Shown piece by piece: positions 1-64,000 of a DNA stretch of 64,000 bases; the first letter of the stretch is position 1; every line of letters begins with the position of its first letter. A program made the translations under genes and the position numbers. The notes under the pieces were generated by a model, which ran no database searches, was not told the origin of the DNA, and saw nothing but the letters and a program-made list of their open reading frames with translations. The stretch covers positions 434,001-498,000 of the forward strand of contig CALSUY010000001.1 in assembly GCA_943840565.1 (NCBI GenBank), in the 5' to 3' direction. This DNA is from an uncultured Candidatus Actinomarinales bacterium. Its GTDB lineage: Bacteria > Actinomycetota > Acidimicrobiia > Actinomarinales > Actinomarinaceae.

Positions 1-1159
1 TTACTGATCTTTCAATTATTTCTTGTCTGTTTCCATTAATTTTATGTTTAGTAGATACAGATTTTTCTTTATTTGAGATAGTGATAAAAATATCACCAAT
101 TCCATACTTACTTGATGTTATTGGACCTGCCTCACCTAATATGCTTAGATTAAGGTCTGTAGAATAATGATTTAACGCATTTTCAGACAAGACCTCAGTT
201 AATTCTGGCCAATTTTTATAATCGACTTCTTCGTCAATTAATAACTTCTTTGCATCATTTGTATAAGTGATAGAACTTCCCTTTAATATTTTGCTAGCAC
301 CTGGATTTTTTGTAAATCTAGAAGATAGCTCTCCACCAGTAACACTTTCAACAAAAGAGATTGTGAGTTCTTTTTCTATAAGTAAATCTAAAAGAATTTT
401 AGAAATATCTATATTTTCATAAGCAATGATATCGTCTGAAAACACATCTCTAAGTGTGTCTATAAACAATTGTTCATCATCATTTGAAATTGTATTTTTA
501 TCATAACGTAATTTGATTATTCCTTTACTTGCTAAATATGCGATGTCTATACCTTCAGGTTTAAATTTATTTATTGACTGAGCAAGTGAAGATTCTGCCT
601 GATTGTAAAACAATACAAACTGATAGTTTTTTGGTTTCTCATTTGATGTCTCTATTAATAGTGGGACTATCTCATCTTGAACCATTGGAATAAATTCCCT
701 TGGTGGCCCGGGTAGTATAAATATTTTTTTATTGTCGGACTCTATTAAAGTTCCGGGGGCTGTTCCCTGTGTGTTGTTTAGTTTTATGGAATTTTTAGGA
801 AGATAAGCTTGCTTCATATTGGTTTCTGGCATCATAAGCCCTCTAGCTTGCCATCTTTTTTTCATGAATTCTACATGAGATTCGTCCAGCTCTAATTCTA
901 TGTTTAGGTGTTTAGATATTACTTCTCGAGTAATATCATCTTCAGTTGGCCCCAATCCCCCACAAGTAATCACAACATCACAAGAAGTATATAAGAAATT
1001 AAATCCTGCTATTATTTCATCTTCAATATCAGAGACTGTTACTTCATGTGTGAGTGTATTTCCAGAATTATATAGTTCGCTCCCAAGTTTTGAGAGGTTT
1101 GTGTTTATGGTATCACCTAACAGAATTTCAGTGCCTACAGATAACAGTCCGATTTTCAT
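1..1159 (-). CDS. cinA: CinA-family competence/damage-inducible protein (nicotinamide-nucleotide amidohydrolase), 3' end cut by window
   Basis: Translated by hand from the ATG at 1157-1159 (minus strand) down to the window edge, giving about 386 residues with no stop. The N-terminal part is a MoaB/MogA-like molybdopterin-binding fold with SVGTEILLGD near the start and the family block GGLGPTEDD, followed by LPGPPRE. The C-terminal part matches the CinA amidase domain with SVTGGELSSRF and NPGAS. Family members are about 400-430 residues, so only a few C-terminal residues are missing. In this family the enzyme deamidates NMN to recycle pyridine nucleotides, and the N-terminal domain hydrolyses ADP-ribose in some members. 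The usual cysteine of the ESCTGG block is valine here, a tolerated position. It is divergent from the selenoprotein gene, with a 47-bp gap. Confidence 0.9.
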   Translation of the reverse strand, partial: MKIGLLSVGTEILLGDTINTNLSKLGSELYNSGNTLTHEVTVSDIEDEIIAGFNFLYTSCDVVITCGGLGPTEDDITREVISKHLNIELELDESHVEFMKKRWQARGLMMPETNMKQAYLPKNSIKLNNTQGTAPGTLIESDNKKIFILPGPPREFIPMVQDEIVPLLIETSNEKPKNYQFVLFYNQAESSLAQSINKFKPEGIDIAYLASKGIIKLRYDKNTISNDDEQLFIDTLRDVFSDDIIAYENIDISKILLDLLIEKELTISFVESVTGGELSSRFTKNPGASKILKGSSITYTNDAKKLLIDEEVDYKNWPELTEVLSENALNHYSTDLNLSILGEAGPITSSKYGIGDIFITISNKEKSVSTKHKINGNRQEIIERSV

Positions 1160-1206
1160 ATGGTTAGGATAACAATGTTTAATCCGTATATAAGTAAAAT
1201 AAACTT

Positions 1207-1668
1207 ATGAAAAAACTAATATTTATTCTGTTTTTTAGCTTTTGTAGCTCTTCAGTTTCTGTAGATAATTCTGCAGCAGATATACCTAATGATACAGTCA
1301 ATACCTCACCAACTACATTGACATACACTAACGAGTTAGGTGATTTTGTTATTGAAGATTTAACAAACAAGAAAACACTAATTGTTTTCTGGGCTGACTA
1401 CTGAGGTATCTGTCGAGAGGAGTTGCCTCTCTTAGAAAAGAATTTAGAAAAACTTTCAGAAACTTATGACATTATTGCGCTTGCACACAGTGAAGTTGAT
1501 CCGACTATGGAGTGGGTACAAAACAATTTAACAGGAAAATTAACAATTGGTTTTTCAACTAGTGAATTAAGAGATGAACTACAAGTAGTAGGTCAACCAA
1601 TATCAATTATTTTTGACACGAATGGAAATATTCTCAGTAGAGAATTTGGATACATACCTACGAATTAA
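1207..1668 (+). CDS. Thioredoxin/TlpA-like selenoprotein with in-frame UGA (UxxC redox motif)
   Basis: One reading frame runs from the ATG at 1207 to TAA at 1668 (153 sense codons) if the TGA at 1402-1404 is read through. Both halves lie in the same frame. The codons around it give IVFWADY-U-GICREELPLLEK, the TlpA/thioredoxin active-site region, with TGA exactly where the first, nucleophilic cysteine of CxxC belongs. Downstream the fold continues with a cis-Pro region (VVGQPISIIFD) and DTNGNI. The first 20 or so residues are hydrophobic with Cys13, so a signal peptide or lipoprotein is likely and the protein is probably extracytoplasmic. A 17-nt SECIS-like hairpin follows the TGA. Family knowledge: such proteins are membrane-anchored thiol reductases or peroxidase-like enzymes. 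The substrate is unknown. A gene finder would split this into two short ORFs. Confidence 0.82.
1415..1431 (+). promoter_or_regulatory. Candidate bacterial SECIS element
   Basis: Ten nucleotides after the UGA at 1402-1404 there is a perfect 6-bp stem, GAGAGG (1415-1420) with CCTCTC (1426-1431), closing the 5-nt loop AGTTG. Bacterial SECIS elements lie inside the coding region just 3' of the UGA. The minimal E. coli fdhF element is also a 17-nt hairpin about 11 nt downstream with a G-containing loop. Size, distance and a G/U-containing loop all fit. SelB binding is inferred, and no selA, selB, selC or selD gene lies in this window. Confidence 0.7.
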
Positions 1669-1736
1669 ATTTACCTTAATTTTAAATACTCTTCTATCAG
1701 ATTCGTTAGTATGAGAGTAAGTTAAGCGGAGGTAAT

Positions 1737-2855
1737 GTGAAAAAAACATTTCTTATTCTACTTTGTCTTTCTATGTTGTTAGTCGCATGTGGCGGCTCAG
1801 CAGAAGAGACAGTAGAAGAAACTGCATCTGTGGAAGAATCAGAATCACTTGAATCACCGGCAACAACCGTTGCTCCAGTTCTTGATAAGATAACATTCGG
1901 ATTTATTCCCAGTGCAGAACAAACAGATCTTCAAGACAATATAAAACCATTAATGAAAGTTCTATCTGATGGCTTAGGTATTGAAGTTGAAGGATTTGTA
2001 ACCAGTGATTTCTCTGGTTTATTAGTTGCAATGGGATCAGGTCAAGCTGATATCGGTGCCTTTAACACCTTAGGGTACGTTAACGCACTGAATGTATTTC
2101 CTACCAGAATTGAAGCGGTTGCTAAAGTTGTGCGTTATGGATCAGGATCTTATCATGGTACATTTTGGACAACTGACGTAAGTGTTTGTACTTCTCCACC
2201 AGTTATTGGAGCATTTGAAACTGTAAATGGTGTTCAAACGTTAATACCTGGTTCAGAAACTTCACCACCACCTGTAGCAGCGCTACAAGTTGGTTGGAGC
2301 TTTGGAGATAATGGTCTTGAACCAGAGGTACGAGATAATGGAACAGTTAGCCCTGGATATGCTTGTGAAGCAGATTTAAATTCAATGGTTGGTAACACAG
2401 TGGTCTTTGTCGAAGAAGGATCAACATCTGGTTACTTATACCCTTCACTGCAATTAAAGAACATGGGCATTGACTACACCAAGGACATTACACAAGTGTT
2501 TGCAGGTTCTCATGATGGAGTTATTACAGCTCTTTACAATGGCGACCACAAATTTGGTGTAGCTTACGATGATGCAAGAAGAACTCTAAGAAAAACTGCA
2601 TTAGACGTTGGTGAAAAGGTCATTGCAATTGGAATAACTGCAGAAATTCCTAATGACGTTGTCGCAGTAAGATCTGACTTACCTGAAGATATGAAAGCTA
2701 AAATATATACAATATTAAAAGACTACATATCAACAGATGAAGGATACGCGGTAATGGACGAGATTTACGGTTGGACAGATATTGTTCCAGCAGTGAACTC
2801 AGAGTTCGATGTTGTAAAACAAGCAGCGGACGAATTTGGTCTATACGATAATTAA
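1737..2855 (+). CDS. phnD: Phosphonate/phosphite-type ABC transporter substrate-binding lipoprotein
   Basis: A 372-residue periplasmic-binding protein of the PhnD/PtxB type. The start is GTG at 1737, supported by a strong Shine-Dalgarno (gcggagg) just upstream. An overlapping ATG at 1735 is followed at once by TGA. The signal peptide ends in the lipobox LVAC, so it is a lipoprotein, followed by an acidic Ser/Glu/Thr-rich linker. The mature domain carries ITFGFIPSAEQ, SDFSGLLVAMGSGQADIGAFN and FVEEGSTSGYLYPSLQL, typical of PhnD. It binds phosphonate, phosphite or in some actinobacteria phosphate. The sequence alone does not tell which. No C-P lyase or phosphite dehydrogenase gene is nearby. 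It is first in the phnD-phnC-phnE-phnE operon and separated from phnC by a hairpin. Confidence 0.9.
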   Translation: MKKTFLILLCLSMLLVACGGSAEETVEETASVEESESLESPATTVAPVLDKITFGFIPSAEQTDLQDNIKPLMKVLSDGLGIEVEGFVTSDFSGLLVAMGSGQADIGAFNTLGYVNALNVFPTRIEAVAKVVRYGSGSYHGTFWTTDVSVCTSPPVIGAFETVNGVQTLIPGSETSPPPVAALQVGWSFGDNGLEPEVRDNGTVSPGYACEADLNSMVGNTVVFVEEGSTSGYLYPSLQLKNMGIDYTKDITQVFAGSHDGVITALYNGDHKFGVAYDDARRTLRKTALDVGEKVIAIGITAEIPNDVVAVRSDLPEDMKAKIYTILKDYISTDEGYAVMDEIYGWTDIVPAVNSEFDVVKQAADEFGLYDN

Positions 2856-2864
2856 AATATAGAG

Positions 2865-2900
2865 ATAAGGGGTGGTTCGAAACTGCCCCTTATTTTTTTT
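2865..2900 (+). terminator. Intrinsic terminator/attenuator between phnD and phnC
   Basis: An 8-bp stem ATAAGGGG (2865-2872) and CCCCTTAT (2886-2893) with a 13-nt loop is followed by eight T residues (2893-2900). It sits in the 53-bp gap after phnD and before phnC. Partial termination here would let the binding protein be made in excess over the ATPase and permeases, a common arrangement in ABC operons. Confidence 0.8.
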
Positions 2901-2908
2901 GGGAAAAA

Positions 2909-3679
2909 ATGATAAAATTTGAAAATGTAGGTGTTGTCTACCCCGGCGGTGTAAAAGCACTAGAAAATATAAATTTAGAGATAAATGAAGGTGACTTTGT
3001 TATTATCGTTGGTTTATCAGGAGCAGGTAAATCAACATTACTTCGATCAATTAATAATCTTGTAAAACCAACTAGCGGGAATGTCGTTGTAGATGGAAAC
3101 CAAGTAACAAATGCTTCAAAAAAAGAATTGAAAAAAATACGTTCTGATATTGGTATGATTTTTCAAACATTCAATTTAGTAAATCGTTCCAGTGTTCTTA
3201 AAAATGTTCTTACAGGCAGATTAAGCCAGGTTTCAACAATACGATCTATCACTGGTCTCTGGCCAAAAGAAGACAAACAAATTGCTTTTGATGCTCTTGA
3301 AAGAGTTGAGATATTGGAGAAAGCATATGTACGCGGATCAAATCTCTCAGGTGGACAGCAGCAACGTGTTGGAATTGCTAGAGCACTTGCTCAAAAACCA
3401 AAAGTTATGCTTGCTGACGAACCTGTAGCATCTCTCGACCCAGTAACTTCAAGGGTTGTAATGAGCTACCTAAAAAAAATTAATCAGGATCTTGGTATAA
3501 CTACAATAGTAAACCTTCACTTTCTCGACCTCGCTAAAGAATTTGGCACAAGGTTGATTGGACTTAGGGAGGGAAATCTAGTTTATGACGGAAGTGTAGA
3601 TGACGTTTCCGATGCAGATTTTGAGAATATTTATGGTAGGTCTATAAAGTCATCAGATTTAATAGGAGAAGATGATTAA
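2909..3679 (+). CDS. phnC: Phosphonate/phosphite-type ABC transporter ATP-binding protein
   Basis: A 256-residue ABC ATPase. It has Walker A GLSGAGKST near residue 36, the Q-loop region IGMIFQTFNLV, signature LSGGQQQR, and Walker B VMLADEPVASLDP. The insertion around NVLTGRL, ending in SITGLWP, is characteristic of PhnC. It energises uptake through the two PhnE permeases encoded next. Its 3' end overlaps phnE1 by 8 bp, implying translational coupling. Assignment to PhnC rather than another importer rests on sequence and on the neighbouring phnD and phnE genes. Confidence 0.93.
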   Translation: MIKFENVGVVYPGGVKALENINLEINEGDFVIIVGLSGAGKSTLLRSINNLVKPTSGNVVVDGNQVTNASKKELKKIRSDIGMIFQTFNLVNRSSVLKNVLTGRLSQVSTIRSITGLWPKEDKQIAFDALERVEILEKAYVRGSNLSGGQQQRVGIARALAQKPKVMLADEPVASLDPVTSRVVMSYLKKINQDLGITTIVNLHFLDLAKEFGTRLIGLREGNLVYDGSVDDVSDADFENIYGRSIKSSDLIGEDD

Positions 3680-4454
3680 CCTACCTAAAAAACCACCACC
3701 ATCTTTAATGGTATTCTTAGGCATTCCAGCAGCATTTTTATTTTCTTACTATTGTTTTTCAAAAGTTGGATTTAACTTATCAGACTTTAGAGAAAATCTA
3801 CAAAATAGATACATAGTTACAGATCCCCTTTTTAATCCAAAATGGAGTTGGGCAATTGAAAATGCTTCTGAAGCAATAATTGAAACTATACAGATTGCTA
3901 TCCTTGCCAGTATTGTTGGCTGTTTTATTGCGCTCCCTCTATCTTTCTATGCTTCACAAACTACAAACCAAAACAAGATTTCATTTTTCTTGTACAAGTC
4001 TTTCCTGAACCTAGTACGAACAATTCCCGATTTGTTTTGGGCTATGATGTTTACTGTTGCTGTAGGCCTTGGCCCTTTTGCTGGAGTATTAGCACTGGTA
4101 ATGTTCTCATTAGCCATTATGGGTAAACTTCTTTCAGAGACAATTGACAGTATTGATCCGGGTCCATTAGAAGCTGCAAAATCTTCGGGTGCATCTCACA
4201 ATCAATCGGTGTTCACATCCGCACTACCTCAAGTCTTACCGAACTTTACAGCTTATTTTCTCTACATCTTTGAACTATGCATAAGAGCAAGTGTAATTCT
4301 AGGTCTTGTTGGTGCAGGTGGTGTTGGTAGGATAATTGAAACACAGAGAATATTTTTAAGATTTGATAGAATTTCACCAATTATTGTTTTGATACTAGTA
4401 GTAGTCATTTTGATAGAGCAATTTAGTGTCTGGTTGAGGAGGCGAATTCTATGA
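3672..4454 (+). CDS. phnE: Phosphonate/phosphite-type ABC transporter permease 1
   Basis: A 260-residue inner-membrane permease with several hydrophobic helices and the cytoplasmic coupling loop GPLEAAKSSGASHNQSVFTSALPQV, the EAA motif of PhnE. ASVILGLVGAGGVGR near the C-terminus is also typical. It overlaps phnC by 8 bp and phnE2 by 4 bp (ATGA-type). Two unequal PhnE subunits probably form a heterodimeric channel, as in the mycobacterial PhnDCE-type phosphate importer. Confidence 0.92.
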   Translation: MINLPKKPPPSLMVFLGIPAAFLFSYYCFSKVGFNLSDFRENLQNRYIVTDPLFNPKWSWAIENASEAIIETIQIAILASIVGCFIALPLSFYASQTTNQNKISFFLYKSFLNLVRTIPDLFWAMMFTVAVGLGPFAGVLALVMFSLAIMGKLLSETIDSIDPGPLEAAKSSGASHNQSVFTSALPQVLPNFTAYFLYIFELCIRASVILGLVGAGGVGRIIETQRIFLRFDRISPIIVLILVVVILIEQFSVWLRRRIL

Positions 4455-5260
4455 ATCTCCCTAAACAACCCGTACAACAAAAAGTTCTTAAATATGCCAT
4501 TACAAGTCTTATCGTTGCAGGTTCTATCTGGTCAGCTTCAGGTTTAGAGATAACTCTCGAGAAAATTCTTAAAGCACCTGAACAGATAGCAATATTAGTT
4601 GGTGCTATGTTTCCTTTAGACTTAAGCCAAGAAGCTATTGAAAGAATCCTACCAAAGGTTGCAGAGTCTCTCTTCATAGCTTGGGCAGGAACAGTTATAG
4701 GAGCAATTTTTAGTTTCCCGATAGCGTTCTTAGCAGCAAATAATGTTGCAGTTAACTATGTATCTGAAGCAACAAAACAAATACTAAATGGAATAAGAGC
4801 ATTTCCAGAACTTATCCTCGCATTCGTATTTCTTCCAATTACTGGTTTAGGTGCACTCACTGGAACGCTAGCAATAGGTATTCACTCAATCGGTACATTA
4901 GGTAAGCTATCTTCTGAAGTTATTGAAGGTATAGATGAAGGACCACTTGAGGCAATCAAATCATCTGGTGGATCAAAGATAAATGAACTTTTATTTGGAG
5001 TTGTTCCACAGGTTATGCCAACCATTACTTCTTACTGGCTATACAGATTTGAAATAAACTTACGTGCATCAGCTGTATTAGGCGTTGTTGGAGCAGGTGG
5101 CGTAGGTGCAGAACTTATAAATCAATTAAGATTTAGAGACTTTCCAAGAGCTGGCACCGTATTAGTTGCAACAGTAGTTTTAGTGTTAACTGTTGATACT
5201 ATTTCTGCTGCAATAAGAAGAAGAATTATTAAAGGAAGATCAATAAAAATAGATCAGTAG
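4451..5260 (+). CDS. phnE: Phosphonate/phosphite-type ABC transporter permease 2
   Basis: A 269-residue second PhnE. It shares the EAA loop (GPLEAIKSSGGSKINELLFGVVPQV) and ASAVLGVVGAGGVGAEL with permease 1, consistent with an old duplication. Its N-terminus has a longer first loop. It begins inside the last codons of permease 1 (4-bp overlap) and ends the operon. It converges with ftsK with only a 14-bp spacer, and no clear terminator is visible between them. Confidence 0.92.
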   Translation: MNLPKQPVQQKVLKYAITSLIVAGSIWSASGLEITLEKILKAPEQIAILVGAMFPLDLSQEAIERILPKVAESLFIAWAGTVIGAIFSFPIAFLAANNVAVNYVSEATKQILNGIRAFPELILAFVFLPITGLGALTGTLAIGIHSIGTLGKLSSEVIEGIDEGPLEAIKSSGGSKINELLFGVVPQVMPTITSYWLYRFEINLRASAVLGVVGAGGVGAELINQLRFRDFPRAGTVLVATVVLVLTVDTISAAIRRRIIKGRSIKIDQ

Positions 5261-5274
5261 AGATTTAGCTTTAG

Positions 5275-7668
5275 TTATTCGTACCAGCTATTGTCTTCTT
5301 CATCAGTTGTTGATTCTACAGAAACACTATCTTCAGTTTCAGCTACTGGTTCAAACTCTTCTTGTGGTGTGGCATCATTATCTTCTGCAATGGAAGGTAA
5401 ACTGGCACTCTCATACTCTTCGACCGTAATTAATACTGTTCGTGCTTTAGAACCTTCTGATGGACCAACGATTGCCTGTGATTCTAAAATATCCATTAAC
5501 CTACCAGCTCTAGCGAAACCAACTCGTAATTTTCGTTGAAGCATAGAAGTTGAACCCATTTGAGAGCGAATAACAAGATCTTTAGCTGCTTGAATAAGGT
5601 CTTCATCTTCACCGAAGTCATCGCCACCAATAGTGGTTGTAGTTTTATTCTCTTCAGTTACTGCTGGATCGTATTCAGCATCTTTTTGGTCTTTTGCCCA
5701 TGAAACAACATCTTGAATTTCTTTTTCGGTAACCCAAGCTCCTTGTATACGTTCAAGTCTGGGATTGGATGCTGTTACTACTAGCATGTCACCAAGACCA
5801 ATTAGTTTTTCAGCTCCAGATTGATCAAGTATTACTCGGGAATCAGTTGTAGATGCAACAGAAAATGCAAGTCGAGATGGTATGTTAGCTTTCATGACAC
5901 CTGTAATTACATCGACTGATGGTCTCTGAGTAGCAACAACAAGGTGGATTCCAATAGCTCTAGCCATTTGCGCTAATCTAACAATTGCTGATTCAACTTC
6001 ACGACCAGCTACCATCATCAAGTCATTTAACTCATCGATGAAAACAACAATATATGGGAATCGGTCAAATTTTTCTTCATCTAATAAACCTGCATCATAT
6101 TTTTCGTGATACCCATTAATATCTCTGACTGAGCTATCTGCTAGAAGGTCGTATCTTCTATCCATTTCTGAAACAGCCCAACTCAATGCATCAACTGCTT
6201 TTTTAGGATTCGTAATAACTTTCGTTAAAAGGTGCGGAACATTGTTGTACTGACCAAGTTCAACTCTTTTTGGATCAACCATGACCATCTTTACTTCATC
6301 AGGATTAGCTCTAACTAAAAGAGATGTAACGATTGAGTTAATACAAGAAGATTTACCTGCACCAGTTTGTCCAGCAATAAGAACATGTGGAAGTTCGGAT
6401 AAATTTATTAATCTAGCTTTACCTGAAATATCTAGTCCAAGACCGACTGATAATGGATGTGGATTGTTTTTTGCTTCTGTTGATTGTAAGACATCACCAA
6501 GTGAGACAAGTTTTCGTTGCCTGTTAGGAATCTCAATACCGATTGCACTTCTTCCAGGTATCGGGGCTAATAAACGTACATCTGGAGTAGCTAAAGCATA
6601 TGCAATGTCATGAGAAAGTGAAGTAACTTTAGAGACCTTAACGCCTGGAGCTAATTCAATTTCATATCGTGTAACAGTAGGGCCAGGAACAATGTTTGTT
6701 AACTCAGCCTCAACACCATGTTCTTTAAGTAAATTAGTTAAATCGGTAGCAGTTTGTTGTAAGAGTTTTTTAGATGCGGAGACAGAAGACCCTTTTTCAA
6801 GTAAAGAAACAGGTGGAAGCTTGTAAGCAGAATTTTTTCTTTTGACAGTATTTGCCTTAACGGGTTTGTCTTCTGCAACAATTTCAGGTTTTTTCTTGAT
6901 AGCTTTTTCTTTTTTCTTAGGTTTTAGTTTTAAAACATTATCTTTGATTGAAGCAGTTTCAGTATCTTCATCAGTAATAGCCAGCATCTGATCAAAGTTA
7001 ACTTTAGATGCTTCTCTACGTGCCTTGAAAAAAGCGACTATAAATTTGAAGATGTATGCGAAGATAGCTTGAACCCCACCAATTAAATCTTTTAATTCGA
7101 TATCAGTCATGTAGAGTACTGAAATAATAAGTCCAATTAAGAGAACAGCATGAGTCATTTCAACATCGATTAAATTATTTAGTGGAAATACAATAAATGC
7201 AGAAACAAACCCTCCTGCTCGTTGAAGGATATCTCCACCTACGCTAATTGGTAACGGTTGTGGATGTATGTAGAAGTGAAAAAGTGCTGATGAAAATATT
7301 TGTACCCAAAAAGTTCCAACTAAAACCTTTTGAGATTTAATTGTGTCCTTATCTCTGACAAGAATAGCCGCACCATAAAACATTAGGACTGGAAGAGCTA
7401 ATGCTCCATAACCGAAACACCATGTTAGAAGACCATAAAATAGTTCACCTATTGGGCCAGCTTTTTGAACACTTGATAATGCAGTAAATAGAGCAATTAT
7501 GAACATAAAGGCTGCAACAGATTGATAGGAATTAAAGAACTTTTTTAGAACACTAGAAAGAGAAGAGTTAAGTGTTTTAAAGCCCTTGTTAACTTTTATT
7601 AAATTGTTTTGTTTTGACACCCGCTTACGCCCATTTACCCTTTTGCGAGTGGATGTCTTCACAGCCAC
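5275..7668 (-). CDS. ftsK: DNA translocase FtsK/SpoIIIE
   Basis: A 797-residue septal DNA pump. The N-terminus is basic and followed by about four transmembrane helices (roughly residues 50-190). A short Lys/Glu/Pro-rich linker follows, much shorter than in E. coli FtsK. The motor begins near PGPTVTRYEIELAPGVKVSK, with Walker A AGQTGAGKSS, Walker B region FPYIVVFIDELNDLMM and the block ATQRPSVDVITG. The C-terminal gamma winged helix (QRKLRVGFARAGRLMD) reads KOPS-like polarity sequences. The start is GTG at 7668. It moves the chromosome terminus at division and activates Xer recombination; xerC lies at 43059. It sits next to dapA and dapB, as often in actinobacteria. Confidence 0.96.
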   Translation of the reverse strand: MAVKTSTRKRVNGRKRVSKQNNLIKVNKGFKTLNSSLSSVLKKFFNSYQSVAAFMFIIALFTALSSVQKAGPIGELFYGLLTWCFGYGALALPVLMFYGAAILVRDKDTIKSQKVLVGTFWVQIFSSALFHFYIHPQPLPISVGGDILQRAGGFVSAFIVFPLNNLIDVEMTHAVLLIGLIISVLYMTDIELKDLIGGVQAIFAYIFKFIVAFFKARREASKVNFDQMLAITDEDTETASIKDNVLKLKPKKKEKAIKKKPEIVAEDKPVKANTVKRKNSAYKLPPVSLLEKGSSVSASKKLLQQTATDLTNLLKEHGVEAELTNIVPGPTVTRYEIELAPGVKVSKVTSLSHDIAYALATPDVRLLAPIPGRSAIGIEIPNRQRKLVSLGDVLQSTEAKNNPHPLSVGLGLDISGKARLINLSELPHVLIAGQTGAGKSSCINSIVTSLLVRANPDEVKMVMVDPKRVELGQYNNVPHLLTKVITNPKKAVDALSWAVSEMDRRYDLLADSSVRDINGYHEKYDAGLLDEEKFDRFPYIVVFIDELNDLMMVAGREVESAIVRLAQMARAIGIHLVVATQRPSVDVITGVMKANIPSRLAFSVASTTDSRVILDQSGAEKLIGLGDMLVVTASNPRLERIQGAWVTEKEIQDVVSWAKDQKDAEYDPAVTEENKTTTTIGGDDFGEDEDLIQAAKDLVIRSQMGSTSMLQRKLRVGFARAGRLMDILESQAIVGPSEGSKARTVLITVEEYESASLPSIAEDNDATPQEEFEPVAETEDSVSVESTTDEEDNSWYE

Positions 7669-7704
7669 ATTACATTATACCATATTTTGTTAGCGGTAAA
7701 GGTT

Positions 7705-8583
7705 TTAGTTATTTAATTTGGCGTATATTTTATTGAGTTTTTCAGCTAATTCTTCTGATACCTCAGTCATAGGAAGCAGAGGTTTTCCTACGTTCTCCCA
7801 AGATTCTGAAAGGAGGTGCTTAATTGGTCCAGGACTAGGTTCTTCAAATATAGCTGAAATAAGTGGAAGTAACGACTCATGTAGAACATCTGCTTCTGTT
7901 GATTTATTTTCTCTTATCAGCTCTAACATGGACTTAATCTGACGACCAATTAAATGGGAGGCAACAGACACAACCCCAACTGCACCATGATTCATGAAAT
8001 CTTTTGTTAAGGCGTCATCACCAGAGTAGACATAGACTTCATCTTTGAATCTAGTTAACTCTTCTTTTGAAAATTCAAAATCTCCGACTGCATCTTTTAT
8101 TGAATGTATTCCAATATCAGTAATCAGTTTTTCAATTGTATCTAACTCAATAAGAGTTCCCGTTCTTCCGGGTATGTTGTATGCCATTATTGGTAATGAT
8201 GTATTGCTTTTAACAGCTTCAAAATGTTTTAAAATCCCTAGTTGAGATGGTTTGTTGTAGTAAGGAGTAACGATCATTATGCCGTCCATTCCTACTTCTT
8301 CAGCTAATTTTGTAAAATGAATTGTTTCTTTAGTGGAGTAAGTACCTGTACCAGCAATGAGATTGGCAACCTCGCCTACCGCATCTTTTGCAGTTGAGTA
8401 TATGTTAATTCGATCAGACTCTGATAAATTTGGCGATTCAGCAGTTGTGCCAGTTAGGACTATTCCATCTGATCCATCTGCAACAAGTTTTTTACAAAGT
8501 CTCCAGAAGGTATCTGTTTCCATAACACCATTGTCATCAAAAGGTGTGATTGCAGCTGTAAGTAGCTGTCCAAAGTGATCCAT
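7705..8583 (-). CDS. dapA: 4-hydroxy-tetrahydrodipicolinate synthase
   Basis: A 292-residue TIM-barrel aldolase that condenses pyruvate with aspartate semialdehyde, the first committed step of lysine and diaminopimelate synthesis. Visible active-site features are the GTTAE segment (Thr46-Thr47), YYNKPSQ, Tyr135 in YNIPGRTG and the Schiff-base Lys163 in SIKDAVGD. The length is standard. Its ATG is 2 bp after the dapB stop, so the two lysine genes are co-transcribed and probably translationally coupled. Confidence 0.96.
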   Translation of the reverse strand: MDHFGQLLTAAITPFDDNGVMETDTFWRLCKKLVADGSDGIVLTGTTAESPNLSESDRINIYSTAKDAVGEVANLIAGTGTYSTKETIHFTKLAEEVGMDGIMIVTPYYNKPSQLGILKHFEAVKSNTSLPIMAYNIPGRTGTLIELDTIEKLITDIGIHSIKDAVGDFEFSKEELTRFKDEVYVYSGDDALTKDFMNHGAVGVVSVASHLIGRQIKSMLELIRENKSTEADVLHESLLPLISAIFEEPSPGPIKHLLSESWENVGKPLLPMTEVSEELAEKLNKIYAKLNN

Positions 8584-8585
8584 AA

Positions 8586-9344
8586 TTATATCTTAAACCT
8601 ATCAATCATAATATTTTCTAATCCGTGATGAAAACCTTTCAATGATGAATGCTCATCGAGAATATAGTTTATTCCTTGGAGGTAAGCGGATCGATCATTC
8701 ACAACATGATCAATTGTAAGTGACTCATTTGAATTCTTGAAGGTAACAGTTTGTTCAGCAACGTATTCTTCTCCTCTAATGGATTTAATATGTACGTTAT
8801 TGACAGTATTAGATTCATAATTATCTGAAGAACTATCCTCTTGTGATTCCTCATTTACAGTATTTAATGAGGTAGCAAGATCTATTGCTGTACCGGATGG
8901 TGCATCTTTTTTATTGATGTGATGCCTTTCTTCAATCGTTACGTTCTTAAAATTTTGATCAGCTATGTTAGAGATTATTTTCTGCAGTGACGCACCTACT
9001 GAAAAGTTTGGAATTACACAAATGAATTGATTTTCGGAAATAGTACTTTCCAATTCGTTAATAGTCTCTGGATCTAGACCCGAAGAACCAATTATTAAAT
9101 TTATATCTTTATCCATAAGTTGTGATAGATTTTTATTTATTTGATCTGCTGGTGAAAACTCAAATAATATATCTGCAGTGATTTCATCTATTGATTCAAA
9201 ATTATCAAAATCATTACTTTGTTTACCTGGATCATAGATACCAGAGACTTTATATCCCTCTTTGCTCTCAATGAATTCAGAGACAAGTTGTCCCATCTTT
9301 CCCATTCCTCCGGATATTGCTATTTCTATTATTTGATCATTCAT
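8586..9344 (-). CDS. dapB: 4-hydroxy-tetrahydrodipicolinate reductase
   Basis: A 252-residue NAD(P)H-dependent reductase acting directly after DapA. It has the Rossmann loop GGMGKMGQ at residues 14-21 and the catalytic block EERHHINKKDAPSGTA. It is the first gene of the dapB-dapA pair. A 36-bp gap separates it from the divergent VWA gene, so the promoters of both must overlap in that gap. Confidence 0.95.
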   Translation of the reverse strand: MNDQIIEIAISGGMGKMGQLVSEFIESKEGYKVSGIYDPGKQSNDFDNFESIDEITADILFEFSPADQINKNLSQLMDKDINLIIGSSGLDPETINELESTISENQFICVIPNFSVGASLQKIISNIADQNFKNVTIEERHHINKKDAPSGTAIDLATSLNTVNEESQEDSSSDNYESNTVNNVHIKSIRGEEYVAEQTVTFKNSNESLTIDHVVNDRSAYLQGINYILDEHSSLKGFHHGLENIMIDRFKI

Positions 9345-9380
9345 ATTTCTTATTCTAATTTCTTATAACCACAGTATTTA

Positions 9381-11351
9381 ATGATAATGTTATTAATAAT
9401 GAAACCTAGTGATAAAAATATTGAATCTGAAATAGTTCAAGAATTTGAAAAAATCAGGCCCGCTATCACTCGCCTACTACAATCTCAAACTGAAAATAAA
9501 GAACTTATTATCAACCTTGGCAAATCTAAAAGAGTCAATTCAAATGAAATTGTAATCAATCCGTCAATACTGGTTAACTCCGTTTCAAGTTCGAAGTTGG
9601 ACTTTAAAGAACTGATAATAGGCACTGTTGTACACGAAGCTATTCATTCAATGCAAGATTATAAATTCGAGATTGAAAAAGATCTAAAGATTCGCGCAGA
9701 GGAAGTAACTGGCTTGAATAATATTGAGGAAGTATTAGAAATACTCGCTGGACCTTTTGGAAAGTATGTCTTTGAAATATTAATACACTCTTATGAAGAA
9801 CACCTCTTCGTAAAAGAATTCAATGGTCTAAGTTCAATTTTCCAAGACATCTATAAAGAATCATTTAATCAAATAAAAAATCTAAAAGCATTTAATCAAT
9901 TCTTATCTTTACTTTTTCATGTAATTACAAATTACTTAGAGTTCGATAAGACTCAATTTAATAAAAAAGTATCTAGGTCAATTTCAGAGTCTGAAAAAAT
10001 TCTTACCTCTTTTGAGTATGACAAAGAAAATTTAGAAGAAGTTATTGAGTTAACAATTCAGATTATTGATATCTGTAGAGTTAACAACTTACTGCCTGAT
10101 CTTAAAGAATACTCCCTTGGAGAACAGAGGGAAATTCTAGAAAGTATGGATGACAATATCGTTGATGAATTAAATAAAGTATTAATACCCTCCTCAACAA
10201 ACGTTACAACAGGAAATACGCTAGAAAAGTTTTTAGGCGAAAAAGGTAAAGAGTCTGATGATGAAAAACTTAACTTTATGGACGATCATGTTTCAAAAAT
10301 TGGTAGCTCCGAGACTGTTTATCTACCCAATGGTAAAGTGTCAAAGCTAATAAACACAGACTTACCACATAGCTTTAAAAACCTTTACACGACAGGCATA
10401 AAGACCTATAACAATTTATTAGAAGAGTGGAATTTACCTGTTAACGAAGTTACCAATAAGATTAAGCCATATTTTATACACAACCAGAAAAGACAACGTA
10501 TAAGTGGCTATGACCAGGGAGACCTCTCTCCCCATGTCCCTCTTTTGCTTGCTTCGGGAAGGTATGAAAGAATGTTTGAACAAAAACAGAGATTATCAAA
10601 TAAATCATACGCAGTTTCTTTGCTTATAGATGGAAGTGGATCCATGCTCGAAAGAAAAAAAGGTGAAGTGTATCCATGGTCTTTATCTGCAGCACTGATT
10701 GGAGCAAACTATTTATCTCAGATTTGTCATGAGCTTAATGTAGATTTTGAAGTCGCAATATTTAATAGAGCATTTCTAGCAAATGAAAATGAGAATGAAG
10801 ATATGTATTTAAAAAGAAAAATGGCTGTTTCTTCAATGCTTAATAGTAACTATGGCTCAAATGCAGAGTTTTATTTCAATACAACAAACCACTATTTTAT
10901 TAAGAAGTTTGATGACTCATGGAAAAATCAGTACGAAAAATTTATTGGGTTAATTGATTTTTCAAGAAATTTAAGAAGCTCCCTAGATAGTTTAGCTACC
11001 TCAGAAGAACACCCGCCTGCGAGTATGTTTGAACGTGGAACAAATGTTGATGAAAGAAACATAATGTTTTCTACAAAGCGACTACTTGAACACGGATCCA
11101 ATACAAAACTCTTGGCTGTGTTGTCAGATGGAATGACTAGAGGTACATTGTCAGATTTAAAAAGTTCGATAGATTACTCCACCAGATTTGGAATAGATGT
11201 GATTGGAATAGGAATTGGTGATAGAGGGACATGGAAGGAATATCAAAATAAAACTCAAATTAGTAGGCCGGAAGAGCTTATTCATTCAATAGTAAACATC
11301 ACAAAGGATATACTTATAAGAAACGTTAAAGAATCATCAGGAGCAGCTTAA
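9381..11351 (+). CDS. HExxH-containing VWA (CobT-like) protein of unknown function
   Basis: A 656-residue protein. Near residue 85 it has the zinc-metallopeptidase signature HEAIH in IIGTVVHEAIHSMQDY. The middle (about 100-380) is mostly helical and not recognised. The C-terminal third is a von Willebrand A domain with MIDAS D417-x-S419-x-S421 (LLIDGSGSM) and Asp583 in VLSDGMTRG. The VWA part resembles the C-terminal domain of cobaltochelatase CobT, while the N-terminus recalls VWA proteins carrying a putative metallopeptidase domain. The next gene, 2 bp away, encodes a CobS-like AAA+ ATPase, so the two almost certainly form one complex. No CobN or cobalamin gene is present, so cobalt chelation is not supported. 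An in-frame ATG at 9399 (MKPSDKN) is an equally good start; neither has a strong Shine-Dalgarno. Confidence 0.75.
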   Translation: MIMLLIMKPSDKNIESEIVQEFEKIRPAITRLLQSQTENKELIINLGKSKRVNSNEIVINPSILVNSVSSSKLDFKELIIGTVVHEAIHSMQDYKFEIEKDLKIRAEEVTGLNNIEEVLEILAGPFGKYVFEILIHSYEEHLFVKEFNGLSSIFQDIYKESFNQIKNLKAFNQFLSLLFHVITNYLEFDKTQFNKKVSRSISESEKILTSFEYDKENLEEVIELTIQIIDICRVNNLLPDLKEYSLGEQREILESMDDNIVDELNKVLIPSSTNVTTGNTLEKFLGEKGKESDDEKLNFMDDHVSKIGSSETVYLPNGKVSKLINTDLPHSFKNLYTTGIKTYNNLLEEWNLPVNEVTNKIKPYFIHNQKRQRISGYDQGDLSPHVPLLLASGRYERMFEQKQRLSNKSYAVSLLIDGSGSMLERKKGEVYPWSLSAALIGANYLSQICHELNVDFEVAIFNRAFLANENENEDMYLKRKMAVSSMLNSNYGSNAEFYFNTTNHYFIKKFDDSWKNQYEKFIGLIDFSRNLRSSLDSLATSEEHPPASMFERGTNVDERNIMFSTKRLLEHGSNTKLLAVLSDGMTRGTLSDLKSSIDYSTRFGIDVIGIGIGDRGTWKEYQNKTQISRPEELIHSIVNITKDILIRNVKESSGAA

Positions 11352-11353
11352 AG

Positions 11354-12340
11354 ATGGCTAAACAAAATTTTAAAGATCCAAACGGTAAAGATACTGTTTC
11401 AATTGATGAGTGTGTTCTTGATAATAAATTACCAGACCATGCGGCTAGGTCTGAAAGAATTCCTAAAGTAGATAAGAATTATGTCGATCTAGGAACGCAA
11501 TATAAGCTAGCAAAGATTATTGAAAGTAAGCAGAAAACTTTTAACAATGAAATACCGATACATATAGCACTTAAAGGTCACATGGGAACTGGTAAGGACC
11601 ACGACATAGAACAGTTAGCAGCGAAATTAAAATATCCTTATTATCGAATTCCACTCTCTGGTGAAGTTAGGGACGTAACATTACTCGGATCTGTACAGCT
11701 ATATGGAGACGGCATTGGTGGAACCGATAGTAAATGGCAAGACGGAGAATTAACAAGAGCCTTGAGAGGCCCTTCATTCGTCAATCTTTCAGAGTTAAAT
11801 GCTGCTGGGCCAGAAGTATTATTTGCTTTACATTCATTGTTAGACAGGCATAAAAAACTCGAGTTACCTAATGGTGAGGTTATTGAACTTCGAAATGATA
11901 CGTACATTTTTGGAACTATGAACCCAACAAGCTTAAGAGATTATGCAGGTACACAAACTCTAAACAAAGCATTTGCTGACAGATGGGTTATTTGGGATAA
12001 ACCATTCCCTAATAAAGTACAACTTGAATCGATATTCAAGAAAAAATATCCAGACTTACAAACAGAGTTTGTCGATTTAATTATTAAATTAGCAATTGAG
12101 ATAAACAACTCCTTTGTTTCAGACGACATTAGTGTCAATATTGAAACACCAATGAGCCTTCGTACCATAGTTGAAAGAATCCCTGTTGGTCTTGACCTCT
12201 ATAGAGAATCATCAGACCCATTATTAGATGCATGGAACAATATGGTCATACCCCATGTAGATAGTGAAGATATCGATCACTACAATACATTATGGAATAC
12301 AGTCGTCAGAAACGGTCCGAATTTAAAACCTAAACTTTAG
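11354..12340 (+). CDS. CobS/MoxR-like AAA+ ATPase with non-canonical Walker A and B residues
   Basis: A 328-residue AAA+ protein, closest by eye to CobS and other MoxR-type ATPases. In order: Walker A GHMGTGKDHD (K81, with Asp82 where Ser/Thr is normal), YRIPLSGEVRDVTLLGS, Walker B region FVNLSELNAAGPE (Ser146-Glu147 where Asp-Glu is normal), sensor 1 FGTMNPTSLRDYAGT and an arginine-finger region FADRWVIW. MoxR-type ATPases remodel or load cofactors onto targets together with a VWA partner, here the preceding gene (2-bp gap). The target is unknown. The 3' end overlaps the convergent Ddn-like gene by 11 bp. Confidence 0.8.
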   Translation: MAKQNFKDPNGKDTVSIDECVLDNKLPDHAARSERIPKVDKNYVDLGTQYKLAKIIESKQKTFNNEIPIHIALKGHMGTGKDHDIEQLAAKLKYPYYRIPLSGEVRDVTLLGSVQLYGDGIGGTDSKWQDGELTRALRGPSFVNLSELNAAGPEVLFALHSLLDRHKKLELPNGEVIELRNDTYIFGTMNPTSLRDYAGTQTLNKAFADRWVIWDKPFPNKVQLESIFKKKYPDLQTEFVDLIIKLAIEINNSFVSDDISVNIETPMSLRTIVERIPVGLDLYRESSDPLLDAWNNMVIPHVDSEDIDHYNTLWNTVVRNGPNLKPKL

Positions 12341-12731
12341 TAAATTCTACGAGTGGTATTTCCCTTTGAGTTTTTTCTTTGTATTGCTCAAAAGTTTTAT
12401 ATACTTTAATTAATTCCTCCCAATATGGAGCTCTGTTCTCCAATGGAATGATTTCATGTTTTACCTTTAGGCGTGTACTTTCCACTGTGATGTAATTTAA
12501 ATTGTCTTGTAAATTATTAAACCATTGTGGGATTGTATCTCTACCGCCATAAGATGCTGCAACAACATAGCCGTTTTCTGTTTTTGCATACGTTAGAGGT
12601 GTTTTGCGGATTTTATTTGAAACAACTCCCCTGGTTTCTAAGAGTAAAATATTTGAACCAATAATTATTTGTCCAACTTTTGAATGATTAAATTTTATGC
12701 TTTTAACGTGTAGAAAAGTTATTAACTTCAC
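12330..12731 (-). CDS. Deazaflavin (F420)-dependent nitroreductase/quinone reductase, Ddn family
   Basis: A 133-residue split-barrel protein from GTG at 12731. The Ddn signature is visible as LLLETRGVVSNKIRKTPLTYAKTENG, then VVAASYGG and PQWFNNLQDN. Ddn-family proteins use reduced F420 to reduce quinones or nitro compounds and are typical of actinobacteria; F420 synthesis genes occur at 48.8-51.7 kb. The open frame continues about 26 codons upstream of the GTG with plausible sequence (IWRIFGKGFYYWPKWL) and no ATG, GTG or TTG, so the true start may be a rare codon (ATA at 12789-12791 is possible). That would give about 153 residues, close to the usual family length of about 150. Confidence 0.8.
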   Translation of the reverse strand: MKLITFLHVKSIKFNHSKVGQIIIGSNILLLETRGVVSNKIRKTPLTYAKTENGYVVAASYGGRDTIPQWFNNLQDNLNYITVESTRLKVKHEIIPLENRAPYWEELIKVYKTFEQYKEKTQREIPLVEFTKV

Positions 12732-12787
12732 TAACCACTTTGGCCAGTAGTAGAAACCCTTACCGAATATACGCCAGATTTTAGAAC

Positions 12788-12991
12788 CTATGAATCCTGA
12801 ATATTGTCTCTAAAGCCATCGATTTTATTTTGAAAATCTTTGATTTTCTTATCAATGTCTACCATTTCGAGTTTTGTGATTTCTTCTTTTAATCTGTCGA
12901 TCTGTGACTTTATTGTTGAATTTTCATTAAAAAGGTCGAATAAAGCTTTTACTGCATATAAAAAAGCTGCTAATTTAACTATTTTCTTCAT
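12788..12991 (-). CDS. Small protein with N-terminal hydrophobic segment and coiled coil
   Basis: A 67-residue ORF. After a Lys-Lys start, residues 5-20 are hydrophobic (VKLAAFLYAVKALFDLF), followed by a charged amphipathic stretch with Ile/Leu heptads (residues 27-60) that should form a coiled coil. It resembles small membrane-associated coiled-coil proteins found in many actinobacteria, but no family is recognised. It lies directly upstream of the Ddn-like gene, on the same strand. An ORF on the other strand covers the same bases; the minus-strand reading is preferred for its regular heptads. Confidence 0.5.
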   Translation of the reverse strand: MKKIVKLAAFLYAVKALFDLFNENSTIKSQIDRLKEEITKLEMVDIDKKIKDFQNKIDGFRDNIQDS

Positions 12992-13082
12992 ATGGAGATT
13001 GTACGTCAGATTAAGTTATAAATAAAGAAGTTTTATTAATCATCCTCTTTCGTTTTTCTCATTACACAATTAGAATTAACAT

Positions 13083-13820
13083 GTGAAAGAAATCCTAAGC
13101 AGCCTTGTTGCTGAACAACAACTTTTAGATCAGTACCTACAAAGCATTCCCGTTAGGAACTGGAATACCAAGACCTCGTTTAAAAACTGGACAATAACAG
13201 AACATGTTAGCTACCTAGCTGGTATTGAAGATTTAGCCTTTAATGCACTCAAGAAAAAGGGTACAGATTTTAATAAATACAGAGGTCCTTCAGGATTAGG
13301 AAAGTTTGAAAAAATGTGTATCGACAGAGGTAAAGATATGCGTCCACAAGATGTAATTGAGTGGTGGAGGCTTTCAAGAGCTAAGGTTGTTGAGACATTA
13401 GCTGACTCGACTCCTGGTAGGAAAATTAAATGGTGGAATAATGAAATTGATTATCTTACCTTTGCAGCAACAAAACTTTCAGAAACTTGGTCTCATGGAT
13501 TAGACATATACGAATGTATGAAAAAAGAATATGAAGACACAACAAGAATTGAGCATATTGCTCTCTACGGTTTTTTAAATGCTGGGAGAACTGCAAAAAT
13601 TAACAAACTTAAGTATGAAGATATCAGAGTTGAACTAATTGGCCCTGAATATAGGGCTTGGCAGTTCGGAGACGAAAAAGCAGAAAACACTATTAAGGGA
13701 AATGCTAGTGACTGGTGCAGAGTTGTAACTGGTAGAACTGGAAAAGGCTTCAAGCCGAATCTTACAGTTGAAGGCGACTTTGCAAAGAAGCTGTTAAAAA
13801 CTACTCACGTTAAAATTTAA
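13083..13820 (+). CDS. TIGR03084-family metal-binding protein (DinB/mycothiol-dependent maleylpyruvate isomerase type)
   Basis: A 245-residue protein starting at GTG 13083. The N-terminus is a DinB-like four-helix bundle: LVAEQQLLDQYLQ, then TSFKNWTITEHVSYLAGIED supplying the first histidine, and KLSETWSHGLDIYE supplying the second. The C-terminal domain resembles the extra domain of mycothiol-dependent maleylpyruvate isomerases. Family members bind a divalent metal and often act as thiol (mycothiol) transferases; the substrate here is unknown. It is followed after 2 bp by the BtpA-like gene, implying an operon. Confidence 0.75.
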   Translation: MKEILSSLVAEQQLLDQYLQSIPVRNWNTKTSFKNWTITEHVSYLAGIEDLAFNALKKKGTDFNKYRGPSGLGKFEKMCIDRGKDMRPQDVIEWWRLSRAKVVETLADSTPGRKIKWWNNEIDYLTFAATKLSETWSHGLDIYECMKKEYEDTTRIEHIALYGFLNAGRTAKINKLKYEDIRVELIGPEYRAWQFGDEKAENTIKGNASDWCRVVTGRTGKGFKPNLTVEGDFAKKLLKTTHVKI

Positions 13821-13822
13821 TA

Positions 13823-14584
13823 ATGAAAATTTTTGGCGTTATTCACCTTAAAGGTCTACCTGGTTCGACCTCAAATTCATTAAGTTTAGATGAAATTATC
13901 AAGCTAGCTCAAAACGACATAGATGTCCTTACAGAGGGTGGCGTTCATGGAGTGATTATTGAAAACTTTGGTGATGCTCCCTTTGTGAAAGACAACCTAT
14001 CAAAAAGATCTCTGGTAAGTTTTACAAATGTTGTTTCGAATCTCAACATCGATAGTCAATTGAGTACAGGTATTAATGTATTAAGAAATGATGGGATAAG
14101 CGCTCTTGCAATAGCTGAAGCCTGCGATGCTGATTTTGTAAGAATAAATGTGTTAAATAACATTATGTACACAGATCAAGGAATCATCGAGGGTAAATCT
14201 TATGATATCGCTCAATTTAGAAGCACTCTCTCTAAAGACATTCAGGTATATGCAGATGTTTTTGTTAAGCACGCTACCCCACCATATGGTGCAAAAATTG
14301 AAAATCATACAAAAGAACTTCTAGAACGCGCTGGTGCTGATGTGATAATAGTAAGTGGTGATGGAACTGGTGAGGAAACAGATATCGAAGATCTTAAAAA
14401 AATACGCGAAATTGTACCAGAAGGAAAGCTGGCTATAGGCTCTGGTTTAAATATCAATAATATAGATGAATATGCAAAAGTCTCAGATATCGGAATAGTT
14501 GGTACTGATTTAAAAACTGATGGTGTTTTAGATAATCCAGTTGACTTAAAAAGAGTTACTGACTTGGTAAACAAGATTTCTTAA
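13823..14584 (+). CDS. BtpA/SgcQ-family TIM-barrel protein
   Basis: A 253-residue protein. The family block is clear at the N-terminus: GVIHLKGLPGS, then ALxEGGVHG-like sequence and IIENFGDAPF. Near the C-terminus are GADVIIVSGDGTGEETD and IGSGLN, phosphate-binding loops of a TIM barrel. BtpA was named for photosystem I stability in cyanobacteria. In non-photosynthetic bacteria the family (SgcQ-like) probably acts on a sugar or nucleoside phosphate. No function can be read from the sequence. It is coupled to the TIGR03084 gene upstream. Confidence 0.8.
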   Translation: MKIFGVIHLKGLPGSTSNSLSLDEIIKLAQNDIDVLTEGGVHGVIIENFGDAPFVKDNLSKRSLVSFTNVVSNLNIDSQLSTGINVLRNDGISALAIAEACDADFVRINVLNNIMYTDQGIIEGKSYDIAQFRSTLSKDIQVYADVFVKHATPPYGAKIENHTKELLERAGADVIIVSGDGTGEETDIEDLKKIREIVPEGKLAIGSGLNINNIDEYAKVSDIGIVGTDLKTDGVLDNPVDLKRVTDLVNKIS

Positions 14585-14639
14585 CATATTTTCAATTAAT
14601 AACTAAAAACAACCATTTAAACACTATCATCACTTATTA

Positions 14640-15587
14640 ATGATTAATGCTCTACTAAATCCTGCTTTAGTTGTATTTATTTCTGGAATAATTCTAGGAA
14701 GTATATTCAAACGTATTACACCATCACCTGTAATATCAAAGTTCCTCGGCTACTATCTCCTATTAGGTTTGGGTCTAAAAGGTGGTTACAGCCTTCAAGA
14801 AACTGGTTTCATACCTGAGGTAGTAAATATTCTCTCCTTAGGTGTATTTTTCGCACTATTAATTCCTTTTGCTTCATATTTATATTTGAAAAATATTCTC
14901 AATCCCGATGATGCTGCTGCCTTATCCGGAACATACGGTTCAGTAAGTGCAGTGACTTTTGTGACCGCAAATACATATCTTGTTGCTAGTGCGCAGAGTT
15001 TTGATAATTACATGTCTGCTGTATTAGTTGTGATGGAATTTCCAGCAATATTTATGGCTTTATTTTTAGTTTCTCAAAACAACAAAGATGCGAACAATGG
15101 TCAGATTGAAAACCTCAAAAAGGCATTCTTTGAAATTCCAAACATTGTTCTTGTAGTTTCCCTAATAGTTGGTTATTTCTTGACGATTCAAGATGAAAGA
15201 TTCTTCTCTTTAGTCTCAGAAGATATATTTGAGTACGTTCTAATCATTTTCTTATTTGTAATGGGTTTACGAGTACCAAAAAGAATGTCTGAACTTTCCG
15301 GTAAAGGAAGTCAGTTAATTGCTTTTGCATTGATTACACCTATAGTTGGATCTCTACTTGCCTTAGGTTTTTCCTATTACTTTGGCTTAGGTGTTGGTAA
15401 CGCAACTCTCCTTATGGTTTTAACAGCGAGTGCGAGTTACATTGCAGTACCTGCTGTGGTTAAAGATGCTATTCCGAATGCTAATCCTGCTATCTATCTT
15501 GGTTTGAGTCTAGGTGTTACATTTCCCTTTAATGTAATATTTGGAATACCTCTATATAACCAGTTGGCTTTGTTCGTTTTAAACTAG
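14640..15587 (+). CDS. sbtA: Sodium-dependent bicarbonate transport family permease (SbtA-like)
   Basis: A 315-residue membrane protein with about ten hydrophobic segments in two repeats. Features of the SbtA family (PF05982) are NPALVVFISGIILG at the N-terminus, YYLLLGLGLKGGYSLQ, AALSGTYGSVSAVTFVTA, and the second repeat TASASYIAVPAVVKDAIPNANPAIY. Cyanobacterial SbtA takes up HCO3- with Na+. The usual PII-like partner gene sbtB is not adjacent. In a heterotroph it could feed carboxylases such as acetyl-CoA or pyruvate carboxylase. Function is inferred from the family only. Confidence 0.85.
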   Translation: MINALLNPALVVFISGIILGSIFKRITPSPVISKFLGYYLLLGLGLKGGYSLQETGFIPEVVNILSLGVFFALLIPFASYLYLKNILNPDDAAALSGTYGSVSAVTFVTANTYLVASAQSFDNYMSAVLVVMEFPAIFMALFLVSQNNKDANNGQIENLKKAFFEIPNIVLVVSLIVGYFLTIQDERFFSLVSEDIFEYVLIIFLFVMGLRVPKRMSELSGKGSQLIAFALITPIVGSLLALGFSYYFGLGVGNATLLMVLTASASYIAVPAVVKDAIPNANPAIYLGLSLGVTFPFNVIFGIPLYNQLALFVLN

Positions 15588-15590
15588 AAA

Positions 15591-16298
15591 TTAAAGTAAG
15601 TAACCGCCGTCAATAGTAACTACTTCCCCTGTGATCCAAGAAGCTTCTTCGCTTGATAGGAAATACATTAAATTAGAGATGTCTTCTGGTGTTCCTAGTT
15701 TTTTTAAGGCGTGGAGATCTGCGGTAGCTTGCTCGTCATTTTCCCAGAGCATTTCAGAAAGTTTAGTTTTAACTACTGCAGGAGCAATTCCATTTACTCG
15801 AATATTTGGAGCTAGCTCCTTAGCTAACTGCTTAGTCATATAAATTAAACCCGCTTTTGAGATGTTGTATGCTCCCATATAGGTAGCTGGTTTAATCCCG
15901 CCTACCGACGCAACGTTAATAACAGATTCAGTTAGACCTGCCTTTACAGCTGCTCTAGTCCAAAGAAGAGGTCCAAGTAGATTTACGTCCCATGTTTTTT
16001 GAACTCTAGATATTTCAACATCCATGAGGTATCCACCTGATGGATTTGTGCCTGCATTATTAATTAAAACATCAAGTGAGTTGGTTTCACTCACAATGGC
16101 AGCACAAGTCTCAACCGCTGCTTCTTCACTATCTGCGTTGGCAACAAAACCTTTTAAACTTGGATGCTCACTTAAAACTGCTGAAAGATTCTCTTCTTTT
16201 CTAGAAGTGATGTAAACATTCCAATTATTTTCTGAAAAACGTAGGGCTGTCGCCAGTCCTATTCCCCTAGTCCCGCCAGTTATTAATATTGTTTTCAT
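15591..16298 (-). CDS. SDR-family NAD(P)-dependent oxidoreductase
   Basis: A 235-residue classical short-chain dehydrogenase. It has the cofactor loop TGGTRGIGLA at the N-terminus, the NNAG motif in LDVLINNAGTNPSG, catalytic Ser in NVASVGG and the YNISKAG motif (YxxxK). RITSRKEE-like basic residues after the second strand suggest NADP preference. It resembles FabG-type 3-oxoacyl reductases, but nothing nearby points to fatty acid synthesis, so the substrate is open. It is convergent with sbtA (3-bp gap). Confidence 0.88.
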   Translation of the reverse strand: MKTILITGGTRGIGLATALRFSENNWNVYITSRKEENLSAVLSEHPSLKGFVANADSEEAAVETCAAIVSETNSLDVLINNAGTNPSGGYLMDVEISRVQKTWDVNLLGPLLWTRAAVKAGLTESVINVASVGGIKPATYMGAYNISKAGLIYMTKQLAKELAPNIRVNGIAPAVVKTKLSEMLWENDEQATADLHALKKLGTPEDISNLMYFLSSEEASWITGEVVTIDGGYLL

Positions 16299-16350
16299 TA
16301 TTGCTCAAGTATAGTGCTTATTTCTAAATCTAGTTACAGTTGTATAGCTA

Positions 16351-17586
16351 ATGAAAAATTTAGATAAATATATTCATATCATTACAAAAAATAGAGATTT
16401 TCAGAAACTCTTTGCGGCTCGACTTATAACCCTTGGTGGAGACTGGTTGCTTACAGTCCCTTTGCTTGGAATCATCTATGAGCTTACTGAAAACCCTTTA
16501 ATAACGTCTCTTGTCCTTGTAGTCCAAAGTGCACCATTGTTTTTTCTTGGTAGTTTTGGAGGGTACTTAGCAGATAAATACGATCGCAAGAAAATTATCG
16601 CCATTTCAGAGTTTCTGTGTGGGATTGTTGTGTTATTAATTTTATATGCTGTAAACACAGAGAATGTTGTCTTTATTTTATTTTCTTTTGGAATGCTCTC
16701 CGTCGTGAGTTCAGCTTATATGCCAACATCTGATGCAGCACTGCCAAATGTAGTAGATAAAGAATATCTAGCTGAAGCAAACGTAATCTTCTTTTCAAGT
16801 TGGGGAATTATGGCCGGACTTGGTGCAGGTATCGGTGGTTACTTAACAACAGTAATTAGCCGTGAGATGTTATTCACTGTTGATTTCTTAACGTTTGTGA
16901 TTTCAGCTTTTATTGTCTTCTCGATTAAAAAAGACTTGAGTGAAAATAAATCAACTGCGTCGAATGAAGAAACAATAAACTTTGTTGACGGTATTAAATA
17001 CGTGCTGTCAAAAAAAGAGATACTTTCTCTGGTGATTACGAAAGCAACATTTAGCATCTCAGCAAGCGGGTTGTTGTCACTATTTACTGTGCTTTCATAT
17101 GAAATTTATAAAACTGGTGATTTTGGAACGGGCCTTATGTTTGGCGCAAGAGGAATAGGTGCTTTGATTGGTCCAATTGTAATTCGTTATTTTTTTGGAA
17201 GTACGGACGGAAAACTATTAAACACAATTGGTATCACAATCATGGCTTGGGGGCTATTTTATTTCTTTATACCCTTTTCAACTTCAGTCTATATAACTGT
17301 GTTTCTTCTGATTTTAGGTCACTCTGGTGGAGGATCTCAATGGGCTTTCTCAACATACGGACTGCAAGTCATCACACCTGATAAGTTACGTGGAAGAATT
17401 GCAGGGATAGACTATTCTTTATATTTTTTCATGAACACAATTTCAACCCTGCTGATTGGCTATTTGGCAACACTTTATGGTGTTCTTTTTGTATTTAAAC
17501 TCTTCCCCGTTATTGGATTTATCTTTGGTTTTCTCTGGTACCTAACCACTCGCAAAATATGGAAAAACTTAGATTTAAATAATTAA
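16351..17586 (+). CDS. MFS transporter (MFS_3/EntS-like exporter)
   Basis: A 411-residue membrane protein with 12 predicted helices. The N-terminal region (NRDFQKLFAARLITLGGDWLL) and the loop FGGYLADKYDRKKII, the MFS motif A, match the MFS_3 group that includes enterobactin and macrolide exporters. The substrate cannot be predicted. Its transcript ends at the hairpin at 17664-17697. Confidence 0.88.
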   Translation: MKNLDKYIHIITKNRDFQKLFAARLITLGGDWLLTVPLLGIIYELTENPLITSLVLVVQSAPLFFLGSFGGYLADKYDRKKIIAISEFLCGIVVLLILYAVNTENVVFILFSFGMLSVVSSAYMPTSDAALPNVVDKEYLAEANVIFFSSWGIMAGLGAGIGGYLTTVISREMLFTVDFLTFVISAFIVFSIKKDLSENKSTASNEETINFVDGIKYVLSKKEILSLVITKATFSISASGLLSLFTVLSYEIYKTGDFGTGLMFGARGIGALIGPIVIRYFFGSTDGKLLNTIGITIMAWGLFYFFIPFSTSVYITVFLLILGHSGGGSQWAFSTYGLQVITPDKLRGRIAGIDYSLYFFMNTISTLLIGYLATLYGVLFVFKLFPVIGFIFGFLWYLTTRKIWKNLDLNN

Positions 17587-17663
17587 TATTTTTTCATAAT
17601 GTTTCTGCCTTACCTAAACTAGCCATATGGCTTTTGAGCTCCGGACAGAGTTCATCAGCTTGT

Positions 17664-17697
17664 AAAAGAGGGGTAGTCAAGTCACCCCTCTTTTTTA
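17664..17697 (+). terminator. Rho-independent terminator after the MFS gene
   Basis: An 11-bp stem AAAAGAGGGGT (17664-17674) pairs with ACCCCTCTTTT (17684-17694) around a 9-nt loop and runs into a T tract. Because the stem carries A and T tracts at both ends it can serve the plus-strand MFS transcript and also the minus-strand gene at 17745-18119. Confidence 0.88.
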
Positions 17698-17744
17698 ATG
17701 GACTTGAAACAATACCGTTTACAAATGTGCTCTCTCTCTTCTCT

Positions 17745-18119
17745 TTAGTTCAGACCAGCTTTATAAGTTTTAAAGTTTGGTTCCATTACAGATAAATTCT
17801 CTTTCATCTCTTCTGACACGTCCCCTAAAATTGACATATTATCAAATGTTGCCATTTCACGAAACTTTAAATTTACAGGTGTTCCCATTGCTTTAGTTGC
17901 TAGTTCTTGAAAACTTGCAATATCAGTAAACTCTTCAATTAATGTTGCAGAGTTTGCACTTTCATCCACATACCATTCAAATTTATGTAGACCATCAACA
18001 CCTAAACTATCAATGAATTGACATTGCTCGTTTTCTATAAAATTGATAAATTCTTCTGCAGAGGAATAACTAACATCAATAATTACTCTTATCTGACCTG
18101 TATCTGTATGTAATTGCAT
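17745..18119 (-). CDS. Small antibiotic-biosynthesis-monooxygenase-like (dimeric alpha/beta barrel) protein, hypothetical
   Basis: A 124-residue protein with a good Shine-Dalgarno (AAGGAG) 5-6 nt before ATG 18119. Alternating strands and helices (IRVIIDVSYSSAEEFINFIE, HKFEWYVDESANSATLIEEFTDIASFQELA) look like the ferredoxin-like dimeric fold of the ABM family, which includes cofactor-free monooxygenases and many uncharacterised proteins. No catalytic residue can be assigned. It ends near the bidirectional terminator at 17664-17697. Confidence 0.6.
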   Translation of the reverse strand: MQLHTDTGQIRVIIDVSYSSAEEFINFIENEQCQFIDSLGVDGLHKFEWYVDESANSATLIEEFTDIASFQELATKAMGTPVNLKFREMATFDNMSILGDVSEEMKENLSVMEPNFKTYKAGLN

Positions 18120-18160
18120 ATTCTCCTTCTATTATTTCAATATGTATTTTAGTCTAAAAT

Positions 18161-18202
18161 GTTGAGCGCTTCCCTTACAAGGAAGAAGTCACAGGTTCAA
18201 AT
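18161..18202 (+). pseudogene. tRNA-Val(UAC) fragment, left copy
   Basis: The bases fold as the core of a tRNA. There is a 3' D-stem strand GAGC, an anticodon stem CTTCC/GGAAG with loop CTTACAA (anticodon TAC, Val), variable loop AAGTC, then T-stem ACAGG and T-loop TTCAAAT. The sequence then departs exactly after the T-loop (AATTT instead of CCTGT). The 5' acceptor and D strands are not recognisable upstream. It is not a functional tRNA. Confidence 0.75.
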
Positions 18203-18636
18203 AATTTAACACAGACTCTTTTCTTAATACATCACAAAAAAGTCACTATTAAATAGCTAAACTTAACCTATGGATTGGAAAACAATTAACAAAGCTGACT
18301 CAGTAGCTTATATTGCCTTGCAGTACTTGGATATGCCATACCTAATATTGCATACAGAGTATTTCTGTTAGATTTTACAGCAGAATTAGCAAATAGTGTT
18401 GAAGTTGATTTGTAAGAGCAGAAAGCACAATTTTGTTATTTCTTGCTCTTTGTTTTTCTCTTACTTGGAAATACTAAAGTAGGCTTAACTGAGCTGAACA
18501 AAGTGAGATATTTGAGCAGCTGTTGTTATGTTAGTAACCGGAACAATAACTTCTTTGTACAGCATTTTATCATTTTTGCTGTTTGGGAAGGTTTTTTGGG
18601 CTATTACTTAAATAAACTATTAAATAAATAAAAATT

Positions 18637-18674
18637 CAAGGAAGAAGTCACAGGTTCAAATCCTGTAGCGCCCA
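18637..18674 (+). pseudogene. tRNA-Val 3' fragment, right copy
   Basis: It starts within the anticodon arm of the same tRNA and repeats 25 bp of the left copy. It then completes the T-arm (ACAGG-TTCAAAT-CCTGT, perfect 5-bp stem) and the acceptor 3' strand AGCGCCC plus discriminator A. A hairpin AGGGT...ACCCT follows. Duplicated tRNA 3' ends of this kind mark att sites of tyrosine-integrase elements that recombine in the T-loop. Confidence 0.75.
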
Positions 18675-18710
18675 CAAGGGTTTTTCGGGAATTACCCTGT
18701 AATAATTCTG

Positions 18711-18732
18711 ATTTGACGCACATTTGACGCAC
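18711..18732 (+). repeat. Tandem 11-bp direct repeat beside the tRNA relic
   Basis: ATTTGACGCAC occurs twice in a row (18711-18721 and 18722-18732), about 37 bp past the tRNA 3' end. Short direct repeats next to an att core often are arm-type integrase binding sites; that role is inferred. No integrase gene is adjacent. Confidence 0.6.
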
Positions 18733-18766
18733 AAATGCTTAAAATAATTTTATCTGGAACCCTTTA

Positions 18767-20032
18767 TTACTTAACAATTGGTAAATCTTTTAAGTTTGTT
18801 GTGTAGGCTCCAGACTTTCTGTCTGCTCTCATTCTCCAATTCTTCTGCATGCCCTGTGCCCCGAGCATCAATGCACCTGATCCAAACTGTTTGTTCACTG
18901 TATCTAGAGACTTCATAACAGTGTCTGATTTACTATAGTTTTCGTAATCTAGAAAACTACCTTGTTCATTTTTTGCATCTGAGATATTTAAAAGCATTAC
19001 TCCTATTTTCTGATACTCATATCCTGGAAGAAATAATGTATTTGTAAGCCTTTTTGCTTCTTTTATTATTCTTGAGGTGTTGCTTGTTGGGATAGTGAAA
19101 TGAGTGCTCATACCGTTGCTGTACTGTTTATCCTTTTCTATATGTGGACTTGTTCTTAAAAATACATACAGCCCCTGTGCCCTTGAGTTTTGTTGTCTTA
19201 ATTTTTCGCATGCCCTTGCTGTATAGTTTGATACTGCTTCTTCTAGTTCCTGAACTCGAGAGACTTTTTTTCCAAATGATTTTGAGGAGATGATACTTTT
19301 TTTATTTTTGACTTCCTCTATGCCTATGCAGGATAAACCATTCAACTCATAATGGATTCTCTCCCCTACAATGCTTATCGTCTTTCTCACATGTCTTGGG
19401 TCTGCCTCTGCTAAATCTTGTGCAGTCTCAACACCGATTTTTCTCAACCTCCTGCCCCACCTTGTCGAGATTCCCCATATTTCTTCTATAGGAAGTTCTT
19501 TTAATATACTCTCTCTAACTTCTAGATCTCTTATATCAAAGACATTCTCTACTGTGTGTTTTTTTGCCTGCCTGTTTGCAATTTTTGCCAATGTTTTTGA
19601 AGATCCTATCCCGATAGAAACAGGTATCCCTGTCCATTGTTTTATTAGATTTTTAATTTCTTTTGCTGTGTCTTCAAGATCGCAGTAAGCAAAGCTACTT
19701 ATATCTAAGAATGCTTCGTCAATAGAGTAAATCTCTATTTCATTAACTAATGATTTTAATGAGGTCATTACTCGTGCAGACATATCTCCATAAAAGGTGT
19801 AGTTTGATGAAAATACATGAACTTTATTTCTATTGATAAGCTGCTCGTATTTAAAAAATGGAGCTCCCATCGGGATACCTAAAGCTTTTGCCTCGTTTGA
19901 TCTCGCAATAATACATCCATCATTATTAGAAAGTACCACAATGGGCTTTCCTTCTAATTTAGGATTGAAGACACGCTCACAGGAAGCGTAAAAGTTATTA
20001 CAGTCAACTAAGGCAAAAATTTTATTGTTCAT
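18767..20032 (-). CDS. umuC: Y-family DNA polymerase V catalytic subunit UmuC
   Basis: A 421-residue translesion polymerase. The palm begins ALVDCNNFYASCERVFNP, with the first catalytic Asp and the UmuC-specific Cys-Asn-Asn block. SNNDGCIIARSNEAKALGIP follows and the second catalytic pair is in YSIDEAFLDIS. The little-finger region ends with KNWRMRADRKSGAYTTNL, the UmuC C-terminal tail. It needs processed UmuD, encoded divergently at 20087. The two genes share a palindromic operator between them. Confidence 0.95.
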   Translation of the reverse strand: MNNKIFALVDCNNFYASCERVFNPKLEGKPIVVLSNNDGCIIARSNEAKALGIPMGAPFFKYEQLINRNKVHVFSSNYTFYGDMSARVMTSLKSLVNEIEIYSIDEAFLDISSFAYCDLEDTAKEIKNLIKQWTGIPVSIGIGSSKTLAKIANRQAKKHTVENVFDIRDLEVRESILKELPIEEIWGISTRWGRRLRKIGVETAQDLAEADPRHVRKTISIVGERIHYELNGLSCIGIEEVKNKKSIISSKSFGKKVSRVQELEEAVSNYTARACEKLRQQNSRAQGLYVFLRTSPHIEKDKQYSNGMSTHFTIPTSNTSRIIKEAKRLTNTLFLPGYEYQKIGVMLLNISDAKNEQGSFLDYENYSKSDTVMKSLDTVNKQFGSGALMLGAQGMQKNWRMRADRKSGAYTTNLKDLPIVK

Positions 20033-20046
20033 TCACTTACTCCTTT

Positions 20047-20064
20047 GAATACTGTACACTATTC
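20047..20064. promoter_or_regulatory. Palindromic operator in the umuC-umuD divergent promoter
   Basis: GAATACTGTACACTATTC is an 18-bp near-perfect palindrome; 16 of 18 bases match its reverse complement. It lies in the 54-bp gap between umuC (start 20032) and the preferred umuD ATG (20087), so one bound repressor would silence both genes. It differs from the Gram-positive LexA box (CGAAC-N4-GTTCG). A LexA variant or the UmuD-like protein itself could bind it. Confidence 0.65.
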
Positions 20065-20086
20065 TAAAGAAAAAGAAAGACATTTT

Positions 20087-20602
20087 ATGCCTAGAGGTGG
20101 TGCGAGAAAAGGAGCTGGAAGACCCAAGGGTCTTGGCAAGTATGGTGAGAAGACACTCGCTATGAGAATACCTTTAAGCAAAGTTGACTATGTCTCGGAA
20201 ATTGTAAACAAAGGTCTCTATGAAATACCTTTATATACAAATAGCGTCTCGGCTGGATTCCCCTCTCCTGCAGATGACTACCTGGAAGACAAAGTAGATC
20301 TCAATCAGTATCTTGTAAAACATCCTGCATCCACATTTCTCGTTAGGGCGTCTGGAGAGTCTATGATCAATGCAGGTATTTTTCCAAAAGACATCCTTAT
20401 CGTGGACAGAAGTTTAAAAGCAGAAAATGGAAAAGTGGTTATTGCAGTCGTTGACGGTGAACTTACTGTAAAAAGATATGTTAAAAAAGGAAAAAACATT
20501 CTCCTAAAACCAGAAAATGATGCTTTTGACCCAATTGTTATTAATGATGAAAGTGAAGCCTATATTTGGGGCGTTGTGACAAACGTTATTCATAATCTGT
20601 AA
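20087..20602 (+). CDS. umuD: UmuD/LexA-like S24 self-cleaving protein with basic N-terminal DNA-binding-like segment
   Basis: ATG 20087 gives 171 residues. A TTG at 20045 in the same frame would overlap the operator and is less likely. The S24 peptidase domain shows the cleavage site Ala56-Gly57 (SVSAGFPSP), nucleophile Ser92 (GESM) and general-base Lys129 (TVKRY), so RecA-stimulated autocleavage should occur. The first 45 residues differ from E. coli UmuD. GGARKGAGRPKG is a basic linker and KTLAMRIPLSKVDYVSEIV resembles a ribbon-helix-helix domain, suggesting DNA binding. It partners UmuC in translesion synthesis and may also be the repressor of this pair. Confidence 0.9.
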   Translation: MPRGGARKGAGRPKGLGKYGEKTLAMRIPLSKVDYVSEIVNKGLYEIPLYTNSVSAGFPSPADDYLEDKVDLNQYLVKHPASTFLVRASGESMINAGIFPKDILIVDRSLKAENGKVVIAVVDGELTVKRYVKKGKNILLKPENDAFDPIVINDESEAYIWGVVTNVIHNL

Positions 20603-20611
20603 TATAAAAGT

Positions 20612-21511
20612 ATGGTTGAAATATTAAAAAATGATCCCTCTGATTTTGAAGGATTAAAAGAATGGGAGTACAAAGAACATTTCTATACTTTAAAGACTGA
20701 GTATGGAGATATGAATATACATTACATAGATGAAGGATCTTCGAGTGAAAATACTGTACTCCTTCTTCATGGTGAACCTGATTGGGGCTATATTTATAGA
20801 AAATTCATAGATCCGTTAGTTGCTGCAGGAGTAAGAGTTGTGGTTCCAGACCTACCGGGATTTGGGAAGTCTGATAAGCTTTCAGAACGTTCATCCTACA
20901 CCTATGAAAAATACGTCAATTGGATGGAAACCTGGATGAAAGATTTGGAATTGAATAATATCACCCTCTTTGGCCAAGATTGGGGTGGATTAATTGGACT
21001 TAGACTAGTTGCTGAAAATGAAGATATGTTTAAAAACGTCGTTATTTCAAATACCGCGCTACCTACGGGAGATATTTCCGCAGGAAAAGCATTTGAAGAC
21101 TGGAAAAATTATGCACAAACAGTGGAGAATTTTCATGCTGGTGGAATTATAAAGGGAGGCACAGTGAAAGGACTAGATCAATATGTAATTGATGCATACA
21201 ACGCACCCTTTCCTGATGATTCATACAAAGAAGCTGCTAGACAATTCCCTATGCTGGTACCTGTAACACCAGACAATCCTAGCTCACAAAAGAACCGTGA
21301 AGCTTGGGAAGTGTTGAAAAATTGGAATAAACCATTTCTATGTGTTTTCAGTGAACAAGATCAGATTTTTAATGGAGTAGATAAAGCTTTTACAAAATTA
21401 ATACCTGGATGTCAGAATCAACCTCATAAAACTATTCAAGGAGGTCATTTTATTCAAGAAGATAACCCTGAAGAATGCATAGAAGCAATTCTGCATGTTT
21501 TAGCTCTCTAA
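20612..21511 (+). CDS. Haloalkane dehalogenase-like alpha/beta hydrolase
   Basis: A 299-residue alpha/beta hydrolase with dehalogenase-type active site. It has Glu55 and Trp58 in HGEPDWGY at the oxyanion loop, nucleophile Asp123 followed by halide-binding Trp124 in GQDWGG, acid Asp250 in SEQDQIF and His279 in QGGHF. HGEP plus DWGG is the pattern of the DhlA-like subgroup. These enzymes hydrolyse carbon-halogen bonds to alcohol and halide; related family members can have epoxide or other activity, so the substrate is unproven. It follows umuD by 9 bp and may be co-transcribed. Confidence 0.82.
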   Translation: MVEILKNDPSDFEGLKEWEYKEHFYTLKTEYGDMNIHYIDEGSSSENTVLLLHGEPDWGYIYRKFIDPLVAAGVRVVVPDLPGFGKSDKLSERSSYTYEKYVNWMETWMKDLELNNITLFGQDWGGLIGLRLVAENEDMFKNVVISNTALPTGDISAGKAFEDWKNYAQTVENFHAGGIIKGGTVKGLDQYVIDAYNAPFPDDSYKEAARQFPMLVPVTPDNPSSQKNREAWEVLKNWNKPFLCVFSEQDQIFNGVDKAFTKLIPGCQNQPHKTIQGGHFIQEDNPEECIEAILHVLAL

Positions 21512-21558
21512 ACTTTAGCTATATCCCTTTTATTACACAGCTGAAGGATTATTTAAAT

Positions 21559-22065
21559 TTAGTGACCACCTCTAGGCACTCCACCATATTTCATTCGAGT
21601 GTCACCCATATAGGCAACTTGTTCATCGGTCTCCAGTGTCTTACAATCGATAACTTGACCTACGTATAAAGAATGTGTCCCGAAGTTCTCAACTTTTTGC
21701 TTTTTAAGTTCGAACCACACAATAGCATTATCAAAAATTGGTACATTGTTACCAGTTAAAGAAACGGGTTCTTTATTAAGAAAGCCATCAGTGTATAAAG
21801 CGGGTTTAGAAAATTTAACAAATACTTTTGTATAGGATTTTGAAAATAAATTAATTGTAAAATAATCACTTCTAGTCATTAAGTCATGCGTAACACTTTT
21901 GTTATCAATACCAACAGCTATTAACAAAGGGTCCATATTTATTTGAGTAATCCAACTTGCAGTCATGCCGTTGTAATCGTCACCAGCACCGGAACCGATT
22001 ATCCCTAATGGGCTCGGTATTTTCCATGTAGCTACATTAAGTTCTTCATTAGAAATCTCACTCAT
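21559..22065 (-). CDS. Flavin reductase family protein (FMN-binding split barrel)
   Basis: A 168-residue protein of the flavin-reductase-like group: ASWITQINMDPLLIAVGIDNKSVTHDLM and DYFTINLFSK are typical FMN-contacting segments. It probably supplies reduced flavin or uses F420/NAD(P)H. Its ATG overlaps the radical SAM stop by 4 bp, placing it third in the operon LLM oxidoreductase, radical SAM, flavin reductase. Its substrate is unknown. Confidence 0.82.
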   Translation of the reverse strand: MSEISNEELNVATWKIPSPLGIIGSGAGDDYNGMTASWITQINMDPLLIAVGIDNKSVTHDLMTRSDYFTINLFSKSYTKVFVKFSKPALYTDGFLNKEPVSLTGNNVPIFDNAIVWFELKKQKVENFGTHSLYVGQVIDCKTLETDEQVAYMGDTRMKYGGVPRGGH

Positions 22066-23405
22066 ATAAGCGCCTTGTTTGATCTTATTCTCTCAAGCTG
22101 GATTTTATTAGGTTCAGCACAGCAAAACCAAGTCTCAGACAATTTGGGGACAACCCTTTGATTGTACTTTTCTGTACTGAGAAGACTTTTACCAGAGTGC
22201 TTTTCTAATATTTTCACTAAGCCTAGATACTGCCTATATTCATCAGCTGATTCATTTTGTAAAACATATGTAAATAACTCATTTTGAATATTGTCTAGTG
22301 CTGTGTTTTTATAATTCCAAGAATAAGAAAATGAAGCTGGATCATAATCGAGTAAATATTCTTTAATTTCGGGTCTGTTTAATATAAGTGAGTTTTTAGG
22401 TATTAATAACTTTATGGTTAACTGAATCGGGTCAACAGTTTCTCTGAGTTTATAATCTTCTATTAATGTAATGATATTTGTTAAATCATCTATCTCTGTC
22501 CATGGTGAAAAAGGCATCCAGGTAGGTCTAATATCTATATTATTTTTAATAGATACTTCAACAGCGTCTCTTAGATCCTTGTAAGTATGATTTTTTTGGA
22601 GAATTTCAAGGACTAAATCGTTCGTTGTTTCAAAAGCTGAAATAACAAAGAGCATATTTAAATCTTTAAGTTCTCTGAAGTATTCTGGGTATTTAAGTAT
22701 GTGTTCCACTTTAATTGTTGAGTCATATGTAATATCTGGATGTTGAGTATTCAATAACTCCAATATTTTGAGGGCATGTTTTGGACCATTGAAAAAGTCT
22801 GGGTCGTTAAATGAAATATGTTTTGCACCTGCTTCAACTTGGTTTGCAACGTCTTGGGTAATTTTCTCTATACCGAAAGTTTTAAATGAACCATTAAATT
22901 CAATAGGGACTGGACAATGAGTACACTCATGTTTACACCCATAGGTAGTTTCCACTGATCCAGCAACTAAATTATTAGAGCCGTCAACAATATGGGAATA
23001 GTCTGTTATAGATGGAAGAATTGTTCTGTCGGGAACTGAGTGCTTAAATGAATAGTCAGTGTTTAGTTTAAGATCTAATAAATTGTCTAAATCATCACTG
23101 TCAAGACTGTGAATAGAATTAAAATTTGGATACATCTCAGAAAAAACATGTGCATACAATCCAAAAACAAAAAGCTTTGTGGGTAAAGTTTTATCTCTTA
23201 AAAACTCCTCTGCTAGTACAGAAGCTGTATGCATTGATGCATAAACACCAAGAGCATCATATTCACTTAAAGTGATGTCTTTATCTTCAATGGAGTAATC
23301 AACTATATCAATTTGGTTTTCACCATTATCTAATTTTTGATATAACTCAGAGATGATTTTTGGCTGTTTGCCTAAATCATAAAATGAGAGAAGTAAAATT
23401 TTCAA
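22062..23405 (-). CDS. B12-binding-domain radical SAM protein with CCAEP tail
   Basis: A 447-residue protein. The N-terminal 110 residues form an alpha/beta domain like cobalamin-binding domains, though without a DxHxxG motif. The radical SAM cluster is C157-x3-C161-x2-C164 (YGCKHECTHCP). Near the C-terminus is WFCCAEP (Cys428-Cys429), the tail that names an NCBI family of radical SAM (seleno)proteins in which the second Cys may be selenocysteine (CUAEP); both codons here are Cys (TGC TGT). Family name is from memory and not checked. The biochemical role is unknown. It overlaps the LLM gene by 4 bp upstream and the flavin reductase by 4 bp downstream. Confidence 0.8.
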   Translation of the reverse strand: MKILLLSFYDLGKQPKIISELYQKLDNGENQIDIVDYSIEDKDITLSEYDALGVYASMHTASVLAEEFLRDKTLPTKLFVFGLYAHVFSEMYPNFNSIHSLDSDDLDNLLDLKLNTDYSFKHSVPDRTILPSITDYSHIVDGSNNLVAGSVETTYGCKHECTHCPVPIEFNGSFKTFGIEKITQDVANQVEAGAKHISFNDPDFFNGPKHALKILELLNTQHPDITYDSTIKVEHILKYPEYFRELKDLNMLFVISAFETTNDLVLEILQKNHTYKDLRDAVEVSIKNNIDIRPTWMPFSPWTEIDDLTNIITLIEDYKLRETVDPIQLTIKLLIPKNSLILNRPEIKEYLLDYDPASFSYSWNYKNTALDNIQNELFTYVLQNESADEYRQYLGLVKILEKHSGKSLLSTEKYNQRVVPKLSETWFCCAEPNKIQLERIRSNKALI

Positions 23406-24442
23406 TTGATTTCTTTAATAAATTCTAAAGTTGGTAAGTCTATTGGTAGCGATAAAGATAGTTCAGTAACATTGGACTCTTTCCAATCATTTAACTTTTT
23501 TTCAATATCTTCTTTTGTTCCTACTAAAGTCAAGTCTTTTAACAACTCCTCAGGAAATAATTCCTCTGCTTCTTGTTTTTTTCCGTCTAAATATAAGTTC
23601 TGTATTTTTGTTGCTACTTCCTCGTAGCCATACTCACACATAAGATTAAAGTAGAAGTTTTTATCTTTTGCACCCATTCCACCAACATAGAGAGTGTAAG
23701 TTGTTCTTGCTGGTCGCAAATACTCCTCTACTTCTTCTTCTTTACATAGTCGTGCAAAAACGGTCGCTACTATGTTAAAGTCTTTAGCTTTATCTGGATC
23801 TCCGGACTTCTCAAACCCTTTATTCAGGAATTCTTGAAAAACTTTATCTCCTTTAGTTGGTGAGTACATAAAAGGCAGCCAGCCGTCAGCAATTTCCGCA
23901 GATAATTCAATATTTCTTGGTCCTATTGCTGCAAGATAAATTGGTATATCTTTTCGTAGTGGTGATTCAATTAATTTAAGAGGTTTTCCAAGATTTAATG
24001 TATCTGGACCCTTGTACGGTAGGTTGTAAAAGTCCCCATCGAAAACTACTTTATCTTCACGTTTAATTATCTCTCTAATGATCTTTATATACTCTCTTGT
24101 TCTAGCCAGCGGTTTAGAATATGGCTGCCCATGCCAGCCTTCTACAACCTGTGGGCCTGAGACACCGAGCCCAAGTCTAAATCTGCCCTTAGATAATTTG
24201 TCTAGTGTAATAGCAGTCATGGCAGTCATAGCTGGTGTACGGCTTGGAATTTGCATAATTCCAGAACCTATTTGAATATTTTCTGTTATTGCTGAGAAGT
24301 AAGATAACGGGGTAACAGCATCGTATCCATATGCTTCAGCAGTCCAAATACAAGAAAATCCTAAATCATCTAACTTTCTAATAAGATCGTGATCATCTGA
24401 GATATGTGGTCCAAAATAACCAACGTTGATGCTTAATTCCAT
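23402..24442 (-). CDS. LLM-class (luciferase-like, probably F420-dependent) oxidoreductase
   Basis: A 346-residue TIM-barrel enzyme of the luciferase-like monooxygenase superfamily. Family features are FSCIWTAEAYGYDAVTPLSY, IQIGSGIMQIPSRTPAMTAM, LSKGRFRLGLGVSGPQV and PIYLAAIGPRNIELSAEIADGWLP. Actinobacterial members mostly use coenzyme F420, consistent with cofG and cofH in this window, but FMN use is possible. First gene of an overlapping three-gene operon. Pairing with a radical SAM enzyme and a flavin reductase suggests one redox pathway. Confidence 0.87.
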   Translation of the reverse strand: MELSINVGYFGPHISDDHDLIRKLDDLGFSCIWTAEAYGYDAVTPLSYFSAITENIQIGSGIMQIPSRTPAMTAMTAITLDKLSKGRFRLGLGVSGPQVVEGWHGQPYSKPLARTREYIKIIREIIKREDKVVFDGDFYNLPYKGPDTLNLGKPLKLIESPLRKDIPIYLAAIGPRNIELSAEIADGWLPFMYSPTKGDKVFQEFLNKGFEKSGDPDKAKDFNIVATVFARLCKEEEVEEYLRPARTTYTLYVGGMGAKDKNFYFNLMCEYGYEEVATKIQNLYLDGKKQEAEELFPEELLKDLTLVGTKEDIEKKLNDWKESNVTELSLSLPIDLPTLEFIKEIN

Positions 24443-24454
24443 GTATTAAGAATA

Positions 24455-24967
24455 CTATGCTGATGATTTGTAATAATTTATATTCGTGAAAACATAATCC
24501 ATAGATATATCATGATCTTCTGTTGGCAATGAAGAAACCACTTGAAAATCATGACAAATACCAATCTTTGTTGTTTGAGGGTACTGTTCAAGTAGCATAT
24601 CGTAGTAACCGCCACCACGACCTAGCCTATGACCTGATGATGTAAAAGCTACTCCAGGAACTAGGAACACTTGAGTATCATTTTTAATGACTGGTTCCTC
24701 TGGCTCTAAGACTCCGAATTCGTTTTTAATAAAAGGTTCGGAAAATCTACAAATTTCTAACGTATTGCCTTTAAGAAAGACAGTATTCAATGTTAATTTT
24801 TCACTGACAGAAGCAAGTACATTGATTTCAGTTTTGATTGGGATATACGTACAGACTATTTTATCCTTCAATAACTCATTTAGTTTGTTTGAGATATCAT
24901 CCGAAAGTTCAATATTGAGAAGATTATGGTTAAGAAGGTTACCTCTAATATTATTTTTCTCTATCAT
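24455..24967 (-). CDS. 5-formyltetrahydrofolate cyclo-ligase
   Basis: ATG at 24967 gives 170 residues starting MIEKNN; a TTG at 24991 would add eight residues. The family block VPGVAFTSSGHRLGRGGGYYDMLL and the ending region IGICHDFQ are unmistakable. The enzyme uses ATP to turn 5-formyl-THF into 5,10-methenyl-THF. It precedes the LLM-radical SAM-flavin reductase operon by 12 bp and could be co-transcribed. It is divergent from plsC. Confidence 0.9.
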   Translation of the reverse strand: MIEKNNIRGNLLNHNLLNIELSDDISNKLNELLKDKIVCTYIPIKTEINVLASVSEKLTLNTVFLKGNTLEICRFSEPFIKNEFGVLEPEEPVIKNDTQVFLVPGVAFTSSGHRLGRGGGYYDMLLEQYPQTTKIGICHDFQVVSSLPTEDHDISMDYVFTNINYYKSSA

Positions 24968-25039
24968 CGTTTCATTTCTTTTGATATTCAATATAGTATT
25001 AGCTACATATTGAAAAATAAAATCCTAACTTGGGCAAAC

Positions 25040-25738
25040 ATGGTGATTATGGCCGTGTACACAATTCCAGTTGCTTATAGTATCTGGTTTATTGGAATAT
25101 TTGCCAAGTACACAAAAGTTAAATATTACATTGCTAAATCGTGGTGTAGTCCATGGATGTGGGCAGCTAGAGCAAAATTAGAACTTGTTAAAACTACAGA
25201 GTATAAAACTAACGAGCCTTATGTGGTTATATCAAATCACCTCTCCAATCTCGATCCAATGATGCAATTTAAATATTTAAAAATCAAATGGGTGTTTATG
25301 GCTAAAAAGGAAGTCTATAAACTACCCTTCTTTAGAACAGCAGCAAAAGCATTCAACTTTATAAAAGTTGATCGAAGTAATCCGAATGATAGAGTTTCAA
25401 TTAATGAGCAGGCCAAAATAATTTTTGAAAAAGGATGGTCTCTGATGGTGTACCCTCAAGGTACTAGGGTTCCTAAAGATGACTTTCGAAAGTTTAAAAG
25501 TGGAGCATTTCATATAGCTTTAGATAATGGGGTTCCGATTCTACCTGTTGTTATCGCAGGTACTGGAGATATCTGGCCACGAGGTAGTAAGTTTATGAAG
25601 AGTGGTAAAGCTATGATCAAAACATTAGAACCAATCGATATTAAGAAATACAACAAAGATACCATCGAAGAACTAGTTTCAGATACTCATAAGAAAATGA
25701 AAAAAGTATACGATGAAATGGTAGAAGCAATACAATAA
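25040..25738 (+). CDS. plsC: 1-acyl-sn-glycerol-3-phosphate acyltransferase (PlsC family)
   Basis: The frame is open from 24926, but that would overlap the divergent folate gene; ATG 25040 (MVIMAVYTIPV) is preferred and gives 232 residues. An N-terminal hydrophobic segment anchors it. The acyltransferase HX4D motif is in SNHLSNLDP and the third motif reads YPQGTRVP, with Gln instead of the common Glu of EGTR. It acylates lysophosphatidate in phospholipid synthesis, or a related lipid. The UPF0316 gene follows after 4 bp. Confidence 0.85.
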   Translation: MVIMAVYTIPVAYSIWFIGIFAKYTKVKYYIAKSWCSPWMWAARAKLELVKTTEYKTNEPYVVISNHLSNLDPMMQFKYLKIKWVFMAKKEVYKLPFFRTAAKAFNFIKVDRSNPNDRVSINEQAKIIFEKGWSLMVYPQGTRVPKDDFRKFKSGAFHIALDNGVPILPVVIAGTGDIWPRGSKFMKSGKAMIKTLEPIDIKKYNKDTIEELVSDTHKKMKKVYDEMVEAIQ

Positions 25739-25742
25739 CAAG

Positions 25743-26258
25743 ATGGACATATTTTTAGCTGTATCTTCTATCTTTTTTCTTCGACTTTTAGATCAAACGC
25801 TCGGAACCTTAAGAATGCTTTATGTAAATAAAGGAAAACCAACTTTTGGAGCTGCACTAGGGTTTGTTGAATCAGCAATCTGGGTAGTTGCTATTTCTCA
25901 GGTTATTAGGGATTTATCGGATCCATTTCTAGTAGTAGGTTATGCATTAGGTTTTGCATCAGGAACTATAGTAGGTTCTTACATCGAGTCTACGATAGCA
26001 ATTGGTGACGTAGTGATAAGAATATTTTCACCACAAGATGAAGATAGTCAACGTTTAGCAAAAACACTCCGGGACGAAGGTTTTGGTGTGACAATAATCA
26101 GTGGCGAAGGAATGGAAGGACAGGTAAGTATAGCTTGGTGTGTAGCACCTAGAAAAAAGGCAAAACGTATCTTAAGTATCGTTTCTTCTATTAATCCAGA
26201 TGCTTTTGTAACTACTGAGTCAACTAGTCCTATTAACTTAACCGCTAATCGAAAGTAA
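25743..26258 (+). CDS. UPF0316 membrane protein (DUF5698 + DUF2179)
   Basis: A 171-residue protein. Three transmembrane helices occupy roughly residues 1-85 (FFLRLLDQTLGTLRMLYVNKGK is the DUF5698 hallmark), followed by a cytosolic DUF2179-like domain with LAKTLRDEGFGVTIISGEGMEG. The function of the family is not established; the C-terminal domain may sense a ligand. It is probably co-transcribed with plsC and converges on pnp with no gap. Confidence 0.85.
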   Translation: MDIFLAVSSIFFLRLLDQTLGTLRMLYVNKGKPTFGAALGFVESAIWVVAISQVIRDLSDPFLVVGYALGFASGTIVGSYIESTIAIGDVVIRIFSPQDEDSQRLAKTLRDEGFGVTIISGEGMEGQVSIAWCVAPRKKAKRILSIVSSINPDAFVTTESTSPINLTANRK

Positions 26259-28580
26259 TTAGATTCCTTTTTCGAAGTCGTCTTCGAAAGAAACTCTCTT
26301 TCTTTTCGGTGAATCATCACTTGGCTTGTCGCCTCTTGGTTGATCATTACGATTTCTATTGTTAGGACGGTCATTTCTTTTTCTGTTGTCAGACTTTTTA
26401 AAATCTTTCTTTGCTCCACCTTTATCAACAGATTCCTCAGGGATTTCAAGATCTTCTAGTAAAGACAAACTGATTTTTCCATTTTCAATGGAGTCAACGT
26501 GTACTTTAATCTTGTCACCTGCAGATAAGACGTTTTCAGGGTTTGAAACTCTCTTCTCAGAATGGAATTTCGAAATATGTAATAGTCCATCTCTACCAGG
26601 CAATATATTAATAAATGCACCGTAAGTAGCAATGCTTACAACTTCTCCATCATAATCTGTATCAACTTCTACTGCAGGAGGATCGATTATCAACATAACC
26701 ATTTCCTTAGCAGCTTCAAGTCCCTCTTCTTCCGTTGATCCAAGGGTTAAGATACCATCGTCATCAATCTCAACACTAACGCCAGTCTCTTCTTCAATTT
26801 TTCTGATATTTTTACCTTTTGGACCGATTACTTCACCAATCTTATCTTTAGGTAATTCAACAGTTTCTAATCTTGGCGCGTTACCAGATAGCTTTTCTGC
26901 TGGTTCGGAAATTGTATCTTCCATAACATCCAAAATATGATGACGTGCATCCATTGCCTGATTCAAGGCTTTTCTAAGTACGTCTGAAGGTAGTCCCTCA
27001 ATTTTCATATCTAATTGTAAAGCTGTGATTACACCTCGTGTTCCTGCAACTTTAAAATCCATATCTCCAAGTGCATCTTCAGCACCCAAGATGTCAGTTA
27101 AGGTAACATAGTTGCTGTCTTTTGAAATAAGACCCATTGCAATACCTGCAACGTGTTCTCTTATTGGTACACCAGCAGCCATCAATGAAAGGCTGGAAGC
27201 ACAGACAGATGCTTGTGAAGTTGATCCATTTGAAGAAATTGCCTCACTTACAACTCGTATTGTGTAAGGAAAATCAATTTTTCCAGGAATTACAGGAATC
27301 ATTGCTTTCTCAGCTAATGCTCCGTGACCAATTTCTCTTCTCTTTGGTCCCCTCATCATATAAGCTTCACCCGTTGAGTATGGAGGGAAGTTGTAATGAT
27401 GCATGTACCTTTTTGAAGTAACAGTATCAATAGTATCAAGCATTTGTTCAAGTCTTGACATTCCTAATGTTGTTACATTTAGAACTTGTGTCTCACCGCG
27501 TAAAAATAATGATGACCCATGAACCATTGGTAAGAGGTTTATTTCAGCAGAAATATTTCTTATATCTGTTGGAGTTCTTCCATCCAGTCTTGGTCCACCA
27601 GCAACAACCCTATCTCTAACGACAGATTTTACAAGTGACTTAAAGGCTAACTTTACAGCTTTTGTATTATCGCCTTCTTCATTAGTGAATTCTTCAATGA
27701 CCTGAGTTTCAAGCTCTGATTGTTTTTCACTTCTTTCAGCTCTATCAGTAATAGCCATTACTTCTTCAACTTTTGATTTGTAGGAGGTATCAATACTGCT
27801 TTTTAGTTCAGCTGAATAATCTTCTATTAACGGCCATTCAACAACTGGAACTTCGTTCATTCCAACTAACTCTTTTTGAGCATTGATTAATGTTAAGATA
27901 TATTCTTTTGATAGATCAATTCCATCTGCAACAATATTTTCAGATGGTGCAACACTTCCTGCATCAATTTTTTCAAATGCATTATCTGCTGCTCCTGCCT
28001 CAACCATTACAATATCTATTTCATTATTGTTGTTTAATTTTCCAGCAACCACCATGTCAAAAATTGAATCTTCTTGTTCAGTGTTTGTAGCTTGAACTAC
28101 CCAGTTATCGTTAATTAAAGACATCCTGACTGCGCCAACTGGTGACTCAAGTGGTACACCTGCTAATTGCAATCCAAGAGATGCTGCATTTAATGACAAA
28201 ATATCATATTCATTTTCATTATCTACACTGAGTACTGTTGCGATAATTTGTGTTTCACAACGAAAACCCTCTGCGAATGAAGGCCTTAGGGGTCTATCAA
28301 TCAACCTACAAGCTAAGATTGCCTTTTCTGTTTGTCTTCCTTCTCTTCTGAAAAATCCACCAGGAATTTTTCCTGCAGCGTACATACGCTCTTCAACATC
28401 AACGGTTAGTGGAAAGAAGTCTATTCCCTCTCTAACAGTTTTGTTAGCAACAGTTGTTACCAAAACGTTTGTGTCTCCAGAAGTTGCTACTACAGCACCA
28501 GGTGCTTGCAGAGCTAGTTTTCCAGTTTCGAATTTTATAGTTTTACCACCAATTTCACAGGTGACATTAGTTACGGACAT
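26259..28580 (-). CDS. pnp: Polyribonucleotide nucleotidyltransferase (PNPase)
   Basis: A 773-residue trimeric 3'-5' phosphorolytic exonuclease. It has two RNase PH domains (first with DFFPLTVDVEERMYAAGKIPGGFFRREGR, second with LFLRGETQVL and MHHYNFPPYSTGE), a KH domain (VIGPKGKNIRKIEEETG), an S1 domain (YGAFINILPGRDGLLHIS) and a basic Arg/Asn/Asp-rich tail. The upstream gap to rpsO contains an AT-rich inverted repeat (TTAATTG/CAATTAA around 28607-28641) that could be an RNase III-type processing site as in other pnp leaders. It closes the large translation block. Confidence 0.97.
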   Translation of the reverse strand: MSVTNVTCEIGGKTIKFETGKLALQAPGAVVATSGDTNVLVTTVANKTVREGIDFFPLTVDVEERMYAAGKIPGGFFRREGRQTEKAILACRLIDRPLRPSFAEGFRCETQIIATVLSVDNENEYDILSLNAASLGLQLAGVPLESPVGAVRMSLINDNWVVQATNTEQEDSIFDMVVAGKLNNNNEIDIVMVEAGAADNAFEKIDAGSVAPSENIVADGIDLSKEYILTLINAQKELVGMNEVPVVEWPLIEDYSAELKSSIDTSYKSKVEEVMAITDRAERSEKQSELETQVIEEFTNEEGDNTKAVKLAFKSLVKSVVRDRVVAGGPRLDGRTPTDIRNISAEINLLPMVHGSSLFLRGETQVLNVTTLGMSRLEQMLDTIDTVTSKRYMHHYNFPPYSTGEAYMMRGPKRREIGHGALAEKAMIPVIPGKIDFPYTIRVVSEAISSNGSTSQASVCASSLSLMAAGVPIREHVAGIAMGLISKDSNYVTLTDILGAEDALGDMDFKVAGTRGVITALQLDMKIEGLPSDVLRKALNQAMDARHHILDVMEDTISEPAEKLSGNAPRLETVELPKDKIGEVIGPKGKNIRKIEEETGVSVEIDDDGILTLGSTEEEGLEAAKEMVMLIIDPPAVEVDTDYDGEVVSIATYGAFINILPGRDGLLHISKFHSEKRVSNPENVLSAGDKIKVHVDSIENGKISLSLLEDLEIPEESVDKGGAKKDFKKSDNRKRNDRPNNRNRNDQPRGDKPSDDSPKRKRVSFEDDFEKGI

Positions 28581-28672
28581 GTATCCTCTTTTCTAGACGG
28601 AGGTTATTAATTGTCAGCCTTCTTTAAAAGCTCCCAATTAACAACTCATCGTCTTATGTTTTATTTATTTAT

Positions 28673-28930
28673 TTATCTTCTAATACCTAGTTTTTCAATT
28701 AAAGATCGGTATCTTGTGACATCTTGATTTTGAAGATATTGAAGAAGCCTTTTTCTTTTACCAACAAGCATAAGCAATCCTCTTCTTGTATGGTGATCTT
28801 TTTTGTGTTCCTTCAAATGATCAGTTAAGTGACTAATTCTTTCACTTAATAAAGCAATCTGTACTTCAGTTGATCCTGTATCAGTATCAGATTTTCCGTA
28901 TTCTTTAATTATATTTTCTTTAGTATTCAT
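28673..28930 (-). CDS. rpsO: 30S ribosomal protein S15
   Basis: An 85-residue protein matching S15 throughout: [34 protein letters not shown] and the ending [12 protein letters not shown]. It binds the central domain of 16S rRNA. It is placed between ribF and pnp, the classical order. Confidence 0.97.
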
Positions 28931-28969
28931 TCGAGATAATAATAGTACCCACTTAATCTAATGTTGTAA

Positions 28970-29869
28970 TTAAAAGTTATTCTTTATTTTTTCAATATCT
29001 TCATATATTTGGGCTTTTAAGGCGTCCAATGATTCAAATTTGTGTTCATCCCTTATAAAATCAATCAATTCAAAGGAGAGCTCTTGATCGTAAATATTAT
29101 CATTGAAATCCAAAATATGAATTTCTGTTTTTATCGCGATATCGTCATCAATAGTGGGATTATTTCCTATATTTAAACAACCAAGATAAGTCTTATTGTC
29201 AAGATAAACATTTACGGCATAAACACCGAATCTAGGCATCTGTACATTTTCTTTTATAGCGATATTAGCAGTAGGTACACCTATTGAAGTTCCTAGTTGT
29301 TTTCCTTTTGAAACAATGCCTTTATAAGAAATCTTACGACCTAAAAGTTTTTCAGCTTGTTTAATGTCACCCTGTGCATAAGATAAGCGAATTTTGGTTG
29401 TTGAGACCTTTTCAGCATCAATTAAAAAATCATCAAGAAGTATCACATTATCTACACCAAAATATCCAATTAAAGTGTTAACATCTCCAACTCTTTGATT
29501 TCCAAATTTAAAATCTTTTCCTATGACTAATTTTTCTGTTTGGAGATTATTTTTTAGAAAATCACAAAAATCTGAAGCGTCCATAGTGTTAACTGATTTA
29601 AAATCTAAAAAAACAATATTCTTAGGATTTAACTGTTCAAACATTTTAGTTCTCTCTTCTTGATCTAAAAGTGGATCTAATGAGGAATTAAAAAAAACTT
29701 TTGGTATTTGATTGAAAGTAACAATTTGAAATTCACCAGCTGAAACTTTAAAAGCCTCTTCAAATAATGCCTTGTGTCCAAGATGTACACCATCAAAGGC
29801 TCCTATTGAAGTCACTAGAGAATGTGAGTCAACACTGTCCCCTGGTTTAAAATCTTTGTAGACATTCAT
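28970..29869 (-). CDS. ribF: Bifunctional riboflavin kinase/FMN adenylyltransferase
   Basis: A 299-residue enzyme making FMN and FAD. The nucleotidyltransferase half has GAFDGVHLGHKALF, VIGKDFKFGNQRVGD and VSTTKIR; the kinase half has GVPTANI and the ending EHKFESLDALKAQI. The start overlaps the truB stop by 4 bp. It supplies the flavins needed by the many flavoproteins nearby. Confidence 0.95.
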   Translation of the reverse strand: MNVYKDFKPGDSVDSHSLVTSIGAFDGVHLGHKALFEEAFKVSAGEFQIVTFNQIPKVFFNSSLDPLLDQEERTKMFEQLNPKNIVFLDFKSVNTMDASDFCDFLKNNLQTEKLVIGKDFKFGNQRVGDVNTLIGYFGVDNVILLDDFLIDAEKVSTTKIRLSYAQGDIKQAEKLLGRKISYKGIVSKGKQLGTSIGVPTANIAIKENVQMPRFGVYAVNVYLDNKTYLGCLNIGNNPTIDDDIAIKTEIHILDFNDNIYDQELSFELIDFIRDEHKFESLDALKAQIYEDIEKIKNNF

Positions 29870-30747
29870 AAAAGAACTTTCTCTGGCTTGTAAAAATTAT
29901 CATTGAATGGTTTATAAAGTGCAGCAATTTGATTACTGTATTCCATTATTGTCATTTCACTACCATCAAATACTGCACTGTTTAAAAGTTCACCATGCAA
30001 TATTTTTTCACTCATTTCTTTATCTATTTTAACTATAGGAAAATCTAAGATTTTACTCCAATGTATAGGATCTGGTTGCTCTTCTTTCTTAAGTTCATTT
30101 ACATCTTTGATGAATTTATTATCTTCTACACTAAGTTTTCCAATGTGTGTTCGTAAAATTTCTGTTACTACAGCAGTCGTATCAAGTTTTACAGCGAGAT
30201 CTAAAATTAGAGATCTGATATAAGTACCTTTGCTAACTGTAATGATAAATTCAGCTACTGCCCCATCGATATTAAGTAGAGAGAAATCTGAAATATTAAT
30301 CTCTCTTTCAGGGACTTCTACTTCTTTTCCCTGCCTTGCGTATTTATACAAACGCTTGCCATCAACTTTAACTGCTGAATATAGTGGTGGCTTTTGCATT
30401 GATAGTCCCAGAAAACTTTTTAATAAAACTTGAATTTCATCATGTGAGTTAGCTAGATCAATTTCTTCATTCTTAATAACTTCAGTGTCGGTATCAATAG
30501 AATCAGAGGAGTGGCCAAAAAGTGCTCTAACTTTATATGTTTTATCTGTTTCATTGGTGTAGTTGAATAGTTTCGTATATTTATCAGTGGCTATAAGCAT
30601 CAATCCCTCAGCATTTGGATCTAACGTACCAGCATGACCAACTTTATTGAATTTATATAAATATTTAAATTTTGAACATAAATCTTGAGAGGTCCAAGTC
30701 TTAGGTTTATTTATTAGATAAAAATTAGATCTGTTTTCTGATTTCAT
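29866..30747 (-). CDS. truB: tRNA pseudouridine(55) synthase
   Basis: A 293-residue enzyme with the catalytic block KVGHAGTLDPNAEGLM (Asp in GTLDP) and KPPLYSAVKVDGKRLYKYARQG. It forms the pseudouridine of the tRNA T-loop. It overlaps nrnA by 23 bp upstream and ribF by 4 bp downstream. Confidence 0.95.
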   Translation of the reverse strand: MKSENRSNFYLINKPKTWTSQDLCSKFKYLYKFNKVGHAGTLDPNAEGLMLIATDKYTKLFNYTNETDKTYKVRALFGHSSDSIDTDTEVIKNEEIDLANSHDEIQVLLKSFLGLSMQKPPLYSAVKVDGKRLYKYARQGKEVEVPEREINISDFSLLNIDGAVAEFIITVSKGTYIRSLILDLAVKLDTTAVVTEILRTHIGKLSVEDNKFIKDVNELKKEEQPDPIHWSKILDFPIVKIDKEMSEKILHGELLNSAVFDGSEMTIMEYSNQIAALYKPFNDNFYKPEKVLL

Positions 30748-31669
30748 TTTTAATATTTAGAATGATTTCATCGATACTTAAATCAGAGGAAAAACCACTT
30801 GCAGCTTTATGTCCGCCTCCATCAAAGAATGAAGCTAATTGTTGCACATTAAAATCTGTTCTAGATCTTAAACTTCCTTTAAACGAACCATCGGTTTGTT
30901 CTTTTAACAGAAGCGCAATATCTGATTCTTTAGCAAGTCGGACAACATCAATTAGAAAATCAGTTTCTGCAGGTGTGGTTTTAAATTCTGAATAATCCTC
31001 TTGATACACAACAGAATGTAGGAATCGTAATTCTCTGTCCAGTTCGATTCGTTCAATTACCTTACTTTGTAGTTTTAGTGCATCTAATTCTATAGAGCCA
31101 TAAATATTCTCACTGATAGAACTTAAATTTGACCCTTTACTCATTAAATCTGCTGCAATAGAAAATACTTCAGAATTTGTGTTTGAATACTGGAATCTAC
31201 CTGTGTCTGTAATCAGACCAGTCATAAGGCAATCTGCAATTTCCTGCGTAATAGAGAGATCTTCTTCTATAAGAATTCTATATAGGACTTGTGTGGTGCT
31301 TGCAGCTTTTGGATCAATTATCTGAAGATCTCCAAATGTAGGATCAATATGATGATCTACAACAACAATTTTTTCTGAGTTGAGAACTAGTGATTCTAAT
31401 TTGCCCAATCTTGAGGAGCTACCGCAGTCAAATACATACGTTGTTTTATACACATCTTTATCTGGTGTTGATATCAGATTAAAAGGTAAATGGTTTAAAT
31501 TACTTGGAAGTTCTCCAGTTACATCAAAGGCTACTGTTGATTCAATATTTAAAGAATCTAAAAGAAGTTTCAACGCAAGTGCGGAACCAACTGCATCCCC
31601 ATCAGGATTAATATGTCCAGTAATAAGAATAGGTGTTCCATTAAAGGTTTCTTTAAAATTATTTTTCAT
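30725..31669 (-). CDS. nrnA: DHH-family oligoribonuclease / pAp phosphatase NrnA
   Basis: A 314-residue DHH phosphoesterase: TGHINPDGDAVGSALAL, VVDHHIDPTFGD and the DHHA1 motif GGGHKAASGF. It degrades nanoRNAs and 3'-phosphoadenosine 5'-phosphate. The order rbfA-nrnA-truB is standard in Gram-positives. It overlaps rbfA by 11 bp and truB by 23 bp. Confidence 0.93.
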   Translation of the reverse strand: MKNNFKETFNGTPILITGHINPDGDAVGSALALKLLLDSLNIESTVAFDVTGELPSNLNHLPFNLISTPDKDVYKTTYVFDCGSSSRLGKLESLVLNSEKIVVVDHHIDPTFGDLQIIDPKAASTTQVLYRILIEEDLSITQEIADCLMTGLITDTGRFQYSNTNSEVFSIAADLMSKGSNLSSISENIYGSIELDALKLQSKVIERIELDRELRFLHSVVYQEDYSEFKTTPAETDFLIDVVRLAKESDIALLLKEQTDGSFKGSLRSRTDFNVQQLASFFDGGGHKAASGFSSDLSIDEIILNIKNEIRKQI

Positions 31670-32009
31670 TAGCTTTGTATATTAATTCATTTAATTTATC
31701 TGCATTTTCAAAAGTAAAATCAATTTCAAATTGTATTTTTGGTATAAATTTTGTAGTTAATTGGCTGCCTAATTCTTTTTGTATCTTTCCTCTATTTTTA
31801 TCTAATGCTTTTGATAAGGTTCCTTTTGCATTCTCTAAAGAAGAAACATAAATTGTACATCTTTTTAAATCAGGCGATGTGGAAACATGTGTAACGGTTG
31901 CTTTATTTAAATTAGGATCTGAGCTTCGTAATAGTTCCTGAGAAATAATTTGATGAATCTGTGGATTAATCCTGTTAATTCTTCCACCTCTAGTTTGTTT
32001 TTTCATCAT
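31659..32009 (-). CDS. rbfA: 30S ribosome-binding factor RbfA
   Basis: A 116-residue KH-type protein with GRINRINPQIHQIISQELL and VTHVSTSPDLKRCTIYVSSL. It assists late 16S rRNA maturation. Its start is 2 bp after the infB stop. Confidence 0.94.
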   Translation of the reverse strand: MMKKQTRGGRINRINPQIHQIISQELLRSSDPNLNKATVTHVSTSPDLKRCTIYVSSLENAKGTLSKALDKNRGKIQKELGSQLTTKFIPKIQFEIDFTFENADKLNELIYKANEK

Positions 32010-32011
32010 TA

Positions 32012-34063
32012 TTATTTTATTTCAACTTCACCAAGGATTTCAATTACATCGCCTTCTTTAATGTCTTTATAGTCTGTTAATCCAATACCGCACTCAAGAC
32101 CTTCTAACACGGATTCAACATTGTCTTTAAATCTTCTTAATGACGTTACTGTTCCTTCATATATCACAACACCATCTCGTAACAACCTTGCTTTGCTATT
32201 TAACTCGACTCGTCCCTCGGTAACAATAGAACCTGCCACAACACCGACTTTTGGAGCTCTAAAAGTTGTTCTGACATCTACCATACCAATCACGGCTTCC
32301 TCTGTCTTAATAGTCATCTCACCTTGTAATGCTTCAGTGATATCGTCTAATAATTCATAAATAATCTGATATGTTCTAACATCTATACCCTTGCTTTGAG
32401 CCATATTTCTAGCCTGGCTATCAGGCCTGACATTAAAGCCAAGTATTAACGAACTGGTTGCGCCTGCAAGATCTACATCTGAAAGGACGATACCGCCAAC
32501 TGCAGAGTGAACAATTTGTATTTGCACTTCGTCTGAAGATAGTTTTAATAATCCATCTTTAATTGCCTCAACTGAACCGTTTGTATCAGCTTTTAAGATA
32601 ATGTTTATTGTATTTAACTCCCCTTCTTGGAGTAGTTGCATCATTTCTGACACTCGTGATTGAACTGTATAAGCTGAGCTGTCAAAATCTTTTAATAATG
32701 TTTTATTTTCTTCAGCTTTTGCTTTTGCTTCTTTTTGATTTTTAACTGCAACAAACTGATCACCTGAATTTGGTGACTCATCCCAGCCGATAATGTCTAC
32801 AGGAGATCCAGGAATTACATTTTTTAGAGTTTTATTTGTATGGTCGAACATTGATTTAACTCTACAAAATGCTCCTCCAGCATAAAGAAAATCACCTTGT
32901 TTTAATGTTCCTCTTGTTACTACAACTGTTGCAACATTACCTCTGCCAACTTCCATTCGTGATTCAATGATATAACCAGAGGCGTTCGTATTAGGATTAG
33001 CCTTTAATTCTTCGATTTCTGCTACTAAAGATAATGTTTCTAATAAATCATCAACTCCATCACCCTTTAAGGCAGAAACTTCTACTACAGGTGTATCCCC
33101 ACCAAGATCTTCTGCAATAATCTCATACTTTGTTAAATCAGCTTTTACTAACGAAGGATTTGCGTCGGGTAGGTCACATTTATTAACTGCTACAACTATT
33201 GGTACACCAGCGGCTTTAGAATGATTAATCGCCTCAATTGTTTGTGGCATGATACCGTCATCTGCAGCAACAACAAGAACAACTATGTCGGTTACATTAG
33301 CTCCTCTGGCTCTCATTTGAGTAAAAGCTTCGTGACCAGGTGTGTCAATGAATGTTATTCCAAGATCACCTGATTCGACTTTATATGCACCAACATGTTG
33401 GGTTATCCCACCAGCTTCACCATCAGCAACTTTTTCATTTCTTATATAATCTAACAAACTTGTTTTTCCATGATCAACATGGCCCATAACTGTAATAATG
33501 GGTGCTCGAACAGTTAAGTTTTCTTCTTCGTCGGCAAATTCTTCAATATCTAATATCTCTGAACGTTTAATTTCGACTTTTTCAACCATCTCGGCCATTA
33601 AGTCATATTTTTCTAGCAAAGACTCTACTTCGCTGTCTTTTAATTCGGAAGTCATTGATTGCATAATTCCTAAAGACATGAGGTCTCCAACAATCTGGGT
33701 AGCTTCAATATTAATTATTGAAGAGAGTTCTTCTGGAGTTGAGCCTGATGGAACCTCTACTATTTGGATATCTACATTGTTTTCAGTACTTGGTATAACA
33801 GCTTTATCTTCTGATTCCTCTATTTTTTCTGTTTTAGAATCTTCTTTTTCAACTACCTGTTTAGTCTCTACTACGTCAGGCTGAGTATCTTCTTGAGTTG
33901 AATTTTTTTCATTGAAAGCTAATAGAACTAATTCCTCTTCTTCTGGTGTTAAACCAGATGAAGCTGTTTTGACTTCAATACCTAATTCATTAGCTAGGAA
34001 CACAATGTCAGCTGATGCGACATCGAGCTCTTTAGCAATTTGATGAATACGCTTTTTAGCCAT
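32012..34063 (-). CDS. infB: Translation initiation factor IF-2
   Basis: A 683-residue GTPase. The N-terminal IF2N module (RIHQIAKELDVASADIVFLANELGIEVK) is followed by a Glu-rich linker. The G domain has G1 GHVDHGKTS, G3 DTPGHEAF and G4 NKCD, then the two beta-barrel domains with the IF-2 domain 3. It is short for an actinobacterium, because the linker is reduced. Its ATG shares one base with the nusA stop (TAATG). The YlxR gene usual between nusA and infB is absent. Confidence 0.97.
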   Translation of the reverse strand: MAKKRIHQIAKELDVASADIVFLANELGIEVKTASSGLTPEEEELVLLAFNEKNSTQEDTQPDVVETKQVVEKEDSKTEKIEESEDKAVIPSTENNVDIQIVEVPSGSTPEELSSIINIEATQIVGDLMSLGIMQSMTSELKDSEVESLLEKYDLMAEMVEKVEIKRSEILDIEEFADEEENLTVRAPIITVMGHVDHGKTSLLDYIRNEKVADGEAGGITQHVGAYKVESGDLGITFIDTPGHEAFTQMRARGANVTDIVVLVVAADDGIMPQTIEAINHSKAAGVPIVVAVNKCDLPDANPSLVKADLTKYEIIAEDLGGDTPVVEVSALKGDGVDDLLETLSLVAEIEELKANPNTNASGYIIESRMEVGRGNVATVVVTRGTLKQGDFLYAGGAFCRVKSMFDHTNKTLKNVIPGSPVDIIGWDESPNSGDQFVAVKNQKEAKAKAEENKTLLKDFDSSAYTVQSRVSEMMQLLQEGELNTINIILKADTNGSVEAIKDGLLKLSSDEVQIQIVHSAVGGIVLSDVDLAGATSSLILGFNVRPDSQARNMAQSKGIDVRTYQIIYELLDDITEALQGEMTIKTEEAVIGMVDVRTTFRAPKVGVVAGSIVTEGRVELNSKARLLRDGVVIYEGTVTSLRRFKDNVESVLEGLECGIGLTDYKDIKEGDVIEILGEVEIK

Positions 34064-35091
34064 TACTCTTCCTCTTGGGTTGGTTCTTCCTGTACCTCTT
34101 CTACAACTGGTGAATCTCCAAGACCTTGTATGTCAATCTTGTAACCTGTCAACTTGGCAGCTAAACGAGCATTTTGTCCCTCTTTACCTATTGCAAGTGA
34201 TAGTTGATTATCCTTTACGGTAACCTTTGCACTTTTTGTGTGTTCATCAATATCAACCATCTCTATGTCTGCTGGTCCTAAAGCTTCAATGATAAATCTG
34301 ACTTTATCTTCTCTCCACTCAACAACATCTAGTTTTTCACCTTTAAGTTCGTTTACAATTTGTCTTACTCTTGATCCACGTGAACCTACACATGCTCCTT
34401 TGGGGTCAACATTAGGATCATTTGAAAATACTGCTATTTTTGTCCTACTTCCTGCTTCTCGGGCAATTGCACGGAGTTCAACTGTTCCGTCATTTAATTC
34501 AGGTACTTCTAACTCCAACATTTTTTGAATAAACTCTGGTCGATTTCTACTAATGATAATTGGTATGCCTTTGGCGTCTTCTCTCACTTCTGTAATAAGT
34601 GCCTTGATGCGGTTACCTCTTTCTAACCTTTCGAATGGTATTCTTTCGCTAGAAGGTATTACAGCTTCGGCATCTTGAAGGTCAATGATTGTCTGATTGA
34701 AACGTGAATCAAACTGTGTCACTATCCCTGTTATTAGTTCACCTTCTCTACCTATGTATGCATCAAGTACAGTCGCTCTTTTTGCATCTCTAACTTTTGT
34801 TGTCATCATTTGTTTAAATGATTGTGCTGCAATTCGACCAAAATCGGAATCACTAATGTCAGCTTCCCACTCTTTAAGAACGTTTCCGTCGTTATCAAGC
34901 TCTTGTGCGTATACGGTAACTTCACCACTATCAGGGTCTAAAGTTACTCTGGCTTCTTCTGCAGCTCCATCTATACGCATATATGCGGACCTAAAAGCTG
35001 AAACCAAAGCTTCATACATGCTGTCAACAGTAACGCCTTTATCTAGCGCTAATGATTCAATAGCTTGTTTTATATCTCCACCTAATTTCAT
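34063..35091 (-). CDS. nusA: Transcription termination/antitermination factor NusA
   Basis: A 342-residue protein with an N-terminal RNAP-binding domain, an S1 domain (REGELITGIVTQFDSRFNQTIIDLQ), and two KH domains (GACVGSRGSRVRQIVNELKGEKLDVV and LAIGKEGQNARLAAKLTGYKIDI). It has no C-terminal acidic repeats, as is usual outside proteobacteria. Lies between rimP and infB. Confidence 0.96.
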   Translation of the reverse strand: MKLGGDIKQAIESLALDKGVTVDSMYEALVSAFRSAYMRIDGAAEEARVTLDPDSGEVTVYAQELDNDGNVLKEWEADISDSDFGRIAAQSFKQMMTTKVRDAKRATVLDAYIGREGELITGIVTQFDSRFNQTIIDLQDAEAVIPSSERIPFERLERGNRIKALITEVREDAKGIPIIISRNRPEFIQKMLELEVPELNDGTVELRAIAREAGSRTKIAVFSNDPNVDPKGACVGSRGSRVRQIVNELKGEKLDVVEWREDKVRFIIEALGPADIEMVDIDEHTKSAKVTVKDNQLSLAIGKEGQNARLAAKLTGYKIDIQGLGDSPVVEEVQEEPTQEEE

Positions 35092-35103
35092 AATCTACCT
35101 CTG

Positions 35104-35577
35104 TTATTTAACTTTCTGTTTAAATTTGTTGTAATTTACTCTTGCTTTTTTAATATTTTCTAAATCTATTGATAATTGCTCATTTTCTAACTGAAGAGTT
35201 ACGATTTCTGAGTTTGATTCGATTAGCTCTCCCTCATACGTATATATATCTTTTATTGGAGAATAAAGTTTAAGTTTAATTTCTTCACCTATTGCTAACT
35301 CAAAATGTCTTTCAGTTTTTAATGATCTTTCTATTCCAGGTGTAGATATAACTAATTCATAATCACCTTTAAATAAGTTAAATTCTTCTAAATGACGTTG
35401 TAATTGATAGTTCAACCTTTCAATAATGGAGTAGTTCATATCATCTTCAGAAAAAATGAATATCTCAACTTTATCTATTGATGGAAAATTAACAATATTT
35501 ATATCGTACAACTCGAGGTTTTCTTCATTAAGAAATGCCATTACGGAATCTTTGATGTCGACTTCAGTGTACTCCAT
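35104..35577 (-). CDS. rimP: Ribosome maturation factor RimP
   Basis: A 157-residue protein from ATG 35577, chosen because GGAGGAAAG lies directly upstream. A GTG at 35613 in the same frame would start inside the upstream terminator. The block DYELVISTPGIERSLKTERHFE is the RimP signature. It acts in 30S assembly and is the first gene of the rimP-nusA-infB unit. Confidence 0.92.
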   Translation of the reverse strand: MEYTEVDIKDSVMAFLNEENLELYDINIVNFPSIDKVEIFIFSEDDMNYSIIERLNYQLQRHLEEFNLFKGDYELVISTPGIERSLKTERHFELAIGEEIKLKLYSPIKDIYTYEGELIESNSEIVTLQLENEQLSIDLENIKKARVNYNKFKQKVK

Positions 35578-35592
35578 CTTTCCTCCGTTCAT

Positions 35593-35617
35593 AAAAAAAG
35601 TGGGCCGTGACACCCAC
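35593..35617 (-). terminator. Intrinsic terminator between proS and rimP
   Basis: On the minus strand GTGGG and CCCAC enclose an 8-nt loop (stem 35600-35604 with 35613-35617) and are followed by seven T residues (35593-35599). It sits just before the rimP Shine-Dalgarno, so it ends most transcription from proS, or acts as an attenuator of the rimP-nusA-infB unit. Confidence 0.82.
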
Positions 35618-35679
35618 CAAATGTAGCTAAATTGTCTAATGCTATTTTAACAAATTACAGAATAAAGAGAAAGAAGTTT

Positions 35680-37107
35680 TTAATATGATTTAGAGAAAAT
35701 TACAAATTTTCCTGGTTGATCAGCTTTATTAACAGACTGTTTTTCATCAGTATTTTCAATTGGGTAACATCGTATTGTTGCCTTAGTAAGTTCTTTTATC
35801 TTTAACTCATCTTCTTTATCTTCAACCCAATAACATGATACAAATCCATCATTTTCTGTAAGTTGCTGTATTAAGCTGTCCATGTCATCTACATGGTGAG
35901 TGTTTTCTGAAAGAAAAAGTTCACTTGAATTCAACATATCATTTTGTACTGTATCCAGTAACTCAGGTATTTCTGTGGCTAAATTCTCGATTAAGACTTC
36001 AGATTTAGAATCATCAACATCTCGTCTTGCAACAACTACAGAACCTTTCTCAATGTCTTTAGGTCCTATTTCAATTCGTACAGGAACACCTTTTAGTTCC
36101 CATTCGTTAAATTTAAAACCTGGAGAAACTTCTGACCTATCATCCAACTCTACCCTAACTCCCTGAAGAGAATCTTTAATCTCAGTTGATGCTTTAAGGA
36201 TTTCATCAGGATTGCTGTTTTTTGGAATTATAGGTATCACTACTACTTGAATTGGTGCTAAAGCTGGAGGTAGTTTAAGGCCTTTATCATCACCGTGAGC
36301 CATAATTATCATACCAATTAAGCGTGTACTTACACCCCAGCTTGTCTGATAGGGATGTTGTAACTCATTATTTTCATCAGAAAATTGAATCTCGAAAGCT
36401 TTAGAAAAGTTTTGTCCTAACTCATGAGAGGTTCCAGCCTGTAAAGCTTTCTTGTCTAACATCATAGCCTCAATAGAGTATGTAACTTTTGCACCTGCGA
36501 ATTTCTCTATTTCAGATTTGGTGCCCTTAATCACTTTTACAGCTGCTATGTTTTGTGTAAATTCTTCATAAATATCCAACATCTGTAACGCTTCTTCTGT
36601 AGCTTCCTCTTTTGTTTGGTGAGCAGTATGTCCTTCTTGCCATAAAAACTCTGAAGTTCTCAAAAATAAACGGGTTCTCATTTCCCATCTAACTACATTT
36701 GCCCACTGGTTAATTAACATTGGTAGATCTCTATGGCTCTTTATCCATTTAGAGAACATATGATTAATTATTGTTTCTGATGTAGGTCTTACAATTAAAG
36801 GCTCCTCAAGTTCTTTTCCACCAGCATGAGTAACTGTTGCTAACTCAGGTGAAAACCCTTCCACATGTTCGGCCTCTTTTTGAATAAATGATTTAGGTAT
36901 GAAAAGAGGAAAATATGCGTTTTGATGACCTGTGTCTTTAAACCTTTGATCAAGATAGGATTGTATGTGTTCCCAGAGAGCATATCCATAAGGCCTAATT
37001 ACCATAGTTCCTTTAACCGGTGAATAATCAGCTAATTGTGCTTCTTGAATAATGTCGGTATACCATTGATTAAAATCTTCTGACATTGGAGTAAGCTTTT
37101 TTACCAT
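35680..37107 (-). CDS. proS: Proline-tRNA ligase (eukaryote/archaea-like short form)
   Basis: A 475-residue class II synthetase. The opening VKKLTPMSEDFNQWYTDII, GTMVIRPYGYALWEHIQ and EPLIVRPTSETII, and the Pro-specific HQTKEEATEEALQML region match the ProS type 3 group. It lacks the editing insertion of the long bacterial type. It charges tRNA-Pro. It follows ispG by 18 bp and ends in front of the rimP terminator. Confidence 0.95.
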   Translation of the reverse strand: MVKKLTPMSEDFNQWYTDIIQEAQLADYSPVKGTMVIRPYGYALWEHIQSYLDQRFKDTGHQNAYFPLFIPKSFIQKEAEHVEGFSPELATVTHAGGKELEEPLIVRPTSETIINHMFSKWIKSHRDLPMLINQWANVVRWEMRTRLFLRTSEFLWQEGHTAHQTKEEATEEALQMLDIYEEFTQNIAAVKVIKGTKSEIEKFAGAKVTYSIEAMMLDKKALQAGTSHELGQNFSKAFEIQFSDENNELQHPYQTSWGVSTRLIGMIIMAHGDDKGLKLPPALAPIQVVVIPIIPKNSNPDEILKASTEIKDSLQGVRVELDDRSEVSPGFKFNEWELKGVPVRIEIGPKDIEKGSVVVARRDVDDSKSEVLIENLATEIPELLDTVQNDMLNSSELFLSENTHHVDDMDSLIQQLTENDGFVSCYWVEDKEDELKIKELTKATIRCYPIENTDEKQSVNKADQPGKFVIFSKSY

Positions 37108-37125
37108 GGTTATATCTTAAATGTT

Positions 37126-38349
37126 TTATTTCTCTTTATCTTGTTTTGAGGTAATCTCGACAACGGACTTCGTTCTCTCTTCAAAATTATTAATGTCCCC
37201 TTGGATACCCATTAATTCCTCTGCATCTTTTTGAGCTATTAAAGCAGCATCTTTGTCTGCTGCAGCTAATCTTGCCTCTATACCTTCTTTCGCTAGAAGC
37301 TTTCCTTCTTCAACAAGCGCAGAAACCATGTCTTTTTCGTCTACAACTTTTACAACTTCTCCTTTGATAAAAAGATGTCCCCTTTTCTTGCCTGCAGCAA
37401 TACCTATATCTGCAGAACGTGCTTCACCAGGCCCATTTACAACACATCCCATAACAGCCACCTGTATCGGTAATCCCTCTTTCTCTAGAGCTTCTTGAGC
37501 TTCTGAAGCAACAGCTATAACGTCAACTTCAGCTCTACCACAACTTGGACATGCGATTAAATCTAGCGATTTTCGTTCTCTTAATCCTAAATATTCTAAA
37601 AGTTGTCTTCCATGTTTAGCTTCCTCAATTGGATCTGTAGTTAAAGACATTCTTATTGTGTCTCCAATTCCCTCAGAAAGTAATGTAGAAATTCCTGCAG
37701 TTGATTTGATTAAACCACCTGGTAGTGGCCCTGCTTCGGTAACTCCAAGGTGGAGGGGGTATTCAACTTTTTCAGCCAGTAACCGATAAGAATCAATCAT
37801 CAAAGGAACATTGGAGTGTTTGACAGAGATTTTTATATCGTAGAAATCAACTTCCTCTAGGTACCTTACTTCATTAAGGGCAGATTCTACTAATGCTTCA
37901 GGCGTGGCCTCACCATATTTTTCTAATAGGTCCTTATCTAATGATCCAGCATTAACTCCAATTCTTATTGGAATGCCAACATTCAAGCATTCTTTTGCTA
38001 CTTGTTTGATTTGATCTTCGTTACGTATATTACCGGGATTAAGTCGAAGGCCTTGTACTCCAGCTTCAATTGCAGCAAGCGCTAGCTTATATTGAAAATG
38101 TATATCAGCAATGATAGGTACTGGACTACGAGTGCAAATTTTAACAAGTGATTCAGCAGCTTCTATCTCATTACATGTCACTCGAACTATATCAGCACCA
38201 TTCGAGGCAAGTGCATATATTTGCTCTAGAGTACCATCTGTGTCTCTTGTCTTGGTGGTTGTCATAGATTGTACTGAAACTGGATACTCGGAACCTACCC
38301 CAACCTTTCCGACCATTAACTGTTTGGTTGTACGTCTCGTGTTTGTCAT
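37126..38349 (-). CDS. ispG: 4-hydroxy-3-methylbut-2-enyl diphosphate synthase (flavodoxin/ferredoxin)
   Basis: A 407-residue [4Fe-4S] enzyme of the MEP isoprenoid pathway. It contains VKVGVGSEYPVSVQSMTTTKTRD-type N-terminus, GLRLNPGNI, and the cluster cysteines in CPSCGRAEVD and MGCVVNGPGEA. About 30 extra charged residues form a C-terminal tail. The ATG overlaps the rseP stop by 4 bp. The usual neighbour dxr is absent from this block. Confidence 0.95.
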   Translation of the reverse strand: MTNTRRTTKQLMVGKVGVGSEYPVSVQSMTTTKTRDTDGTLEQIYALASNGADIVRVTCNEIEAAESLVKICTRSPVPIIADIHFQYKLALAAIEAGVQGLRLNPGNIRNEDQIKQVAKECLNVGIPIRIGVNAGSLDKDLLEKYGEATPEALVESALNEVRYLEEVDFYDIKISVKHSNVPLMIDSYRLLAEKVEYPLHLGVTEAGPLPGGLIKSTAGISTLLSEGIGDTIRMSLTTDPIEEAKHGRQLLEYLGLRERKSLDLIACPSCGRAEVDVIAVASEAQEALEKEGLPIQVAVMGCVVNGPGEARSADIGIAAGKKRGHLFIKGEVVKVVDEKDMVSALVEEGKLLAKEGIEARLAAADKDAALIAQKDAEELMGIQGDINNFEERTKSVVEITSKQDKEK

Positions 38350-39446
38350 AATCTAATTGGTTGTGTTATATCTAAATAGAATGCTGTTATTCCTAGAAAT
38401 ATAAAGACTCCGACGACCACGGCTGCGATTGGATATAGTTTTTTATCCGATATTTTTCTTCCAGTAACTCCCTCTATCAAAGCAAGCACTACCCTTCCTC
38501 CATCAAGTGGGATAAAGGGAAGAGCATTGAAGACAGCAAGGAAAATATTTACAAAGGCAAGCAGGCTAAACAAGTTAACATAGCTGTCCGCTGCAATCTG
38601 ATTACCAGCTTGTGCTAAGCCAATTGGGCTAAGTGGTCTTACCTCATCGGGGACTTCTTGTCCTGTGTACGTTCCTAAAAGAGTTCTAATATTATCAGGA
38701 CTAAATAAAGTAATTATGCCATCAACTGCTGCAACTGTCATTTGTGCTTCTAGTATGGTGGTGCTCTTGACAGAAGATATTATGCCTAATTTTTCATTTA
38801 CAATTTTTGGAGTAACACCGAGATAGCCAACATTATCACCATTTAAGGTTCTTGACTCCAAAACAGTATCGGATTGGATTAATTGATTATTTCTAATATA
38901 CGAAATACCAACCCTTGTGTCAGGATTATTTTCAATAATAGAAACTAATTCATTCCAGGTTTCAACTTCTGTATTGGCAAATTTAACTATTTCATCACCT
39001 GGCATTAACCCAGCATTCATAGATGGCGATCTGTTGTTTCCTTGTACAGACTCCCCTACACTCGCAATTTCAAGTGTTGGAGTATTAACACCATTAGTTG
39101 AAAGTATTGCAAATAGTATTAACCAAGCTGTTAAAAAATTAACGAGTATGCCAGATATAGCTATATAAAATTTGGTAGTCCATTTTGCATTATGAAAAAC
39201 CTCTGATTCTTCATAACCAGTTGTATCTTCTGCTTCATCCATTCCTGGGATTTTTACATATCCACCCAAGGGAATAGCTTTAAGTCCATACTCTGTATTG
39301 TTTCTTTTAAATGAAAATATTTTAGGACCAAAACCTACAAAAAACTCAGATACTGCAATTTTGGATCTTCTCGCAGATATATAGTGACCAAATTCATGTA
39401 AAACGACAAATACAGTAAGAAATACAATTGTTAAAAAACCATTCAT
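38346..39446 (-). CDS. rseP: Site-2 protease RseP/M50 zinc metalloprotease
   Basis: A 366-residue integral membrane protease: HEFGH in VVLHEFGHYISARRS, GFGPKIFSFKRNNTEYGLKAIPLGGYVKIPGM, one PDZ domain (GLMPGDEIVKFANTEVETW) and the second metal motif PLDGGRVV. It cuts membrane proteins such as anti-sigma factors after a first cleavage. It lies between cdsA and ispG in the usual order. Confidence 0.94.
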   Translation of the reverse strand: MNGFLTIVFLTVFVVLHEFGHYISARRSKIAVSEFFVGFGPKIFSFKRNNTEYGLKAIPLGGYVKIPGMDEAEDTTGYEESEVFHNAKWTTKFYIAISGILVNFLTAWLILFAILSTNGVNTPTLEIASVGESVQGNNRSPSMNAGLMPGDEIVKFANTEVETWNELVSIIENNPDTRVGISYIRNNQLIQSDTVLESRTLNGDNVGYLGVTPKIVNEKLGIISSVKSTTILEAQMTVAAVDGIITLFSPDNIRTLLGTYTGQEVPDEVRPLSPIGLAQAGNQIAADSYVNLFSLLAFVNIFLAVFNALPFIPLDGGRVVLALIEGVTGRKISDKKLYPIAAVVVGVFIFLGITAFYLDITQPIRL

Positions 39447-39462
39447 ACTTTTATTATCTCAC

Positions 39463-40374
39463 TTACGGGTTTAAATAAGAAAACAGAGAAAACAATAACA
39501 AGACTGGAAATGACAATAAATAAGAATCAACTCTGTCTAACAAACCTCCGTGACCTGGAAGAAGTGAACTTGAATCTTTAACACTTAAGGTACGTTTAAT
39601 TTTAGATACGAATAAATCACCAAGCACACCAAAGCAAACAAAAATAAAAGATAGAACAAGTGATATTAGGATTCCAGTATCTGAATTAAAATAGAGATTT
39701 AAGAACATTGCAATAGTCCCAATAGTAAGGCCTGCTATTAATCCCTCTACAGTTTTATTAGGAGAAATGTGTTCAATCAATTTTCTCTTTCCGTATCGCC
39801 TACCAACTTCATATGCAAGAGTATCGGATAAAGATATAGAAATGATTGCTAAGTATGTAAACAATAGTGAATAATTTTTTAATACAAATACGACCGATGT
39901 GATACCTAAGCTAAACCAAATATGGAAGATAAAAAGGCTTCCAAATTTTTCATATATACCATAAGAGATGAACGAACCTGTATAAATTATAAGACCAATT
40001 GGCAACATGAAAAATGAGACATAAATAAGTGATAAATCGTAATAATACACAATGAACATCGGCGTAAGTGCAGAATATAGCAAGAAGGGATATGGTATAA
40101 CAATACCGTAGTCAAACATATCAAACCACTCTTTCGAAGCAATGAATACTGCAAACACAAGAAGTAAAAAAGCAGAGTTTTTATTTGTGAAAAATACTGA
40201 TATGAGAACTAAGAGTCCAGCAGCGGTAAACACTCTGGGATTAGAGGTGAAAAAATTATCTCCTTGTTGTTTTTCAGGTTCAGAAGTTTCGTCAACTGGA
40301 AGTTCAATTACTCCAGGCCAAAAAGTCCCATCGTCATCGGATGAAAAATTAGATCTAAACTTCGAGAAGTTCAT
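39463..40374 (-). CDS. cdsA: Phosphatidate cytidylyltransferase
   Basis: A multi-helix membrane enzyme with the CdsA signature: ISLSDTLAYEVGRRYGKRKL, SPNKTVEGLIAGL and KIKRTLSVKDSSSLLPGHGGLLDRVDS. It makes CDP-diacylglycerol. A soluble acidic N-terminal segment precedes the first helix. ATG 40374 is preferred; ATG 40398 and TTG 40401 in the same frame would lengthen the overlap with frr to over 40 bp. Even the preferred start overlaps frr by 20 bp. Confidence 0.92.
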   Translation of the reverse strand: MNFSKFRSNFSSDDDGTFWPGVIELPVDETSEPEKQQGDNFFTSNPRVFTAAGLLVLISVFFTNKNSAFLLLVFAVFIASKEWFDMFDYGIVIPYPFLLYSALTPMFIVYYYDLSLIYVSFFMLPIGLIIYTGSFISYGIYEKFGSLFIFHIWFSLGITSVVFVLKNYSLLFTYLAIISISLSDTLAYEVGRRYGKRKLIEHISPNKTVEGLIAGLTIGTIAMFLNLYFNSDTGILISLVLSFIFVCFGVLGDLFVSKIKRTLSVKDSSSLLPGHGGLLDRVDSYLLSFPVLLLFSLFSYLNP

Positions 40375-40906
40375 TTTGTTTAACTGAAAGAAGTTCATCA
40401 ACTTTTTTTACATACTTGTCAGTTAGTTCTTGAATTTGGGATTCAAATCGTTTTACTTCATCTGCAGAAATATCATCTTTGGTTTTTTCTAGATCATCAA
40501 TACCGTTTCTTCTATGTGATCTTATAGAGATTTTTGAATCTTCTGTAAATTTAGAAGCTACTTTGCTGAGCTCTTGTCTTCTTTCTTCAGATAATGATGG
40601 TATAGGAATCCTAATTACGTCCCCATCTGTTGCGGGGTTAAGACCTATGTCTGCATTTTGAATTGCTTTTTCTATATCTTCAAATGATCCCTTATCAAAG
40701 GGTTGAATTAAAAGTAATTTTGGGTCAGGTACGCTTATTGACGCAAGTTGCTGAAGCGGTGTTTTTGTGCCATAGTAATCTACTTGTATATTTGAAACTA
40801 AAGACGGGTTAGCTCTCCCTGTTCTTATTTTTGTAAATTCCTCAACAAGATGATTTACTGAAGTTTTCATATTGTTCTCTACGTTTGTAATTATTTCTTG
40901 GCTCAT
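40355..40906 (-). CDS. frr: Ribosome recycling factor
   Basis: A 183-residue protein with the RRF pattern: LVEEFTKIRTGRANPSLV, VDYYGTKTPLQQLASISVPD and IPIPSLSEERRQELSKV. With EF-G it splits post-termination ribosomes. It is 2 bp after pyrH and overlaps cdsA. Confidence 0.96.
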   Translation of the reverse strand: MSQEIITNVENNMKTSVNHLVEEFTKIRTGRANPSLVSNIQVDYYGTKTPLQQLASISVPDPKLLLIQPFDKGSFEDIEKAIQNADIGLNPATDGDVIRIPIPSLSEERRQELSKVASKFTEDSKISIRSHRRNGIDDLEKTKDDISADEVKRFESQIQELTDKYVKKVDELLSVKQNELLEV

Positions 40907-40908
40907 AA

Positions 40909-41613
40909 TTAATTGATCAGTGTTCCTAAATCTTTCCCAGTTAAAACATCATAAATGTTGTTGTCCTTAGTTCCATCAAATACTCTTATTGGCATTTCAT
41001 TTTCTTCACATAACGTTATAGCTGTTAAGTCCATTACTCCTAACTTCTTTTCAACAACATCAGTATATGAAATGTTAGCGAAAAGTTCTGCAGATTTGTC
41101 TACTTCTGGGTCAGATGAATACACACCTTCTACTCTTGTTGATTTAAGTACTATATCTGCTTCTATCTCATTTGCTCTTAAAGAAGCTGCAGTGTCAGTT
41201 GTAAAATAAGGGTTACCTGTACCTGCTGCAAATATAACAATACGTCCTTTTTCAAGATGACGAATAGCACGTAATCGTATGTATGGTTCAGCAACAGCGG
41301 TCATCGTTATTGCGGATTGAACACGAGTCTGAGTTCCATTTCTATCAAGGGCATCCTTTAAAGCTACAGCATTGATTACAGTTGCTAACATACCCATGTA
41401 GTCAGCATTTGCTTGAGCCATGCCTTTTGCAGACTCTTGAACACCTCTAAAAAAGTTTCCTCCACCTACAACTACTGCAATCTCAATTCCTTCAGCATTA
41501 GCTTTAGAAATCTGATTAGCAATATTTGTTAAAATTGAAGGTGAGATACCAAAATTGGTATCTGAATCAGCAAATGATTCTCCAGAGAGTTTTAAAAGTA
41601 CTCTCTTGGTCAT
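40909..41613 (-). CDS. pyrH: UMP kinase
   Basis: A 234-residue amino-acid-kinase-fold enzyme: [44 protein letters not shown] and [15 protein letters not shown]. It converts UMP to UDP. It abuts tsf without a gap. Confidence 0.96.
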
Positions 41614-42222
41614 TTAGGAACCTACTTCCACCCTAGAAAACTGTTTAATATAGATTTTTTCTCCTAGTTTTCCTGACATTTCTTCTATCATAGTGCTAAC
41701 TTTTCCTTCATATATCTCAGGATTGCAAAAAATTTGTTCGTTAAGAACATTGTCTTTGTAAAAAGAGACGATACGACCTTCGATTATCTTTTCAATAACT
41801 TCAGCAGGTTTACCCTCATTTTCTGATTGTTTTGAAATGATATCTTTTTCCTCTTGAAGTTTCTCTTCTGAGATGTCTTCAATGTTTAAGTAAGTTGGTT
41901 TCATAGCTGCGATATGCATGGCTATTTGCTTTGCTGCATCTTTAAATTCCTCAGATTTAGCTACAAAGTCTGTTTCGCAAGCAAGTTCAACCAATACACC
42001 AGATACTGCTCGATCTTGTTGGTAATGAATATAATCACCTATGGTTCCTTGATTAGCTTCTTTATCTGCTCTTTTTTTCGAGTCAGCTAATCCTTTCTCT
42101 CTTAAGTATTTGACCGCTGCGTCGAAATCGCCTTCGGATTCAGTTAAAGCTTTTTTAGCATCCATCATTCCTGCACCAGTCATATCTCTAAGTTTTTTAA
42201 CATCAGAAGCTGAAATACTCAT
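41614..42222 (-). CDS. tsf: Elongation factor Ts, short form
   Basis: A 202-residue EF-Ts: VKKLRDMTGAGMMDAKKALTESEGD, then ACETDFVAKSEEF and an ending ..QFSRVEVGS. E. coli EF-Ts has 283 residues. This one is the short type with a single core subdomain, as in Thermus and cyanobacteria. It recycles EF-Tu GDP. Its ATG shares one base with the rpsB stop. Confidence 0.96.
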   Translation of the reverse strand: MSISASDVKKLRDMTGAGMMDAKKALTESEGDFDAAVKYLREKGLADSKKRADKEANQGTIGDYIHYQQDRAVSGVLVELACETDFVAKSEEFKDAAKQIAMHIAAMKPTYLNIEDISEEKLQEEKDIISKQSENEGKPAEVIEKIIEGRIVSFYKDNVLNEQIFCNPEIYEGKVSTMIEEMSGKLGEKIYIKQFSRVEVGS

Positions 42223-42932
42223 TAATCATCTCCCTTTTCTGCTTTTTCAGTTTGAAGCCCTGCACCTTTAGCGCAAGCTCCAGCAATCGCTGCAGTAACT
42301 ACTTCTATGGATCTTATAGCATCATCATTTCCAGGAATGACAATATCTACACCAGTTGGGTCCACATTTGAATCTGCAATACCGATAACAGGAATATTTA
42401 GTTTATTAGCTTCAGTCAAAGCAGTTGATTCATTCATAAGATCAACAATAAATATTGCATCAGGAAGTTTGTTTAAGTTAACAATTCCACCGATTGATCG
42501 GGTTAACTTTGCAATCTCTCTTCTAATTCTTAGCCTTTCTGGCTTAGGGTAGGCATTAATCTCACCAGAATCTTCAAGAGAGATAAGTTCTTTTAGATAG
42601 ATAACTCTTTTTATAATAGTTTTAAAGTTTGTAAGCATTCCACCTAACCATCTATGGTTTACATAAGGCATACCAGCAGCTTCTGCTTGCTCCTGAATAA
42701 CATTTTGAGCTTGAGGTTTTGTACCTACAAAAAGTACTTTCCCGCTATTTGCTACAATTTTTTGAACGAATGCTTCTGCTTCTGCAATTGCATCGTAAGT
42801 AATGCGTAAATCTAAAATGTGAATTCCGCTTTTGTCCCCGTAAATAAATTTATCCATTTTAGGGTTCCATCTTTGTGTTTGATGGCCGAAGTGAACTCCT
42901 GCTTCTAAGAGTTCTTTCATGTTCGTACTCAT
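42222..42932 (-). CDS. rpsB: 30S ribosomal protein S2
   Basis: A 236-residue S2: MKELLEAGVHFGHQTQRWNPKMDKFIYG, VNHRWLGGMLTNFKT and VNLNKLPDAIFIVD. First gene of the rpsB-tsf-pyrH-frr run. A structured leader lies upstream at 42976-43004. Confidence 0.97.
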   Translation of the reverse strand: MSTNMKELLEAGVHFGHQTQRWNPKMDKFIYGDKSGIHILDLRITYDAIAEAEAFVQKIVANSGKVLFVGTKPQAQNVIQEQAEAAGMPYVNHRWLGGMLTNFKTIIKRVIYLKELISLEDSGEINAYPKPERLRIRREIAKLTRSIGGIVNLNKLPDAIFIVDLMNESTALTEANKLNIPVIGIADSNVDPTGVDIVIPGNDDAIRSIEVVTAAIAGACAKGAGLQTEKAEKGDD

Positions 42933-42975
42933 TATTCTCCTTTGGTTGTTTCATCCCACATCTATTACTTTCGCG

Positions 42976-43004
42976 GCTTCCAAGCTTTCGCTCACCAAGG
43001 AAGC
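42976..43004 (-). promoter_or_regulatory. Structured rpsB leader hairpin
   Basis: On the minus strand GCTTCC (43004-42999) pairs with GGAAGC (42981-42976). Inside, AGC-GAAA-GCT (42992-42983) forms a GNRA-capped stem, leaving a bulge TTGGTG on one side. It lies about 45 nt before the rpsB start. An autoregulatory S2 binding site is plausible but unproven. Confidence 0.45.
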
Positions 43005-43037
43005 TTTAAAGATATGGTGTCTATTTCTTTTTAAATG

Positions 43038-43055
43038 ATAACCATGAATGGTTAT
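43038..43055 (-). terminator. AT-rich hairpin after xerC
   Basis: ATAACCAT (43038-43045) and ATGGTTAT (43048-43055) form an 8-bp stem with a 2-nt gap, 3 nt past the xerC stop. On the minus strand it is followed by CATTTAAAAAG without a real T tract, so it is at best a weak terminator or an operator for the rpsB promoter. Confidence 0.4.
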
Positions 43056-43058
43056 TAA

Positions 43059-43919
43059 TCAACCTCTAGGATGAGTTCTTTTAAATTTTTCCTTAAGTTG
43101 TTTTTTTGAAACATGTGTATAAATCTGAGTAGTACTTGGATCTGTATGGCCCAAGAGTTCTTGTACAACTCTAAGATCTGCTCCTCCATCCAGTAAATGT
43201 GTTGCAAACGTATGTCTAATACTGTGTGGAAATGTTCCTAAGCGTAATTTAACTATCCTTCTTACTTCTCTATCGGTTATCTGGCTTCCTTTAACTCCTA
43301 AATAAAGAAAATTATCCGATGATGGGGTAACTAATTTATGTCTATTTTCGGACCAGAGTAAATAATATTTATATGCTTGTTTAGTCATAGGGAGTATTCG
43401 TGTTTTACTACCCTTTCCAAGTACCCGTACCGACATATTGTTTTTTATATCCGGTAGTTGAAGATTTGTTAATTCAGAAACTCTCAATCCTGACGAGTAT
43501 AAAAGCTCTACTATAGAGCGATCTCTGATCTCTTTTACTGTGGTTACGGGTATATCGTTCATTAGAGAATTTATATAATTGCTAGTCATAACATTAGGAA
43601 GTTTTTTCTCAGTTTTTAATGCTTTGAAATTAGAGTTATCAGGGATATCCATTTTTTTAGACTTATTACACCAGTTCAAAAAAGATGTGAGTGAGGCAAT
43701 CTTTCTATTTAACGTTCTCTTTGAATAATTCTCCATTGCTAGATTTTGAATATATTTCTCTAGATCTAAAGAGTTTGAAATATTAATAAAATTATAAAAC
43801 TGTTTAATATCTGTTTTATACGCAAGAACAGTGTGATCAGAGTAATTTTTTAAATCTTTTATCGTAACTAAGTATTCGCTTAGCAATAAGTTCTGATCTT
43901 GTTTATTGGTTAGTTTCAA
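43059..43919 (-). CDS. xerC: Tyrosine recombinase XerC
   Basis: A 286-residue tyrosine recombinase. It has an N-terminal SAM-like domain (SDHTVLAYKTDIKQFYNFI) and a catalytic domain with Arg in YSSGLRVSEL, the Lys region GKGSKTRILP, HxxR in HSIRHTFATHLL, His in LLGH and Tyr in TQIYTHVS. Position upstream of rpsB and length fit chromosome-dimer resolution with FtsK rather than a mobile element. It overlaps the ABC permease gene by 17 bp. Confidence 0.93.
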   Translation of the reverse strand: MKLTNKQDQNLLLSEYLVTIKDLKNYSDHTVLAYKTDIKQFYNFINISNSLDLEKYIQNLAMENYSKRTLNRKIASLTSFLNWCNKSKKMDIPDNSNFKALKTEKKLPNVMTSNYINSLMNDIPVTTVKEIRDRSIVELLYSSGLRVSELTNLQLPDIKNNMSVRVLGKGSKTRILPMTKQAYKYYLLWSENRHKLVTPSSDNFLYLGVKGSQITDREVRRIVKLRLGTFPHSIRHTFATHLLDGGADLRVVQELLGHTDPSTTQIYTHVSKKQLKEKFKRTHPRG

Positions 43920-44661
43920 GTCTTTTCTCTAACTGTCTCTGAAGGGCTGAGAGAAACAATGTAATACATAGGTACAAAACTGTTAGTACCAAATAGGTTT
44001 CTGCAAATCTAAACGTACTACCAGAATATAATCGACCTCTATAAGTAAGATCCTCCACAGCTAACACAGACAACAATGAGGAATCTTTCATCATTGAAAT
44101 AAAATCATTGCCTAGAGCTGGAAGCATATTTCTGAAGGCTTGAGGAAGAACAATAAATCTCATTACTTGTCTATCGGTTAATCCAAGGGATGCTCCCCCT
44201 TCACGTTGTCCTTGAGGAACTGATTCAATACCTGCCCTAAAAACTTCAGCGATATAAGCACCATAAAAAACAGATAAAGCAATTATTGCACGAACCAACA
44301 TTGGGACATTGCCATTGTTGATATTGAAAAATTCAGCAGTGTTCGCAACAAGTACAAAAGCTACAGTAAATATAAGAATGAGAACTGGAACACCCCTGAT
44401 AAATTCGATGTAGGTTCTAGATAAGGTACTTGCAACTTTATTTTTAGAAATACGACCTATTCCAGAAACTAGACCAAGAAATAATGCAATAACGAAAGAT
44501 GCAAGTGTAGATAAAAAGGTAAGTTTTAAACCAGGAAGTATGAAATAAAAGGCTTTGTTATATTCAGGATCGACAACAATTATATAAAACATCCAAGCGA
44601 TAATGAAAGATAAGATTATCATCCACCAGTTTTCAGGTTTGAAAAGGTTTTTAAGTTTCAT
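43903..44661 (-). CDS. Polar amino acid ABC transporter permease (HisM family)
   Basis: A 252-residue permease with several helices and the EAA loop of the amino-acid family: GIESVPQGQREGGASLGLTDRQVMRFIVLPQAF. SYIEFIRGVPVLILIF is also typical. It works with the binding protein encoded upstream; no ATPase gene is adjacent, so the ATPase must come from elsewhere. Tandem ARG boxes upstream of the pair suggest arginine or a related basic amino acid. Confidence 0.92.
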   Translation of the reverse strand: MKLKNLFKPENWWMIILSFIIAWMFYIIVVDPEYNKAFYFILPGLKLTFLSTLASFVIALFLGLVSGIGRISKNKVASTLSRTYIEFIRGVPVLILIFTVAFVLVANTAEFFNINNGNVPMLVRAIIALSVFYGAYIAEVFRAGIESVPQGQREGGASLGLTDRQVMRFIVLPQAFRNMLPALGNDFISMMKDSSLLSVLAVEDLTYRGRLYSGSTFRFAETYLVLTVLYLCITLFLSALQRQLEKRLETNQ

Positions 44662-44679
44662 TCTTTACCATATTAAAGC

Positions 44680-44705
44680 AATAGGCACGGATTTCCGTGC
44701 CTATT
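44680..44705 (-). other. Strong hairpin between binding-protein and permease genes
   Basis: AATAGGCACGG (44680-44690) and CCGTGCCTATT (44695-44705) form a perfect 11-bp stem with a 4-nt loop. In the minus direction it is followed by GCTTTAATATGG, not a T tract. It therefore looks like a 3'-end stabiliser or partial terminator for the binding-protein transcript, parallel to the hairpin after phnD. Confidence 0.75.
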
Positions 44706-44733
44706 ACAATTTAAATTTTTATAAATTTAAAAG

Positions 44734-45618
44734 TTATACTTCACAGTCCTCAGGAAGATATTCAGCTGGAATGTTTTCATCACATTCTGCAATATCATCA
44801 TAAGTTACTGAAAAATCAGGAGAGAAGAATTTAGCATTAATCTCTGCAAGTTTTCCACTGTCTTTCATAGCAGCTAATCCTTGATTGACTACGTCAACAA
44901 GAGGGCTTCCATTAGGAAATGCAAATCCAAGTTGTTCTGAAGTAAGATCTCCACCAACTAGTTTCACTTTATCTTTGTTTGCGCCCATGTATCCAAGACC
45001 TGCTGTTTCATCAATAATTGATGCATCAGCGTCTCCTGAGATAACAGCAGCTATAGCGAAATCAAAAGTATCAAAAGCTTTGACTTTATCTTCACCTAAA
45101 GCTCCAACTGCAAACTCGTAGTTTGTTGTACCTTTTTGTACAGCAACTGTATAGTCTCCTGCTTTAAGGTCATCAATGCTCATTACCATTGAATTATCAA
45201 CTGCAACAAGTACCTTTTGAGCTAAGTTTATGTAACCATCAGAAAAGTCAACAATTTCATCTCTTTCAGATGTAATTGTTATACCATCACCAGCAATCAT
45301 GAACTGACCGTCAGCTGTTGCTTGGATCATTCCATCCCATGCTGTTGGAACATATACAGGGGTAAAGTTCATCAACTCTCCCATGTGATTAAAAACGTCA
45401 TAATCCCAACCTAAAGCTTCGCCTGTTTCAGCGTCAATATAGTTGAATGGAAGATATGCGTTCTCAACAGCGAATGTAAATTCACATCCACCAAGATCTG
45501 GTAATCCGTTATCACCAGTTGTAATATCTACCTCGTCGCAGGGAGTAGCAGTACCTGAACAAGCAGTAGCCACCATTGCGAGAGCAAATATTAAAATAAG
45601 TGTTTTCTTATTTTTCAA
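44734..45618 (-). CDS. Amino acid ABC transporter substrate-binding lipoprotein
   Basis: A 294-residue family 3 solute-binding protein. TTG 45618 is the start, with GGAGG 8 nt upstream. The lipobox is VATAC. The fold shows FTFAVENAYLPFNYIDAETGEALGWDYDVFNHMGE and ITITSERDEIVDFSDGYI. Tandem ARG boxes lie 36 bp upstream. Specificity for arginine or ornithine is inferred from these boxes only. Confidence 0.92.
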   Translation of the reverse strand: MKNKKTLILIFALAMVATACSGTATPCDEVDITTGDNGLPDLGGCEFTFAVENAYLPFNYIDAETGEALGWDYDVFNHMGELMNFTPVYVPTAWDGMIQATADGQFMIAGDGITITSERDEIVDFSDGYINLAQKVLVAVDNSMVMSIDDLKAGDYTVAVQKGTTNYEFAVGALGEDKVKAFDTFDFAIAAVISGDADASIIDETAGLGYMGANKDKVKLVGGDLTSEQLGFAFPNGSPLVDVVNQGLAAMKDSGKLAEINAKFFSPDFSVTYDDIAECDENIPAEYLPEDCEV

Positions 45619-45653
45619 TTTCTAAACCTCCGTTTAAGTTAAGTGATAAGTAT

Positions 45654-45689
45654 TGCATAAATATACATAAACATGAATATTTATTCAGA
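45654..45689 (-). promoter_or_regulatory. Tandem ARG boxes (ArgR operator)
   Basis: Read on the minus strand, TCTGAATAAATATTCA (45689-45674) matches the ArgR consensus TNTGAATWWWWATTCA perfectly. TATGTATATTTATGCA (45669-45654) matches with two mismatches. Their centres are 20 bp apart, about two helical turns, as in E. coli argR. The boxes lie between the enoyl-CoA hydratase stop and the binding-protein start. Confidence 0.72.
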
Positions 45690-45693
45690 ATTT

Positions 45694-46449
45694 TTATGCA
45701 TCTAATGTATTTTTATAGTCCGGTTGACGTTTCTCCATAAAAGCAAGCATTCCCTCCGCAGCATCAGAATGAATAAATCTACTTTTTTGGTTAATGCCTT
45801 CTAATTCTAATGATTCCGAGAATGTGGTATTTAAACCATTTTTGATTTGCTCTTTATTCATACAAATAGAGATGAAACTTAAACTATCTAGTTTTTCGAT
45901 TAGAGTATTTAATTCACTCTCTAACTGTGCAGAGTCGACAAGCTTGTAAAGCATATTTAAATCATTCATTGTTTGGCCATCAATTTCTTCAGTGGTCATC
46001 ATTAATTCCTTAGCTTTTTGTACCCCAATAATTCTTGGAAGCATCCACGAACCTGCAAAGTCTACGACTAACCCTCTTCTTGCAAAAACTTCAATGAATC
46101 TAGTATCCGGTGTTGCAATTATAAAATCTGACAGGAGTATCATATTCGAACCTGCTCCAGCACATATTCCATCTACAACAGAAATAACAGGTTTCTTACA
46201 ATCCCACAAAGTCTGTGCTGCTGCGGATACATCGTCCATTAAAGCATTGAGGTTTTCACCAAGTTGAGCTCCAGATGAAAAATTACCATTTGAATGAGAC
46301 AAGACCAGATACTTAAGATCGCTCTTATCAAAAGAGATTATTTCCTTACGTAATTCGATCCAGTCATTTGCTGAAATAGAGTTTTTAGTTTTTGGATCAT
46401 TGAAGGTAAGAACTAGAGTATTTTCTTTATTTGTCGATTCTAAAACCAT
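45694..46449 (-). CDS. Enoyl-CoA hydratase/isomerase family protein
   Basis: A 251-residue crotonase. The oxyanion-hole segments are NFSSGAQLGEN and DGICAGAGSN, and FARRGLVVDFAGSWMLPRIIG resembles PaaG-type isomerases. It could hydrate or isomerise enoyl-CoA in fatty-acid or aromatic degradation; nothing adjacent gives a pathway. Divergent from the 35-residue membrane protein gene. Confidence 0.88.
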   Translation of the reverse strand: MVLESTNKENTLVLTFNDPKTKNSISANDWIELRKEIISFDKSDLKYLVLSHSNGNFSSGAQLGENLNALMDDVSAAAQTLWDCKKPVISVVDGICAGAGSNMILLSDFIIATPDTRFIEVFARRGLVVDFAGSWMLPRIIGVQKAKELMMTTEEIDGQTMNDLNMLYKLVDSAQLESELNTLIEKLDSLSFISICMNKEQIKNGLNTTFSESLELEGINQKSRFIHSDAAEGMLAFMEKRQPDYKNTLDA

Positions 46450-46486
46450 ATTCGAAGTTTAATAGAAATTAACTTAGAATGTAAGT

Positions 46487-46594
46487 ATGGGATTTGATCC
46501 AAATAGACCTTACAAAGCAAACAGAACAGATTATGTAAACATAGCTCTCTCTATAGTGCTTGCAGTTATTGCAATTATTTGGGCATTAAGTTAA
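46487..46594 (+). CDS. 35-residue single-helix membrane protein (MGFDPNRPY type)
   Basis: ATG 46487 to TAA 46594. The protein starts MGFDPNRPYKANRTDY, a soluble Pro/Arg/Tyr-rich head, and ends with one transmembrane helix (residues 17-34). The shape recalls small proteins annotated only as hypothetical in other actinobacteria. It lies in the gap between the crotonase gene and rnhB, with its 3' end overlapping rnhB by 20 bp on the opposite strand. It is below usual gene-calling length. Confidence 0.6.
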   Translation: MGFDPNRPYKANRTDYVNIALSIVLAVIAIIWALS

Positions 46595-47162
46595 AAGAGC
46601 TCCTGTGGAGTTCTGTTAATCCATTTTTAAATATCGCATCTCTATGTTTCAAAGTTCCATAGCCCTTATTACTAGCAAAATCATACTCTGGATATTTATC
46701 TGAGATTTTAATCATATAATTATCTCTACTCACTTTTGCAATAATACTTGCAAGTGCAATAGAGATACTTTTATCCTCTCCCCTAGTTAATGATTCGGCG
46801 TTACCTATATCAATATTGAAATGATCAACATAAATTTTTTCAGAACCACTAATTAATTTATTTATAGATTCTGAAAGCACAACCTCATTGGCTTTCTGTA
46901 TACCGTATTTATCTATTTGATTGTTGTCACATATTGAAATGGCATACATAATATCTGTATCTTTTATCTGGTTAAAGATTACGTTTCTTTTTTTGGGACT
47001 AAGTTTTTTTGAATCTTTTACTTCTGAAAGATGTTTGGAATCTTTCTGATTAATTTTGACTGCACATCCAACGATAGGTCCAGCAAAACAACCTCTGCCG
47101 ACTTCATCAGCACCTATTACATACTGATTCGGGTTTTGTTCCCAAATAGTATGTTCAATCAT
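46575..47162 (-). CDS. rnhB: Ribonuclease HII
   Basis: A 195-residue RNase HII: catalytic Asp19-Glu20 in VIGADEVGRGCFAGP, then KDSKKLSPKKRN, IYVDHFNID and SIALASIIAKVSRD. It removes ribonucleotides from DNA. It overlaps lepB by 8 bp, the usual rplS-lepB-rnhB order. Confidence 0.95.
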   Translation of the reverse strand: MIEHTIWEQNPNQYVIGADEVGRGCFAGPIVGCAVKINQKDSKHLSEVKDSKKLSPKKRNVIFNQIKDTDIMYAISICDNNQIDKYGIQKANEVVLSESINKLISGSEKIYVDHFNIDIGNAESLTRGEDKSISIALASIIAKVSRDNYMIKISDKYPEYDFASNKGYGTLKHRDAIFKNGLTELHRSSFNLMPK

Positions 47163-47733
47163 ATAGATTTGAGAAGTTGTTGAATGGATATACGATATAA
47201 AATGCTTTTCCTAATAAATTTTCAATTGGCACATATCCAAAAACTCTTGAGTCCTGACTGTTGCTTCTGTTATCGCCAAGTAGAAAATATTGATTATCCG
47301 GCACTGAATAGTTAGAGATTGAACTGTAGGTTTCGTTTATAAGACCATTAAAGATAAGTAAGTTATCATTTCTGTAAATATCCCCATCCTTATCAATTCT
47401 TATGTTATCTCCTGGCAAACCAATTATTCTTTTAATATAGACTATTTCATTTTGACCGTTGAATAAGCTATCCCACACTTGCAAAGAATCTATAAGCTTT
47501 TCTGTCTCTGAATTATTTGAATGTGTTTCTGGATGGTAGAAAACTACAACATCTCCAACTTTATAGTCAATATCCAAAATGTCATCCTTTACAACAATAA
47601 CTCTGTCAGAAACAGAAATTGTAGGGGTCATCGATTCGGATGGAATAACATATAATTGAAAAAAATATGTCCTTACTAGGGTAGCTAGTAATAGTGCTAC
47701 AACGAGTGTTACTAAATTCTTAAAGATTTTTAT
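47155..47733 (-). CDS. lepB: Signal peptidase I with non-canonical start codon
   Basis: The first ATG in frame (47631) encodes the Met of the active-site motif itself, so it cannot be the start: the nucleophile Ser lies just before it in PSESMTPT. The frame stays open upstream to a TAG at 47740-47742 and encodes KIFKNLVTLVVALLLATLVRTY-like sequence, the required N-terminal membrane anchor, but has no ATG, GTG or TTG. ATA at 47731-47733 is the likeliest start (193 sense codons; Ser34, catalytic Lys101 in VYIKRIIGLPGD). GDNRSNSQDSR is the box E motif. It cleaves signal peptides on the outer face of the membrane. Confidence 0.85.
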   Translation of the reverse strand: MKIFKNLVTLVVALLLATLVRTYFFQLYVIPSESMTPTISVSDRVIVVKDDILDIDYKVGDVVVFYHPETHSNNSETEKLIDSLQVWDSLFNGQNEIVYIKRIIGLPGDNIRIDKDGDIYRNDNLLIFNGLINETYSSISNYSVPDNQYFLLGDNRSNSQDSRVFGYVPIENLLGKAFYIVYPFNNFSNLYD

Positions 47734-47753
47734 GATATTCTAATATTAATAAG

Positions 47754-48098
47754 TTATGAACGATCTTCTTTAATTTTTGCAGATTTACCGACTCTGTCTC
47801 TTAAGTAATAGAGTTTAGATCTTCGAACTTTACCTTTTCTTGTTACTTCAATGGAATCAACAATAGGAGCATGTACAGGAAATATTCTCTCGACACCAAC
47901 TCCAAAAGATAGTTTACGAACTGTTATAGTTTTGTTTATCGCAACACCATTGGTTGCAATAATTACACCTTCGAAAGTCTGGATTCTCTCACGGTTTCCT
48001 TCTGAAACTTTTACATTTACTTTAACGGAATCGCCTGCTTTGTAGGAAGGTAACTCTTCTTTTAGGTTTGACTTTTCTATTTCTTCAATTAAATTCAT
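47754..48098 (-). CDS. rplS: 50S ribosomal protein L19
   Basis: A 114-residue L19: [42 protein letters not shown] and [21 protein letters not shown]. Between trmD and lepB in conserved order. Confidence 0.97.
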
Positions 48099-48135
48099 AA
48101 CTTCTCCAGTAGAGGATTATATAAGTTATTTTGCT

Positions 48136-48774
48136 TTATATGTCCCTTAAATTATTCTTTTTCCACTCTTCAATTTTTTTATGATTTCCGGACAAAAGAA
48201 CCTCTGGTACTTCCATATTTTTATAAATCTCTGGCCTTGTGTATACAGGATGATCTAGTTTCCCATCTGTAAAAGACTCAGTTAGTAATGATTCTGAATT
48301 CCCAAGTGCTCCAGGTATTTTTCTTATCATCGCTTCTAAAAGAAACATGGCAGGAACTTCTCCACCAGATACTACTGTTTTACCTACAGAAATTTGATAA
48401 TCAGAGTGGATATCAATAATTCTTTGATCAAAACCTTCATATCGTCCACAAATAATATTCGCTGATTTAAATGTATGAAGTTCTTCAATTAACGGTTCGT
48501 CGAGTTGTTTTCCTGATGGGGTTAAAAAAATATTGATATCTGAAGTTATAGAAGATATTGCATTATCTAACGGTTCTGGCATTAAGACCATACCTGGTCC
48601 TCCTCCATATGGAGCATCGTCAACTTGCCGATAATCACCCAAGCCATACTCTCTTAAATCAGTTGTGGAGATATTGAATAAATCATTGTCATGTGCTTTC
48701 GATATGATTCCTGTTTCTAACCATGCTTCAATTAAATTTGGAAATAAAGTAACGATATTATATTTTGATAACAT
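48136..48774 (-). CDS. trmD: tRNA (guanine(37)-N1)-methyltransferase
   Basis: A 212-residue SPOUT enzyme: VTLFPNLIEAW, RQVDDAPYGGGPGMVLMPEPL, CGRYEGFDQR and the knot SVGKTVVSGGEVPAMFLLEAMIRKIPGALGN. It methylates G37 of tRNAs. Its start overlaps the end of the cofH tail frame by 17 bp. Confidence 0.96.
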   Translation of the reverse strand: MLSKYNIVTLFPNLIEAWLETGIISKAHDNDLFNISTTDLREYGLGDYRQVDDAPYGGGPGMVLMPEPLDNAISSITSDINIFLTPSGKQLDEPLIEELHTFKSANIICGRYEGFDQRIIDIHSDYQISVGKTVVSGGEVPAMFLLEAMIRKIPGALGNSESLLTESFTDGKLDHPVYTRPEIYKNMEVPEVLLSGNHKKIEEWKKNNLRDI

Positions 48775-48994
48775 TTTCAGAACTCACATCTTCAAGATTT
48801 TTAAATGAAGTGTAAAGTGTATTCCTTAAGTAAGGTATTTTATCAGCATCTTTTATAAGATTTATAAATTCTAAATCAGTAGTTTCTTGTCCATGATTAG
48901 CACCAGAAGCTCTGCTTATATTTTCATTGATTAATGTTCCGCCTAAATCATTTACACCTGACCTAAGCAAGAACTTTTGCACCATCATGTCCAA
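48758..48994 (-). CDS. cofH: C-terminal part of CofH in a shifted frame
   Basis: This 78-codon frame carries the conserved CofH/FbiC C-terminus: LLRSGVNDLGGTLINENISRASGANHGQ. It joins the preceding frame after a +1 shift near 48967-48975. The natural product would read AKVL followed by LRSGVND, matching family spacing. The ATG at 48994 lies inside CofH and is unlikely to be a true start. Either an authentic frameshift, a recent mutation or an assembly error separates it from the main ORF. Confidence 0.8.
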   Translation of the reverse strand: MDMMVQKFLLRSGVNDLGGTLINENISRASGANHGQETTDLEFINLIKDADKIPYLRNTLYTSFKNLEDVSSENVIKI

Positions 48995-50609
48995 GTTTTA
49001 CCCAACTGGCTTGGATGTTGTCTACTGTGTTATAAAAATAAATTCTGGCAAGCGCATGCATAAGTACAATCTCATCCCAAGTAGGACCTGGCATGCTTTT
49101 TCCTTGGAGGAAGATTGGAGACCCCATATGGACAAACGGAAGTGGGACAATTTCTGTAAATCCTTGTGTTTTGATTTGTATGCTTTTTATTAATTTAAAA
49201 TGATTAACCCATGATTCTAAATCATCAATATGTCCAAACATAATTGTTGCCGTAGACTTAATTCCCAATGAGTGAGCCACTTCCATTACATACCCCCACT
49301 GAGAAGAGGTAATCTTATCATCACATAAAAACTTTCTAATCCTGTCATCAAGTATCTCAGCTGCTGTTCCAGGAAGGGTTCCAAGCCCTGCTTCTTTAAG
49401 TTCTGTTAAATATGTTTCGACAGATTTATTAACTGTACTTGCACCTTGCCATATCTCTAGAGGAGTAAAACCGTGAATATGCATATCTGGTAACTCGTCT
49501 TTAATTTTTTTGACTAAATCAATATAAAAATCCCCGGTGTAGCTTGGATGAATCCCTCCTTGTAAGCAGACTTCAGATGCTCCAGTTTGGTGAGCTTCTA
49601 TAGTTCGTTGTAAAACTTCCTCAGGAGTTAAAGTGTATGGCTTTTCTTTGAGGTCTAAACTTTGAGGACCTTTTGAGAAACCACAGAATCCACACTTGTA
49701 GTAACACTGATTTGTATAGTTAATGTTTCGATTTTTCACAAAAGTGACTTTATTGCCGTGAACACTTCTTGTTAAATCATCTGCAATTTCCGCAACTCTA
49801 TTCACATATTTTCCAGATGTTTTAAAGAGTTCTAAAAGATCACTTTCGCTTAATGTTTTTGTTTTGTCGAAATTATCTAAAATCTTTTCAAAATTAGAAG
49901 TTTTATAATCAGATAAACTTTCAGAGGAAAAGTTTACTAATTTTGGGATTGGTACTCCGCTACCCGGATACCATTTTGTGGTTTCTCTCTTGTAACCTCG
50001 TACATTTCTTGTTTGTAAATAATTTGTAAACTCTGTTTTTTCTAGATTCGATCGGGCCTCATTGACATCAAATAACGGTGATAATAATGTTCTCTCATAT
50101 ACTGGTTCTTCTGTCTTGCCCTGTAATTCAAATATCTGGTCTTTGCTCCAGTCTCGTAGAAATAAATCATCTATTCCATTTTCAACAGCTTCTATAGCGT
50201 CATCCACAGAGTTCGCATAAATCGAGATATTAAAATTGGTAGCGCCGTTTATAGATTGTAAAAAAGCAACGTCACTTATGTCCTCTATTAATATTGTTGA
50301 AGGCTTGTTTCTAGAGATTATCTCTAGTGCATTTTCTTTATTACCTTTGTATCTATAAATAAGTCTTTTTGAATTGTGGGTTATTTTAGAAGTAACATTC
50401 TCATCAGTAATAAACCATGCTGACGAACTTATTGAAAGATCTGAAGCTAGAGTTTGAAATCCTTTAATTAAAAGATTTTCATAATTAACGGGGATTTCAC
50501 TTTTTAATGTAAAAGTAGAAGTACCTTCTTTTGCTCTTGAGTTTAAATATATTTCATTGTCACTATCACATGGACGTATTCTTAAATATGAGATATTTTT
50601 ATCTATCAT
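48963..50609 (-). CDS. cofH: FO synthase subunit 2 (CofH-like radical SAM) with ~235-residue N-terminal extension, interrupted near its C-terminus
   Basis: 548 residues to a premature TAG. The CofH part begins near residue 238; radical SAM cysteines are C302-x3-C306-x2-C309 (NQCYYKCGFCGF), followed by ASEVCLQGGIHP and IQASWVKLGHDGA. CofH attaches the tyrosine-derived hydroxybenzyl group to the aminouracil in deazaflavin FO synthesis for F420. Residues 1-235 match nothing recognised, are not part of usual CofH, and include an alpha/beta stretch (TILIEDISDVAFLQSINGATNFNISIYANS). The last 70 residues are in another frame (48758-48994). The start overlaps the cofG stop by 4 bp. Confidence 0.85.
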   Translation of the reverse strand: MIDKNISYLRIRPCDSDNEIYLNSRAKEGTSTFTLKSEIPVNYENLLIKGFQTLASDLSISSSAWFITDENVTSKITHNSKRLIYRYKGNKENALEIISRNKPSTILIEDISDVAFLQSINGATNFNISIYANSVDDAIEAVENGIDDLFLRDWSKDQIFELQGKTEEPVYERTLLSPLFDVNEARSNLEKTEFTNYLQTRNVRGYKRETTKWYPGSGVPIPKLVNFSSESLSDYKTSNFEKILDNFDKTKTLSESDLLELFKTSGKYVNRVAEIADDLTRSVHGNKVTFVKNRNINYTNQCYYKCGFCGFSKGPQSLDLKEKPYTLTPEEVLQRTIEAHQTGASEVCLQGGIHPSYTGDFYIDLVKKIKDELPDMHIHGFTPLEIWQGASTVNKSVETYLTELKEAGLGTLPGTAAEILDDRIRKFLCDDKITSSQWGYVMEVAHSLGIKSTATIMFGHIDDLESWVNHFKLIKSIQIKTQGFTEIVPLPFVHMGSPIFLQGKSMPGPTWDEIVLMHALARIYFYNTVDNIQASWVKLGHDGAKVLA

Positions 50610-51721
50610 TGCTTTGGATACCCATCTTCATCAATAACATTACTAACTTTTTCTAAAACTGGTGGACTTAACCATTCATTATTTATGAAATTTGGATAAA
50701 CCGGTAATCTTTTAATTAAAGTTTGGCCACTTACTTGCGATAGTTTCTCTAAGTTCTCAATATCAGGCCAAAGATGGTCGGGATTAACCCAATCAATAGT
50801 TTTGGGAGATATGCCACCTAAATCATTTATACCACTCGTAAGATACATTTCTATATCTGGTGACAGATTTGGAGGTACCTGTAGTGATATCTGTGTTGGG
50901 AGTAAAATCCTTACAGTTGCGATAATTCTTAGAAACAAATCATTAATTACCTCCGCATTATTTCTCATCAATGTGTTTTGTTTAGCTCTAAAATTCTGAA
51001 GTATTATTTCCTGAATTGCAGCATTTTCTTTACATGTATTAACTAATTGGACAATATCTTCAATTAATTCGTTTTTAGTTTCTGTAATTCCAATCAGTAA
51101 ACCTGTTGTCATGGGGTATCTCATTTCCTGTGCGTTATTGAGTGTTTTTATTCTGAGGTCGATTTGCTTAGTATTTGCTTTGTAATGTGCTCTCCCCTTT
51201 TCTAATAATTTAGGTGAATAGCTCTCTAGCATTAAGCCTCCTGATGGAGAATATTTTTTATAGTTAGAAATCTCATCCGATGTCATAAGTCCTGGATTTG
51301 CATGTGGGAATATATTGTATCTTTCGTGAATCCTTTTCATATTTTCAGTTAAATATTCGTTTGTAGTTGTGAAACCAAAGCTATTTAACTGCTGTTTTGC
51401 AAAATCCCATTTAACTTCAGGCTTATCACCTAATGTGAATAACGCCTCAAAACATCCTGAAGATTCTCCTACGGATGCGATTGATTCAACTTCTTCATAA
51501 CTGAGATATGTTCCACCTTCTTTTGGTGATTTAACAAATGTGCAGTATGCACATGAATCTTGGCATAAAGTTGTAAGGGGTATAAAAACTTTAGGACTAT
51601 ATGTTATTTTATCTCCAAAATTTACTTTTTTTATCTCAAAAGCTTCTGACGTCAAATCAGAGGTAGGGATTGCTCCAAATAGATAATTTTCGACTTTTTC
51701 TTTTAACATTCCTAATAACAC
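50606..51721 (-). CDS. cofG: FO synthase subunit 1 (CofG-like radical SAM)
   Basis: 371 residues from GTG 51721; ATG 51709 is an alternative. Radical SAM cysteines C53-x3-C57-x2-C60 lie in TTLCQDSCAYCTFV. SPSGGLMLESYSP, PMTTGLLIGITE and the ending RLPVYPNFINNEWL match the CofG half of mycobacterial FbiC. It makes FO together with CofH. Split cofG-cofH rather than fused fbiC is present here, translationally coupled by a 4-bp overlap. Confidence 0.92.
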   Translation of the reverse strand: MLLGMLKEKVENYLFGAIPTSDLTSEAFEIKKVNFGDKITYSPKVFIPLTTLCQDSCAYCTFVKSPKEGGTYLSYEEVESIASVGESSGCFEALFTLGDKPEVKWDFAKQQLNSFGFTTTNEYLTENMKRIHERYNIFPHANPGLMTSDEISNYKKYSPSGGLMLESYSPKLLEKGRAHYKANTKQIDLRIKTLNNAQEMRYPMTTGLLIGITETKNELIEDIVQLVNTCKENAAIQEIILQNFRAKQNTLMRNNAEVINDLFLRIIATVRILLPTQISLQVPPNLSPDIEMYLTSGINDLGGISPKTIDWVNPDHLWPDIENLEKLSQVSGQTLIKRLPVYPNFINNEWLSPPVLEKVSNVIDEDGYPKQ

Positions 51722-51806
51722 TTTAGAGTTAACAAATATTTAATAAATTTAACACAATTTATGTACTGAATCCTTTATGATTATGATTTGATTGTAAGAG
51801 GTATTA

Positions 51807-52820
51807 ATGAACATTTCGATTTTAGGCTTTGGACGAATAGGTAGAGACCTTCTTAGACAAACTCTCAACAATGACTTAATAAATATAGTTTCGATCTCTG
51901 ATATTGCAGACAAAGAAAATCTTCTTTATTTACTGAAGTATGACACTATTTATGGAAAGCTTGATGCAGAAATTGAAAATACTGAAACAGGTTTCAAAGT
52001 AAATGGTAAAGAAATCCTATTCAATAACTGGAAAGATGCATCTGAAGCTTCATGGGAAGATGTACAAACCGATATATTAATCATATCTACCGGAAGGCAA
52101 CAAGATATTGATGAAGTAAATGAACACCTAGAAAAAGGGTGCAAACGAGTATTAATAGCATCAACGCCTAAACCTGGAAGCGATATTCAAATATATGTTC
52201 CTGGTGCCAATGATTCAGAGGTTGACTTTTCAGATAAGAAAATTTCACTGGGTTCAAATACAGCAAATGCTGTATCTCCTCTACTCAAAATTTTGAATGA
52301 GAGTTTTAAAGTAGAAAGGGCATTTTTAACAACTGTTCATGGCTACTCAAACTCAAACCGTTTAGCAGATGTAGCTGGAGAGGGGTTCAGGTTAAATAGA
52401 GCAGCTGGAGAAAATATTATTCCTAGTATTACAAAATCTTCTGAAGTAATTGAAACTGTTTTACCATTTATGAAGGATAAAGTTGCTTCATCTTCCATGA
52501 CAGTTCCAGTCCCTGATGGAAGTACTGTTGACTTAACTATTGATATTAACAAACCAGCTACCGCAGATGAAGTTAATGAAGTAATCTCAAAAGCAGTCAA
52601 ATACCTACCGTATAACAAAGTTCTAGATATTACATTTGACCCAATAGTCTCATCTGATGTTGTTGGTAACTCGCATTCAGGCATCATTGATGGATTAGCA
52701 ACTATGGAAATAAACCAAAATAAAATTAAACTACTCGTGTGGTTTGATAACGGATGGGGTTACAGCGCAAGAATAATTGATACAATAAACAAACTCGCAG
52801 AAAGTAGTACTCATGAATAA
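51807..52820 (+). CDS. Glyceraldehyde-3-phosphate dehydrogenase paralogue lacking the catalytic cysteine
   Basis: A 337-residue GAPDH-fold protein with a good NAD loop (GFGRIGRDLLRQ). The catalytic block SCTTNCLAP of the neighbouring gene aligns with SNTANAVSP, so the active Cys is Asn151. The His is kept (TTVHGYSN). The phosphate-site motif STGAAKA becomes SITKSSE, and RVPVPDGS becomes TVPVPDGS. It probably cannot form the thioacyl intermediate. The 3' end overlaps the active gap gene by 8 bp, so the two are co-translated and could form a hetero-oligomer. A regulatory or structural subunit is the best guess. Confidence 0.85.
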   Translation: MNISILGFGRIGRDLLRQTLNNDLINIVSISDIADKENLLYLLKYDTIYGKLDAEIENTETGFKVNGKEILFNNWKDASEASWEDVQTDILIISTGRQQDIDEVNEHLEKGCKRVLIASTPKPGSDIQIYVPGANDSEVDFSDKKISLGSNTANAVSPLLKILNESFKVERAFLTTVHGYSNSNRLADVAGEGFRLNRAAGENIIPSITKSSEVIETVLPFMKDKVASSSMTVPVPDGSTVDLTIDINKPATADEVNEVISKAVKYLPYNKVLDITFDPIVSSDVVGNSHSGIIDGLATMEINQNKIKLLVWFDNGWGYSARIIDTINKLAESSTHE

Positions 52821-53817
52821 CATCGCAATAAATGGTTTCGGTAGAATAGGAAGATCTATTCTTAGGATAATTATTGAAAGCAATTCTGATCTAAACGTAG
52901 TTGCTATCAACGACCTTGGAAATTATGAAAACCTTTCATACCTTTTAAAGCATGACTCAGTTATGGGTGTATTAAATCATGAAGTAAAGCTTGATGGTGA
53001 CATATTAAAAATAGATGAAAGAGAGATAAAATTAGTTTCCGTAGCAGATCCTTCTCAGCTGCCGTGGAATGAATTAAACGTAGATATTGTTATTGAATCA
53101 ACTGGAATCTTTGCAGATAGACAATCACTCGAAAAGCACATAACAGCTGGTGCAAAAAAAGTCGTGTTAACAGTACCACCAAAAGACGCTATAGATGCAA
53201 CTGTTGTACTTGGTGTAAATGATGAAGATATTACAGATGAATCTCAATTAATTTCCAATGCTTCGTGTACAACTAATTGTTTAGCCCCTATTGCAAAAGT
53301 GTTAAATGATAATTTTGGTATAAAATCGGGTTTGATGACAACTATCCATGCATATACAAATGATCAAGCGTTAGCAGAAACTACACATAAAGATTTTAGA
53401 AGAGGAAGAAGTGCTACACAAAATATCATTCCTACATCAACCGGGGCAGCAAAAGCTGTTGGTATGGTTCTTCCTGAATTAAATGGTAAATTAGACGGTA
53501 TGGCCATGAGAGTTCCTGTTCCAGATGGCAGTGTGGTTGATTTAGTTGTAGAACTTGAAAAAAATGTTTCAATTGAAGATGTCAATAATGCTGTTAAAAA
53601 AGCTTCGGAGAATGAGCTTAAAGGAATACTTGAATACTCTTCTGTTCCGTTAGTTTCTACTGATATTCTTCAAAATCCACACTCAAGTATTTATGATGCA
53701 TCATCAACACAGCTTTTAGATGGCAATCATATAAAAGTTGTATGTTGGTACGACAATGAGTGGGGTTACTCAAACAGAATAGTTGACCTTGTTAATATGC
53801 TTGTGAGTAAAAAGTAA
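52813..53817 (+). CDS. gap: Glyceraldehyde-3-phosphate dehydrogenase, type I
   Basis: A 334-residue GAPDH: NAD loop INGFGRIGRSIL, Asp34 in AINDLGN favouring NAD, catalytic Cys152 in SNASCTTNCLAP, His179 in TTIHAYTNDQ, phosphate site TSTGAAKAVG and WYDNEWGYS. It catalyses the glycolytic or gluconeogenic oxidation of G3P. The usual partners pgk and tpi are not adjacent. It overlaps the paralogue upstream and is followed 2 bp later by a RidA gene. Confidence 0.96.
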   Translation: MNNIAINGFGRIGRSILRIIIESNSDLNVVAINDLGNYENLSYLLKHDSVMGVLNHEVKLDGDILKIDEREIKLVSVADPSQLPWNELNVDIVIESTGIFADRQSLEKHITAGAKKVVLTVPPKDAIDATVVLGVNDEDITDESQLISNASCTTNCLAPIAKVLNDNFGIKSGLMTTIHAYTNDQALAETTHKDFRRGRSATQNIIPTSTGAAKAVGMVLPELNGKLDGMAMRVPVPDGSVVDLVVELEKNVSIEDVNNAVKKASENELKGILEYSSVPLVSTDILQNPHSSIYDASSTQLLDGNHIKVVCWYDNEWGYSNRIVDLVNMLVSKK

Positions 53818-53819
53818 AA

Positions 53820-54233
53820 ATGGATTTACCAAATCCTCCGCAAGCAGTTGGCAATTATATAACGGTAAAAAGAGCAGGAAATCTAATTTATACATCTGGT
53901 CATATACCAATAACCGAATCTATTAAATTTACAGGAAAAGTTCCGAGTGAAGTAAGCGTTGAAGAAGCCTATAAAGCAGCGGCTTTATGTGCGGAGCTAA
54001 CTTTATCTACATTAAGTACAGCTTATGATTTGAATTCACTAACTCCCCTCAATGTTGTCGGTTTTGTAAATTCAGATCCTTCTTTCACTGATCATGCTGG
54101 TGTCCTAAATGGTTTTACAGACAAATTATCAGAAATCTACGATGAAAAAGCTACTCGATCTGCAGTTGGAGTAGCAAGCTTACCGTTAAATGTTAGTGTT
54201 GAGGTACAGACTATTTTTATGTTAAATGGGTAA
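53820..54233 (+). CDS. RidA/YjgF-family protein
   Basis: A 137-residue protein with LIYTSGHIPI near the N-terminus and RSAVGVASLPLNVSVEVQTI at the C-terminus, where the Arg and Glu of the RidA cleft lie. RidA members hydrolyse reactive enamines/imines from PLP enzymes. This longer subgroup has other, less known roles. It starts 2 bp after gap and overlaps the amidotransferase gene by 8 bp. Confidence 0.85.
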   Translation: MDLPNPPQAVGNYITVKRAGNLIYTSGHIPITESIKFTGKVPSEVSVEEAYKAAALCAELTLSTLSTAYDLNSLTPLNVVGFVNSDPSFTDHAGVLNGFTDKLSEIYDEKATRSAVGVASLPLNVSVEVQTIFMLNG

Positions 54234-54930
54234 ATTAGTAGCAATCTCAACAGGGACTCAAAGTATAACGATGTCCCCAGGTGAAATAGAATGTTCAGTG
54301 TTGAACATGGCATTTGTCACCCTATGTAATAAATATGGTGCCGAAGCCATAATTGTACCTCCACAGGACTTATCTGTAGATTTTACAAATGCAAGCTTTG
54401 ATCGCTTAATCATTACCGGTGGTGGAGATATAAATCCTAAGCGATATGGACAAGATTTAAATGATAAAACTGAAAGGGTTTCAGATGAAAGAGATCAGAC
54501 CGAACTTAATCTTCTTCAACTAGCTGAAGATAATTTTATAAAAACATTGGCTATTTGTAGAGGCCACCAATTGCTGAATGTATACAAAGGTGGGTCCCTA
54601 CATCAGGATATTAGTGAAAGTTTTGAGACAGATATAGAGCATCTACAAATTAACGAAGCTGCTTCAAAACACATACACAATATCAACATATTAGAAGATA
54701 CTACTTTAAATAAAGTCTCAGAAAAAAACTTGGTTGCTGTGAACAGTATTCATCATCAAATAGTTAACGAACTTGGAGAAAATCTAAAAATTAATGCTAT
54801 TTCGGAAGATAATTTAATTGAAGGTATAGAAGGTACAACCGATTGGGAAGTCATTGGAATACAATGGCATCCAGAAAACTTGCTTGATGACGAAATTACT
54901 AATGATTTAATGAAATGGCTATTGAGCTAA
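54226..54930 (+). CDS. Class I glutamine amidotransferase-like, PuuD/gamma-Glu-GABA hydrolase family
   Basis: A 234-residue hydrolase: RLIITGGGDINPKRYGQ, nucleophile Cys in LAICRGHQLLNVYKGGSLHQD and His-Pro-Glu in IGIQWHPENLL. The family cleaves gamma-glutamyl amides such as gamma-Glu-GABA in polyamine breakdown. No other puu gene is near. Its 3' end overlaps the convergent rimM by 12 bp. Confidence 0.87.
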   Translation: MGKLVAISTGTQSITMSPGEIECSVLNMAFVTLCNKYGAEAIIVPPQDLSVDFTNASFDRLIITGGGDINPKRYGQDLNDKTERVSDERDQTELNLLQLAEDNFIKTLAICRGHQLLNVYKGGSLHQDISESFETDIEHLQINEAASKHIHNINILEDTTLNKVSEKNLVAVNSIHHQIVNELGENLKINAISEDNLIEGIEGTTDWEVIGIQWHPENLLDDEITNDLMKWLLS

Positions 54931-55395
54931 ATCAAGATTAATCAGAGTTAAAATATTTTCTTTATATTCAAAGAAATCACTATTGTAAGGAATAATAATT
55001 TCTGAATCTTTTTTCAAAGTTAGATATATTAATTCTTCAGCATAAAAATAATTTTGTACATAAAATTCAGTATTAACTTGTGAACCTACAAAAAAACCTG
55101 GCCAAGGAAGATTGTTAGAAATGAAATTATCTATTTCACTTAAAGAGATAAGAACATCTTGATCTCTAAAATTAACTATTTCATTAATTGAATCAAGACC
55201 TTTAAACTTTACGAGATACCGATTTTTCAAATGGGTTTTAAAATCTTCTATTTTATATTCTTCATCATTGATATATACATCTAACCCGGATAAGTTAAAA
55301 CTTCTAAAGTATACGTCATGATTAAGATAAATGTAACCATTAAGTGCGTGAGGCTTACCAAGTACTCCTAGAGGAAAAAGGTTTTTTTTAGTCAA
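54919..55395 (-). CDS. rimM: Ribosome maturation factor RimM
   Basis: A 158-residue RimM: LGVLGKPHALNGYIYLNHD at the N-terminus (the GxxGxxG pattern reduced) and ..NSDFFEYKENILTLINLDLAQ. It helps assemble the 30S head. The start overlaps khpA by 8 bp. trmD, its usual next neighbour, is displaced by about 6 kb. Confidence 0.88.
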   Translation of the reverse strand: MTKKNLFPLGVLGKPHALNGYIYLNHDVYFRSFNLSGLDVYINDEEYKIEDFKTHLKNRYLVKFKGLDSINEIVNFRDQDVLISLSEIDNFISNNLPWPGFFVGSQVNTEFYVQNYFYAEELIYLTLKKDSEIIIPYNSDFFEYKENILTLINLDLAQ

Positions 55396-55642
55396 TAAAT
55401 TCGACTGATGAATCTAGACCCTCTTCATCAGCAGCAGCTTGCGCAACTGTTCTTATTGCTCGTGCTACACGGCCTCTTTTACCTATGACTCTACCCATGT
55501 CGTTTGAGGAAGTTCTAACTTCAATTGCAACTTTGTCATCTGTTGAAGATGCTACTTCTACTTTTACTTCATCCTCATTTTCAACGATTTGAGTAACGAT
55601 ATATTCAACAACATTTTTAACTATATTTCCTGATTCAGACAT
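55388..55642 (-). CDS. khpA: KH-domain RNA-binding protein KhpA
   Basis: An 84-residue single KH protein with the GxxG loop in GRVIGKRGRVARAIRTVAQAAA. Its place between rpsP and rimM is diagnostic. It shares a base with the rpsP stop. Confidence 0.94.
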   Translation of the reverse strand: MSESGNIVKNVVEYIVTQIVENEDEVKVEVASSTDDKVAIEVRTSSNDMGRVIGKRGRVARAIRTVAQAAADEEGLDSSVEFID

Positions 55643-56040
55643 TATTCTTCTTCACTTCCCTCTGCGCTATCTGAAGCTTCCGTTTCGGCTTGTTCCGAAG
55701 CTTCATTTTTCTTGTTATTTGCTTTTGAGCTACTTTTAATTTTTGGCTCTGGAGCATTTGGGATTGAAACTACTTCACCTTTAGTTGATCTCCATTGAGC
55801 CCATGCTCCTGATATTTCAAGTAATTTCTTAGCTCGTTCTGATGGTTGTGCACCTTTGTCTAACCATGAAACTGCTTTTTCAACATTGATTTCAACTGTA
55901 GAAGGATTGTCATGTGGATTATAAAAACCTAAATCTTCAATAAATTTACCATCACGAGGTGAGCGAGCATCAGCTACTACAACTCTGTAGGTACGAGTTT
56001 TCTTCTTACCTCTTTGAGCGAGCCTAATTTTTACTGCCAT
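55642..56040 (-). CDS. rpsP: 30S ribosomal protein S16
   Basis: A 132-residue S16: VKIRLAQRGKKKTRTYRVVVADARSPRDGKFIEDLGFYNPH. A 45-residue Ser/Glu/Lys-rich, low-complexity C-terminal extension follows the core, as often in actinobacteria. It opens the rpsP-khpA-rimM run. Confidence 0.97.
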   Translation of the reverse strand: MAVKIRLAQRGKKKTRTYRVVVADARSPRDGKFIEDLGFYNPHDNPSTVEINVEKAVSWLDKGAQPSERAKKLLEISGAWAQWRSTKGEVVSIPNAPEPKIKSSSKANNKKNEASEQAETEASDSAEGSEEE

Positions 56041-56168
56041 AATGTATTTCCTTATTAATTACGAAATTCTATATTACTTTAACTGCATCTTAAACAGTCA
56101 GATTTAATAATATATCTTTAAAATAATAAAGGTAGAAATCATTTTAAAAATTAACTACTCTATCTTTA

Positions 56169-56789
56169 ATGGAAATTATTGAATTAGAACATCCACTTTC
56201 TCAACATTATCTTACGATTTTAAGAGATAAGAATACGACTTTTGAAACTTTTAGACTTGCTGCGTCAAAGTTATCCTATCTTTTAATCATTGAGGCAACT
56301 AAAGAATTACAACTTGACGATAAAGAGATAGAGACACCACTAATACCTACCAGTGGTAAAGAATTATCATCTAATACAGTTGCAGTTTCTGTATTAAGAG
56401 CTGGTCTTGGTTTAATTGATGGGCCTAAAGATTTAATCCCAAATATGACATTCGGGTACATTGGAGTTCAACGCAATGAAGAAACTGCAGAACCTGAAAA
56501 TTATTATGAAAACTTACCAGAAGTAAAAGATAAGGATATTTTCATCCTTGAACCGATGCTAGCTACTGGAGGGTCATTGTCATATGCTATTGATACAGTT
56601 AAAAAATATAACCCTAGAAAAATTTATGCATTAACTGTTATTTCGTCACCTGAAGGAATCAAATACATTTCTGATAAACACCCTGACATAACTTTGTTAA
56701 CAGGATCGGTAGATGAAAAATTAAATGAAAATTTTTATATTATCCCTGGTCTCGGTGATATGGGAGATCGACTTTTTGGAACGGTTTAA
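56169..56789 (+). CDS. upp: Uracil phosphoribosyltransferase
   Basis: A 206-residue PRTase: IELEHPLSQHYLTILRDKNT, VSVLRAGLGLIDG, PRPP loop LEPMLATGGS and the ending PGLGDMGDRLFGTV. It salvages uracil to UMP. It is followed by deoB after 5 bp. The 128-bp gap upstream is a divergent promoter region shared with rpsP; no specific site was recognised. Confidence 0.95.
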   Translation: MEIIELEHPLSQHYLTILRDKNTTFETFRLAASKLSYLLIIEATKELQLDDKEIETPLIPTSGKELSSNTVAVSVLRAGLGLIDGPKDLIPNMTFGYIGVQRNEETAEPENYYENLPEVKDKDIFILEPMLATGGSLSYAIDTVKKYNPRKIYALTVISSPEGIKYISDKHPDITLLTGSVDEKLNENFYIIPGLGDMGDRLFGTV

Positions 56790-56794
56790 CAACC

Positions 56795-57967
56795 ATGAAA
56801 AAGAAAAAATGTGTTTTATTAGTTATTGATTCCCTTGGTGTAGGTGCAGCTCCTGATGCAAAAGAATACGGAGATGAAAATGCAAACACTTTTAGTAATG
56901 TATCCAAATCAGTTGGCCCGTTACGACTTCCTACATTTGATAAATTAGGATTTGGACAAATGACAGATATAGCTGGAGTTCCTTCTGCCAATTTTTCAAG
57001 TGTTGTAGGAAGACTTGCAGAAAAATCATTAGGCAACGATTCAACAACAGGCCACTGGGAAATTGCAGGACTTGTGACCAATGAAGCTTTTAAAGTGTTT
57101 CCAGATGGCTTCCCTGAAGAACTAATTTCAGAAGTTGAAAGTAAATCAGGTCATACTTTTATAGGTAACACCCATGCATCTGGAACTGAAATAATAAACA
57201 ACCTTGGTAACGAACATCTTGAAACTGGCGCTCTAATTCTTTACACCTCTGGAGATTCAGTATTTCAAATTGCTGCTCACGAAAGTATTCTGAGCATATC
57301 GGAACTATATAAAGTCTCAGAAATAGCAAGAGAAGTTTGTAATAAATTTAACATTGGCAGAGTAATTGCAAGACCATTTAAAGGTAAACCGAATAAATTT
57401 GTAAGGACTTACGATCGAAAAGATTTTGGAATCACTCCCCCTGGAAATACCATATTAAAACATCTCAGTGAAAGCGGTTATAAAAACTTTGGTGTTGGAA
57501 AAATAAGTGATTTATTTGGTGAAGAATTTCTAACTAATTCTATTCATACAGAAGGTGATGCTGATGGTTTAAATAAATTAATTGATTTATTAAAAACACC
57601 TCAATATGACTTTTATTTTGTTAACCTAGTTGATTTAGATATGGTCTACGGTCACAGAGAGGACCCACAGGGATATTATGAAGGACTAAAAATTATTGAT
57701 TCTGGACTTCAGAAGATACTAGAACAACTAAACGATGATGATTTGTTTTTAATAACTGGAGATCATGGAACAGATCCAACAGATGGAAAAACTGACCACT
57801 CAAGAGAATACGTACCAATCGTGGCATACAAAAATAATATTGAAAGTAAGGTAATTGGTGATAGATCTTCATTTGCAGATATTGCTTCAACAGTTTGTGA
57901 TTTTTTTGGAATCCAAGATATTTTTGATGATGGAACTTCGTTCTATAAAGCAATCAATAATAAATAA
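56795..57967 (+). CDS. deoB: Phosphopentomutase
   Basis: A 390-residue alkaline-phosphatase-fold enzyme with metal and phosphate sites in VIDSLGVGAAPDA and GNDSTTGHWEIAG, and ITGDHGTDPTDGKTDHSREYVP. It interconverts (deoxy)ribose 1- and 5-phosphates, linking nucleoside phosphorolysis to central metabolism. With upp it forms a salvage operon. Confidence 0.96.
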   Translation: MKKKKCVLLVIDSLGVGAAPDAKEYGDENANTFSNVSKSVGPLRLPTFDKLGFGQMTDIAGVPSANFSSVVGRLAEKSLGNDSTTGHWEIAGLVTNEAFKVFPDGFPEELISEVESKSGHTFIGNTHASGTEIINNLGNEHLETGALILYTSGDSVFQIAAHESILSISELYKVSEIAREVCNKFNIGRVIARPFKGKPNKFVRTYDRKDFGITPPGNTILKHLSESGYKNFGVGKISDLFGEEFLTNSIHTEGDADGLNKLIDLLKTPQYDFYFVNLVDLDMVYGHREDPQGYYEGLKIIDSGLQKILEQLNDDDLFLITGDHGTDPTDGKTDHSREYVPIVAYKNNIESKVIGDRSSFADIASTVCDFFGIQDIFDDGTSFYKAINNK

Positions 57968-58015
57968 GTAAAATACATTTATCTAAATCAAAAACAATTA
58001 TTAGAATATTAAAAT

Positions 58016-58765
58016 ATGAAAATTGCAGTATGTGCGAAACAAATACCTGATCCCGCAATCTCTGTGACCTATGCAGATGGAAAAATAGTTAGACCTGATG
58101 AGCAAGTTTTAGACGATACTGATAGGTACGGAATAGAAGTAGCACTTCAGCTAAAAGAGAAATACGATGCTGAAGTAACAGTGATTAGTATGGGTAAACT
58201 TGGAACTCAAAAAGGTATCCAGCAGGCACTTCAAATGGGCGCCGATAAAGCCCTCGTAATTGAGGACCCTGCACTTGAAAATTCTAATTCTTTAATGACA
58301 TCAAATATACTCAGTGGTATGGCAAAACTAGCTGAAGCTGATGTTGTCATATTTGGAACTGAATCTTCAGATGGTTATTCTGGTGTAGTTCCTCAACAAG
58401 TATCACGATATTTAGGACTTCCTTGTATTTCTTATGTTAAAGGTATAGATATAAGTGAAGAAACTGAATTAACTAGGCAAACAATTGCAGGCTCTGAAAA
58501 AGTTATAATGCCAAATAAGTGTGTTATTTCAGTAACAGCAAGTGGTGTTGAACCTAGATATCCAAATTTCAAAGATATTATGGCAGCTAAATCAAAAGAA
58601 GTCGAGATAGTTGAATTATCCTCTTTAGAGTTTACTGCAGAACAAAATCAAGAATTTGTTGAAATTAAATCAATATCTAGCAATAAAAGCGGTGAAAAAC
58701 ACATTGATGAAGGTGATAGTTTTAATCTTATTATTGAAAAATTGAAAGAAATTAAAGCTATATGA
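58016..58765 (+). CDS. etfB: Electron transfer flavoprotein beta subunit
   Basis: A 249-residue EtfB: MKIAVCAKQIPDP and LGTQKGIQQALQMGADKALVI, then ESSDGYSGVVPQQVSRYLGLP. With EtfA it shuttles electrons from acyl-CoA dehydrogenases to the respiratory chain. It overlaps etfA by 4 bp. Confidence 0.95.
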   Translation: MKIAVCAKQIPDPAISVTYADGKIVRPDEQVLDDTDRYGIEVALQLKEKYDAEVTVISMGKLGTQKGIQQALQMGADKALVIEDPALENSNSLMTSNILSGMAKLAEADVVIFGTESSDGYSGVVPQQVSRYLGLPCISYVKGIDISEETELTRQTIAGSEKVIMPNKCVISVTASGVEPRYPNFKDIMAAKSKEVEIVELSSLEFTAEQNQEFVEIKSISSNKSGEKHIDEGDSFNLIIEKLKEIKAI

Positions 58766-59685
58766 AATCACTAATTATTGGAGAAGTAAGCAACGGAACC
58801 CTTTCCTCAGGAACATTGGAAATTATCACTAAAGCACAAGAAAATAATTTAGATTTTAAACTAGTTGTCATAGGTACAGAAAATAATCCTAAAATAGGTT
58901 CCGACAATTTTCAAGTAATCTATCTAGAACTTAGTCCTGATGAATTATCTTTGTCTTCAGCAGCTGACATTCTTGTTGAAACTATAAAAACGGATTCGAT
59001 CGAACTTGTTTTAGCATCTTCAACATATGTTGGACGAGATATCTCCGGCTTTTTATCAGTTGATTTAAATTCAAGTCCCGTAGCTAATGTAATTAATTTT
59101 GAAATAAACGGTTCTATCCTAACTACTACTAATTCAATAGATGGTGGAGAAAGTGAATATTTTACAAACGTTACTTCAGATGTAAAAATTCTTATCATAA
59201 GACCAAAATCGTTTGAAGCTAGTGATATGACATTAAGTGAAAACTACACTACAAGTTCAGTTGAAAAAAATGATCTAACTGTTAACGTTTTTGATGTATT
59301 TATAGAAGAAAAAACCGGTCCACAACTTGAAGACTCTAAAATTGTGATCTCAGCTGGAAGAGGTATGGTTGATGTAGGAAATCTAAAATATATAGAAGAT
59401 CTTGCAGGTAAACTTAACGCAGCTATAGGTGGAACAAGAGCAATAGTAGATGCAGGATGGATGCCTTATTCTCAGCAAGTCGGCCAGACAGGTAAAACTG
59501 TTAAACCTGATGTTTATATTGCTTGTGGAATCTCTGGTGCTACTCAACATCAAGTTGGAATGAAAGATTCAAAATATATTATTGCCATCAACAAAGATGA
59601 AGAAGCTCCTATCTTTCAGATTGCAGACCTTGGAATAGTTGGGGATACTCTAAATATTATTCCAAAACTTATTGAAAATCTTTAA
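58762..59685 (+). CDS. etfA: Electron transfer flavoprotein alpha subunit
   Basis: A 307-residue EtfA. The FAD-binding domain near the C-terminus reads ISAGRGMVDVGNLKYIEDLAGKL, GWMPYSQQVGQTGKTVKPDVYIACGISGATQHQVGM and AINKDEEAPIFQIADLGIVGD. It converges with cdd with a 4-bp overlap. Confidence 0.96.
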   Translation: MKSLIIGEVSNGTLSSGTLEIITKAQENNLDFKLVVIGTENNPKIGSDNFQVIYLELSPDELSLSSAADILVETIKTDSIELVLASSTYVGRDISGFLSVDLNSSPVANVINFEINGSILTTTNSIDGGESEYFTNVTSDVKILIIRPKSFEASDMTLSENYTTSSVEKNDLTVNVFDVFIEEKTGPQLEDSKIVISAGRGMVDVGNLKYIEDLAGKLNAAIGGTRAIVDAGWMPYSQQVGQTGKTVKPDVYIACGISGATQHQVGMKDSKYIIAINKDEEAPIFQIADLGIVGDTLNIIPKLIENL

Positions 59686-60083
59686 TCACTAAATTTGATT
59701 TTATTATCAAATGGAAGAACATCTTCAAATCTATATTTATTAGATTCACCTTTATGAACAACAATCACATTTTCTGTTCCGAACTCCGACATTCTTTGTC
59801 TTGAGACTCCACAAGGAAAAATAGGCTCGAGATCAGCATCTATACACGCAACTGCAAGTGTATCAATTTTGACTTCACCTTCAGAAATTGCTTTAAATAC
59901 AGCGACATCTTCCGCGCAGACGGTTGCAGGATATGAAGCATTCTCTATATTACAGCCAGTATAAATATTTCCACTTTCAGTAATTAGTGCAGCACCAACT
60001 CTAAATTTTGAATATGGAGCATATGCTGTTTTAGCAACATCTTCAGCCATTTTCGCTAATTTGATATCAATTTCGTTCATCAT
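59682..60083 (-). CDS. cdd: Cytidine deaminase with altered zinc site
   Basis: A 133-residue CDA. The fold is standard: YAPYSKFRVGAAL, CNIENASYPATVCAED with zinc ligand Cys56 and catalytic Glu58, then IFPCGVSRQRMSEF. In tetrameric CDAs this last motif is PCGxCRQ; here the second cysteine is Ser94. The Arg that normally follows CAE is Asp59. The zinc site thus has two Cys and perhaps Ser or water. It belongs to pyrimidine salvage with upp and deoB. Overlaps smc by 17 bp. Confidence 0.9.
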   Translation of the reverse strand: MMNEIDIKLAKMAEDVAKTAYAPYSKFRVGAALITESGNIYTGCNIENASYPATVCAEDVAVFKAISEGEVKIDTLAVACIDADLEPIFPCGVSRQRMSEFGTENVIVVHKGESNKYRFEDVLPFDNKIKFSD

Positions 60084-62733
60084 GATTTGCCTCTCCTGCT
60101 ATCAAGTTTTCAAATTCTGATTTAGTTTTGATGAATATCCTAGATCCTGATCCAGGCTCCATTGTTACACCATATAAAACATCTCCTGCATGCATAGTTT
60201 GCTGCTGATGAGTGACGATAATAAATTGAGCATCATCTTTGACATAATTAAGAAGATTTATCATTCTGTGAAGATTTGCATCATCAAGAGCTGCTTCAAC
60301 CTCGTCTAAAATGTAGAAAGGACTTGGAAATGATTTGAAAATTGCAAAAAGGAATGCAATTGCTGCTAAAGATCTTTCACCACCAGATAAAAGACTGAGT
60401 TTTTTGACTTTTTTACCCTTAGGTTGGACGTTAATCTCAATTCCAGTTTCTAATAAATTATCTTTATCCGTTAGCTCCAATGAACCTTTTCCACCAGGGA
60501 ATAATTGCTCAAAAATCTCTCCAAAATGAACAGATATCGAATTAAATGATGAGTCAATTCTAAACTCTATCTCTGCTTCAATTTCTTTGATATGAAGTAA
60601 TAATTCTTTCTTAGAAGAAGTTAAATCCTCAATTGAAGATGAAATTTCTTGGTGACGTGTATCTAATTGCTCATAATCAGTTTTTGCTAGATAATTCACA
60701 ACTCCGATATTTTCAAGTTTCTGTTCGATTAAAGTGATTTCTGTTTCAAGTTCTTTCTGGTTATGGTCTGAAGGGTTGAAGCTTTCAATAGTATCTATTT
60801 CGACGCCGTACAAATTAACCAACGTAGAGTAATGATGAGCTTTTTCAGAAGAATATTGAGCTTTGTTAATTGAAAGATTTCCTTTTTCTTCATTAAGGGA
60901 AATATACTCCTTGTTATAGTTGTCTATCTTATCGTCTAGCTCTGTTATTTTTGAGTTTTTATTTCCATGTTTTTGCTCATAAACATCAGCTTGTAACAAC
61001 ATGGACTCTGCAGATTTATTTAATACTTCAATAAGTTTTGTTGATTGAGAAATAATAGTTTCAAGTTCTTTTTTGTAATCTGTATTTGGAGCGTAGTGAA
61101 TCTCATCTATCGTGAGTTGCAATTCAGAATTTTCATTGGTAAGAAACTTAATTTGTTCAGCTGCAGATACAAGTTGATTAGATCTTGAAGTTATTTCATC
61201 TTCTAGAGATTTAAGATTTGTACGAAGAACTGTCTCTTGGTTTTTAAGTTCATCTTTGTAAGATGTATTATTTGAAATTACATTCTGTTGATCAATTTTA
61301 GAATTTAATATTTCAAGATTTTTGTCATATTCTGATCTCAGCATGGTCAAAGATTCTGTAGTTGCATCCAGTTCCCTATCAACGATTGTGTTTATATTTT
61401 TTCGTACCTTTGAAAATGAATTTCTAAGAGTAAGTTTTTTAGAAATTAATGAGGAGTGGTGTTCTAATGTGATGTGGGTTTCAGTTTTATCTTTCTGCCA
61501 TTTCTCAAAAGCTTTCTCTGACAAAGAAAGGCTTTCCTCGAGCTTAGAGTTGATAGTTTTTAAATAGTCTAAATCTTTTTCAAGGATGGCTTCATTTACT
61601 TCAAGTGACGCTGATTGGCTTTTATTATTCTCATTTATTTGTTTATTTAAAATTTCGAGATTTTGATTTAAATCAGTAAGAGTGTGTTTTTTAGATATTA
61701 GTTTATTAGAGAGGTCATTAATGGTAAGCGTATTTGTAAGTACTTTATTTTGAAGATCAGTTAATCGTTTTTCTTCTCTGATATTTTCTCTTTCTAAATT
61801 ATCTAACCTCTCTGTTGCAATTTGCGCAACAGATTTTACTTGCTCAGATTTTGTAGATAGTTTATTAGAGTAATCTTTGAAAAGTGAACTGACGGAGACC
61901 CCTTGACCTAACTCGGAGGTGAGGTTTGTTTTTAGCTTTTTCGCCTCTTCGGTAGAAGTTGAGATGTCTTCCATTTTTTTAGTTATTGCATCCACTTTAT
62001 CGGTGATGTCTAATTCTTTATTGTTAAAAATACTATATTTGAGCATATTGATATTGGTCTTATGATTTAGCAATGAAGCATTGAGTGTCTCATGCTCTTG
62101 AGCTTGTTCGGCCTGTAATTTTAAAGGCTTGAGTTGTTTGTTAATCTCTCGAAGAACATCCTTTGCTCTTTTAATTTCTTTGTCTCCTGATTCAATCCTT
62201 CTTAAAGCTTTGTCTTTTTTTAATTTAAACGGGAGTATCCCTGCCGCTTCTTCAATTGTTATTCTGTGATCTTCTGGTTTTGAATTTAATATTTCAGCAA
62301 TTTGACCCTGTGAAATAATTGTGTGCTGCTGTTTACCAATTCCTAAATCGCTTAAGAATTCTTGAATATCTAGAAGTCTACAATTTAGACCATTCATAAA
62401 ATATTCAGATGCTCCATCTCTGTAGAGTTTTCTTCCTATAGAAATTTCTTCAGAGCCATTAAATTTTTCTGGATCTACAACAAAATTAAGATATACTTCT
62501 GCAAATCCTTTTTCAGAAAGCTTTTCCGTACCAGCAAATATAACATCTTCCATTTTGTTTGTACGAAGTGCTCCGGGGCTTTGCGTACCTAACACCCAAG
62601 AAATAGCATCTACAACGTTTGATTTTCCTGAACCATTTGGTCCTACAACGACATTGACCTTGTTTGAAAGGTCGATATTAACTTTTTCAGCGAATGACTT
62701 AAAGCCATTCACGACTATCGATTTTAAATACAT
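60067..62733 (-). CDS. smc: SMC chromosome-segregation ATPase, short form without recognisable hinge
   Basis: 888 residues, against about 1150-1200 for typical bacterial SMC. The head parts are normal: Walker A GPNGSGKS at residues 31-38, Q-loop region IISQGQIAEILNSKPEDHR, signature LSLLSGGERSLAAIAFLFA and Walker B FYILDEVEAALDD. Residues about 175-690 are almost wholly Lys/Glu/Leu/Ser coiled coil. The glycine- and valine-rich hinge of about 120-150 residues expected in the middle is not seen, nor is a CxxC zinc hook. The kleisin genes scpA and scpB are not in this window. Confidence 0.9.
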   Translation of the reverse strand: MYLKSIVVNGFKSFAEKVNIDLSNKVNVVVGPNGSGKSNVVDAISWVLGTQSPGALRTNKMEDVIFAGTEKLSEKGFAEVYLNFVVDPEKFNGSEEISIGRKLYRDGASEYFMNGLNCRLLDIQEFLSDLGIGKQQHTIISQGQIAEILNSKPEDHRITIEEAAGILPFKLKKDKALRRIESGDKEIKRAKDVLREINKQLKPLKLQAEQAQEHETLNASLLNHKTNINMLKYSIFNNKELDITDKVDAITKKMEDISTSTEEAKKLKTNLTSELGQGVSVSSLFKDYSNKLSTKSEQVKSVAQIATERLDNLERENIREEKRLTDLQNKVLTNTLTINDLSNKLISKKHTLTDLNQNLEILNKQINENNKSQSASLEVNEAILEKDLDYLKTINSKLEESLSLSEKAFEKWQKDKTETHITLEHHSSLISKKLTLRNSFSKVRKNINTIVDRELDATTESLTMLRSEYDKNLEILNSKIDQQNVISNNTSYKDELKNQETVLRTNLKSLEDEITSRSNQLVSAAEQIKFLTNENSELQLTIDEIHYAPNTDYKKELETIISQSTKLIEVLNKSAESMLLQADVYEQKHGNKNSKITELDDKIDNYNKEYISLNEEKGNLSINKAQYSSEKAHHYSTLVNLYGVEIDTIESFNPSDHNQKELETEITLIEQKLENIGVVNYLAKTDYEQLDTRHQEISSSIEDLTSSKKELLLHIKEIEAEIEFRIDSSFNSISVHFGEIFEQLFPGGKGSLELTDKDNLLETGIEINVQPKGKKVKKLSLLSGGERSLAAIAFLFAIFKSFPSPFYILDEVEAALDDANLHRMINLLNYVKDDAQFIIVTHQQQTMHAGDVLYGVTMEPGSGSRIFIKTKSEFENLIAGEANHDERN

Positions 62734-62791
62734 TATTACCCTGTTGTTAATAGAATTATACTAAAGATTCGATAGATTTTAGGTATTTATA

Positions 62792-63727
62792 CTATTTTTC
62801 TAAGATTTTTACATCTGCAACTTTAGTGTTTTGATTGTTATGCGTGAATGATTTAATGAAATTGTTGTATGTAGTTTCGTCGATATAACTTGATTTAAGA
62901 CCAAAATACATAGAGGCAATATCTACTCCTCTCTTAGAGCCATCTTTGCACTTCAGGAGTGTACTTTTTTTCAAATCTGTAAAGAACATTGAGCCTTCAG
63001 CCCCTGCTTTAATGAGTACGTCATTTGGACTGTTTTGCATAAGAATGGTATCAACGCGATCAGACCCAGCTGTATGGACCGGATGGCTATAGAAAGCATT
63101 AAATATAATTTTCCAAGATTCTTCATAAATCTTTGAATTATTTAACTTACTAACACTAGATAAAAATATGTTGGAATTTATATATGGAGCTGGTAAACCA
63201 CATCCATCTATACCATACGTAATCTTCTCTAAATTGAAAAGCTCTCTATAAAAGAGATCAATTTTTTGCTGAATGGGGTGTGTTATTTCTTGATAGTTTT
63301 CTATTTCCAAATCTAATAATTTACAAAAAAGAAGCATGCCAATGTGTTTACCTGAACAATTATTATGTAATTTTGTATAAGGTTTATTCTCTTTAATCAT
63401 ACTTTTATAGGTTTCAGCATGAAAAGGTATTTGTTTTTCACAGTAAATATCCTCGTAATTAAGTAGATATTTTTCTGCTGTTTTCAAAACTTTTTCAGTA
63501 TGTAATGCTTCACCTGAGTGAGATGCACAGAAAATGGCAATTTCACTTAAATCAATCTCTGTTTTTTGATTTAACATCTCTTGAACAATTGGAATTAGCT
63601 GAAAAGGTTTTATCGCAGACCTTGGAAAGAAATCAAAGCTTTCAGAAGAAGTGTCATTAACTATATCAACTTCATGATAGGACTCGGAAATATTGTTTCG
63701 AGTAAGAACTATTGTATATCCATCCAT
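62792..63727 (-). CDS. Asparaginase (Asparaginase_II family)
   Basis: A 311-residue protein of the PF06089 family: FFPRSAIKPFQLIPIV, IAIFCASHSGEALHTE, LHNNCSGKHIGML and GIDGCGLPAPY. The family includes thermolabile L-asparaginases that yield aspartate and ammonia. It sits between rnc and smc, which are usually direct neighbours. Confidence 0.9.
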   Translation of the reverse strand: MDGYTIVLTRNNISESYHEVDIVNDTSSESFDFFPRSAIKPFQLIPIVQEMLNQKTEIDLSEIAIFCASHSGEALHTEKVLKTAEKYLLNYEDIYCEKQIPFHAETYKSMIKENKPYTKLHNNCSGKHIGMLLFCKLLDLEIENYQEITHPIQQKIDLFYRELFNLEKITYGIDGCGLPAPYINSNIFLSSVSKLNNSKIYEESWKIIFNAFYSHPVHTAGSDRVDTILMQNSPNDVLIKAGAEGSMFFTDLKKSTLLKCKDGSKRGVDIASMYFGLKSSYIDETTYNNFIKSFTHNNQNTKVADVKILEK

Positions 63728-63757
63728 AGTAGGAAATTATAACAACAATTAATTTAG

Positions 63758-64000
63758 TTAGCTTACCTTGCTTAAAGCCTGTTTTGCTGCGTGTTGCTGT
63801 GCGCTTTTCTTAGACTTGCCTTTACCTGTTCCAATAATATTGCCGTCTAAAATAACTTCAGATAAGAACTCTTTATTGTGATCTGGGCCTTCAGACTTAT
63901 CTTCATAAGAGACTTTCTTACCCTTTTTTGCATAATATTCTTGAAGTCTAGTTTTGTAATCTTTAGCTCCTGGATCTTCTGAAAGTTCTTTAATATTTGG
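63758..64000 (-). CDS. rnc: Ribonuclease III, C-terminal dsRNA-binding domain (5' part outside window)
   Basis: The last 80 codons of a minus-strand gene, ending TAA at 63758-63760. The translation includes AKDYKTRLQEYYAKKGKK, GTGKGKSKKSAQQHAAKQAL and a terminal SKVS, a dsRNA-binding domain. The rnc-smc neighbourhood supports RNase III. The catalytic domain lies beyond the right edge. Confidence 0.85.
   Translation of the reverse strand, partial: PNIKELSEDPGAKDYKTRLQEYYAKKGKKVSYEDKSEGPDHNKEFLSEVILDGNIIGTGKGKSKKSAQQHAAKQALSKVS

Follow-up and report, generated by a model that had tools for sequence, protein, structure and literature searches.

The open reading frames at positions 1207–1404 and 1405–1668 of the window, by which we mean the whole 64,000-nucleotide stretch of DNA analyzed here, almost certainly form a single gene, in which the UGA at 1402–1404 is read as selenocysteine (Sec). 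As the original prediction had it, the two frames are in the same phase and parted only by this TGA. Read through, the gene (1207–1668, forward strand, as are all features below unless stated otherwise) encodes a protein of 153 residues that terminates at a TAA codon (1666–1668) and has the sequence ...TLIVFWADY-U-GICREELPLLEK... around Sec, residue 66. The TGA occupies the position of the first cysteine in the CxxC motif of TlpA/ResA-type proteins; the second, resolving cysteine is encoded by TGT at 1411–1413, giving U-G-I-C, and is invariant in the alignment. In G000, the assembly to which the window belongs, TGA serves as a regular stop codon and ends 113 of 461 long open reading frames, which excludes a change of the genetic code as the cause of the in-frame TGA. 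Ordinary software would cut the gene in two at this codon, as had been anticipated.

Of 34 further genomes from the genus, 28 contain an orthologue. A single TGA, located at the identical codon, occurs in every one of these 28, and none has a Cys form at this position; the six genomes without an orthologue are incomplete assemblies (60–82%). The original prediction had named TGT or TGC in independent reads as evidence against itself, and TGA is found not only in the 28 genus genomes, but also in a contig that was assembled separately from a near-identical population (JACNGE010000013.1, L009; 99% amino acid identity). The 28 orthologues share the same architecture at pairwise identities of 47–82%, and on either side of the TGA, dN is far lower than dS, with values of 0.06–0.34 and at least 0.86, respectively, in the 3′ part, as expected under purifying selection. 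One criterion for selenoproteins, the conservation across species of an in-frame UGA together with the protein downstream of it, is therefore seen in all 28 genus orthologues, and also in five from elsewhere in the class.

Throughout the genus, the gene adjoins a divergent cinA gene. Between it and ftsK, the window carries phnD-phnC-phnE-phnE (1737–5260), which encode a phosphonate-type ABC transporter. These genes are absent from three loci (L021, L022 and L032), where ftsK directly adjoins the selenoprotein gene, and they form a mobile or flexible cassette; we rejected a functional link between transporter and selenoprotein on account of these absences. The contig PAEE01000009.1 (L010), labelled as Euryarchaeota archaeon MED870, carries cinA, the Sec-containing TlpA gene and phnDCE at 65–94% identity to the window, and almost certainly represents actinobacterial DNA with a wrong label or in the wrong bin.

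The TGA is followed by a hairpin (1415–1431; GAGAGG-AGUUG-CCUCUC) that has the features of a bacterial SECIS element. It consists of the spacer GGTATCTGTC (1405–1414), the 5′ strand GAGAGG (1415–1420), the loop AGTTG (1421–1425) and the 3′ strand CCTCTC (1426–1431), that is, of a perfect 6-bp stem with a 5-nt loop that starts 10 nt after the TGA, exactly as predicted; the loop begins 17 nt after the UGA. Among the 26,386 TGA triplets on both strands of the whole assembly, this is the only one with such a hairpin when the geometry is defined strictly (6-bp Watson–Crick stem with at least four G/C, 5-nt loop, 10-nt spacer), and 31 (about 0.1%) pass a loose definition (spacer 8–27, loop 3–8). While the folding energy (z −1.75) is weak evidence taken alone, conservation and covariation make the element persuasive. 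Every one of the 144 cells that the six stem pairs span across 24 distinct genus sequences is paired. Pair 16–28 shows a compensatory exchange, with C-G in 15 and G-C in 9 sequences, and pair 17–27 occurs as A-U, G-U or G-C. The covariation score of 0.344 is reached by 0 of 500 shuffles (0.209 ± 0.020), and sliding the pairing partner lowers stem pairing to 48–72%.

The protein encoded under the hairpin reads REELPLLE with the G-C form of pair 16–28, and RQELPVLE or RRELPVVE with the C-G form. Across 1415–1431 and its equivalents in the orthologues, the residues E...L track G-C and Q/R...V track C-G, an amino acid covariation that we attribute to the pairing of the RNA. In more distant members of the class, the element takes the form CGGGAGUUGCCCG, with an identical loop in most of them. 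The hairpin thus lies just 3′ of the UGA, has a short, G/U-containing apical loop (AGUUR) and covaries, in line with the criteria for bacterial SECIS elements. A bulge conserved as in Escherichia coli fdhF is absent from the genus hairpin, and an Rfam search of positions 1000–2000 returned no match above the gathering score.

The protein itself falls into the TlpA/ResA-like superfamily (AhpC-TSA/Redoxin clan, cd02966-like) by its fold, its (C/U)xxC motif at the N-terminal end of the first helix, its cis-Pro loop and its Pfam matches. It scores 29.8 bits against AhpC-TSA (PF00578; cut-off 26) and also exceeds the cut-offs of Redoxin (PF08534) and Thioredoxin (PF00085). An AlphaFold2 model based on a 17-row alignment (pLDDT 83) has a thioredoxin fold with U66 at the N-terminal end of a helix spanning residues 67–78, and the invariant Gln-Pro pair of the cis-Pro loop is encoded at 1594–1599 (Q130-P131). 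The N-terminus is hydrophobic and resembles a signal peptide (1207–1245) that ends in a nearly invariant, lipobox-like cysteine (residue 13, codon 1243–1245); canonical lipoboxes (AAAC, VAAC or IAGC) are found mainly in relatives from the class, and that of the window protein is atypical, with Phe at −1. The earlier label of ‘thioredoxin’ holds for the fold and the UxxC motif, but the protein is TlpA/ResA-like and predicted to be exported in the manner of a lipoprotein, rather than being a classical cytoplasmic thioredoxin.

Its best structural matches in Foldseek are ResA, DsbE, Etrx1/2, StoA and TlpA. With ResA and StoA of Bacillus, TlpA, DsbE/CcmG and the pneumococcal Etrx1 and Etrx2, it shares the fold and the position of the active site (E around 1e-8), and these proteins are exported or lipid-anchored, as is predicted for the window protein; they differ in having CxxC in place of UxxC, and the identity in structural alignments is just 14–23%. 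Assignment to ResA proper (NF002854) was rejected at 33.2 bits against a cut-off of 170. The ResA-like WAxxUGC_long family (NF041054) resembles the window protein in its ResA-like domain and in Sec within a WAxxU context, but has UGC where the window protein has UxxC, and was likewise rejected as an assignment (27.1 bits against a cut-off of 300, different length and motif).

Outside the genus, Sec orthologues with a hairpin as in the genus are found in five of the 24 other genomes of the class (G035, G049, G053, G040 and G045). All five belong to the 12 genomes with a SelB above the cut-off (Fisher p 0.04, a statistic that ignores relatedness). The alignment of homologues proposed in the original prediction, which shows Sec in 28 of 28 genus orthologues, also uncovered a Cys form: G056, which is 97% complete and belongs to the same family as G035, G049 and G053, encodes an orthologue with Cys in place of Sec (WAEWCPKC), and its hairpin is lost. 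Neither selA nor a SelB above the cut-off was found in G056, so that a Cys homologue at the Sec position occurs in an organism without Sec machinery, a further criterion for selenoproteins. Because its Cys protein groups with the Sec proteins of the class in the tree (support 92/94), Sec was probably replaced by Cys in the lineage of G056. More distant exported TlpA-like proteins of the class with WAPYUVTC (G041), WAPHUPAC (G036) or WAPHUPVC (G047), at loci among L217–L220, may represent further unlisted selenoproteins; a match in G057 (L217) contains TGA. Another candidate homologue, from Bacteroidetes (L011), was rejected as a plain Cys TlpA.

A search for selA, selB, selC and selD, as originally proposed, gave a twofold answer. 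The window's own assembly (640 kb in 4 contigs, listed as 70.6% complete) contains no selA, selB, selD or tRNA-Sec above the cut-off, and an EF-Tu-like match at C1:342120 was rejected as SelB, being a two-domain GTPase that resembles Der/EngA. The sister genomes, by contrast, have the machinery: tRNA-Sec(UCA) scores 71–78 bits in 33 of the 34 same-genus genomes, and ARAGORN reports tRNA-SeC(tca) at both genus loci tested; selD was found in all 20 genus genomes searched and selA in 18 of these 20, with selB adjoining selA. By our reading of the search table, about 28 of the 34 genomes have selB-like open reading frames. With 164–223 bits, their products remain below the NCBIfam cut-off of 242 (TIGR00475), but the one tested has a SelB-wing_3 domain (PF09107) above the cut-off and adjoins selA; we therefore read the genus SelB as divergent, yet working like SelB.

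A comparison with G006, a genome of the same genus, accounts for the difference. Most of its contig C1 and C3:110–198 kb have counterparts in G000, whereas C2:0–220 kb, C2:250–380 kb and C3:0–100 kb have virtually none. The sel genes of G006 all lie inside these missing blocks (selAB at C2:133–136 kb, selD at C3:38 kb and selC at C3:65 kb), and the genes that flank selAB and selC, roughly ten in either direction, are all missing from G000 as well. Since these loci and their flanks fall into contiguous missing blocks, the absence of the sel genes from G000 is, judging by this comparison, an assembly gap. By its own account, the original prediction would fail if a complete genome from this population had no Sec machinery; such a lack is encountered on the surface only, as the own assembly is without the large chromosome blocks that hold the sel genes in relatives. 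Despite the listed completeness, orthologue-like matches exist in G000 for only about 46% of the G006 open reading frames of at least 150 residues, and its contig C4 (11 kb) duplicates part of C1:248000–260000 at 94–100% identity, pointing to strain redundancy in this metagenome-assembled genome (MAG). Sequence analysis establishes the Sec codon, the SECIS element, the conservation of both, and the machinery in sister genomes.

The in-frame TGA could be explained in other ways. It might be an ordinary stop, ending a decayed or truncated TlpA gene or separating two independent short genes, and both the normal use of TGA as a stop in G000 and the own assembly's lack of Sec machinery are compatible with this. 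Yet, the recurrence of this TGA in 28 further genomes of the genus and in five from the rest of the class, protein-level selection on both of its sides, the constant synteny with cinA in the genus and a covarying hairpin leave this explanation a very slim chance. A sequencing or assembly error that conceals a true TGT, TGC or TGG deserves even less credence: single-assembly errors do produce in-frame stops in MAGs, but the same TGA in the independently assembled L009 and in 28 further genomes shows that it is not such an error, and this alternative is already refuted.

Two further explanations accept that the codon is, or was, read through. UGA is known to be read as Trp in other bacteria, and a misreading as Trp or Cys or a code change might take the place of Sec here; we regard this as highly improbable, given that TGA terminates 113 of the 461 long frames, that G000 has just two convincing read-through genes, both with UxxC and a SECIS element, that the genus possesses selA, selB, selD and tRNA-Sec(UCA), and that the residue is Cys in G056, which has no selA. 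Alternatively, the gene could be a relic, a former selenoprotein gene in a population that has lost its Sec machinery. All four sel genes are indeed missing from the 640-kb assembly, but they fall within contiguous missing blocks (G006 C2:0–220 kb and C3:0–100 kb are almost without G000 counterpart), and the roughly ten neighbors to either side of selAB and of selC are likewise absent; moreover, the second selenoprotein gene is intact and neither hairpin has decayed, so we consider a relic highly improbable as well. Reading the UGA as Sec remains the explanation that we strongly favor. It rests on the genus-wide TGA, the covarying SECIS element, the Sec machinery of sister genomes, the Sec orthologues in the class and the Cys form in a relative without selA.

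The second gene was found in a codon-usage scan at C1:120184–120657 of G000 (+ strand; L115:184–657), with TGA at 120430–120432 (L115:430–432). Its product has an N-terminal hydrophobic region, by eye about two membrane helices, followed by a thioredoxin domain with the motif YSDY-U-LGC, and its hairpin (AATTCAT-AGTTA-ATGAATT) has the SECIS loop AGUUA. All of its orthologues, which occur in 27 further genomes of the genus, contain a single TGA, and those inspected conserve TTCAT-AGTTR-ATGAA or a paired variant. By these features, the gene encodes a membrane-anchored UxxC thioredoxin selenoprotein, and the AGUUR loop in the hairpins of both genes suggests the specificity of the lineage's SelB. 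A naive six-frame conservation scan for UGA genes had yielded more than 1,700 mostly off-frame matches and stayed noisy after a third-position filter; the codon-usage filter left 53 sites in G000, and only two of these, in the window gene and in this one, resemble Sec sites. A scan for hairpins plus coding potential found the same two genes convincing, the other matches being low-complexity or short frames. The genus SelD is itself a Sec protein, with HG(A/S)G-U-ACK (L083–L088; G006 C3:37971–38894); it was missed by the hairpin and coding scan because its Sec lies near the N-terminus, and was found by a family search. The window protein would hence be one of at least three selenoproteins in the lineage, and at least three genes in each genome would be cut short at the Sec codon by standard annotation: the window gene, the second thioredoxin gene and selD.

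As a kind, UxxC thioredoxin-like selenoproteins are already known. Thioredoxin-like and Prx-like examples were described from the Sargasso Sea in 2005 and from the Global Ocean Sampling (GOS) data in 2008, namely the Sargasso ‘thiol-disulfide isomerase-like protein’ and ‘Prx-like UxxC’, and the GOS ‘Trx-like 1’ and ‘Prx-like 1’ (PMC1088965; PMC2398784), and a 2026 review includes a UxxC selenoprotein family of the TlpA-like type (cd02966; PMC13188914). These marine proteins resemble ours in their thioredoxin fold, Sec in the first position of UxxC, a SECIS element just 3′ of the UGA, the marine source and the frequent occurrence of Cys homologues. They were mostly unassigned reads, whereas the window gene comes with a known host lineage, Sec machinery and genomic context. 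The window gene may be among the published Sargasso and GOS reads, a likeness drawn from their description. In the literature searched, no paper combines Actinomarina and selenocysteine, the main Actinomarinales genome paper makes no mention of selenium (PMC7771536), and the probable host, Candidatus Actinomarina, appears to be unreported for a UxxC selenoprotein.

Taken together, the product is probably an exported, lipid-anchored oxidoreductase of the TlpA/ResA type with U66 of UGIC as the attacking residue. We infer the actual incorporation of Sec, as well as export, lipidation, redox direction, substrate and partner. Sec-tRNA would be made by SelD and SelA, and SelB-GTP-Sec-tRNA-Sec(UCA) would bind the hairpin at 1415–1431 via its C-terminal winged helices and deliver Sec at the UGA (1402–1404). 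After export, the selenolate would most likely reduce, or isomerize, disulfides or oxidized thiols outside the membrane, and the likeliest role is that of an extracytoplasmic thiol/selenol reductase. The oxidized protein would probably be recharged by a membrane protein of the CcdA/DsbD-TM type, which is encoded elsewhere in the genome, at C1:301302–301913 of G000, and in most genus genomes searched. ResA/TlpA/Etrx-type proteins are served by CcdA/DsbD-type donors, and the CcdA-like gene of G000 matches this donor type; by analogy with ResA and Etrx, we consider a CcdA-fed reductase role reasonably probable.

The original prediction had considered selenoproteins unexpected in streamlined marine actinobacteria. 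The source organism does belong to this group, probably to Candidatus Actinomarina, with about 34% GC (33.8% in G000, 32.3% in G006) and relatives of 1.0–1.1 Mb, and the full Sec machinery is found in its genus; the Actinomarinales genome paper gives 1.1 Mb and 32.5% GC (PMC7771536). An extremely streamlined actinobacterial genus would bear the cost of four genes dedicated to the use of selenium. A tentative possibility, toward the doubtful side, is that this lineage, among the most streamlined of the free-living marine ones, keeps the whole pathway mainly for selenium-based reduction at the cell surface, in a line that leads from CcdA/DsbD-TM to the Sec lipoprotein and the membrane-anchored UxxC thioredoxin, with just one more selenoprotein found, the Sec-containing SelD. 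The gene gives a host to at least some of the marine UxxC selenoprotein kinds that were seen as unassigned reads in the surveys of 2005 and 2008, and the exchange of Sec and Cys within one family, between G035, G049 and G053 on the one side and G056 on the other, represents a natural experiment on why Sec persists.
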